Assembly: GCA_030613245.1 (NCBI GenBank)
Contig: JAUWMI010000040.1
Location: forward strand, 1 to 39,264
Origin: Candidatus Sumerlaeota bacterium
GTDB lineage: Bacteria; Sumerlaeota; Sumerlaeia; MWCT01; JAUWMI01
DNA length: 39,264 bases
Direction: 5' to 3'
In this document: piece after piece, positions 1 to 39,264 of the stretch
Layout of the letters: the number at the start of each line of letters is the position of its first letter
Numbering within the stretch: position 1 is the first letter of the stretch
Position numbers and translations under genes: made by a program
The notes under the pieces: generated by a model
What the model saw: the letters and a program-made list of their open reading frames with translations, nothing else
Database searches by the model: none
What the model was told of the DNA's origin: nothing

Positions 1-562
1 TGCTTTCCAATGATCTCTGTTCGCGGGATTCCAAACCACTCTTCGTATTGTTTGCTGACGAAGCGGTAACAGCCGTCCGCGTCGACATATGAAACCAGGC
101 CCGGAACGTTATCGGCGATTACGCGGATTTCATGTTCACGCCTCCGCAGCGCCTCCTCCGCTCGCTTGCGCTCGGTAATGTCGGTGACCAGAGAGAAGTA
201 CCCTATGACCGTTCCCTGGTCGTCGACATCTGGAACGTAGTCGGCAATCACCCAGCGCTTGTCACCATGCACGTTCAGGAGGGCCCGCTCGTAGCACACC
301 CTGCGGCCTGACAACGCCGCCTCGACGCGGTCTTTTATCTGCTCATAGATGGCCTCACCGAGAACCTGCCTGTAGTGCTTTCCAATGATCTCTGTTCGCG
401 GGATTCCAAACCACTCTTCGTATTGTTTGCTGACGAAGCGGTAACAGCCGTCCGCGTCGACATATGAAACCAGGGCCGGAACGTTATCGGCGATTACGCG
501 GATTTCCTTTTCACGCCTCCTCAGTGCCTCCTCCGCCCGCTTGCGCTCGGTGATGTCGCGAA
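1..562 (-). repeat. Tandem duplication of a PAS-encoding unit, period 375 bp
   Basis: Bases 1 to about 187 match bases 376 to about 562. The first 131 bases differ at one position and the remainder at several. The period of 375 bp is exactly 125 codons, so each copy encodes one PAS plus linker and the frame is kept. The copy at the left edge is cut by the window, so more copies may follow outside. Confidence 0.92.
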
Positions 563-3398
563 GAGTGGCGATCATGCCGATCGCATTGCCTGCTTCATCC
601 CGAAGGAGCGAATTGTGCATGAGAGTGGGAAAAACGGTACCGTCGCGCCGGACATGCCAAAGTTCACCACTGAACTCACCGGTCTCTTGGACCTGCCGCT
701 TGGCCGCTTCCACAGCTGGCATCTGTTCAGGCGTGTGGAAAATGGAGAGATGCCTACCGACAAGTTCCTCCGGAGTATAATCGTGCATGATAGCGAAGGC
801 GTTATTCACAAATTGCAGATTACCTTCCAGGTCACACATGGATATGCCCTCGGTGCTCTGCTCTACGGCGGAGGATAGAAACCGCAGCCGTTCCTCCGCC
901 CGCTTGCGGTCGGTAATATCACTGGAGAAAACAACGAGCCTGTCTACTTTCCCCTGAGCATCAAAGACCGGATAGGCACAGCTATCGAAGTCCCTTCCCT
1001 TGCGTACATCTTGGAAACGAACCGGCAGGCCAGATCGAATCACCCTATCCGCTTGTGCTCTTCGCCCTTCTGCGACGTCGGGTGGGAGCAAATCATAAAC
1101 GCACGAGCCAATGAGTTCATCTACTCGCTTACCAAATCTCTTGGCAAACGTTTCATTGAGCGCAAGCACAGTTCCTTCAGTATTCATCAGAAATGCCAAA
1201 TCGTATGTGGCGTTCAGGATGGCCTTTGCCGTCTCCTCGCTTTCCCGCAGCGCTTCTTCAGCTTGCTTGCGCTCGGTGATGTCGCGAGCAATCTCAATCA
1301 CGACGCTATTATTGCCATTACTATGCGTCGGAATTGTGACAACCTCATATATCCGGCCATCCTTGTATTGTTCTTCTTGCCGCACTATCTTATTCTGCTT
1401 CATAGCTTCTCTCATTGGACAAGATCGACAGGGTTGCGAACGTCCATGATGGACACGGTAGCACTTTTGACCTTGCACATCGCCAAGCCACTTTTGCGAG
1501 CAGAGATTCTGGTACTGAATTACATAGTCGTGGTCAACAATCTGGACTCCCTCATCAATGGCTGAGAGGATAGAATTCAACTTTTCCTTCTCAGATTTTA
1601 CAGCCCCGAACAATCGTACTTTCTCAATCGCAGTCCCAATTTGGTAGCCGATAGCAGTGAGCAGATTGACTTCCGCGTTGCTAAACTTACGAGGCTTACG
1701 AGTCCCTACTTCCAGCACACCAACCACTCGGTCTGGTGACTTAATCGGGACACTCACAAATGCCTGGTAGCCCGCCTCGAGGACCATCTGGAATATAAGG
1801 TCGGGCTTTGATGTTTTTGCGGTGACTATCATTGGTCTACCCGTCTTGGCTACGCGGCCAGTGAGCCCCTTGCCGACCGGGAGCTGGTGAATGGCAGCGC
1901 GCACCCGGCGTGGCACACCTCTAGTTGCCCTAAGATGAAGCACCCCTTCGGCTTCATCCATAACAAACAATGCGACGGCCTCAACCGAAAGACCTTCCCG
2001 AATTTTGTCGAGCGCAGTGTTAAGAATCTCCGTAAGATCGAAAGATCGATGTACAATCTCGCTAATGCTGTTGAGGATACTAAGCTCGCGATTATACCGG
2101 CGGATCTCCTCCTCAGCTTTCAATCGCTCCGTAAGATCACGGTAAATGCCCTGGGTGTAATATTCACCGCCAATCCGCATACGGTTCCCCGTCACTTCGA
2201 CAGGAAAAACTGTTCCATCTTTTCGGCGCATGTCTCTCTGTGCTCGCGCATAACCCCGCTGCAAAAGGCTGGCAAAGTCCTCGCGGACCTTCCGTTTCGG
2301 ATGCCCTGTGACGAATGATCCTACCATTTTTCCTATAATCTCAGAGCGCGGGTAGCCCAGCATCTTGCATATCATCCGATTGGCTTCTATATAGCGCCCC
2401 GTACTATCCGCGAGCAGCACACCATCACTGGCTCCGTCAATCAGCGCCCGGTATCTAACCATCAAGTCTGTGATCCGCCGATCACGCACAATACGCTCAA
2501 GAGCCACACCTACGATGTTGCCGACAGCAGTCAGGAGCAGCTCGTCTTCTCGCGAAAACTCTCGACGCCGAAGATAGCCGAGATTCATCACCCCCAGAAC
2601 ATGGCCGCGACATTTTAGCGGCACACTTGCGTTTGACCGAACCCCAAGACGCCTAATTGCCTGGGGGCGGTTAATCTGCCGTTCTTTCAGAATGTCGTTG
2701 ACCATAGCTAGCTTGCCACTCTTGGCCACCTGTCCTGTGATTCCTTTACCAACTTTGACAGTACGAAACAGGTTGAGTTCTCGCTTGTGGCGGCAGATAA
2801 CGCCACTCGCTGCCACGCAGCGCAACACCTGCTTTTGATCATCAAGCAAGAATAGGAGACCGTCATCCGCGCCGAGGGTCTTCATCACGCGCTCGAGCAC
2901 GACTTTAAATACTTTATCCCTGCTCAGCGTCCGGCTGATCTCTGAAGAAATGGTATTGAGCATGGAGAGTTCTTTATTTCGCTGGAGGAGCTGTTCCACT
3001 GCCTGGTGCTCTGCGGAAGTATCACGGTGAATGCCCAGATAGCCGTGCACATTACCTGCGGCATCCTTAATGGGGCTCACACCAAAGGACGGCGGGAAGC
3101 CCTTTCTACTCTTGCGCCGGTGTTGCTTTTGGAGGCGGTGCGCCATGCGCCCAAGAGCAGACGGCAACTCGTGCGCCTGGCGTTTCAGCCTTGACGTCCG
3201 GGCAAATTGCGTCGGCTTCTTGCCGAACACTTTCCGTCTCCCATTACCATAAACCCGTTCGAATGCCGGGTTAACGTAAAGGATACGCCCATACGAATCT
3301 GTAAGAATAGCGGGCACATCAAGGTGCTCGAGCACCTGCGAAAATGATGGCACATCAATATCAGATTTCCGGTTTACCACTCGTTTACGTGATCCCAT
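1..3398 (-). CDS. Multi-PAS/GAF sensor protein, C-terminus beyond the window
   Basis: An uninterrupted frame of 1132 codons reads from ATG at 3398 off the left edge. From the N-terminus I see PAS (about 15-120), GAF (about 140-300), PAS (314-430), GAF (436-600), then at least five PAS/PAC units to the edge. Most units end in the PAC-like signature DITERK followed by a short Glu/Arg-rich linker helix. There is no signal peptide or membrane segment, so it should be cytoplasmic. The third PAS carries a Cys motif, GRSQPCRSCPM, near residue 656. GGAG lies nine bases before ATG 3398; an in-frame ATG at 3413 has no comparable site. The missing C-terminus is probably a histidine kinase or GGDEF output, which is inference. 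The last two PAS units are almost identical in DNA. Confidence 0.9.
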   Translation of the reverse strand, partial: MGSRKRVVNRKSDIDVPSFSQVLEHLDVPAILTDSYGRILYVNPAFERVYGNGRRKVFGKKPTQFARTSRLKRQAHELPSALGRMAHRLQKQHRRKSRKGFPPSFGVSPIKDAAGNVHGYLGIHRDTSAEHQAVEQLLQRNKELSMLNTISSEISRTLSRDKVFKVVLERVMKTLGADDGLLFLLDDQKQVLRCVAASGVICRHKRELNLFRTVKVGKGITGQVAKSGKLAMVNDILKERQINRPQAIRRLGVRSNASVPLKCRGHVLGVMNLGYLRRREFSREDELLLTAVGNIVGVALERIVRDRRITDLMVRYRALIDGASDGVLLADSTGRYIEANRMICKMLGYPRSEIIGKMVGSFVTGHPKRKVREDFASLLQRGYARAQRDMRRKDGTVFPVEVTGNRMRIGGEYYTQGIYRDLTERLKAEEEIRRYNRELSILNSISEIVHRSFDLTEILNTALDKIREGLSVEAVALFVMDEAEGVLHLRATRGVPRRVRAAIHQLPVGKGLTGRVAKTGRPMIVTAKTSKPDLIFQMVLEAGYQAFVSVPIKSPDRVVGVLEVGTRKPRKFSNAEVNLLTAIGYQIGTAIEKVRLFGAVKSEKEKLNSILSAIDEGVQIVDHDYVIQYQNLCSQKWLGDVQGQKCYRVHHGRSQPCRSCPMREAMKQNKIVRQEEQYKDGRIYEVVTIPTHSNGNNSVVIEIARDITERKQAEEALRESEETAKAILNATYDLAFLMNTEGTVLALNETFAKRFGKRVDELIGSCVYDLLPPDVAEGRRAQADRVIRSGLPVRFQDVRKGRDFDSCAYPVFDAQGKVDRLVVFSSDITDRKRAEERLRFLSSAVEQSTEGISMCDLEGNLQFVNNAFAIMHDYTPEELVGRHLSIFHTPEQMPAVEAAKRQVQETGEFSGELWHVRRDGTVFPTLMHNSLLRDEAGNAIGMIATLRDITERKRAEEALRRREKEIRVIADNVPALVSYVDADGCYRFVSKQYEEWFGIPRTEIIGKHYRQVLGEAIYEQIKDRVEAALSGRRVCYERALLNVHGDKRWVIADYVPDVDDQGTVIGYFSLVTDITERKRAEEALRRREHEIRVIADNVPGLVSYVDADGCYRFVSKQYEEWFGIPRTEIIGK

Positions 3399-3763
3399 TT
3401 TCCCCAACTCCATTGCGGCCCTGGTAATACCTCTACGGCCAGAGAGCAAGATACCGGGAAGGTAGTTCCAAGCCTTATAACAAGGTATAAAAAGACAATA
3501 GGCATAGACCGATCCGCTTTGCAAGCGAAAAATTATAGCCAGGATAAAATTGACCCAGGAGGCCAAATTAGAAGAGAAATGGAGAGGTTGTAGCGAATTT
3601 TAAAATAAGACTACCCGCCAGTGGGCAGAAGAAGAGACCTTTTCAAAAGTTGCAGAGAAAGAAACTAAATCAGTGTAGGTTTATATTATTTTAGACAAAA
3701 ACTTGCATCACGGGAAATTCGCAAATAGCTATAACACAAATTAGAGAACGAATACGTCCTAAG
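3399..3763. other. Gene-free gap between the PAS sensor and the UPF0016 gene
   Basis: AT-rich sequence containing the start region of the sensor gene. I found no ORF with a ribosome site, no clear sigma-70 promoter and no terminator with a T-run. A short CGCTT/AAGCG hairpin lies near 3518-3532. Confidence 0.5.
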
Positions 3764-4033
3764 CTATTTCCCGAGTAAGATCAGGCAACCGAATACAATG
3801 AATACAAGTCCGGCCAGGTAGCGAATGTAGTGGAGGGGTATTAATCTGGTAAGAGCCTCGCCGAACGCCACTGCAAACACCGTAGCCAGCACCAGGGCGG
3901 CACCAGCTCCAAGGAAAACAGCCAGCGGCATCTTTTCCTTCGCCGCCAGACCGACAATCACAAGCTGTGTCTTGTCGCCAATCTCTGCCAAGAAGATCAG
4001 CAAAAATGAGTTAAGGATAATCTTCCAGTCCAT
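3764..4033 (-). CDS. Half-size UPF0016/Gdt1-family cation (Mn/Ca) transporter
   Basis: This 89-residue membrane protein carries the family signature EIGDKTQ near residue 16, in an N-terminal hydrophobic helix, followed by two more hydrophobic segments. Members of the UPF0016/TMEM165/Gdt1 family export Mn2+ or Ca2+ through two such E-x-G-D-K-T repeats. Here only one repeat is present, so the protein must act as a dimer or pair with a second gene elsewhere, as half-size bacterial members are thought to do. ATG 4033 is preferred because AGGAGA lies nine bases upstream; a longer in-frame start at 4129 has no such site. It is downstream of and codirectional with the VIT-vWA gene, but a 318-base gap with hairpins makes cotranscription uncertain. 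Confidence 0.88.
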   Translation of the reverse strand: MDWKIILNSFLLIFLAEIGDKTQLVIVGLAAKEKMPLAVFLGAGAALVLATVFAVAFGEALTRLIPLHYIRYLAGLVFIVFGCLILLGK

Positions 4034-4351
4034 AATCAGCGCTCTCCTTTTGTCTGTCTTTTTTACCTCCTCTACCAGGTCTATATATTTATGGCAAATG
4101 AAAATTGAAGGGCGTTGCCATGTAAGCACCGGGACTTATTCAAGAAAATGCAATGGTTTTGTAGCTTCCAGACGATGTGCCCAGTCGGCCCAGGCACAAT
4201 CAGTCAGGCGATAAATCGGTTGTTTTGTAAACCCGATTGAGTTTAAACGCGCCTGCATTATTGTAGTGGTGAATCAAAGAGTTGCAAGGGCGAGGGGCGC
4301 CTCGCCCCTGCGAGGGCATAGGGAAACTCATAGCGGGATAGGCAATGAGGG
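4034..4351. other. Gap with hairpins upstream of the UPF0016 gene
   Basis: It holds a hairpin with GTGCC/GGCAC arms at 4177-4197 and the palindrome at 4288-4307. A manganese (yybP-ykoY) riboswitch would be plausible upstream of this transporter family, but I could not match its conserved core. Confidence 0.35.
4288..4307. repeat. Palindrome GGGCGAGG-GGCG-CCTCGCCC
   Basis: Perfect 8-bp arms around a 4-base loop, 45 bases past the stop codon of the minus-strand vWA gene. No T-run follows on the minus strand, so it is not a classical terminator. It may belong to the dispersed GC-rich palindromes seen across the window. Confidence 0.7.
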
Positions 4352-6670
4352 TTATTTCTTTTGAAACAGATCAAGCTCGGCCTGCTCCAGAGTTTCTTTG
4401 CCCTCCGGCCCGATTTCCAGCAAGATATCGTTGACCACAACTTTGACCTGTTCGCCGAGGGCAAAATATGTCTTGAGATCAGGGTTCACTTCGAGCAGGC
4501 GGAAATAAGCATCGCTGAGGTACTTGACCCTGACGGTTTTCTTCACAGTGGTTGAAACGTCATCAACCCACCAGCCGTTCTGGAAGGTAAAAGTTTTTGT
4601 TCCAAGCTGTCGGACGAAGTATGCGGCTGAGCCGAGCTGTTCTGATTGCTTCAAATCGTAGAGGGCTTTGCTTCTCGCCACGGCCGCTTTGCCATGCACT
4701 GGCGAAGTCTGAGCCGCTCGTATGGCAAATGCCTCTGAAGATGGACGCGAGCCCTCGGGAGCGGAAACATCGCCATTTGTGGATAAAGCAAAATAGGGCT
4801 GCTTCGCAGTCGGAGCAGTGCCCCCCTTTATGGCTCGAAGACGAGCTTGGCCAAACCGGCTGGGTGGCACTCCAGGAGCAGACTGCATCGCCGGCCTATC
4901 CGCAACTTGTACCGGCTGCGGCTCCACCTCATCTTCCTGAACCAGGTAAGAGGTGTACGGGGTGACTACTCCATATTTCTTAGCCAGGCGGATTACTTCA
5001 TCACGCAGCTCTTCGTCCTCGCCATGCAGGCGAATTTCATCCAGCAGGTAGCCGATTTTTCGCGTGGCCCACAAGGTCCCGACAAAGTCATTTTCCTGGT
5101 TCGTCTCAGGAAGCGTCTCTTCATACACAAACTGCTTTTGCTCCCCTGCCATAATACCGCTGAGGGTGATTGCGGCATCGACGGCCACCTGGTAGCGGCC
5201 GAATACGAGGAGCTGCGAGCCAATAAAGAGATCGGGCATTTGCTTTGGATAGAGATCCGTAACCTTCATGTCACCAAAGTCGAGCGCCACATTCGTCATC
5301 ACAGGGAAGCTCACTTTGTCGAAGAATCCCGAAACTTTAATCTCAATCTCCTCTTCCGGCGCAATATACTCAGCTACCGCGCGAGTTTTCTGGGCAACAA
5401 GATCAAGCAGATGGGTATTGACGTCGTAGCCCACGCCAAAGACGAAGATGCGAAGCGACGCCGTATTCTTCCCCTCGATATTGTTCATAATGTTTGAGAC
5501 GTCGCGTACACCCACGGTTGGGCGGCCGTCGGTGAGAAAAACAATCGTATGTAGACGATCCGGCGTTGCAACCGGTTTGAGCGCGCGGAGCAGGGCATCG
5601 TTGATGTTTGTTCCGCCCCGTGCTTCCATCTGCTCGATAAATCGTTTGGCGCGCTCAATATTCTCCCTGGTTGGAGGCATAAGGCCCTGGCCAAGAACTT
5701 CGACTTCCGTGCTAAAGCGAATGAGCGAGAAGCGATCCTTGTCGTGCAGGCGTTCGAGGCAGTAGAGAAGGGCTTTCTTAGCCGACTCAAGTTTCCCATC
5801 GTGGGCCATGGAGCCAGAGGTATCCAGTACAAAGGTGACATCCTTGGGATTTACTTTATCCGGTTCAATCTCGTAGCGAGGGCTGATCATCATGAGGAAA
5901 AACCCATCAGCATCCGGCGCGGGTTTGTGGGTGAGGATATTAAGGCCATAGTCTCTATCAGACAGGGTATAGTAGAGTGAGAAGTCACGAAGAGAGCGCA
6001 CGGACGTATCGGCAAGGCCGATGCGGGCGAGCTTATCGTTTTCACGCTCGGCGACCAGCTCGTGTGATGGTGAGTAGATACTCTTGATCGGCTTTGTTGA
6101 GCGCAGCGTAATATCAAAGTGGAACTCGCGCAGATCGTCAATCCGCCACGGCGGACCAGGGTCGATCCGCATGGGATATACGTAATGTGCGATTCCGCTG
6201 TCTATGGGAAGGACTTGTGCAAATTGGATCTCGATTTTCTGCTTTCCTCGCGCAGGAATTGGGAAGATACTGACTTTGAACACCTTGCCGTCAAAGTACT
6301 CTAACAGCGCAGGATCGCGCAGCCTCCGCACAATATCTTCGTAGATGCGACGCGCCTCTCGCCGTTCCAGCACCTCTCCTCTCACCCGCTTTCCGTTCAT
6401 AAACATCGCAAAGTCGGTGACGTTTGCCCCTTTGGGGAGTGGAAAGAGGTAAGTAGCTTCGAGCTGCCGACTCTCACGATTATAAAAGACCTGCGTTACC
6501 TTTGTCTTTGCCACATTGTCCGTGATCTCCACGTTCACGGTATGGGAAATAATGGCCAGAGCGGGGAGAGATGTGTCGGTTGGCAATAGAATACCAATAG
6601 CTGCAGCAGGAAGTGGCAACATTAGGAGCCACAGCACCGCTGAGATAAGTGGCGCTGAACGAGCATACAT
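4352..6670 (-). CDS. Secreted VIT-vWA domain protein
   Basis: 772 residues. An N-terminal signal peptide (hydrophobic about 8-24, cleavage likely after PAAA) is followed by a VIT domain (about 30-165) and a von Willebrand A domain (about 278-450). The metal-site residues are intact: DTSGS at 283-287, Thr354 in GGTNIN and Asp381 in TDGRP. A beta-rich segment and a less conserved tail follow. This is the architecture of inter-alpha-trypsin-inhibitor heavy chains and many bacterial envelope proteins, and it implies metal-dependent protein binding in the periplasm or on the surface. No LPxTG sorting motif or C-terminal membrane helix is visible, so it is not a sortase substrate of the proteobacterial VIT-vWA type. 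AAGGAGG lies just upstream of ATG 6670, which supports the start. The ligand is unknown. Confidence 0.9.
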   Translation of the reverse strand: MYARSAPLISAVLWLLMLPLPAAAIGILLPTDTSLPALAIISHTVNVEITDNVAKTKVTQVFYNRESRQLEATYLFPLPKGANVTDFAMFMNGKRVRGEVLERREARRIYEDIVRRLRDPALLEYFDGKVFKVSIFPIPARGKQKIEIQFAQVLPIDSGIAHYVYPMRIDPGPPWRIDDLREFHFDITLRSTKPIKSIYSPSHELVAERENDKLARIGLADTSVRSLRDFSLYYTLSDRDYGLNILTHKPAPDADGFFLMMISPRYEIEPDKVNPKDVTFVLDTSGSMAHDGKLESAKKALLYCLERLHDKDRFSLIRFSTEVEVLGQGLMPPTRENIERAKRFIEQMEARGGTNINDALLRALKPVATPDRLHTIVFLTDGRPTVGVRDVSNIMNNIEGKNTASLRIFVFGVGYDVNTHLLDLVAQKTRAVAEYIAPEEEIEIKVSGFFDKVSFPVMTNVALDFGDMKVTDLYPKQMPDLFIGSQLLVFGRYQVAVDAAITLSGIMAGEQKQFVYEETLPETNQENDFVGTLWATRKIGYLLDEIRLHGEDEELRDEVIRLAKKYGVVTPYTSYLVQEDEVEPQPVQVADRPAMQSAPGVPPSRFGQARLRAIKGGTAPTAKQPYFALSTNGDVSAPEGSRPSSEAFAIRAAQTSPVHGKAAVARSKALYDLKQSEQLGSAAYFVRQLGTKTFTFQNGWWVDDVSTTVKKTVRVKYLSDAYFRLLEVNPDLKTYFALGEQVKVVVNDILLEIGPEGKETLEQAELDLFQKK

Positions 6671-6785
6671 GATCGTTGATCCTCCTTAAACGGCGATTTC
6701 TCACATGGGGTTGAGCATGCAAACAGAACCATCTGATTAGACTGACACCGAAAACACGAAATTGTTCCCTCAAAGTGAGGAGCCG

Positions 6786-6817
6786 AGGTAGGGACGTTCA
6801 ATAGAACGCTCCTACCT
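6786..6817. repeat. Dispersed palindrome, AGGTAGG/CCTACCT outer stem
   Basis: Arms AGGTAGG and CCTACCT enclose CGTTC-aata-GAACG, with a two-base imperfect step between. It lies in the divergent gap between the vWA gene and lptG. It shares the GTAGG/CCTAC ends of the palindromes at 13878, 21325, 28346 and 37781. Confidence 0.75.
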
Positions 6818-6921
6818 ATAGGAGGAAAAGAAGCGGCGTCCCTTTAGAATTGGAAATTGCGGGAGGAGACTGCGAGAGGGAAAATATGACTTTTTGAGTG
6901 CTCAAGACAGTAAATTTCTGC

Positions 6922-6951
6922 TTGCAATCCACATTTTTCTATATATACATA
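6922..6951 (+). promoter_or_regulatory. Possible sigma-70 promoter for lptG
   Basis: TTGCAA at 6922-6927 and TACATA at 6946-6951 are separated by 18 bases in an AT-rich stretch 62 bases before the lptG start. The -10 match is only moderate. Confidence 0.35.
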
Positions 6952-7012
6952 ATAGGCCTAAACTTGAGAAGACGGCTTCTGCATCCTTTCAAACCCGTCG
7001 CTGAAAGTCTGC

Positions 7013-8113
7013 ATGAAGATAATTGATACTTATCTTATCAAAGAGTTTCTCTATACGTTCATCGGGGTATTGTTCATTTGTGCGATTATCCTGCTGGTCT
7101 ATATGATCATCGAGTCGTACGACGAGATCCTTGAGAATAAACCCGGATTCTATTACACGTTTTCCTACTTTGCCAACAGCCTGCCGTTTAAGCTGATAGA
7201 GGTGGTGCCGCTGGCTGTTGTGATTTCGGTACTGTTCACGGTTGGGACGTTAGCGAAGAACAAGGAGATCCTGGCGCTCAGTTTTAGTGGTATGAGCACG
7301 GTGCGCATTGCGATGCCACTTTTTTGTGCGGGAGCGGTGATCAGCATACTTACGATCTATTTTAACGAGGCTGTTGTGCCCGGGTGCGAAGAGCGGGCAG
7401 GGTACATTGAGCAGGCCTTCATAAGGGGGAAAGGGGAAAAGATCATCACGAAGACCAAGGACATTTTCGTAAAGGGCAGCGGGCAGAGGTTCTATATGAT
7501 GCGGGATTTCGATAGTCGGCACAATATCATGAGCCAGCCGACCATACTGGATCTGAATACAACGGGTTCTGCACTGGTACAGCGGATAGATGCGGATAGG
7601 GCGGAATTAGTAAGCGGAGAAGGGTCAGAGCGGTCATGGCGGTTCTTCGGTGCGATTAAATGGGTGTATGGCGAAGACGGCCGGCTGAAGACAATGCAGA
7701 GGTTTCAGAAGCCAATTGAGATTCCGATGGAAGAGGGGCTAGAGAAATTTCTCAGCAACCCCAAGAGACCTGAGGAGATGAATTTTTTGGAATTACGCGA
7801 CTATATTCGGATTCTTGAGCGACGCGGAGAAAGCGTTAGTTATTACAAGACCGATCTCTACTTAAAGTTGGCTTTTCCCTTTGCATCGCTGATCATCATG
7901 GTCATTGGATTTGCCTGTGCCGTGAAGGCACAAACTAGCAATATTGTGATGGGATTCGGCCTGGGGATATTGTTCACAATTGGCTACTATGCACTGACGG
8001 CATTTTGTCAGGCAATGGGGCATAATCTGGTGCTCGCACCGCTCATAGCCGGGTTGGCGCCAAATATGGTGTTTCTTTTGATCGGAGGCTATCTGCTCTA
8101 TAAGAGCGCCTGA
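7013..8113 (+). CDS. lptG: LptG/LptF-family LPS export permease
   Basis: 366 residues with the YjgP/YjgQ layout: an N-terminal amphipathic start (MKIIDTYLIKEFL) and membrane helices near 13-33, 55-75 and 98-118. A periplasmic beta-jellyroll region spans about 125-270, and three C-terminal helices lie between 280 and 362. LptF and LptG form the membrane part of the LptB2FG transporter that extracts lipopolysaccharide from the inner membrane. The usual partner is often the neighbouring gene, but only one copy is present here, so the partner must lie elsewhere. The symbol lptG rather than lptF is a best guess from the N-terminus. The ribosome site is weak (GAAAG about six bases upstream). The protein implies a diderm envelope. 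Confidence 0.88.
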   Translation: MKIIDTYLIKEFLYTFIGVLFICAIILLVYMIIESYDEILENKPGFYYTFSYFANSLPFKLIEVVPLAVVISVLFTVGTLAKNKEILALSFSGMSTVRIAMPLFCAGAVISILTIYFNEAVVPGCEERAGYIEQAFIRGKGEKIITKTKDIFVKGSGQRFYMMRDFDSRHNIMSQPTILDLNTTGSALVQRIDADRAELVSGEGSERSWRFFGAIKWVYGEDGRLKTMQRFQKPIEIPMEEGLEKFLSNPKRPEEMNFLELRDYIRILERRGESVSYYKTDLYLKLAFPFASLIIMVIGFACAVKAQTSNIVMGFGLGILFTIGYYALTAFCQAMGHNLVLAPLIAGLAPNMVFLLIGGYLLYKSA

Positions 8114-8258
8114 TAGACGGTGCGCAATAGATTCCGTGAGCACGACAGCGTTCCAAGGTGGTAGCTCATGCTGCTAAAAATATCTAAAACCACCTAGGGT
8201 CGCTGGGCTCCGACGGAAGCGCGACCGATTCTGGAAACGAAGGAGACACACAGGTATC

Positions 8259-8897
8259 ATGCAGAAGAAAAAGATGTTTCTGTTTCTCTGTACGGGCAAT
8301 ACGTGTCGGAGTCCAATGGCCGCAGGCTACCTCCAGAAATTGCTTAAGGAAAAAGGGGTTAGGGATATCGAGGTGAAAGCGGCTGGCGTGATGACTATCC
8401 CGGGTCTGCTGGCGACACCCGAAGCGATCCAGATTATGGAATCTGTGGGTGTGGACTTGCGCCGGCATAGGTCCGGCCAATTGACCAAAGATCTCATCAA
8501 GAAAGCTGACCTGATTCTTGGCATGACACCGTTTCACGTCCAGTCGGCGCTTCGAGTTTCGGACGAGGCGCGTGGCAAGACATTTCTCTTCAAAGAATAT
8601 ACGCGCAGTGATCTGAAGAATACACAGATTGTGGATCCCATGGGTTGCACGCTCGAGGTTTATAAAAAAGTCTTCAGCGAGATCAAGCATGCGACCCATC
8701 GGCTAATGAAGATGGATATCATTGGGGTCAAGCCGAGCAAGGTCGAGAAGAAGCCTGCTCGTAAAGTGGAAAAGAAGAAAGCCCGGCGCGGAGTGACCAA
8801 ACCGAAAAAAAAGGTGGCGAAGAAGCCGGCGAAGCCGAAGCGGGCAGGGAAGAAACGGGCTCGGCCGAAAGTTAAGGTAAAGAAACGTAGATCATAA
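8259..8897 (+). CDS. Low-molecular-weight phosphatase (YwlE-like) with a Lys/Arg-rich tail
   Basis: 212 residues. Residues 5-155 are a low-molecular-weight protein phosphatase with the catalytic loop CTGNTCRS (Cys11, Arg17) and general-acid Asp126 in DPMG. Thr15 in this loop is the residue that in Bacillus YwlE sets specificity for phospho-arginine; tyrosine phosphatases usually carry Ile or Leu there. The last 55 residues are almost entirely Lys, Arg, Pro, Ala and Val in KKPAK-like repeats, resembling histone H1 or AlgP-type DNA-binding tails. The gene precedes rpiB and glyA, the order ywlE-rpiB-glyA known from Firmicutes, which favours a YwlE-type assignment. An AGGAG site lies 13 bases upstream. 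Arginine phosphatase activity is inference; no McsB kinase gene is in the window. Confidence 0.85.
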   Translation: MQKKKMFLFLCTGNTCRSPMAAGYLQKLLKEKGVRDIEVKAAGVMTIPGLLATPEAIQIMESVGVDLRRHRSGQLTKDLIKKADLILGMTPFHVQSALRVSDEARGKTFLFKEYTRSDLKNTQIVDPMGCTLEVYKKVFSEIKHATHRLMKMDIIGVKPSKVEKKPARKVEKKKARRGVTKPKKKVAKKPAKPKRAGKKRARPKVKVKKRRS

Positions 8898-9054
8898 ACT
8901 CAAGGCTGGAGATCAGACAGGCTTCGGGCACAGTTCGGACAACCAGTAATGCTTGTCTGCCAAAACAGGCAGGTGGGCGACATGGCAGCGGGCTTTTGAG
9001 ACCCGGTCCATTATCATGCTGAAGTAGGTACACTATGATCATAGAGGAGTGCAT

Positions 9055-9543
9055 ATGAGAATTGCCCTTGCAAGTGACCATGCAGGATACGAGGTGCGCA
9101 ATCAGATCATTGATTTCCTGAAGAGCGCTGGCCACGAGGTGATTGACTGCGGCTCACAGCACCTTGATTCAGTGGATTATCCTGACTACGGGATCAGGGC
9201 CGTACGGGCAGTTGTGGAAGGGGAAGCAGACCGGGCGGTTCTGCTGTGTGGAACCGGGATTGGGATGTCAATCGTGGCAAACAAATTTCCGGGGATTCGT
9301 TGTGCGGTGTGCACGGATTTGTATGCGGCTGATCAGGCGCGTCGCCATAACGATACCAATGTGCTGGCACTACGAATGCGCAACATTGATCCTTTGATCA
9401 ACGCTCAGATTCTCCACGTCTGGTTAACCACTCCATTCAACGGCGGTCGGCATGAACGTCGTAACGAGAAAATTGCTCACCTTGAATCTCTGAATTTTAA
9501 GAATCCCAAAGGAGATAAGCGTGAAAAGTCTAAAAGACGTTGA
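9055..9543 (+). CDS. rpiB: Ribose-5-phosphate isomerase B
   Basis: 162 residues of the RpiB/LacAB fold, interconverting ribose 5-phosphate and ribulose 5-phosphate in the pentose phosphate pathway. Family motifs are present: SDHAG near residue 9, the active-site loop CGTGIGMSI near 70, and the [11 protein letters not shown] segment. The C-terminal 30 residues are basic and divergent. ATG 9055 is chosen over GTG 9049 because GAGGAG at 9044-9049 sits five bases upstream and would overlap the GTG. The 3' end overlaps glyA by 23 bases in another frame, which suggests translational coupling. The nucleotide-sugar and nucleotide-pool genes around it form a housekeeping operon. Confidence 0.95.
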
Positions 9544-10768
9544 TCCGCAAGTGGCAGGGGCGATTGAGCTAGAGTACCGCCGCCAGACGGAGACACTGGA
9601 GATGATCGCCTCGGAGAACTTCACCAGCCAGGCGGTGCTTGAGGCTCAGGGCTGTCTGATGACCAACAAGTATGCCGAGGGATATCCGGGCAAGCGCTAC
9701 TACGGTGGGTGTGTCAACGTTGATATTGTCGAGCGACTGGCTATTGAACGTGCAAAAGCCTTGTTTGGTGCGGAACATGCGAATGTCCAGGCGCATTCAG
9801 GCTCGCAGGCAAACATGGCGGTGTACTTTGCATTTCTCGAGGTCGGGGCAACCATGCTCGGAATGAGCCTGGCACACGGGGGACATCTGACCCACGGGTC
9901 TCCGGTGAACTTTTCAGGCAAGTTCTTCAACGTCGTCTCCTATGGCGTGGACAAAAAGACGGAAAGGATTGATTACGACCAGCTGGCAGCATTGGCCCGG
10001 GAACATAAGCCGAAGCTGATCATGGCAGGTGGCAGTGCATACCCAAGGATTATTGACTGTGCGAAGTTCCGCGAGGTGGCTAACGAGGTTGGGGCACTGC
10101 TGGTGGTTGACATGGCACATTTTGCGGGCCTTGTAGCCGCAGGCTTGCATCCAAACCCCGTGCCGGATGCTGATATTGTGACGTCAACAACTCATAAAAC
10201 CCTGCGTGGGCCACGGAGTGGCTTCATTCTATGCAAAAAAGCCTATGCGAAAGCTATTGACAAGATGATCTTCCCGGGCATTCAGGGCGGGCCGCTGATG
10301 CATGTGATCGCGGCTAAAGCAGTGGCTTTTGGTCAGGCTTTACAGCCTGAATTCAAGCCCTATCAGACACAGATCGTCAAGAACGCGAAGCACCTCGGCG
10401 AGAGATTGGTGGAACAGGGACTGCGGCTTGTGTCTGGTGGAACGGATACGCATCTCCTGCTGGTTGATCTCACCGCTTTTGGCATCACTGGTCGTCAGGC
10501 TGAAAACGTGCTTGAAGAAGCCGGCATCACCGTAAACAAGAACATGATTCCGTTTGATACGCGAAAGCCAATGGAGGCGAGTGGCATTCGTATCGGAACA
10601 CCAGCACTAACGACCCGCGGCATGAAAGAGCCTGAGATGAAGCAGATTGCCCTCTGGATAAGTCAGGTGCTGAAAGAACCGGAGAACGAGGCAATCCGGA
10701 GGCGCGTGCAAAGCGAAGTGGCAGAGATGTGCAGCCGCTTCCCCTTGTACCAAGAGGATAGCCAGTAA
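9521..10768 (+). CDS. glyA: Serine hydroxymethyltransferase
   Basis: 415 residues, the usual length. It is the PLP enzyme that converts serine and tetrahydrofolate to glycine and methylene-tetrahydrofolate in the cytosol, the main source of one-carbon units. The PLP lysine is Lys226 in [12 protein letters not shown]. The N-terminal motif [13 protein letters not shown] and the segment [13 protein letters not shown] are intact. The start is GTG 9521 with AAAGGAGA six bases upstream, inside the end of rpiB. The stop codon overlaps the ATG of the dCMP deaminase gene (TAATG). Supplying methylene-tetrahydrofolate next to a dCMP deaminase links both genes to thymidylate synthesis. Confidence 0.97.
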
Positions 10769-11283
10769 TGATGCAGTCCGGCAAAAAGGAATCCTGGTCT
10801 GAGAGGCCGTCGTGGGATGAGTATTTCATGCGGATCACCAGGCTCATTTCAACGCGTTCAACCTGCCTGCGTCGCCAGGTGGGGGCCGTAATAGTTCGCG
10901 GGCAACGTATCCTGTCAACCGGCTACAACGGTGCGCCCAATAAGATCACGCACTGTCTGGAGATCGGCTGCCTGCGTGACGCGATGCAAGTGCCATCCGG
11001 GGAACGCCATGAAATCTGCCGAGGCATCCACGCGGAACAAAACGCTATTCTGCAGGCAGCATTCTCAGGCACTAGCATCAAAGATGCGGAAATCTACATT
11101 ACCTCCCATCCCTGCAGCCTATGTGCCAAGATGTTGATTAATGCGGGGATCATCCGGGTTGTCTACGAAGGCGAATATCCAGATCAGCTGGCCATTCAGA
11201 TGCTTTCAGATGCGAATATCAAGACCGAACAATATTCTTGCGATGTCCCACGCGGGCAGGCGCCTGCCCGTCCAGGCGACTGA
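10768..11283 (+). CDS. Deoxycytidylate (dCMP) deaminase
   Basis: 171 residues of the zinc cytidine/dCMP deaminase family, converting dCMP to dUMP for thymidylate synthesis. Zinc and catalytic residues are visible: His88 and Glu90 in HAEQN, and Cys116 and Cys119 in PCSLC. The start overlaps the glyA stop by one base, a coupled start; a second ATG follows directly. The last ten residues, rich in Arg, Pro, Gly and Ala, are encoded by a perfect 18-bp palindrome and lie beyond the conserved fold, so the C-terminus seems to have been extended by a repeat. The Bacillus homologue is named comEB, but nothing here points to competence. Confidence 0.93.
11253..11270. repeat. Perfect 18-bp palindrome inside the dCMP deaminase gene
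   Basis: CGGGCAGGC followed by its exact reverse complement GCCTGCCCG. It lies in the last codons of the deaminase gene and encodes part of its non-conserved tail. Confidence 0.85.
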
Positions 11284-11415
11284 TTCTGGTAGGATCGTTA
11301 GGGATCATATCCAGGCCTGACAGACACACGGATCGGAATAAAGGTGACAATAGATCCCCGGGGTCGGGCAAGTCTGGGCGCGTGATCGTCGCTCAGTGAG
11401 TGAGGAAATGCAAAA

Positions 11416-12408
11416 ATGAAAGCAATTATTCCCGTTGCTGGTATTGGGACGCGGTTGCGGCCCCACACGCACACGCAAGCGAAGGTGCTACTTCAAGTTG
11501 CTGGTAAGGAGATTCTTGGCCACATACTGGACGAGCTCGTGGAGTTGGGCATTGACTCGGTCACCTTCATTGTTGGCTATATGGGAGATCGCATCCGCCA
11601 GTACGTTGATTCGACTTATCGGATCAAGGCCACTTATGTAAATCAGGAGGAAACAAAAGGGCTTGGCCATGCGATCTGGCTGGCGAAAGATCGTCATTTG
11701 GATGATGATGAAGTGCTCATCATCCTGGGGGATACGATTTTTAAAGCCGATTTCGCCTCGATCTTTAACAAACGCGAGAGCTATATAGGCGTGAAGGAGG
11801 TCAGTGACCCGCGCCGTTTTGGAATTGTTGAGCTGGAAAAGGGGATTGTGAGGCGGGTCGTTGAGAAACCCGAACAGCCAAAGACAAATCTGGCCATTGT
11901 TGGCATTTACATGATACGCAATCCTAAACTGCTCTTTCAAAGCCTGGATGAGATCGTGGCCAAGAACATCACCACAAAGGGTGAGTACCAACTGACCGAT
12001 GCACTCCAGCTCATGCTTGAGAAGGGCGAAAAGATGAAGACATTTCTGATTGATGGGTGGTATGATTGCGGGAAACCCGAGACGCTGCTTCAGACCAATC
12101 GCGAATTGCTGACCTTGAAGTTTGCCTCTGTGGCGCAGGAACATAATAAATTCAAAGGCTCCATTATCAATAGCCCGGTTTCTATAGCCCCAACGGCGCG
12201 TATTGAGAATTCCATTGTTGGGCCATACGTGACTGTGGCTGAGGGGGCTGTGATCCAAACCTCTATTGTCACTAACGCAATTATTAGCGAAGACGCGATG
12301 GTAGAAAACATTATCATTGAAAATTCAATAATTAGCGACAATGCCAAGGCGATTGGCCATCTCTACACACTGAATGTTGGCGATTCGTCAGAAATTAATT
12401 TTGCATAA
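11416..12408 (+). CDS. Sugar-phosphate nucleotidyltransferase (RmlA/GlmU-like)
   Basis: 330 residues. The N-terminal 240 residues are a nucleotidyltransferase fold with the NTP loop GIGTRLRPHTHTQAK at about residues 9-23 and the metal Asp in LGDTIF near 111. The C-terminal 80 residues hold hexapeptide-like repeats (SIVGPYVTVAEGAVI and similar) forming a left-handed beta-helix. This is the long form of glucose-1-phosphate thymidylyltransferase or UTP-glucose-1-phosphate-type enzymes, which make NDP-sugars for surface polysaccharides. The exact sugar and nucleotide cannot be read from the sequence. GAGG lies about ten bases before the ATG. It follows the dCMP deaminase gene after 132 bases; no sugar-modifying genes are nearby. 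Confidence 0.85.
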   Translation: MKAIIPVAGIGTRLRPHTHTQAKVLLQVAGKEILGHILDELVELGIDSVTFIVGYMGDRIRQYVDSTYRIKATYVNQEETKGLGHAIWLAKDRHLDDDEVLIILGDTIFKADFASIFNKRESYIGVKEVSDPRRFGIVELEKGIVRRVVEKPEQPKTNLAIVGIYMIRNPKLLFQSLDEIVAKNITTKGEYQLTDALQLMLEKGEKMKTFLIDGWYDCGKPETLLQTNRELLTLKFASVAQEHNKFKGSIINSPVSIAPTARIENSIVGPYVTVAEGAVIQTSIVTNAIISEDAMVENIIIENSIISDNAKAIGHLYTLNVGDSSEINFA

Positions 12409-12454
12409 GTAATTCTCTGGGGTGGCATTGTTTTTGAAAAACAGAGAAAGTGCC

Positions 12455-12483
12455 TTGACTCCCCTGCAAAGCATCGGTATATA
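12455..12483 (+). promoter_or_regulatory. Sigma-70-type promoter for metK
   Basis: TTGACT at 12455-12460 and TATATA at 12478-12483 with an ideal 17-base spacer. A start near 12490 would give an untranslated leader of about 175 bases before metK. Confidence 0.65.
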
Positions 12484-12489
12484 GACATA

Positions 12490-12664
12490 CTTCCGTGCAG
12501 ACAAGAACGCGCCAAAGTTTGGGCCGCTGTAGCCCGCAGTCGCGCAGAGTTAAGATAACATAGCTGGGCTGCGGATGCGTCGCCTGGCAGGCGCGCCTGA
12601 TGCGTTTAGGGCTCACTACAACTCGCCCCAACGTTTATTCACCCAATTAGAAAGGAAAATCTAC
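12490..12664 (+). promoter_or_regulatory. Long, GC-rich structured leader of metK
   Basis: The putative leader contains a GGGC-loop-GCCC hairpin, a CGCCTG/CAGGCG hairpin near 12578-12590 and the ribosome site AGAAAGGA just before ATG 12665. Leaders of metK and ahcY often hold SAM or SAH riboswitches. I could not fit the conserved cores of SAM-I, SAM-II or SAH elements, so its role is unassigned. Confidence 0.3.
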
Positions 12665-13861
12665 ATGAGTCGTAGCGGCATAACTTTGTACACATCAGAG
12701 TCGGTTGGCAAAGGGCATCCCGATAAGTTGGCTGATCAGATTTCAGATGGTGTGCTGGACAGTATTCTCGAGCAGGACTCCAAGGGCCGATGTGCGTGTG
12801 AGACGCTGATAACCCGCGGCCTGATTATAATCGCGGGCGAGATTACTACTAAGGGCTACGTTAACTTTCGCGATGTCGTTACGGAGATCGTGAAAAAAGC
12901 CGGCTACATCCACGCGGAATACTTTTTCGACTTCGAATCGTGCGGCATCATCACCTCTATTCAGGAACAATCGGCCGACATTGCTCGCGGGGTCAATGAA
13001 AGCCCTGTCCGTATGCAGGGCGCCGGAGATCAGGGCATCATGGGCGGGTATGCATGCAGGGAAACTCCGGAGTTCATGCCGCTCCCGATTATGCTGGCCC
13101 ACGATTTGGTGCGCCGTATTGACGATGTCAGGGAAAATAACATTCTGCCCTTTCTTCGGCCGGATAGCAAATCTATGGTCACCGTAAAGTATGAAGGCAG
13201 GAAGCCGATTTGTGTCGAGCGCGTGGTCATTGCTGCTCAGCACAATCCTGTAATCTCAGGCAAAACAGACGAGAAAAGTATTATGAAGATCGTGCAAGAT
13301 AGCATCATGGAAGAGGTAGTCAAAAAGGTCATCCCTCCGGAATATGCTACCAAAGACATGCAGGTCTTGATTAACAACACGGGACGCTTTGTCATCGGTG
13401 GACCGATTGCTGATACGGGACTAACCGGCCGCAAGATCGTGGTGGATACTTATGGTGGTAAAGGCGGCCATGGTGGAGGTTGTTTCTCAGGAAAAGACCC
13501 CACGAAAGTGGATCGGTCTGCTGCATACCTGTCCCGCCAAATCGCTAAGAATATCGTTGCTGCTGATCTCGCTGATGAGTGCAGCATTCAGCTCTCCTAT
13601 GTGATTGGTGGTGCAGAGCCCATATCACTCACCATTGACACGATGGGCACTGGAAAAATTCCCGACGGCAGACTGGAAGAGATTGCGAAAGAACTCTTCG
13701 ACTTCCGGCCTGGGGCAATCATTGAAAATCTCAACCTGCTGCGGCCGATTTATATCAATACCGCGGTATACGGCCACTTTGGACGAGAAGACGACCCGGA
13801 CATCTTTACCTGGGAGCGAACAGACAAGATACAGGCAATTCAGAAGCTCGCTGGGAAATAA
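12665..13861 (+). CDS. metK: S-adenosylmethionine synthetase
   Basis: 398 residues, usual for MetK. It makes SAM from methionine and ATP in the cytosol. Conserved parts: ESVGKGHPDKLADQISD (His18, Asp20), QGAGDQGIMGGYA, and the phosphate-binding loop with FSGKDPTKVDRSAAY near residue 280. Two positions differ from the common proteobacterial form: MGGYA instead of MFGYA, and GGKGGHGGGCF instead of GGYGRHGGGAF, pointing to a deep-branching MetK. ATG 12665 is used because the family starts here and AGAAAGGA precedes it; the frame stays open 90 bases upstream, but that extension is not MetK-like. ahcY follows, so synthesis of SAM and removal of SAH are adjacent. Confidence 0.96.
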   Translation: MSRSGITLYTSESVGKGHPDKLADQISDGVLDSILEQDSKGRCACETLITRGLIIIAGEITTKGYVNFRDVVTEIVKKAGYIHAEYFFDFESCGIITSIQEQSADIARGVNESPVRMQGAGDQGIMGGYACRETPEFMPLPIMLAHDLVRRIDDVRENNILPFLRPDSKSMVTVKYEGRKPICVERVVIAAQHNPVISGKTDEKSIMKIVQDSIMEEVVKKVIPPEYATKDMQVLINNTGRFVIGGPIADTGLTGRKIVVDTYGGKGGHGGGCFSGKDPTKVDRSAAYLSRQIAKNIVAADLADECSIQLSYVIGGAEPISLTIDTMGTGKIPDGRLEEIAKELFDFRPGAIIENLNLLRPIYINTAVYGHFGREDDPDIFTWERTDKIQAIQKLAGK

Positions 13862-13877
13862 GCATTAGATGGTAGAG

Positions 13878-13911
13878 AAAGTAGGGGCGTTAAATTTAAC
13901 GCCCCTACTTT
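13878..13911. repeat. Perfect 34-bp palindrome between metK and ahcY
   Basis: Each 17-base arm reads AAAGTAGGGGCGTTAAA and is followed directly by its exact reverse complement. As RNA it forms a very stable hairpin ending in a short U-run and could attenuate or terminate transcription after metK. It is the cleanest member of the dispersed GTAGGGGC/GCCCCTAC family. Confidence 0.9.
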
Positions 13912-13967
13912 AAAAGCTCATTTCCTGCTGAGCACCTAATAATATGAATCTCGCAAAGGAGTTTTCC

Positions 13968-15293
13968 ATGCGCTACGACATCAAAAGTCTTCGACTTGCT
14001 GAAAAAGGCAAAACACGGATTGAATGGGCGGAGCGCGATATGCCTGTTCTCCGAAGCATTACCAGGGAGTTCAAGCGCACTAAGCCACTACGTGGCGTTC
14101 GAATTTCGTGCTGTCTGCACGTGACCACGGAAACAGCGAACCTGATGCACACCCTGAAGGCGGGAGGAGCCGACGTAGTGCTTTGTGCTTCTAATCCGCT
14201 CAGCACCCAGGATGACGTAGCAGCCTCCCTAGTGAAACATCTCGGCGTGCCGGTCTTCGCGATTAAGGGCGAAGACCATGCAACATACTACAAGCACATT
14301 CAGCAAGCGCTGGCCCACTTTCCCGCAATTACCATGGACGACGGAGCTGACCTGGTGTCGGCTCTGCTTTTCATTGCTATGAAGAATTTCAAGATGCTGC
14401 ATTCGTCAATTCGCAGGTGGTACCGGGGACGAGCAAAGGTCGCACAAGCGCGCCTGATTGACAGTGTCATTGGAGGGATGGAGGAGACTACAACAGGCGT
14501 GATCCGGCTGAGGGCAATGGAGCGCGACGGCGTGTTGCGCTTCCCGATCATTGCGGTAAACGATGCGGATACCAAACACCTCTTCGACAATCGCTATGGC
14601 ACCGGGCAATCAACGATTGACGGCATCATACGCGCAACAAATCGGTTGATGGCTGGTAGCAAGGTTGTTGTGAGCGGCTACGGTTGGTGCGGCCGGGGGG
14701 TAGCCACGCGGGCAAAAGGAATGGGTGCCAACGTCATTGTTACCGAGGTGAGCCCGCTCCGAGCACTGGAAGCGGTCATGGATGGTTACCAGGTTATGCC
14801 GATTGCCGAGGCGGTAAAGACTGGCGACATCTTCATCACGGTGACAGGCGATGTGAATATCATCCGGAAAGAGCATTTCCTCATGATGAAGGATGGCGCG
14901 ATCATTTGCAACGCCGGGCACTTCAACGTTGAGCTTGACCTGGATGGTCTGAAGAAGGTCTCCCGGAAATCGCGACAGCTGCGCGACTCTGTAACCGAAT
15001 TTAAACTGCGTAATGGCAGGAAGGTCTATCTCCTGGGCGAAGGTCGTCTGGTCAACCTCGCGGCTGCGGAAGGGCACCCGGCCTGCGTCATGGACATGTC
15101 GTTTGCCAATCAGGCGCTCTGTGCCGCCTATATGTTCCGCAATGCGAAACGCCTGGCGAAGCAAGTGCATGGCGTCCCACAGGCCATTGACGAACGCATT
15201 GCCCGACTCAAGCTGAAATCCATGGGTATCAAGATCGATACCCTAACCCCTGAGCAAGAGGATTATCTCACCTCGTGGGAACTGGGTACGTAA
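13968..15293 (+). CDS. ahcY: S-adenosylhomocysteine hydrolase
   Basis: 441 residues. It splits SAH into adenosine and homocysteine, completing the SAM cycle begun by the adjacent metK. Visible motifs are [18 protein letters not shown]-like [28 protein letters not shown] and the NAD-binding loop GYGWCGRG, with GHFNVELD near the C-terminus. It lacks the roughly 40-residue insertion of many bacterial and eukaryotic enzymes and resembles the short type of archaea and Thermotoga. ATG 13968 follows AAAGGAG by six bases, and this is preferred to an in-frame ATG 24 bases earlier. The perfect palindrome lies upstream. Confidence 0.95.
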
Positions 15294-15660
15294 GCATGCG
15301 TGGCGCTGCGCGGCCTGATTTTTTTTGCAGTGCCTCCTCTGGGTTCCTCTCTGCGTATCCAGGCACCTGTTCGGCTACTTGCCCGCTCTCGTGTGCGCAT
15401 GGCCCATCCAGGCTGCAAGCCGAAGGCGCGATTGGGAATCTTCCCTTTCCGGCTCAAGTCTCGGCCAAAACCTCTCCCGCCGAATTTCTTCCATGAAGCT
15501 CATACTCGAAATCGCGGATAGACATTACGCGGCTTCTCATATATTGAAAAGCATGGGCTCTCACACCGACCGAGCGAAAAAAATATGGACAAAACCACGC
15601 AATGCAGACAGCATTCTACCATAAAAGAACGCAATCCATGGGCAAGTCCATAGGAGAGAT
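15294..15660. other. Gene-free gap between ahcY and the receiver-kinase gene
   Basis: A run of eight T at about 15321-15328 follows a GC-rich stretch (GGCGCTGCGCGGCC) just past the ahcY stop and may be its terminator. The remaining ORFs are short, have no ribosome site and look like chance. I see no RNA gene. Confidence 0.4.
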
Positions 15661-16749
15661 ATGGCAATGGACAAGCGCATCCTGGTGATTGACGATGAGC
15701 GACGAATGGCCGATAGCCTGAGGACGTTGCTGAGCAAGTACGGCTATGACGTTTATGTGGCGTACAGTGGAGCTGAAGGCATTGAGAAGCTGAAGGAGAA
15801 ACCCGTCCAACTGGTTATTACGGATATGCGCATGGCTGAAATAGACGGCTACGACGTCATGCAATATATTAATGAACATATGCCAGGCGCACTGATTATC
15901 GTGATTACCGGGTATGCGTCCACGGAATCCGCCATAGAGGCGCTGCACTATAAGGCATTTGACTATATTCCCAAACCATTTGAGTTCGATTTGCTGAAAG
16001 CGTCTGTTGAAAAAGCTTTCAGCCGTCTGGAGGTCGAACATTTCAAAGAAGATATGGTCTATATGATAACTCACGACATAAAAGTTCCGCTCACCTCGAT
16101 CATTGGATATGCATCGGTGATTTTCGATAAGAAAACTGGCAATGTCTCGCCGCGCGCCAGAGAATTTGTTAACAACATTAGCACCAACAGCCATAAGATT
16201 CTGACGATGATTGATAATTTCCTGACTTCTTATAAGATCGAATCGGGAGAACTTTTGCTGTGCGAAGTGGATGTCAATGTCAAATATATCATAGAGGATT
16301 TGGTGTCAATTGTGGCACCCGAATTGCAAAAGCGTGGCCTGCGCATCCACACCTCGCTGCTCGTGCAACCACCTTTAATCCGGGGAGATGAACATCTACT
16401 CTTCCGTGCCCTCGGCAATGTCATTTCAAATGCGATCAAATTTACACCCGACGAAGGCTCTGTGACTATAACAATGGAGCGCTGTCCGGCATCGGAATCT
16501 CCTCTCGGAAAAGAGACGCTGCTAATTGTAGTTTCGAATACCGGCCCTGGCATCCCGGAGAAAGATTTGGATATCATTTTTGAAAAACACCGCCGGGCCA
16601 GCAATATTACGGGGATTGAGGGATCTGGGCTCGGCTTGTACGTTGTCAAAAGCGTTGTCGAAGCCCACCATGGAAAAGTAACCGTGTCGAGCAGAGCCGG
16701 TGAGCTCACGACATTTTCCATTTCCCTGCCCCTTGCCCCGGCAAGTTGA
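15661..16749 (+). CDS. Receiver-histidine kinase hybrid (REC-HisKA-HATPase)
   Basis: 362 residues, soluble. An N-terminal receiver (about 4-122) has acidic Asp11/Asp12, phospho-acceptor Asp55 and Lys105 in IPKPF. It is followed by HisKA with His138 in THDIKVPLTSII and a HATPase domain with N-box NVISNAIKF and G-boxes GPGIP and GSGLGLYVVK. With the receiver first, the kinase is most likely controlled by phosphorylation from another kinase, acting as an intermediate in a phosphorelay; this is inference. AGGAG at 15652-15656 could serve ATG 15661 or the in-frame ATG 15667. No cognate regulator gene is adjacent; the multi-PAS sensor and the membrane-anchored receiver protein in this window are possible but untested partners. 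Confidence 0.93.
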   Translation: MAMDKRILVIDDERRMADSLRTLLSKYGYDVYVAYSGAEGIEKLKEKPVQLVITDMRMAEIDGYDVMQYINEHMPGALIIVITGYASTESAIEALHYKAFDYIPKPFEFDLLKASVEKAFSRLEVEHFKEDMVYMITHDIKVPLTSIIGYASVIFDKKTGNVSPRAREFVNNISTNSHKILTMIDNFLTSYKIESGELLLCEVDVNVKYIIEDLVSIVAPELQKRGLRIHTSLLVQPPLIRGDEHLLFRALGNVISNAIKFTPDEGSVTITMERCPASESPLGKETLLIVVSNTGPGIPEKDLDIIFEKHRRASNITGIEGSGLGLYVVKSVVEAHHGKVTVSSRAGELTTFSISLPLAPAS

Positions 16750-16876
16750 GAACCAACGACTTGAGGCGAGGCTCATTCTCCCAATAAACTCATTTCTGAT
16801 TAAGAACACAAGCTGCAACACGACGAGTGTGCCTATAGTGTTGCCCCATCTGTCTATCCCAGCTAGAGCGCGATTC

Positions 16877-19258
16877 ATGAGGCGAGCAGGAGCGTCAAAT
16901 TTAACGCCCCTCCTCGCAGCTGTTGCTGCAATCGTCGTGCTGCAGATCGCGTTCTGGTGCGTTCCAACCCACGCCGGAGAAGTCCGGATCACAAATCCCG
17001 GTTTCGAGATGGACGAAAACTTTGATGATGTCCCGGACGCCTGGCAAGCATATGGACGCCCTATTTACGATACTACTGCGCTGAATACCCATTCTGGTGA
17101 CCGCTGTGCGAAGGTCAGTATTGGCCATGACTATGGGCAACTACTCAATATTATCCCTGGCCTGCACTATACCTGCGGGGTATGGGGAAAAAGCGATAAC
17201 CCGTGGTGGGGCGTGGGATCGCTTGGCGCGGTCTGGCATCATGATGGCGATGCCGTAGGCTTCTCACGCGAGACCTACGCGCTCGAGCCCGAGTATCGTC
17301 TGCGATTTGCTTCTCTTCTCGCACCACTTAGCGCCACAGCAGCCAACCTTTTGCCGACCTCAGCTTACGGTGACAGCTGGCTCTGGATTGACGATCTCCT
17401 CCTCTACGATGAATTGCTCCACAATCCGGACTTTGAAACGTCTGCCAATGGTCGGCCTGCTTCATGGCAGGCAATTCAATCTCCCGTGTACGACATCTCC
17501 GGGCTGAATGCCCACTCTGGACTCTCGGCGGTGTGGATTAATGCTAAGAATTACCTTTTCCAGGATTTCGCAGTGGCGTCCATGAAGACATACGCTCTCC
17601 ATTTCTGGGCGCGCAGCGACACAGGAATTCAGGATGAGGCGCTTCGTATCGCCTGGTTTGATCGCGCAGTCGAGTGGATTGGTACGACAGAGCTGAACTT
17701 CGTGACGGACCTGGAATATACACCTTACACCCTATCGTTCCAGCCGGTGGAGAACGCCGTGCTGGGTCGAATCCTTCTCCAGTCCTCTTCGCAAGATGGT
17801 CTCTGGCTCGATGACGTAAATGTGTTCTGGCATCTCGCCACGCTTTCTACGTTCTCGCCAAATAACGACCAGGTTTTCGACACGGTCAGAATTGTTTACG
17901 CACTAAATACGCCGGCCCAGGTGACGCTGAGCATCTCACATGCCACACTAGGCCACGTGCGCACACTCATTTTGAACAACCAACAAGCATCCGGTGTATA
18001 CATTTCAGATTGGGCGGGTCAAAATGACTATGATGAGCCACTTCCCAATGGCACGTATACGTACGAACTTCTGCTCAGTGCACCGGAGCTTGGCGATGTG
18101 AACATAAGCGGATCAATCGAGCTGGACGCATCAACCCGGTATCCCCCACTCTCGCATCCGCAGTATTCATTTTTCCCTCGGGGAGTCTGGATTTACAGTG
18201 GCGGGCCGTTTGCCCAGTTTGACTACGACGAAGTTTTTTCTACATTACACGCAAATGGATTCAATGCGGCCACATTGAACTGGATTCCCGATGACCGATT
18301 CATTGATGCCCTGGAAGCCGCGGAAAGATGGGGAATTAAGGTGATTCTCCATCCTGCTGCACTGACAACAGCCATTGATGAAGCGATCGGATACGCCAGC
18401 CTTCATGAGACAACAATCCGCGACACTATCCGATCGCTAAAAGCCTCGGTCGGCCACTACGACGCCTTGCTCGGATATTATATAAAGGATGAGCCATGGC
18501 CAGAACAGGCCGATAATGTGCGGATCGTGAATCGCATGCTTACGCTGGAGGATCCTGAGCATCCGGGATTCTGCGCGTTTGCCAAATCGGGCCATTTGGC
18601 GCATCTGATGGACACCATTGATCCAGCTGTGTGTTTCTTTGATTATTATCCGCTGAGCATCTATGCGGAGGTTAATCCGAACTCATTGCGTGAGTATGTG
18701 GCCAGTGTTGACGAGGCAGCGCGTCTTGCTGCGGCCAACAGGGTGCCTTTCTGGATGATTGTACAGGGATGCGGCATTACACGCAATCTACGAGTGCCCA
18801 CGCCGGAAGAACTGCGGTGCATGGCCTTTCTTGCATTGGCCCACGGCGCCAAAGGGATCTTCTACTTTATGTATCAAACATCGGGAGTGGTGAAAGGATT
18901 GCTGACGCTGGATAACGCACCGACAGCGCGGATGGAGGCTGCGGCTCGCTTGAACAAGGAGATCAGACAACTCGAGCCAATCCTGCTCGATCTCACGCGT
19001 GTCGAAAATCAGGCCAGCGTCACAGGATCACACGTTGTCCAGACGCTGGTGGATTCCTCAGGGAATCTGTATGTCTTCCTCGTCAATACCGATTGTCTGC
19101 ACCGGACGTTTCCACAGGTCACGGTTACGCAACGGGGGATTGTCCACGTGCGCGATATCTTGCAGAATCGCTTGATTCCATTTCAAGCGACTGACTCAGG
19201 TATTATCTTTGACTATGAGCTTCCGCCTGGTGACGGGCGTCTGATTGCTCTTGAATAA
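16877..19258 (+). CDS. Secreted glycoside-hydrolase-like protein with FlgD-type Ig domain
   Basis: 793 residues from ATG 16877. The signal peptide is hydrophobic at about 11-29, with cleavage likely after PTHA. Two jellyroll, carbohydrate-binding-like domains follow (about 35-180 and 185-320), each opening with a NPGFE/NPDFE-type motif. A FlgD-like Ig domain with FSPNNDQVFDTVRIVY lies at about 325-425. A TIM-barrel-like region (about 440-720) contains GYYIKDEPWP, where Glu539 is a candidate acid/base, and a small beta-domain ends the protein. The set suggests polysaccharide binding and hydrolysis outside the cell. I cannot assign a GH family or substrate. The frame is open upstream to 16700, overlapping the kinase gene, but only the 16877 start gives a normal signal peptide. 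No good ribosome site is seen. Confidence 0.72.
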   Translation: MRRAGASNLTPLLAAVAAIVVLQIAFWCVPTHAGEVRITNPGFEMDENFDDVPDAWQAYGRPIYDTTALNTHSGDRCAKVSIGHDYGQLLNIIPGLHYTCGVWGKSDNPWWGVGSLGAVWHHDGDAVGFSRETYALEPEYRLRFASLLAPLSATAANLLPTSAYGDSWLWIDDLLLYDELLHNPDFETSANGRPASWQAIQSPVYDISGLNAHSGLSAVWINAKNYLFQDFAVASMKTYALHFWARSDTGIQDEALRIAWFDRAVEWIGTTELNFVTDLEYTPYTLSFQPVENAVLGRILLQSSSQDGLWLDDVNVFWHLATLSTFSPNNDQVFDTVRIVYALNTPAQVTLSISHATLGHVRTLILNNQQASGVYISDWAGQNDYDEPLPNGTYTYELLLSAPELGDVNISGSIELDASTRYPPLSHPQYSFFPRGVWIYSGGPFAQFDYDEVFSTLHANGFNAATLNWIPDDRFIDALEAAERWGIKVILHPAALTTAIDEAIGYASLHETTIRDTIRSLKASVGHYDALLGYYIKDEPWPEQADNVRIVNRMLTLEDPEHPGFCAFAKSGHLAHLMDTIDPAVCFFDYYPLSIYAEVNPNSLREYVASVDEAARLAAANRVPFWMIVQGCGITRNLRVPTPEELRCMAFLALAHGAKGIFYFMYQTSGVVKGLLTLDNAPTARMEAAARLNKEIRQLEPILLDLTRVENQASVTGSHVVQTLVDSSGNLYVFLVNTDCLHRTFPQVTVTQRGIVHVRDILQNRLIPFQATDSGIIFDYELPPGDGRLIALE
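16888..16914. repeat. Imperfect dispersed palindrome inside a signal-peptide region
   Basis: AGGAGCGTCAAATTTAACGC followed by CCCTCCT, an imperfect copy of the palindrome at 13878. It encodes residues about 4-13 of the secreted hydrolase-like protein, immediately before its hydrophobic core. Confidence 0.65.
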
Positions 19259-19270
19259 TCAACTGATGAT

Positions 19271-19294
19271 AGGGGCAGTTAATGAACTGCCTCT
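19271..19294. repeat. Dispersed palindrome between the two secreted-protein genes
   Basis: AGGGGCAGTT-aatg-AACTGCCTCT, ten-base arms with one mismatch. An apparent upstream ATG of the next frame (19282) falls in its loop, which argues against that start. Confidence 0.75.
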
Positions 19295-19377
19295 GCATGC
19301 GTCACGCCATGACATTAAGATCGGCAAGTCCAAGCAATATCGTTCAATGTGAAGACGGGCTACGGAGTCAAAGCAAT

Positions 19378-21261
19378 ATGCTCGTGTGGCAACGAAAACC
19401 TATTCAGCTGTTCTTTATTCTCCTTCTGGTACAGCTCCATGCAGCGGCCCTGGCCCAGGTGCCCCGAGTTGCGGCGCTGCATCATAATGCCAGTGCCGTC
19501 ACGGATATCGTAATCCAGGAATCTCTGGCCTTTCTGGCAGACTCAAACGGTGCGCTGCAGATTTTCAACATCGCGAATCCTGTGAATCCTGAGCTGGTGG
19601 GAACGTATCAAAGCGATGGCGAGCTGCGCAAGCTGAGTATTCAGGGGCGCTACGCGTATTGCGCAAATGCTGGCGCGGGTGCGCTGATCATTGATATCAG
19701 TACCTCCCAAAGCCCTCAACTGATCCGCCAGATCAAGATCCCCGGTTTTGTCTACGATGCAGTCATTGACGGACGTTTTCTCTACCTGGCATGCGCCTAC
19801 AATGGCCTGTATGTGGTGGACTGCTATAATCCCTATTCTGCGAATATCATTGCTCGCCTTCCTCTTCCCGGCCTGGCGTTCGATATTAGCGTCAGCCGTG
19901 GATATGCATACGTAGCTTCTGGCCGCGGTGGCCTGAATATTGTGAATATTGAAAACCCGTATGCTCCAGAGCTCAGGACTACCTACACAACTGAAGGTTT
20001 TGCTTGCGCGATACACATCGCTGATACGCTGGCATACCTGGCTAATGGTGAATCGGGATTCCAAATTATTGACATCTCCACGCCCGGAGCGCCATCACTG
20101 CTGGCGGAACAAAACGCAGAGCCCGCGTACGCCATTGTCACTGAGGGGGACTTTGCCTTTGTGGGTGGCAGAAATGTGCGAATCTATGATGCCGGTTCGC
20201 CCAGGTATCCCCAATTGATTGGTAGCTGCGACACTGCCTGGCCGATCTGGGCCATGGCTAAGAATGAGCAAACGCTCTTTGCCGCGCATGGCGAAAAAGG
20301 CTGGGCGGCCCTGTGCCTCAAGGATTATGCGTCTCTAAAACTTGTAGGAGAAATTTCCCTGCCCGGCTATGCTATGAGCGTCGTCACGTGGGACAACTAT
20401 GCGTACGTAGCTGCGGATTTCGATGGGCTACATGTTGTTGATGTCGTGCAGCCCACAGCCCCATTTCTGTGTAGCTCGTACAGTGACCATGCCTGCCGAG
20501 ATCTCGCCACAAATGGCGACCTGGCATTTTTGTGCGACGAATCGGGTGGATTGGTCATCGTCAATGTATCGAATCCCTACCTGCCGGTTCTCAGCGGGCG
20601 CTTCTGGGGCAATAGCGGTAATCCACGCGGTGTGACGCTGGATGCTCAGCGCATTTTTCTCGCCTGTGGGATATTTGGCATGAAAATCCTGGAGAATGAC
20701 GCCCTGGGTGGCGTTACCTTACTGGGGCAGAGCGCTCCAGGCGATACGGTATGGGACATTGCTGTGAAGGATGGCGTTGCATTTGCTGCCGATGAATTTG
20801 AGGGGGTGCTGGCATTTGATGTGACGGATCCGCAGAATCCGGTCTGGCTCAACACAATCCCCGTGTATCGCCCGATGAAACTGGCCATTGAAGGCCATTA
20901 CCTTTATGTGGCGTGCGCAGAGTATGGCGTGGCGATCGTTGATATTCGCACACCGGCTATGCCCGTTCTTGTTGGCCGCTGTGCCACCTACTTCGCAAAC
21001 GATGTACTTCCCCTGACCGATAGCCTGGCTCTGGTGGCTGACGATACGGCTGGCGTGGGGGTGATTGATACTACGAACAAACGCCGTCCGGTTCTTCTCG
21101 CGCACTATCGCTTCGGCCATCGGGGATCTATGTTTGGGCTCGCACGGATTGGCGACAACGTGCTCGTCGCCGCAGGATTTGGCGGTCTCAAGGTAGTCTC
21201 CATTGAGGCCCTGTATGCCAGAACTGAAGTCAAGAACGAGCAGTGGACGCTTTACTACTAA
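19378..21261 (+). CDS. Secreted LVIVD-repeat beta-propeller protein
   Basis: 627 residues. A signal peptide (hydrophobic LFFILLLV, cleavage after AALA) is followed by a chain of about 14 LVIVD repeats of 40-45 residues. Each has a core such as LYVVDC, LNIVNI, FQIIDI, LHVVDV, LVIVNV or VAIVDI, followed by a P-x-x-P turn. Fourteen repeats would fit two seven-bladed propellers. LVIVD proteins occur on the surfaces of bacteria and archaea; their ligands are mostly unknown. ATG 19378 is chosen because GGAG lies ten bases upstream and the signal peptide starts there; the longer frame from 19282 starts within a palindrome. There is no C-terminal anchor or sorting motif. It follows the hydrolase-like gene and may be cotranscribed. 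Confidence 0.87.
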   Translation: MLVWQRKPIQLFFILLLVQLHAAALAQVPRVAALHHNASAVTDIVIQESLAFLADSNGALQIFNIANPVNPELVGTYQSDGELRKLSIQGRYAYCANAGAGALIIDISTSQSPQLIRQIKIPGFVYDAVIDGRFLYLACAYNGLYVVDCYNPYSANIIARLPLPGLAFDISVSRGYAYVASGRGGLNIVNIENPYAPELRTTYTTEGFACAIHIADTLAYLANGESGFQIIDISTPGAPSLLAEQNAEPAYAIVTEGDFAFVGGRNVRIYDAGSPRYPQLIGSCDTAWPIWAMAKNEQTLFAAHGEKGWAALCLKDYASLKLVGEISLPGYAMSVVTWDNYAYVAADFDGLHVVDVVQPTAPFLCSSYSDHACRDLATNGDLAFLCDESGGLVIVNVSNPYLPVLSGRFWGNSGNPRGVTLDAQRIFLACGIFGMKILENDALGGVTLLGQSAPGDTVWDIAVKDGVAFAADEFEGVLAFDVTDPQNPVWLNTIPVYRPMKLAIEGHYLYVACAEYGVAIVDIRTPAMPVLVGRCATYFANDVLPLTDSLALVADDTAGVGVIDTTNKRRPVLLAHYRFGHRGSMFGLARIGDNVLVAAGFGGLKVVSIEALYARTEVKNEQWTLYY

Positions 21262-21597
21262 GAGCACCGAGCAAAAAAATATAAAATCATGAGGGCATGA
21301 GATTTCCTACATGAGAAATAGTAGGGGCAACCCTCGTGGTTGCCCAACGACCTTTGCGATTTCTCCAATAATAGGGCAGGCGCAAGGCCTGCCCCTACAA
21401 GGTCTATCGCTCCGGACTACTATCGCCACTATTTGTGGTGCACCAAAAGGTGAGCCAGGAGCCAGTGGCGATGTCATTCGCCGAAGCCTGGCGAAGGCGA
21501 ATAACATCGCCCGTAAAGAAAGGTTTAGGAGGGGAGCGCGAGGGGAGACCCTTTTTCCAAAGGGTCCCCCTCGCATTCTTAAATGCAGAATCTGGGT
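21262..21597. repeat. Stack of four inverted repeats between convergent genes
   Basis: Four separate hairpins fill the gap: GGGCAACC-ctcgt-GGTTGCCC at 21325-21345 and GGGCAGGC-gcaag-GCCTGCCC at 21374-21394. A pair of 16-base arms follows at 21467-21482 and 21496-21511 with one mismatch, then GCGAGGGG...CCCCCTCGC with an inner ACCCTTT/AAAGGGT stem at 21538-21574. The first two carry the GTAGGGGC or GCCCCTAC end of the dispersed family. The last could terminate both convergent genes. No coding sequence is convincing. Confidence 0.8.
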
Positions 21598-24500
21598 TTA
21601 AGGGACATCCAGAGATTCAACAAGCACGGAATTGAGCATCAACGCGCCGGTTGCAGCATCTGATGGGTCAAAATTCAGAATATCAAATGCCACGAGAATG
21701 CCGTCTGCATCCGTTCCCACCAACGATTGCGGCGGGTAGAAATAGAGGTCGTAGGTGCGCCCTCCCAGAGTCGGGCTCATCTCGGCTCCTGTAACTGAAC
21801 TGATGACCTTCATAATGCCCGCCTGAAAATCTTCACTATGCACCCTGAGGCGAAGGCCAGGAACCGGTTCTCTATCTGTGAGGTCGCTGCTCACATCAAA
21901 CTGAACACGGTATAGCCTATTTGCTTCAACCTGCACCTGTTCTGAAGGGCTACTCCAGAAGCCAAAGGTGTTCGTATTATCCTGCGCAATCAGCCAGAGC
22001 GCATCGCCAAAATTATCACTCACCGGCTCGGTAAAGAGTGACGGAGAGCCATGCTGCCAGCCTTCGGTATCCGTGTCGAAACTCCAGATTTTCAGCAATG
22101 TCGGTGTCCCTAGAGCACCCAGAGCAGTTATATCCACCACTACACTATCCAGCAGGAGTGAGCCATCAGCAGCATCTGAAGGATCAAAATTGAGGATATC
22201 AAATGACAGGATCAGATCATCTTGATCCTCTGGTTTTCCCAACGCGCTCTCTGGCGGGACAAAATACATCTCATACGTCGTCCATCCCTCGGGGATCGGC
22301 GCATGGGAACCATCCCCCGCACTGCTCACCACCAAGATATCCGCCTGTTGTAGATTCTGGCTATTCACACGCAGCCGCATATGTGGCACTGCCAGCGGAT
22401 CTGTAACGTCTGTTGCCACCGTCCAGCTAGTCCGATACAAGGAGTTTGCTATCACCGGCACCGCATCCGGCTCGCTCGTCCAATAACCGTAGGTATTGGT
22501 ATTATCCTGCGCGGCAAATTTAATTTGCCCTGGCATATAATAAAAATATGGTGGTGTGAAACCAGGAACCGTGACCGCACTCCATCCTTCATTTGTCAGG
22601 TCAAAATCATAATCCTTGAATGCAACCATTCCCGTATACTCATCGACCCCAATGTCGAAGTCAGAACCATCACCACGGATCTCTAGCGAACCATCGTACG
22701 GTCTGGGGTCGCCTTCAAAGTCTTCGGTTAAGCCCTCAACGTAGCAACCAGCATCTATGCATGAGGATCTGGGGCGCAGGTTAAAATTTCCATTGGCAGG
22801 GTCAACTAATTGCGGATCAGACGAGATATTGCCTTCCCCGCCCCCAGTCCAATCCTGAATGCAAGAATAAGACGGTATATAAGAATAATAGTAGAGAAAG
22901 ACTTGAGAATCTGTGGTGGCGCTGTTCTGCCAGACAATACAATTTCTGATCACGTCTCTGCAGTGGCTCAGCCCACCGCCTCTGTCTTGAGCAGAATTGC
23001 CATAGACAGTGTTGTTTTGTATGGTGGAGCGGCAATTATAGAGCCCGCCGCCATCCCGGGCAGCTGAGTTGCCTGAGATAATATTATTCTCGATCGTGCC
23101 CTCGCACTCAAAGAGGCCCCCACCGTCTCGAGCAGCTGAGTTCCCTGAAACAGTATTGTTTCGGATGGTAGCTGTGCCTCCTGAAAGACCGCCGCCATTC
23201 CCAGTAGCGGAGTTTCCTGAGATAATGTTGTTCTGGATGGTGCCACTGCATCCGTAAAGTCCGCCACCATCGCTAAAGTCGTCTCTGAACATCCCGCCTC
23301 CTGTTCCGATGGTTGCGTTTCCTACGATGACATTATTCTGGATAATGCCCCCGCAATACGAAAGCCCACCGCCATCATCAATATTAGCAATATTGGCAGA
23401 GATTATGTTATTCTGGATAGTGCCTTTGCAGTACTTGAGCCCCCCCCCGCTGTACGCAGAGTTGCCCGAAATGATGTTGTTCTGGATGATGCCATAGCAA
23501 GAACTCAGTCCGCCCCCAGAACCCTGAGAAGAGTTAGCCGTAATCTTATTGTTCTGGATAGTGCCGTCGCAATACATGAGCCCGCCCTCAGAATTTCCCG
23601 AGATAGTATTGTACTGGATAGTGGCATCACAACGCATTAGTCCTCGACCGTTATTATCGCTGATAGAATTGAGCTGGATAGTGCCGTTGCAATAGCTGAG
23701 CCCACCCTCAAAATTTTCCGAGATAGTATTGTTCTGGATAGTGCCGTCACAATAGGCAATTCCAGCACCATCATATTTTGCCCTGTTGCCCAAAATTTTG
23801 TTATACCCAATGGTTGCAAGTGTTCCATTGCCACGTATTCCTCCACCTCTAGTATAGGGTGCAAATCCATTACGAATGGTGAGACCTCTCACAATACAGG
23901 TTTCGTTTTCCGTCCCTATAAATAATATCACGGAAAATAATGCATCTCCATCAATTATGGTGCTACCGACTACATCATCGTTAAAGGGATTTGTACTCTG
24001 CAGAGTTAAATTCTTTCCCATGATATGAAGATTTTCATAATAGGTGCCAGGCGATACAGTAACGGGTTCTGACGGAAAAGCCATGAAAAGCCCTTGCTGG
24101 ATGGAAGCATACTGCAGGGGGATGGAAATTCCAGAGGGTGTCTCATAAACAGTGGGATCGGTACCTCGCAAAACCTCTGCACCGTCTATTAGACCATCGC
24201 CGTCCGTGTCCGTATTATTCGAGTCGCTACCTTGCGCAGCCTCATCACTATCGGCCAACAGGTCGCCTTCAGTGTCCGGGGAACTACCGTATTCATCGCT
24301 GCCCATATCCACAGAGCTGCCTGCCACCCGGCATTCCCCGTCTATATCAGCGATGTATTCTCCGAAGAGATAATATGTATTTCCAGCATCAATACAGGGA
24401 GAGTCGGGGAAGAGATGATAGTTTCCGTTGGCTGGATCAACAAATCTGGGGTCAGCTGAGATATTGCCCCTTCCACCCGACCAGTTTTGAATACAGCTAT

Positions 24501-26715
24501 AGCTCGGAGTGCTACATCTATCAAGCTGGCTTCCATTATCATTGGTGTTTGCCCAGATGACGCAATTAACGATAAATCCAGTGCAATTACGGAGGCCCCC
24601 TCCTGAATTGCCATATATGGTATTGTTCTGAATGATGCCGTTGCACCCATGCACCCCCCCACCGTAGCTGGCGAAGTTGTCCGAGACAGTATTGTTTTGA
24701 ATTGTCCCGCCACAACTCCTGAGCCCACCTCCAACTTTAGCTGAGTTCTTCGAAATAGTATTGTTCTGGATAGTGCCTCGGCAGTATGAAAGCCCTCCAC
24801 CGCTACCATCGGCAAAGTTTTGGGAAATGGTATTATTTAGAATGGTGCCATCGCAATAAGCTAGCCCACCGCCATAACCTGCGAAGTTGCCCCGGATTGT
24901 ATTTTCTCGGATAATACCATTGCACTCATATAGCCCGCCGCCACCATGGTTGGCGCTGTTATTAGAAATGACATTCTTCTGAATAGTGCCATTACATTCA
25001 TAAATTCCGCCACCACCTACGGATGATGTATTAGTCGAAATTATATCATTTTCAATAGTGGCATAAGTGCCCAGCCCATTAATCCCGCCGTTTCCATTGA
25101 CAATTGTAAAGCCCCTGAGACGACAACTACTATTCTCACTACCAGTAAAAGTAACAACACTTGCTCTATTGCCCCCGTCAATTACTGTTAAGGCGGGTTC
25201 AGAAGGGAGCGAACTGGTAAGAGTTATGTTTTTGCCGAGAAAATGTATATTCTCATCATAGCTTCCCGGGAAAACTGTTACTATCTCTTGTGGAAAGGCA
25301 AAAAATATCCCCTCCTGGATGCTTGGATAATTAGCAGGAATTGAAATCCCTGGAGGCGAATTGTACATATTTGGCTCGGTCCCGCGTAGCACCTCCACAC
25401 CATCTCTGAGACCATCTTCATCAGTGTCCGCATCATAAGGGTCAGTGCCTTGAGTGGATTCGGCACTATCTGGCAACAGGTCACCATCGCTATCAGGAGA
25501 ACTACCATACTCATCACAGCCCATATCAACAGAAGAACCAGCCAATCGACATTCCCCATCTATATCAGTAAGGGTTTCACCGAATATGTAGTATGTATTT
25601 CCGGCATCAATGCACGGAGAATCTGCCAAGAGATGAGAATAAGAACCTTCACCAGGTGTGTAGACAAATTGGGGACTAGCTGAGATATTTCCGATTCCAT
25701 CCCCATTCCAATATCGGATACAGCTATAGAAGGGAGTACTACATTCCTCGAGTTCACTAGCCACTCTATAGCCATACGAATAAGCATAATTCTCCCAAAT
25801 GATAGAATTAATAATAATTCCAAAGCATTTGTAGAGGCCGCCGCCACGCGAGCCATAGTTACCGCGGATTGTATTATTCAGGATGGTCCCATTACAATAG
25901 TATAGTCCTCCACCATAATCAGCCGAGTTGATAAAGATCATATTATTCATTAAAGAACCGCTGCAACCAGCGACCCCACCACCATAGTAAGCTCCATTGT
26001 CAAATATACGATTGTTCTGAATGATGCCTGAGCTTGCACAAATTCCACCGCCACTTGTTTCATTGGGAGAAGCAGAAAGAGAGTAATAACCCGCTATGTT
26101 ACCAAAAATGGTATTGTTTGAGATAATGCCATTGCATGAATAGATGCCGCCGCCAAAATACTCAGCGAGATTATCCGAGATACTATTATTCCTGACAATA
26201 CCATTACACCCATGGACCCCGCCACCATTTCCACTAGAAAACCAAGAGCCGTGTGCTCTATTTGCCTTGATGATGTTGTATTGGATAGTCGCCAGAGTGC
26301 TGTTGCCACATATACCACCGCCGTTGCCCTTTCCCACGGAGCCGCGCGTGATGGTGAAGCCGGAGAGGACGCACGTGGCGAGTTCGGTTCCGGAAAAAGT
26401 TACTACGGAGCCATCACGATTGCCGTCAATGATGGTACTGGCTACTACGGTTTCACTCGTAGGCGCAGTGGAGCGAAGGATGATGTTTTTGCCGTTGAAG
26501 TTGATGTTTTCATAGTAGGTGCCTGGCGAGACGATGATTTCATCACCGTCAATAGCAGCATCAATTGCCAATTGAATGGTTGGATACTCACCCGGAACGG
26601 TAATCACCGCAGCATGAGATATAAACGGAAAAAGAGAAAAGAGAAAAAATAAACAGATACCTAAATCATGAGAAGTGAAAACGAAATTTAGGAAATCATG
26701 AATAAGCTTTTTCAT
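21598..26715 (-). CDS. Giant secreted three-module right-handed beta-helix protein
   Basis: 1705 residues. The signal peptide starts at MKKLIHDF and has the hydrophobic core LGICLFFLFSLFPF. Three homologous modules begin near residues 33, 460 and 863 with a YPTIQ-type motif and PGTYYEN. Each continues as a beta-helix of about 22-residue coils of the form GTIQNNTISGNSA-GGGL. Modules 1 and 2 end with a CIDAGNTYY segment, then Ca-binding thrombospondin-3-like repeats (DSDGDLLPDS, DTDEDGL). The C-terminus has two related beta-sandwich domains (about 1363-1525 and 1535-1700), each with QDNTNT and SFDILNFDPSDAA-like motifs. Such proteins bind or cleave polysaccharide or act as adhesins; no catalytic residues can be claimed. 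ATG 26715 has AGGA ten bases upstream and is preferred to ATG 26745. Confidence 0.88.
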   Translation of the reverse strand: MKKLIHDFLNFVFTSHDLGICLFFLFSLFPFISHAAVITVPGEYPTIQLAIDAAIDGDEIIVSPGTYYENINFNGKNIILRSTAPTSETVVASTIIDGNRDGSVVTFSGTELATCVLSGFTITRGSVGKGNGGGICGNSTLATIQYNIIKANRAHGSWFSSGNGGGVHGCNGIVRNNSISDNLAEYFGGGIYSCNGIISNNTIFGNIAGYYSLSASPNETSGGGICASSGIIQNNRIFDNGAYYGGGVAGCSGSLMNNMIFINSADYGGGLYYCNGTILNNTIRGNYGSRGGGLYKCFGIIINSIIWENYAYSYGYRVASELEECSTPFYSCIRYWNGDGIGNISASPQFVYTPGEGSYSHLLADSPCIDAGNTYYIFGETLTDIDGECRLAGSSVDMGCDEYGSSPDSDGDLLPDSAESTQGTDPYDADTDEDGLRDGVEVLRGTEPNMYNSPPGISIPANYPSIQEGIFFAFPQEIVTVFPGSYDENIHFLGKNITLTSSLPSEPALTVIDGGNRASVVTFTGSENSSCRLRGFTIVNGNGGINGLGTYATIENDIISTNTSSVGGGGIYECNGTIQKNVISNNSANHGGGGLYECNGIIRENTIRGNFAGYGGGLAYCDGTILNNTISQNFADGSGGGLSYCRGTIQNNTISKNSAKVGGGLRSCGGTIQNNTVSDNFASYGGGVHGCNGIIQNNTIYGNSGGGLRNCTGFIVNCVIWANTNDNGSQLDRCSTPSYSCIQNWSGGRGNISADPRFVDPANGNYHLFPDSPCIDAGNTYYLFGEYIADIDGECRVAGSSVDMGSDEYGSSPDTEGDLLADSDEAAQGSDSNNTDTDGDGLIDGAEVLRGTDPTVYETPSGISIPLQYASIQQGLFMAFPSEPVTVSPGTYYENLHIMGKNLTLQSTNPFNDDVVGSTIIDGDALFSVILFIGTENETCIVRGLTIRNGFAPYTRGGGIRGNGTLATIGYNKILGNRAKYDGAGIAYCDGTIQNNTISENFEGGLSYCNGTIQLNSISDNNGRGLMRCDATIQYNTISGNSEGGLMYCDGTIQNNKITANSSQGSGGGLSSCYGIIQNNIISGNSAYSGGGLKYCKGTIQNNIISANIANIDDGGGLSYCGGIIQNNVIVGNATIGTGGGMFRDDFSDGGGLYGCSGTIQNNIISGNSATGNGGGLSGGTATIRNNTVSGNSAARDGGGLFECEGTIENNIISGNSAARDGGGLYNCRSTIQNNTVYGNSAQDRGGGLSHCRDVIRNCIVWQNSATTDSQVFLYYYSYIPSYSCIQDWTGGGEGNISSDPQLVDPANGNFNLRPRSSCIDAGCYVEGLTEDFEGDPRPYDGSLEIRGDGSDFDIGVDEYTGMVAFKDYDFDLTNEGWSAVTVPGFTPPYFYYMPGQIKFAAQDNTNTYGYWTSEPDAVPVIANSLYRTSWTVATDVTDPLAVPHMRLRVNSQNLQQADILVVSSAGDGSHAPIPEGWTTYEMYFVPPESALGKPEDQDDLILSFDILNFDPSDAADGSLLLDSVVVDITALGALGTPTLLKIWSFDTDTEGWQHGSPSLFTEPVSDNFGDALWLIAQDNTNTFGFWSSPSEQVQVEANRLYRVQFDVSSDLTDREPVPGLRLRVHSEDFQAGIMKVISSVTGAEMSPTLGGRTYDLYFYPPQSLVGTDADGILVAFDILNFDPSDAATGALMLNSVLVESLDVP

Positions 26716-26806
26716 CTTTCTGTCTTCCTGTTTAAAGATTGCCACAGAGACACAGAATCACAGAGATGCTCAAAGAGAGAGAAAAATTGTAAAATTAAAA
26801 TTGCAG

Positions 26807-26835
26807 AGTTTAAATTTTACTTTTGCAATTTTCAA
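26807..26835 (-). promoter_or_regulatory. Possible sigma-70 promoter for the beta-helix gene
   Basis: On the minus strand TTGAAA (26835-26830) and TAAACT (26812-26807) are 17 bases apart. The sequence overlaps an AAAATTGCA/TGCAATTTT inverted repeat (26797-26832), so the match may be chance in AT-rich DNA. Confidence 0.3.
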
Positions 26836-27060
26836 TTGAGTACTTTTATGAACCTTAGGCTCACTGTGCCTCAGTTTCTTGTTGGCTCTACAACAGACAG
26901 TCGCCAATTTCATTCAAGGCAAGTAAGGCCACTATGCGATTTTCTATAAGACCTTTTTATTCCAGAAATTCCGATTTCTTATTTGTCAAATAATCTAACA
27001 GCTGTATTACGCACTGTCAAGAATAATACGGACTTTCCGAAATTGTCCCGGCGGATTAAC

Positions 27061-27108
27061 GGTTAGTCGGTTGGTCGGTTGGTCGGTTGGTCGGTTAGAC
27101 GGTTAAGA
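27061..27108. repeat. Tandem octamer array, (GGTTGGTC)n
   Basis: Six contiguous 8-base units: GGTTAGTC, three identical GGTTGGTC, GGTTAGAC and GGTTAAGA. It lies 23 bases beyond the stop codon of the minus-strand receiver gene. The G-rich strand has the GGTTGG spacing that can fold a two-quartet G-quadruplex. Confidence 0.9.
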
Positions 27109-27130
27109 GGATTGCGATGATGCGCGGCGG

Positions 27131-28279
27131 CTAGGGCAATAGCTTGCCGTGACTAATCCAGGAGAGATACAGGTTTCCTACAATCCCTAGCAGGACAACA
27201 ACGAGGATGATGAGGTTAATGACATTCACGCGTGCGCGGATCTTTTTCACTGCCTCGTTGATGGTGGGATTAATCCGTGCCTGAAACTGATCGTCAATTT
27301 CTCTGCGCGTTAAATCCTGAACCATGCGTGGTACGCTCTTACTGGTCACCGCAGCAATGTGCTTTTCGACCAGTTCAGGAACGCGTTCTTTAGCCGCTCT
27401 AGGGATGACTTTTTGCGCAATCCCGTCAATCATGGTCACAATCTTATTTGAGACTTCTGGCACCAGCTGCTCGGCGGCCTTTTGTACGCGCGCCTGAACC
27501 TCGCGCGGCAACGTATGTTCCATGCTCTCTTTAATTCGATCGCGGACAAGGCTGGGAAGCATATGCTCTGCTGCACGCTTTACCGCCCTCTCGGTCTGTT
27601 CGCCCAAGACGGCTTCCACTGCCTCGCCCACCTTGCGCTCGGCAAGTTTTTCGACCATCGAGCGGGCCACTTCGTGCACTGTTGCCTTGACGAGTTCCTG
27701 CTCTTTTTCGGCGGTTAATGAGGTGACCTTTGCGTCCGCCTCTTTACGCGCGCGCTGATCAATCATGGTGATGACATTCTGAATGGCGCGCTCTACAATG
27801 ATCTGGGTCTTTTTCTCGACAGCGGCCTGGATGTGATCCTCAGCAATTTTCTCCATAAATTTGTCTGCCGCTTCCTCAAGAAACTTGCGCGACTTTTCAT
27901 AAATGCGCTGTTCTTCAAGCAAGGCGTGAACCTTGAGGGCCAGGGCTTTGGGTTCAAAAGGCTTCAACAGGTAATTATTCGCCCCTCGCAGTGATTGGGC
28001 TGCACGGGTTTCGGCTTCCTCTTCCGGAATCAGCAACAGAATTGGAATAGTATGGGTCTCTGCATCTGTCTTTATGACTTTTGTGGCCTCAAACCCATCG
28101 ATGCCTTCCATATCGGAGTCAATGATCAAGAGATCCACATCCTGGAGCTCCGGGTACGTCAGGGCGGCCAGTCCGTTCGAGGCTACTGCCACTTTGTACC
28201 CTTCCTCAGTCAGAACTGACTTGACTATCTCCTGCACCGCTGCACTGTCATCTACAACAACAATTTTCTCGCCCGCCAT
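27131..28279 (-). CDS. Membrane-anchored receiver protein with long helical rod
   Basis: 382 residues. A receiver domain (about 4-125) has Asp10/Asp11, phospho-acceptor Asp54 and Lys106; the usual Pro after the DxxM motif is Glu58. It is followed by some 220 residues of charged, heptad-like helix (repeated AxxKxxPxLVxxxI patterns) and a single C-terminal membrane helix (about 350-370, VINLIILVVVLLGIV) with a short tail. There is no DNA-binding or enzymatic output domain. The layout suggests a phosphorylation-controlled rod tethered to the inner membrane by its C-terminus. It is the last gene of the GTPase cluster, separated from the PATAN gene by 125 bases that include a palindrome. AGGTGG lies upstream of ATG 28279. 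A role as a membrane platform for the GTPase module is inference. Confidence 0.88.
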   Translation of the reverse strand: MAGEKIVVVDDSAAVQEIVKSVLTEEGYKVAVASNGLAALTYPELQDVDLLIIDSDMEGIDGFEATKVIKTDAETHTIPILLLIPEEEAETRAAQSLRGANNYLLKPFEPKALALKVHALLEEQRIYEKSRKFLEEAADKFMEKIAEDHIQAAVEKKTQIIVERAIQNVITMIDQRARKEADAKVTSLTAEKEQELVKATVHEVARSMVEKLAERKVGEAVEAVLGEQTERAVKRAAEHMLPSLVRDRIKESMEHTLPREVQARVQKAAEQLVPEVSNKIVTMIDGIAQKVIPRAAKERVPELVEKHIAAVTSKSVPRMVQDLTRREIDDQFQARINPTINEAVKKIRARVNVINLIILVVVLLGIVGNLYLSWISHGKLLP

Positions 28280-28345
28280 GTGATTTCCACCTACAAATGG
28301 AGTATGGGTTAAAAGTTTTGAGCCCTTACAGGGTTTAACCTATAC

Positions 28346-28365
28346 GGGCAGTTCATTAACTGCCC
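28346..28365. repeat. Dispersed palindrome in the GTPase cluster
   Basis: GGGCAGTT-catt-AACTGCCC, perfect 8-base arms, followed by CCTAC as in the other family members. It separates the PATAN gene from the receiver gene and could alter expression of the latter. Confidence 0.8.
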
Positions 28366-28404
28366 CTACGTCGCTATTCGTGCCAGTCTGACCAGTCCTT
28401 TCCT

Positions 28405-29706
28405 CTAGCTCACCACTCGTGCAACAAAGTCGTTCAGATTGAAATTGTCTGCATGAGTAATGTGCACGCTCTGGCCAAAGCTATCACGCAATGACAGAAC
28501 CATGCGAGTCACATTCTTTTCTCCCAGACGCTGCGCAGCTAGCTTGTACGTGGCTTCAAGGAGTTTTGCCATGGCCTCAACCGCATCCTCATAGCAGACA
28601 CGGATCGGGTTGCCCAGTGCAGTAAATTCCACGAAGCGTTCAAACGGGTTTACGTCAACGCGGTTTCCCACGACGCGGATGAGATCGGCTTTAGGATAAT
28701 TCATTACAATTTTTCCCCAGAATTTCTCGAGCAGGGTTTCGTCGCTGCGCGCAACGATAAACTCGTTGTTACGCATCAGCTTCGTAACAAGATCATTCAG
28801 GAAATGCCCGATCAAGCCTAAGGGCGATACAAACGTCATTTCTTCCTCCGGGCGTTCGCGAGGTTGTTGTCGCATGCGCGAGAAGATTGTTCCAACCTTC
28901 TTCAAGCGCTGCGGTTTTTCATTCTCGCCTTCCAGGCCCTCGGGCGGACGGGGAGCCAATGGGCTCAGCCCGGCGACTTCTTCCTCCTGACCAGGGGTCT
29001 TGACCTTCACGAGACCAGCGGCAAGAAAGGTGTTGAGAATGCGATAAGTTTCAAACTTCCCAAGTCCACCACGGCTGACCAGCGAGCCAACGTTAAAGAA
29101 GCCGTTGATCAACGACAGGACGAGCCATTCATTGTCGCTCAGAGCAACCTCTTGCTCAAAATCCTCACTCAGGGGTATTACCGTCAGCACCGTATCATCG
29201 TCCTGAATATTCTTAACGATCTTGTCCCACTCGTCAAGCCGCCGGGTGCCTTCAATGAGCAGCGGCTCAATTTCAAGCTCCACCAGAATATTCACGACAT
29301 CGCCTTCATCCATATGTTCGAACTTGAAGTGTCCCTCATCCCAATTGAATAAATCCCAGATTTCCTCTTCAAGCTGCAATTTAATGGCCTCACGGAGCGT
29401 TTCCTTTGAAATCAGCTCGCGTTCAATGAGAATCTGGCCGACGAGCTTATCGGAGTCAATTGCCTTCTGCAAACTTAGCACTTCTTCAAGGTCGCTCCGC
29501 TTGATAACACCACGATGTACCAGCATCTGACCCAACTTTCGCGGCCGATCCAAGGTTGAGGAGTTTACAATCTTACCCTGCTTGATGATCAGGGAAATGT
29601 TATACTGCGCCCTCTGAATGCTAAGGACGCCTGTCATCTTCCCCATGCTCAGGAACTGAAGAACTTCGGGAAGGCTAAAGGCTTTTAAGCTTCCTTCTAG
29701 CTCCAT
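28405..29706 (-). CDS. PATAN (DUF4388) domain adaptor protein
   Basis: 433 residues. The N-terminus (MELEGSLKAFSLPEVLQFL) is a typical PATAN/DUF4388 domain. It is interrupted or followed by a helical MshEN-like unit (LGQMLVHRGVIKRSDLEEVL, then KLVGQILIERELISKETL) and the closing WDLFNWDEGHFKFE strand, to about 175. A winged-helix-like segment follows (about 190-245), then a Pro/Glu-rich linker and a separate C-terminal domain (about 300-433) that I do not recognise. PATAN proteins are thought to act as protein-interaction adaptors in two-component and GTPase signalling, for example in PatA and in gliding systems. Its place between a roadblock gene and a receiver gene fits an adaptor that joins the two. 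GAGGTG lies seven bases before ATG 29706. No signal peptide or membrane helix is present. Confidence 0.88.
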   Translation of the reverse strand: MELEGSLKAFSLPEVLQFLSMGKMTGVLSIQRAQYNISLIIKQGKIVNSSTLDRPRKLGQMLVHRGVIKRSDLEEVLSLQKAIDSDKLVGQILIERELISKETLREAIKLQLEEEIWDLFNWDEGHFKFEHMDEGDVVNILVELEIEPLLIEGTRRLDEWDKIVKNIQDDDTVLTVIPLSEDFEQEVALSDNEWLVLSLINGFFNVGSLVSRGGLGKFETYRILNTFLAAGLVKVKTPGQEEEVAGLSPLAPRPPEGLEGENEKPQRLKKVGTIFSRMRQQPRERPEEEMTFVSPLGLIGHFLNDLVTKLMRNNEFIVARSDETLLEKFWGKIVMNYPKADLIRVVGNRVDVNPFERFVEFTALGNPIRVCYEDAVEAMAKLLEATYKLAAQRLGEKNVTRMVLSLRDSFGQSVHITHADNFNLNDFVARVVS

Positions 29707-29720
29707 GATCTACACCTCAG

Positions 29721-29764
29721 CCGGGTATTAACCCGGGGGGAGGCTCCGCCGGGCTGAACGCCCG
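29721..29764. repeat. Two hairpins between the roadblock and PATAN genes
   Basis: CCGGGT-atta-ACCCGG at 29721-29736 and CGGGC-tgaac-GCCCG at 29750-29764. They fill the gap between the two codirectional genes. No T-run follows, so read-through is likely. Confidence 0.65.
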
Positions 29765-29766
29765 TA

Positions 29767-30255
29767 TTACTCTTGAAACAGATCATCCAGCCGATCCACA
29801 GCCTCTTTGTCAAAATCGGCGTGCTGCTGCTCAAGCGCCTCCAGACTTTTTTCACGTACATTGGCCAAAATATTACGCAGCCGTTTTCCTGCATCTTTGG
29901 AGAACAGTCGAACCATGCCGAGCGTTGTCCGATCGTCAAAAATCACCGTCAAGATCATTTCGTCGCCAACGATGATATTATGAATATGATCTCGCTGGCC
30001 CTGGTGAAAGAGGACAGAGAAATCCGCTTCGCCGATGAGTTTTGCCAATGCGCGCGTGGACGAAAACGACCCGGCAAGCAGTGCGGCCAATGAGTCAGTG
30101 TCCAGATTCTTCGTAAATCCGCGCTTCGCCACACATTCCCCGTCCTGGCTGATCAGCAGAGCACATTTCGCCTCTGACTGTTTCAGGAGAAGGACAAGAG
30201 CTCTGTGGATACGCTCCGTAACTTCTTTCGTCAGCACCAACGGCCCTCTGGCCAT
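29767..30255 (-). CDS. Roadblock/LC7-like protein
   Basis: 162 residues. Residues about 15-125 show the roadblock pattern: an N-terminal helix, the strand pair ALLISQDGECVAKRG, a long helix with AALLAGSFSSTRALAKLIGE, then HNIIVGDEMILTVIFDD and a final helix. An acidic coiled-coil tail follows (to DLFQE). Roadblock proteins dimerise and act on MglA-type GTPases; MglB of Myxococcus is the model GTPase-activating member. This one directly follows the GTPase gene (40-base gap), so the GTPase is its likely partner. GAGAGGG lies ten bases before ATG 30255. Whether it is a GAP, a scaffold or an exchange factor cannot be read from sequence. Confidence 0.88.
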   Translation of the reverse strand: MARGPLVLTKEVTERIHRALVLLLKQSEAKCALLISQDGECVAKRGFTKNLDTDSLAALLAGSFSSTRALAKLIGEADFSVLFHQGQRDHIHNIIVGDEMILTVIFDDRTTLGMVRLFSKDAGKRLRNILANVREKSLEALEQQHADFDKEAVDRLDDLFQE

Positions 30256-30295
30256 GACTCGTAGCCCTCTCGTCGGGAACCAACCCCAGCGACCA

Positions 30296-31468
30296 TTAGA
30301 TGGGTGGTGTTCCCTCTGGAGTGATAATCACTTGACCGAACCGACTGTGATAGCGAATATAGAAATCCTGGTTAATGTCCTTACGCACCCACACATAAAG
30401 ATCGGTTTTCGTAAAAGACGGCATCTCCGGCGCTGCACTGAAGGTCAAGAAGGTAACATCCTCGCCATTGAGAATTTTGATTTCCTCACCGAGGATTTTT
30501 AGAATCTTCGACAGACACTTCTTAATGATATAGAAAAATCGCAGTGTGCCTGTCAATTGATAACTACCGCGCGGTCCAATGTTTGGACGATTCCTCAGCT
30601 CAAGCACACCGGAGCCGACGCGCATCCCAGCCCATCGGATATGGCAATGTTGCTTCAAGTGGAGTAGCGGGTGGTGGCTGGCGCCGGGCTCTGCCGCCCT
30701 TGGTTGAAGGATGCGTGGGCGGGGTGACGTGAGCACTGAAGTTGGACTCGCCATGGCCATCTCATCCGTTTTCTCTCGACCGGCGGGCACGACCACGGGC
30801 TCAGCAGATTTGGCTGCATGCCGATCCCGTTGGGCAATGGTCTGGATTATTTCTTCGAGTTCAGTGTCATCAGCGGCCTGCGTGCTAATTTTACTCAACC
30901 TGCTCAAGACCAACGCGGAAATGCCCTTAAGCGTATCCTTTACCCCGACGCCATGGAGGGCAACGGCTTCAAAATACTTAGCCTTATCAGAATTTATCGT
31001 CCGTTCCAGCTCCTCAATGCTGCTGATATCCGGTAAGTCGCGCTTGTTGTACTGAATAACATAGGGGATTGACCGGCAGGAATAACCATATTCCGCAAGA
31101 TTCTCCTCCAGGTTTATCATACTTTCGATATTGTCCTGCAGCCGATCGCGCTGCGAATCCACAACGAAGACGATGCCATCCACGCCGCGCAATACCAGCT
31201 TCCGCGTAGCGTTATAGAATACCTGTCCGGGGACCGTGTAGATTTGAAACTTCGTACGGAAGCCCTTTACCTCACCCAAATCCAGAGGCAAGAAATCGAA
31301 GAAGAGTGTCCGGTCCTGCTCGGTGGACAGGGAGACGAGTTCGCCCCGAGATTTCGCAGGAACAGCGTTGAAAATCACCCGAATGTTGGTTGTCTTGCCC
31401 CCAAGTCCCGGTCCATAGTAGACAATCTTGCATGAAATCTCTTTAAATGCGTAGTTCAGCGTGGCCAT
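30296..31468 (-). CDS. MglA-like small GTPase with extra C-terminal domain
   Basis: 390 residues. Residues 1-195 are an MglA-family G domain: P-loop GPGLGGKTT (19-27), the family-specific TVPGQ in place of DxxGQ, the conserved [20 protein letters not shown], and NKRD for guanine specificity. MglA GTPases set cell polarity in Myxococcus by binding the membrane or motor partners in the GTP state. Unlike MglA (about 195 residues), this protein continues with a Glu/Gln-rich stretch, a Pro/Ala linker (about 230-280) and a distinct C-terminal domain (about 285-390) that I do not recognise. The middle of the linker reads oddly (Arg/His-rich), but no better frame was found there. Genes for a roadblock and a roadblock-like protein flank it. 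It is the centre of the cluster. The ribosome site is weak. Confidence 0.93.
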
Positions 31469-31549
31469 TTGCGCCTATCAATCTGTCTCTGTAATAATGC
31501 ATAAGAAAATGTTGGAGTTCCCGTTTGCTGGTGCCAGGGCAGCGTGTAA

Positions 31550-31894
31550 TTACGGGCCGACCTCTTCAAGCTTCGAGCCCGCGGACTTCATTTCCACCCT
31601 TACCAGGCCCAGATTGGCCTCGTCCGTAGTTAAGGCAACGAGAAACCCCACCCGGGTATTCAGAAACAGTAGTTTGTTCTTCTGCGCCTCCAGGACTATT
31701 GACTCTACCGTGCCCTGGCTAAGCTTCTCGGCAGCCTTCTCCGTAGTATTAATTATTGAAGAAGCCAGTGCGCCCATCAGCTCGTCGTTAATCCCACTTG
31801 CAAAGTCAGACGAAATGACAATGCCATCCCGGCCAACCACAAAGCTGCCTAGAATCCCCGACGCTTTGTTTAACTCCGCGAGTATCCTTTCCAT
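31550..31894 (-). CDS. MglB-like roadblock/LC7 protein
   Basis: 114 residues consisting of a single roadblock/LC7 domain: helix MERILAELNKASGILGSFVV, strand DGIVISSDF, the helix ELMGALASSIINTTEKAAEKL, strand pair ESIVLEAQKNKLLFLN and LVALTTDEANLGLVRVEM. This is the size and shape of MglB, the dimeric GTPase-activating protein of MglA. It lies directly upstream of the MglA-like gene (81-base gap), the order mglB-mglA of Myxococcus and many other bacteria. GAGAGGAAGG lies just upstream of ATG 31894. I leave the symbol empty because orthology to mglB is not proven and a second roadblock gene follows the GTPase gene. Confidence 0.93.
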   Translation of the reverse strand: MERILAELNKASGILGSFVVGRDGIVISSDFASGINDELMGALASSIINTTEKAAEKLSQGTVESIVLEAQKNKLLFLNTRVGFLVALTTDEANLGLVRVEMKSAGSKLEEVGP

Positions 31895-31960
31895 TCAGTC
31901 CCTTCCTCTCCAGAATTTGTGCCTGACCGCTTCTTTCTCACTTACTATGGGCCGCCAAGC

Positions 31961-32851
31961 CTAGATAGCCGCTGGAAAGCTATAGCGTGATGCCAGAAAT
32001 GCTTGAACTGATCGTACCATAATCTGAATTCTGTGGACAATATCCAACAGCGGCAATTGATTGTTGAAAATCAGCAACAAGAAGAACTGTGAAGTCACCT
32101 GGATGTTAAATAGATAGTGGTTCTGGGTCTCAACAGTAATTCGTGTCGGCTGACCTAAGCCATGAGATTGTGTGACCCACTCGATGCCCGAGTTGAAATT
32201 ATAGTAACGCGCAACGAGACCTTCCACATCCAGATTGATCTGAAGATTCTTGCAGACTACCAGCCCTTCGTCGCTATAAAGTACAAACCCCTCCAGACCA
32301 ATGATCTTGTGGAAATAGTCTTCGAGCTCCTGAAAACTGTAGACCCGCACCAAGCCACCCAGAGGAGTGGCAGTCGGCAGCTCAGGCTTCTGGCTCACTG
32401 ACTTTTGCACTGGAAGGCTGCTGCTCTGGGACAAGATACTTCGCGCAGTCTCACCCAGGAACCCCGGCGCAAAACGAACGGCCAGATGCGGTACGAACGT
32501 CAGGATGACAAACATTTGCAGCAGCGCGGAGACTGGGTTGCCGACCCATAAGGCCCCGATATTCGATGCCAGGAAATCCGGATTGAACAGACTGAAGAGC
32601 AGGCCATCAATCAGGCAGATTATCCATCGGCCAACCACAAGGACAAACGAGCAGACAAAGGTAGGCCCGAGAATAGTCTGTTTCGTATTTACCCTGATGT
32701 ATAAGAAGTAGAGGAGAAACTCCAACGCCACAACAGGGAAAAGCATTGTGTGGGTCGGGAGGGGTGGCATGGGGGTGAAAAAAAATGGTAACAAGAAGAG
32801 CGTCAGAAAACCAAAAACACAAAACAGGAAATCCTTCCTGAAAAGAATCAT
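31961..32851 (-). CDS. Four-helix membrane protein with C-terminal roadblock-like domain
   Basis: 296 residues from ATG 32851, chosen because GGGAGA lies seven bases upstream and a hydrophobic helix follows at once; the frame is open further upstream, but that part overlaps the preceding gene and looks non-coding. Four hydrophobic segments (about 8-26, 34-52, 62-85, 105-125) are followed by a polar linker and a C-terminal domain (about 168-290). That domain has the roadblock-like order FQELEDYFHKIIGLEGFVLYSDEG, GLVARYYNFNSG, NHYLFNIQVTSQFFLLLIF and a final helix. This would place a roadblock domain on the cytoplasmic face of the membrane, a possible docking site for the GTPase or the other roadblock proteins. 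The roadblock call rests on pattern, not a search. Confidence 0.75.
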   Translation of the reverse strand: MILFRKDFLFCVFGFLTLFLLPFFFTPMPPLPTHTMLFPVVALEFLLYFLYIRVNTKQTILGPTFVCSFVLVVGRWIICLIDGLLFSLFNPDFLASNIGALWVGNPVSALLQMFVILTFVPHLAVRFAPGFLGETARSILSQSSSLPVQKSVSQKPELPTATPLGGLVRVYSFQELEDYFHKIIGLEGFVLYSDEGLVVCKNLQINLDVEGLVARYYNFNSGIEWVTQSHGLGQPTRITVETQNHYLFNIQVTSQFFLLLIFNNQLPLLDIVHRIQIMVRSVQAFLASRYSFPAAI

Positions 32852-32939
32852 CTCGTGTCTCCCACGACAAGGTGCGCAACAACCCGCATTACTGCCCCGA
32901 CCACTGGCGTCCTTACACCTGTGCGCTTTCAGACTCCGG

Positions 32940-33788
32940 TCAGAGCGGTTTGTTTGCCCACCCTTCGTTTTCCAGCAACTGGTCAATCCAATGTCGCAGC
33001 TGACCAATTCTTACTGTAGCGTCGGTTACAATAGCCAACATGTGCGATTCAATAACATAGAATATCAGATAACCACAGGACAATTGGAGAAAGCCCTTGT
33101 AGAGCTCCCCTAGCTTCAAGTTCTTCATGTGCTGAGCCATTGAGTGCAGAAACCACTCCAGAATGTCGCTAGTCTGGGCATAGATACGCAATGTCGTGGG
33201 GACATGCGTTTTGACTTCGCTCAGGAAGTATTCCGTAATACCCGGAACCTCATCCAAAAAGGCGCGAATCTGCTTCGCCAGATCGTCAAACGGCAAGCGC
33301 CAATAGAGTTGATCCCGGGTAGTTTGTACGTCCACGTCAAATTCTGTCTTCACCTCACTGTATTGCTCCCGAATTTCCTGGTCCATCTGCTGGATTGCCG
33401 CATCCTTTGGACTCATTGCCTTGAGTAGACTCACCATTTTGCGAGCCCTGCTGAACTGGCGCTTCCTGACTAAGGTTTTCGCCAGCATCACCTTGGTTTG
33501 AAATGCTTGCGGGGAAGATTGTAACGTTTGTTCCAGCTCAGCCAAGCCTTCATCGTAGCGCCCCATATCATAGTAAACTTTCCCAAGCAGGGTCCGGCCG
33601 CGGACAGAGTGAGTATCATGTTGCAGTCCATCCAGGCACACAGCCAGGGCCTTAGAAAAATTCTTTGCTCCAAGCAACGCCTCGGCGTAAGGTATATACG
33701 CTGTCTGGCTCTCCCCGCTGTCGTATGCTGCCCGCAGGACGTCTAGCTGGTCAAGATACGGATCTCTGGCTCCAGGTTCTCTTGCCAT
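32940..33788 (-). CDS. TPR protein with C-terminal roadblock-like domain
   Basis: 282 residues, soluble. TPR-like helical repeats cover about 10-140 (YAEALLGAKNFSKALAVCL, LLGKVYYDMGRYDEGLAEL, TLVRKRQFSRARKM). The C-terminal domain (about 165-282) starts with the helix of AFLDEVPGITEYFL and ends with YLIFYVIESHMLAIVTDATV plus a helix, which matches the last strands and helix of roadblock domains, though weakly. It is the first gene of the minus-strand cluster, 88 bases ahead of the membrane gene. A scaffold that recruits other cluster proteins through its TPRs is plausible but inferred. The ribosome site is poor (AAAGA, distant), so ATG 33788 is the only good candidate rather than a proven start. 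Confidence 0.75.
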   Translation of the reverse strand: MAREPGARDPYLDQLDVLRAAYDSGESQTAYIPYAEALLGAKNFSKALAVCLDGLQHDTHSVRGRTLLGKVYYDMGRYDEGLAELEQTLQSSPQAFQTKVMLAKTLVRKRQFSRARKMVSLLKAMSPKDAAIQQMDQEIREQYSEVKTEFDVDVQTTRDQLYWRLPFDDLAKQIRAFLDEVPGITEYFLSEVKTHVPTTLRIYAQTSDILEWFLHSMAQHMKNLKLGELYKGFLQLSCGYLIFYVIESHMLAIVTDATVRIGQLRHWIDQLLENEGWANKPL

Positions 33789-34290
33789 TTTAAAAAGAAA
33801 AAATCTTTCCCTTCTTTCATTTCTAAAAATTCAATATAGCCCCTAATGGATATCAATTAAATAATCAAGCTTTATTCCACATTAAGGGAGAAAGACCTAT
33901 CCGGGTCTTGTAGTACTGGTATCTGTCTGAAGTCTCTTGCGGAGGAGAACAAGAGACTCTGGCATTTGCATCCAGGCTTTGGCTGACTATGCTCATACGA
34001 ATATTAAAATTTACCCGCTACGACCGCTGCGACCAAAACAAATCTTCTACTTCATCTCCATTGCCAAAACTGCCCAAAGCTATCGCACAAACGCTTCCTG
34101 TCCGGGTCTTTCAAGCCAGAGCCCCCATGTCACCCCTATTCTTCAAAGCTGCCTATCCTTGGGGCGAGAAAATCAGGTGCTGAGATAACTCTTGACAGTA
34201 GAAGAGATTGAAAATTAAATTAATGCTCTTGTATTATATCGTTGCAGATGCCTTTGAAACGCTCTCACGAATAGAGGAGGATAGGCAGCA
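33789..34290. other. Divergent gap between the GTPase cluster and the BMC operon
   Basis: About 500 bases, AT-rich near the cluster end, carrying the plus-strand promoter at 34192-34220. I found no convincing promoter for the minus-strand cluster and no supported gene; frames of 64-83 codons near 33937-34188 have no ribosome site. Confidence 0.5.
34192..34220 (+). promoter_or_regulatory. Sigma-70-type promoter for the BMC operon
   Basis: A perfect TTGACA at 34192-34197, a 17-base spacer and TTAAAT at 34215-34220, about 70 bases before the BMC shell gene. Confidence 0.6.
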
Positions 34291-34572
34291 ATGGAAATTT
34301 ACGGCAATGCGTTAGGACTGATAGAAACGCGTGGACTAGTCGGGTCGATTGAAGCGGCAGACGCCATGGTCAAGGCCGCCAACGTACGTCTCATTGGAAA
34401 GGAACACATAGGGGGCGGTTATGTGACTGTGATGGTGCGTGGTGACGTTGGGGCTGTGAAAGCGGCAACTGACGCAGGGGCTGCCGCGGCTCGACGGGTC
34501 GGCGAACTGATTTCTGTCCATGTCATCCCGAGTCCCCATAACGAGCTGGAAAAAATCCTCCCCGAAGGATAA
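34291..34572 (+). CDS. BMC-H microcompartment shell protein (PduA/EutM-like)
   Basis: 93 residues of one BMC domain, closely resembling PduA and EutM along the whole length: [40 protein letters not shown] and [16 protein letters not shown] are all family hallmarks. Six copies form a flat hexagon that tiles the shell of a bacterial microcompartment. The pore loop reads HIGGGYV, where PduA has KIGSGLV, so the central pore Ser is replaced by Gly. GAGGAGGA lies just upstream of ATG 34291. It is the only shell gene in the window; vertex (BMC-P/EutN) and trimeric (BMC-T) shell genes must be elsewhere if a closed shell is formed. Confidence 0.97.
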
Positions 34573-34671
34573 GACGTGGCGGGAGCATCTGCGTGAACAA
34601 GTGGCGCGGTGCACGCTTCGGGCGTGCCCCGTGCTTCCACATCTTTATTTGTGCGGAATGCAACGGGGCTC

Positions 34672-35415
34672 ATGCCGAACAGTCGCGATGAATTGATCGA
34701 AACGATTTACGAGCTGGTGCTTAAAGAGCTGGGGCGCGACCATGCACGCCCACCTCGAGTTCCTCCTCAATCCACCACTCCGATTCAATCGCCCGGGAAG
34801 ATTCAATCATCGGGCACGGCCGCCGCACCTACAACGCACCGCATGACGATTTCGGTTGGAGTCTCACACCGACACGTTCATATACAGCGCGAGCACCTGG
34901 ACCAGCTTTACGGTCGAGGATACGATCTCACAATTCGCAATGAGCTGACCCAGCCGGGAGAATTCGCAGCAAAGGAAACGATTACGCTGGTGGGGCCAAA
35001 GCTGCGCGCGCTGGAAAACATCCGCATCCTCGGGCCATTGCGCAAACAGACGCAGATCGAGCTGGCAAAGACCGACGCTGTGTATCTAGGCCTTGACCCG
35101 CCAGTGCGCGAGTCAGGTCAGCTGGTCGGAACAGACGGAGCGACTCTGGTCGGCCCCAAAGGTACCGTCATACTCCATCAGGGCGTTATTCGTGCGAACC
35201 GCCACATCCACATGACACCAGAAGATGCCCGGCGTCTCGGCCTCGAACATCGCCAGATTGTGAACGTCAAAGTTGAAAAAACCGATAAACCGCTGATCCT
35301 CCTCGAAGTTATGGTTCGAGTCAGTCTGAACGCCTACCTTGAGTTGCACGTTGATACGGATGATGCTAACGCAGCCAACCTGACAACCGGTGATCTGGTT
35401 GAATTGATTCTATGA
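34672..35415 (+). CDS. pduL: PduL-type phosphotransacylase
   Basis: 247 residues. PduL exchanges acyl-CoA and phosphate for acyl-phosphate and CoA inside microcompartments, recycling CoA. Both zinc-binding His motifs are visible: SHRHVHI near residue 65 and NRHIHM near 177, with the two-fold related beta-barrel halves between and after them. The N-terminus is an amphipathic helix (DELIETIYELVLKEL) followed by a Pro/Ser/Thr-rich linker, the usual form of an encapsulation peptide. ATG 34672 is chosen because it begins this helix; the frame is open 63 bases upstream from a GTG with no ribosome site. The stop overlaps the next start (ATGA). It needs an aldehyde dehydrogenase to supply acyl-CoA, which is not in the window. 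Confidence 0.94.
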   Translation: MPNSRDELIETIYELVLKELGRDHARPPRVPPQSTTPIQSPGKIQSSGTAAAPTTHRMTISVGVSHRHVHIQREHLDQLYGRGYDLTIRNELTQPGEFAAKETITLVGPKLRALENIRILGPLRKQTQIELAKTDAVYLGLDPPVRESGQLVGTDGATLVGPKGTVILHQGVIRANRHIHMTPEDARRLGLEHRQIVNVKVEKTDKPLILLEVMVRVSLNAYLELHVDTDDANAANLTTGDLVELIL

Positions 35416-36236
35416 ATAACTTTAATGACGAAACCCTGCGCAGGATAATCGAGGAAGAGCTCAGAGCCTGCTTGCAAGAACGCCCGGGCCATGGCGAGGC
35501 GCCGCAGTCGCCGCGGCGACCTGAAGCCGCGCTCCTTGTGCTCTGTACCGGCCCGTGGAAGGACGCAGCGCCTCTCGTGCCTCAGCTAAGAGAACTGGCC
35601 AGCGGCTTCTCGTTGACCTTTATCCTGTCTACCAGTTTCCAGGAGCAGAAAGGTGAGGAGGAGCTGCGCCAGCGCGTGGGAACATCGGTGCGAATAGTCT
35701 TCCGCCTGACGCACGAAGCGCTCAGGCAGGAGGTCGCTACACATCCTCTGCTCGTCGTCGCGCCACTCAGCTCCAATACGCTGGCAAAAGTAGCCCTGGG
35801 AGTTCATGACTCAGTTCCGAGCCGGGTGATCTTTGAAGCGCTGTGCCAGAATAAACCAGTCGTGGCCATACCACCACAAGCAGGGCCAGTCAGCAATGGC
35901 GCATCTGGCTCGGATTATCCTCGCATGCCATCAGAGTTTCGTAACGGGCGGCCCCAATATCTAAGAACCGTAGCAAATTGGGGCATTCGATTTGTGGACA
36001 GTGACAATCTGCTTGCTGAAGTGCAGCAAACCATGTCACAAGATGGGGAGCTGGGTGCTCGAAAGCGTGGGTCGTCTGATCGCCGCCCGAAAAAACGCAC
36101 CATCATCACAAAAGAAGACGTTCAGCAGGTTATTCTCGAGGGAAAGCGCGAGCTTCAGATTAGTCCGGATACGATTCTGACTGATGTTGCGAAGGAGCTG
36201 GCTGCGTCGGCGGGCATTCAGATCATCGTTCGTTAA
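35412..36236 (+). CDS. BMC-associated flavoprotein-like protein
   Basis: 274 residues. An N-terminal amphipathic helix (NDETLRRIIEEELRACLQE) and short linker resemble an encapsulation peptide. The middle (about 38-200) looks like the flavoprotein (HFCD) fold: an alternating alpha/beta pattern with LLVVAPLSSNTLAKVALGVHD and a following NKPVVAIP strand. This motif set is typical of FMN-binding decarboxylase-like proteins. The C-terminal 40 residues (TKEDVQQVI, then ILTDVAKELAASAGIQIIV) match a short motif found at the end of several microcompartment proteins. Flavoproteins of this fold occur in a number of BMC loci, probably serving cofactor or redox supply; the role is not established. It overlaps pduL by four bases. 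Confidence 0.8.
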   Translation: MNNFNDETLRRIIEEELRACLQERPGHGEAPQSPRRPEAALLVLCTGPWKDAAPLVPQLRELASGFSLTFILSTSFQEQKGEEELRQRVGTSVRIVFRLTHEALRQEVATHPLLVVAPLSSNTLAKVALGVHDSVPSRVIFEALCQNKPVVAIPPQAGPVSNGASGSDYPRMPSEFRNGRPQYLRTVANWGIRFVDSDNLLAEVQQTMSQDGELGARKRGSSDRRPKKRTIITKEDVQQVILEGKRELQISPDTILTDVAKELAASAGIQIIVR

Positions 36237-36372
36237 TGCGGGCAAGGAACCGAACCCTGCGCAACGAATGCCAACCCTATGGTTATTCCCTGTTTCGAGT
36301 TTATATAGCGCAAAGAATAAATCTGCGCATACAGCAACACTATTTCCCCCAAGGCGGAGAAGCTGGGCATTG

Positions 36373-37719
36373 ATGAAAGCAGTGCTTCTTGAAAAGATTG
36401 AGGCGGCTGGTGTAGTCGGCGCCGGCGGAGCTGGCTTTCCAACTCATGTCAAGCTTAACTCGACCCCGGAATTCCTTATGATCAACGCAGCGGAGTGCGA
36501 ACCCCTGCTGGCCGTTGATCAGCTCTTGATGGAACACTACGCCCCGATTCTCGTTGACACGTGCAATCGGATCACGAAGGCGATGAGTCTTAAACGGACT
36601 GTTATCGCGGTGAAGAAGAAATATACACGGGCTATCGCCGCGCTGCGCGATGCGATCCAATGCCTGAGCGGCAAGAGGCATCCGGCGTGTGAACTCGTGT
36701 TTCTGGATGACGTCTATCCTGCGGGTGACGAACAGGTGGCTGTTTACGATGTCTTTTCGCGCATTGTGCCCGAGGGGAATATCCCGCTGGCTGTTGGCGT
36801 TGTGGTTATAAATATCGAAACGCTCTTCAATATCGCGCAAGCCTGGAAGGGCACGCCGGTCACTGACACCTGGGTAACCATTGGTGGCAACGTACCACAG
36901 CCACTTACTATTCGCCTTCCTATAGGCACGCCGATCCGTACTGCCGTGTCGCTCGCCTCAGGCGATTGCTCACCCATGACGCATCTTTGCCTTGACGGTG
37001 GGCCGATGACCGGCCACCTGGTCGAAGACTGGGATGAGCCGATTACAAAGACCACAAAAGGGCTGATTCTGATTCCGCGTACACACTATTTGGGTCTTCG
37101 CTACCTCAACATTTCGCGCGGGGTGACCAGGAACGCCGTTGCAATTTGTTGCGCATGCCTGCAATGCACGGAAATCTGTCCCCGCTACTTGCTGGGTCAC
37201 AGCATTGAACCGAAGCGTCTGATGGTAGCAGCGGCGGAAGGACTGGAGCGCGGGGCGCACATTTTCCGCATGGCGCACTTCTGCTGTGAATGCGGACTCT
37301 GCGACCTGTGGGCATGCTTCATGAACCTCTCGCCCCGCTGGCTTAATGCAAAGATTAAGCGTGAATTCCAGCAGGCGGGCGAACCTGCGACCCCGCTAAA
37401 AACCCGATGGAATGTTCATCCTCTGCGGGAGGCACGAAAAATTCCGACCGCACGCCTCAAAAGCAAACTCCAGATCAGGGAATTCGACCGTCCCGCTCGC
37501 TTCGTTGAAACTCCGGATATTGAAATTCGCCAGGTTCGGGTTCCGCTGCGTCAGCACATAGGCGTGCCTGCCGCGCCATGCGTCAAACGCGGTGATCGCG
37601 TGAAAAAGGGTGATCTCCTTGCCGCGCCACGCAATGGCGAACTCGGTGCCCGCATCCATAGCAGTATCTCTGGTCGGATCACCGCAATCACCCCACAAAG
37701 CATCCTCGTTGAAAGGTAA
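36373..37719 (+). CDS. pduS: PduS-like flavin/iron-sulfur reductase
   Basis: 448 residues, the normal PduS length. The N-terminal RnfC-like part has the nucleotide/FMN loop GVVGAGGAGFPTHVKL near residues 12-28 and NAAECEPLL. Two 4Fe-4S motifs follow: CxxCxxCxxxCP (in CCACLQCTEICP) and CxxCxxCxxxxC (in CCECGLCDLWAC). A soluble-ligand-binding-like domain closes the protein. PduS reduces cobalamin or shuttles electrons across the shell in propanediol-type microcompartments. ATG 36373 is used, or the TTG three bases earlier; GGAGAAG lies about eleven bases before. The frame is open back to 36184 inside the preceding gene, but that part is not PduS-like. The two cluster motifs are complete. It is the last gene of the operon; no B12 enzyme is present in the window. 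Confidence 0.93.
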   Translation: MKAVLLEKIEAAGVVGAGGAGFPTHVKLNSTPEFLMINAAECEPLLAVDQLLMEHYAPILVDTCNRITKAMSLKRTVIAVKKKYTRAIAALRDAIQCLSGKRHPACELVFLDDVYPAGDEQVAVYDVFSRIVPEGNIPLAVGVVVINIETLFNIAQAWKGTPVTDTWVTIGGNVPQPLTIRLPIGTPIRTAVSLASGDCSPMTHLCLDGGPMTGHLVEDWDEPITKTTKGLILIPRTHYLGLRYLNISRGVTRNAVAICCACLQCTEICPRYLLGHSIEPKRLMVAAAEGLERGAHIFRMAHFCCECGLCDLWACFMNLSPRWLNAKIKREFQQAGEPATPLKTRWNVHPLREARKIPTARLKSKLQIREFDRPARFVETPDIEIRQVRVPLRQHIGVPAAPCVKRGDRVKKGDLLAAPRNGELGARIHSSISGRITAITPQSILVER

Positions 37720-37780
37720 TCTGGCAGGCAAACTGCACGAGGGACCATTAAATTCCTGAAAGCAGGGACATTAGAAAGAA

Positions 37781-37809
37781 GTAGGGGCAGGTTTGAAACC
37801 TGCCCCTAC
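37781..37809. repeat. Dispersed palindrome after pduS
   Basis: GTAGGGGCAGGTTT-g-AAACCTGCCCCTAC: two perfect 14-base arms around one base. It lies 61 bases past the pduS stop and may stop or stabilise the operon transcript, although no T-run follows. Confidence 0.9.
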
Positions 37810-37885
37810 ATATGAATTTGGCTCTTTGTCAAATGAGTTAGCATCTAAGGAGATTGATAATCCCCCTCACCTCCATCCTCTCCCG

Positions 37886-37978
37886 CAAGGGGAGAGGAAG
37901 CAAGCTTGGGCAATAACTGGAGATGGTGATCGCCAAGGGGAGAGGAAGCAAGGTTGGGCAATGACTGGAGATGGCGAA
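37886..37978. repeat. 48-bp tandem duplication
   Basis: CAAGGGGAGAGGAAGCAAGC-like sequence at 37886-37930 is repeated at 37934-37978 with few mismatches. The first copy overlaps the right arm of the CCTCTCCC/GGGAGAGG hairpin. Confidence 0.85.
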
Positions 37979-38162
37979 TAGCAAAGAGCACCCTGTCAAT
38001 TTACGCTATCTTCTTGAAGAAACCTTCAAGCACCAAAAGCAAAATGCAGTTGGTGAAGAAGTCGTATTAGAAGCATACAAGTACTCAACTTGCTCTTTGA
38101 CACATGACTATTCTTGCTCACCTATCTGGCAAAGAGCCATAAAAGATTTGCCACGAGACAAT

Positions 38163-39264
38163 CTAAAAATATCTTTCCCAGCTACGAGCAGCGGTGGTGC
38201 TTTCAAGGTTTTCTTCAGCAACCCATCCTTCGGTGCTGTCGAATTTGCACTTCCACCAGTATTTAGCTTTAGCATAAATGCCATTCAAGGAGTGTTCTAT
38301 TATCTCCCCATCTTGTTCGGCAGGAAGTGTTGTAAGCGCTGAGTAGTTTGTCCCCGGGCCCAGTCTGATGCTGCATGATGTGACAGTTCTTACAGTTTCA
38401 GAAGTAACAAAAGCGGATGATTGAAGCTTGGCTTTGAGAGATATCATCATTAAGCCATTAGCCACCCAGCGTTCGGAGCCATCAGAAGGAACATTCTTAA
38501 CCTCCCCATTAACCCAGATTGCTGACGAGCCACCCCCATCTTGATTAATACCCCATGTGGCATTTAAATAGTTTTTGCAAAAATCTCCCAGCTCCGTCAT
38601 GGTCATCCCAACACTTATACCGGAGCGTCCATCAACTACCAAAAAATAAACATAATCATCGTTGTAGGCAACGGCAGTCCTGGGATTGCGGATAATTGCC
38701 CCCGAATGACTCAGATACCCGTCCACAACACCATCTTTTAAGAACTTGAAAGTCATATATCGTACAGAACCATACGTTTTTGACCAATCCAGGGGATTCG
38801 CCGAAGAGCAGTTATCCTGGTAATGTGTAATTTCTTGAGAAATTCGCACTTCACTTCCGATACTCACATTGTTAAGTAGCGTTTGATCTGCTGAAGGTCC
38901 TTCGGCTGACAAAACGATATGGTCAAAGGGAATCGGAGTCGAGCCCTGGTTTTGTCGTATTTCTCTGACGTACCCTTTGGCATAGGCCGGTGGAGGTAGT
39001 ATCATGGTCGGACGGGTCATTTCTACCAGCACTTCAACCCCATCGGTCGTATAAGGTGTCTGCTTGTCATAGTGCGGGGTATAAATGATCAGGTCATTGT
39101 TTTCACTCCGAGCCTCATTGATACCGGTAATTTCCTGGTCGTTTCCCGTGGCAGGATAGGCAACCTTGTTTTTGTGGCTCAGGTGTCTGACACAGCTGCC
39201 TAACCATATATCGCGATCCAGTTGCCACACCGGTCCACTACCATCGAACTCGCCAAATCGTTTT
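38163..39264 (-). CDS. Phosphodiester glycosidase-like protein with SH3b tail, N-terminus beyond the window
   Basis: At least 366 residues are visible; the frame is open to the right edge, so the GTG at 39230 is not taken as the start. The visible part shows the phosphodiester glycosidase (NAGPA) domain: RNPRTAVAYNDD, VYFLVVDGRSGISVGMTMTEL, then NQDGGGSSAIWVNG and NGLMMI. This family includes the enzyme that uncovers mannose 6-phosphate in animals; bacterial members are secreted and act on sugar phosphodiesters such as those of wall polymers or prophage-type substrates. The last 80 residues form a bacterial SH3 domain (SIRLGPGTNYSALTTLP and WWKCKF..EGWVAEENL), which usually binds cell-wall or surface polymers. 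A signal peptide would lie outside the window. No neighbour suggests its substrate. Confidence 0.85.
   Translation of the reverse strand, partial: KRFGEFDGSGPVWQLDRDIWLGSCVRHLSHKNKVAYPATGNDQEITGINEARSENNDLIIYTPHYDKQTPYTTDGVEVLVEMTRPTMILPPPAYAKGYVREIRQNQGSTPIPFDHIVLSAEGPSADQTLLNNVSIGSEVRISQEITHYQDNCSSANPLDWSKTYGSVRYMTFKFLKDGVVDGYLSHSGAIIRNPRTAVAYNDDYVYFLVVDGRSGISVGMTMTELGDFCKNYLNATWGINQDGGGSSAIWVNGEVKNVPSDGSERWVANGLMMISLKAKLQSSAFVTSETVRTVTSCSIRLGPGTNYSALTTLPAEQDGEIIEHSLNGIYAKAKYWWKCKFDSTEGWVAEENLESTTAARSWERYF

Follow-up and report, generated by a model that had tools for sequence, protein, structure and literature searches.

The window analysed here, a 39,264-nucleotide stretch of Sumerlaeota DNA, carries on its minus strand a seven-gene operon in which one MglA-like GTPase is encoded together with four roadblock proteins, where one or two are usual; the Sumerlaeota are a poorly known, uncultured phylum that was earlier called BRC1. 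Two of these, one preceded by TPRs and the other by four predicted membrane helices, near-certainly end in roadblock/LC7 domains, judging from sequence profiles and structural models. Few known partners of small GTPases are as old as the roadblock proteins, and it appears that a bacterial GTPase/roadblock pair has been expanded in one operon to four roadblocks, one of which is built into the membrane. The features of the operon, in gene order, are as follows:

32940..33788 (-), TPR-roadblock protein, 282 aa, whole gene (open reading frame, Pfam TPR matches)
33339..33761 (-), TPR-type helical repeats of this protein, residues about 10-150 (Pfam TPR_19, 1e-11; AlphaFold helices)
32961..33296 (-), its C-terminal roadblock domain, predicted, residues about 165-276 (profile, hhalign, Foldseek)
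31961..32851 (-), membrane-anchored roadblock protein, 296 aa, whole gene, ATG at 32851 (orthologue alignment)
32471..32836 (-), its four predicted transmembrane helices, residues about 6-24, 34-55, 61-89 and 106-127 (AlphaFold helices, hydropathy)
31982..32341 (-), its C-terminal roadblock domain, predicted, residues about 171-290 (Pfam, hhalign, AlphaFold and Foldseek)
31550..31894 (-), RB1, stand-alone roadblock protein, 114 aa (Pfam Robl_LC7, 4.9e-12)
30296..31468 (-), MglA-like GTPase, 390 aa (Arf/Ras/Gtr1_RagA matches, alignment, motifs)
29767..30255 (-), RB2, MglB-like roadblock protein, 162 aa (Pfam Robl_LC7, 6e-13)
28405..29706 (-), DUF4388 protein (Pfam DUF4388, 1.4e-31)
29371-29538, MshE-type c-di-GMP motif in the DUF4388 protein, residues about 57-112 (NF053729, motif pattern)
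27131..28279 (-), response regulator, 382 aa, last of the conserved order (Response_reg, 1.7e-22)

Conservation of the Operon

All seven genes stand in this one order in 11 of the 15 other Sumerlaeota loci; the set is incomplete in L043, L046 and L050, each of which reaches a contig end, while L051 is truncated and its TPR gene was undetected. Those of the window's nearest matches that bear a phylum label come from Sumerlaeota or BRC1 genomes. The membrane protein was matched in 17 of 40 Sumerlaeota genomes (the window's own genome counted), and a TPR-protein orthologue adjoins it in 14/15 Sumerlaeota loci and on the Zixibacteria contig L084, where the order of TPR protein, membrane protein, RB1, GTPase and RB2 is kept and a DUF4388 gene lies upstream. 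The Planctomycetota loci contain the TPR protein, RB1, the GTPase and RB2, and no membrane protein was detected in them. In the Planctomycetota loci L086-L101, the C-terminal domain of the TPR proteins beside RB1, GTPase and RB2 is roadblock-like (hhalign 78% against the local RB1), and in several of these loci a DUF4388-matching protein of more than 1,000 aa precedes the TPR proteins.

No roadblock gene was detected beside the GTPase in other Sumerlaeota families, some of which have the DUF4388 protein and the response regulator; since the GTPase is retained there, it would be able to work without a roadblock platform. The preliminary description of this DNA had allowed the GTPase up to four roadblock partners, one of them fixed in the membrane; the gene content and the conserved synteny uphold this, while physical partnership is something that we infer.

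Roadblock Identity of the Two C-Terminal Domains

Profiles were built from the two C-terminal domains alone and searched against the 2,788 ORFs of the loci. The membrane-protein profile matched RB1 proteins with E values down to 2.7e-10, and the TPR-protein profile matched RB1 with E 7.2e-9 over its residues 1-113, i.e., full length, while hhalign scored the two domains against RB1 at 95.2% and 94.7%, respectively. Neither profile matched anything in the reversed 2,788 ORFs, and reversed or unrelated profiles in hhalign reached at most 0.5%, so the match between the C-terminal domains and RB1 is not due to chance.

Robl_LC7 of Pfam scores 19.8 bits in the membrane protein of the window (E 6.7e-4), just below its 23-bit cut-off, and reaches E 0.1 or better in 13 membrane-protein orthologues out of 16 (best 1.2e-8), while none of the 15 TPR-protein orthologues is matched. 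In the TPR protein, Pfam and NCBIfam find the repeats only and leave the C-terminal domain unmatched; NCBIfam returned no match to the membrane protein, and a PDB search with the single membrane-protein sequence gave chance matches only. The Pfam roadblock model misses some members of the family, as has been noted for MglB (PMC4316618), and for this reason the reading of the TPR-protein C-terminus as a divergent roadblock rests on profile and fold evidence.

In the AlphaFold model of the membrane protein, the C-terminal domain has predicted limits of 173-289 and consists of a helix (173-181), two strands (186-193 and 198-203), a helix (209-229), three strands (237-241, 245-251 and 256-263) and a final helix (268-289), which is the roadblock topology of helix, two strands, helix, three strands and helix. 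All of the 50 PDB matches listed by Foldseek for this model belong to the roadblock family, and they include Asgard roadblocks, MglB of M. xanthus and Thermus, Ragulator p14/MP1 and a dynein-type light chain; the probability against the listed roadblock chains is 1.00, and the TM-score by target is mostly 0.70-0.86. The C-terminal domain of the TPR protein, with predicted limits of 167-274, matches the roadblock chains 7yh1, 7f8m and 9jue with probability 1.00 and TM by target 0.66-0.72 (for 7yh1_A, E 8.7e-6, probability 1.00, TM 0.72). The TPR protein model also matches TPR proteins among solved structures, and its helices at residues 10-150 have pLDDT mostly above 90. Every roadblock element is modelled in the TPR protein of the window except strand 2 (residues 195-203, where pLDDT falls below 50 and the model is unreliable), and a roadblock domain lacking a predicted strand 2 may depart from the usual mode of dimerisation.

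These results agree with the preliminary description, which by eye had placed roadblock-like domains at the ends of the first two genes of the cluster, after TPRs in one and after four membrane helices in the other; its domain limits of 165-282 (TPR protein) and 168-290 (membrane protein) are close to those predicted by the models. The model comparison that it had proposed came out as anticipated for the membrane protein, M. xanthus MglB being among the listed matches, and in part for the TPR protein, which found roadblock matches although strand 2 was not predicted.

That the two domains are instead longin, profilin-like or unrelated alpha/beta domains is, in our estimate, very improbable. 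Such a reading could draw on the failure of Robl_LC7 in the TPR protein and on its score just below the cut-off in the window's membrane protein, but the profile, model and structure searches agree on a roadblock with clean controls, and because the helix leads, as in the roadblock order, the fold is a roadblock and not a longin.

Relations among the Four Roadblocks

The nearest solved structures to RB1 are Asgard archaeal roadblocks (7yh1, E 1.6e-17), ahead of MglB (2e-4). RB2 matches the NCBIfam MglB model NF052242 over its full length with E 6.6e-24, although its 84.8 bits do not reach the equivalog cut-off of 200, and on this sequence evidence we describe it as MglB-like and do not assign it as MglB. 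In the tree of roadblock domains, those of the membrane and TPR proteins fall together (support 79) and are joined by RB1 (87), with RB2 outside; support for this grouping is only moderate. On the simplest reading of these sequences, one roadblock is of MglB type and the others go back to a second roadblock lineage, which underwent duplication and two fusions.

Topology of the Membrane Protein

Hydropathy indicates four hydrophobic helices in 13 of the 14 aligned orthologues. Lysine and arginine residues per sequence number 1.36 at the N-terminus, 0.14 in loop 1, 1.00 in loop 2 and 0.14 in loop 3 (14 orthologues), and because the positive charges lie at the N-terminus and in loop 2 rather than in loops 1 and 3, the predicted topology is N-in/C-in, in which both ends are cytoplasmic and the roadblock should face the cytoplasm. 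The residues E44, Y48, R75 and Q112 within the predicted membrane helices are invariant in the orthologue alignment, with E44, R75 and Q112 unchanged even in the Zixibacteria homologue, and the two outer loops span no more than about 10 and 16 residues.

Several candidates were rejected in the course of this analysis. The longest open reading frame for the membrane protein begins with TTG at 33007, and the orthologues support the ATG at 32851 as the start instead. A match in L053/G075, which aligns across the membrane helices and resembles FlhB, was dropped as chance. The 416-aa ORF of L038 was not accepted as a fusion of the membrane protein with RB1, since it is the RB1 frame continuing upstream without a stop codon, in another frame than the membrane gene, and the 384-aa ORF of L097 was likewise not counted as a fusion, its upstream frame being low-complexity and GC-rich.

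The GTPase, the DUF4388 Protein and the Response Regulator

The GTPase has both the intrinsic arginine finger after G2 and the catalytic glutamine in YTVPGQ intact, as found in Group 1 MglA, in which the arginine finger and the TVPGQ glutamine are tied to catalysis (PMC4316618); because both are present, the protein is expected, from its sequence, to be a GAP-dependent switch. The arginine finger is kept in all 15 roadblock-bearing loci. In five loci of the Sumerlaeota family f6 (L147, L148, L149, L151 and L152), glutamine replaces it (TEQDQTLFFD), and the GTPase has no detected roadblock gene as a neighbour in these loci; the replacement may have happened just once, within this family. After a variable linker, the GTPase continues into an extra conserved C-terminal domain of ~130 residues (about 258-390) that has no Pfam name and that is also kept in Sumerlaeota families where a GTPase-adjacent roadblock gene was not found. 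Two families (L038, L039 and L042-L050) have a P-loop with two cysteines, GCGLCGKTT, where the window has GPGLGGKTT; the two-cysteine form may be redox-sensitive.

The c-di-GMP motif model NF053729 of NCBIfam scores 38.9 bits in the DUF4388 protein, above its cut-off. The MshE-type motif apparently occurs in two tandem copies and is present in relatives and in L084 too. Among the seven operon genes, Pfam detected no histidine kinase. In the genome of the window, GGDEF was matched six times and nine PilT-family genes were counted, and on this sequence basis a c-di-GMP input and a pilus output are possible; since these PilT-family genes are present and MglA controls pili elsewhere, control of a type IV pilus by the module is our guess.

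Proposed Mechanism and Alternative Explanations

The reading that we favour, at about even odds, is that the seven genes specify a Ras-like GTPase module on the MglA/MglB plan in which the two extra roadblocks serve as anchors, one to the membrane and one to a TPR client. RB2 would be the MglB-type GAP, while RB1 and the roadblocks of the TPR and membrane proteins would derive from the second roadblock lineage. The roadblocks would pair with one another or with RB2 to form a platform that would work much as Ragulator does in eukaryotes; the four-helix protein, with its roadblock on the cytoplasmic side, would bring the GTPase to the inner membrane, and the TPRs would hold a client to which the platform brings the GTPase. 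The state of the GTPase would be read or set by the DUF4388 protein with its c-di-GMP motif and by the response regulator. Against this reading count the strand 2 that is not predicted in the TPR protein of the window, the moderate tree support and the families that keep the GTPase with no roadblock gene detected next to it. It is known that roadblock proteins often form heteromeric GEF/GAP complexes, and that MglB is a homodimeric roadblock protein which binds MglA-GTP two to one (PMC9481161); because the four roadblocks share one operon, heteromeric pairing among them is likely by analogy. Ragulator is a scaffold of roadblock proteins that provides Rag GTPases with a membrane anchor (PMC5680233). 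A bacterial counterpart of it, i.e., a membrane-embedded platform of several roadblocks which arose by duplication within the operon, recruits the GTPase together with its GAP to the inner membrane and is coupled to c-di-GMP and a phosphorelay, is a tentative idea about which we are rather doubtful.

The membrane roadblock might be a receptor and not an anchor, with the four-helix domain sensing a signal in or outside the membrane, the TPR protein acting as an adaptor and the roadblock being a regulated GEF or GAP subunit that changes the state of the GTPase. We regard this as unlikely, even though E44, R75 and Q112 are invariant in the helices, where a mere anchor needs no conserved polar residues, and even though the operon has a response regulator without a kinase; the short outer loops leave little room for a ligand site outside the membrane, and conserved polar residues can be merely structural. 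The TPR-roadblock protein, for its part, might be an effector arm which, like SgmX, recognises the GTP-bound GTPase and delivers it to a machine, its roadblock having decayed and serving only for docking. TPR proteins are known as MglA effectors, SgmX of Myxococcus being an example (PMC7519303), and the roadblock of the TPR protein is the most divergent of the four, with strand 2 missing in the window member; nevertheless, it is conserved enough for a full-length match to RB1, and in Planctomycetota, too, the GTPase has neighbouring TPR proteins that probably end in a roadblock, so an effector arm seems quite improbable to us.

Comparison with Known Systems

MglA/MglB of Myxococcus and Thermus resembles the present operon in the GTPase with arginine finger and TVPGQ, in the adjacent MglB-like roadblock and in the link to a response regulator. 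Unlike MglA/MglB, this operon provides its single GTPase with four roadblocks, of which one is joined to TPRs and one to membrane helices, and its GTPase bears the extra C-terminal domain. Ragulator (MP1/p14, HBXIP/C7orf59 and p18) with the Rag GTPases likewise joins several roadblock subunits and membrane attachment in one small-GTPase system, and its roadblocks occur among the listed structural matches of the membrane protein. Here, however, the roadblock itself is fused to membrane helices and there is one MglA-type GTPase, with no p18-like wrapping subunit or second GTPase seen in the operon; the likeness would be one of working principle only.

We take PATAN and DUF4388 to be the same domain, and the DUF4388 protein beside the MglA-like GTPase is then comparable to MglA genes with PATAN/DUF4388 neighbours. 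PATAN proteins are found near some Group 1 and 5 MglA genes (PMC4316618). The actinobacterial conservons (CvnA-D) also combine a small GTPase, a roadblock and a two-component part in a membrane-tied operon system, and there the membrane attachment is the histidine kinase CvnA (PMC4316618), whereas the present operon has four roadblocks and no CvnA kinase that would place it among the conservons.

The survey of 449 MglA homologues explains extra MglBs by a subset with two MglBs per MglA, and its main text does not mention TPR- or membrane-fused roadblocks (PMC4316618). Roadblocks fused to TPRs or membrane helices were not found in the open-access literature searched, which is weak evidence of absence. 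The components are of known kinds and the composition is new, with four roadblocks per GTPase against the survey's two (PMC4316618); measured against the papers searched, the membrane-built and the scaffold-attached roadblocks are new types. According to one proposal, the multi-subunit platforms of eukaryotes developed from simple GTPase/roadblock pairs (PMC9481161), and with this operon the step from a pair to a membrane platform becomes open to biochemical testing. In addition, two protein families gain a name, roadblock, for a C-terminal domain previously without one.

Genomic Surroundings

Elsewhere in the same genome (G000:C1:12037-12960, L159), another MglA-like GTPase is accompanied by an MglB-like roadblock. 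Beside the operon, on the plus strand at window positions 34291-37719, there are genes which by eye resemble bacterial microcompartment shell and enzyme genes, including a BMC-like gene at 34291-34572. In two relatives, MlaD-domain genes lie upstream of the operon (L047:11221-12339 and L043:5226-6335).
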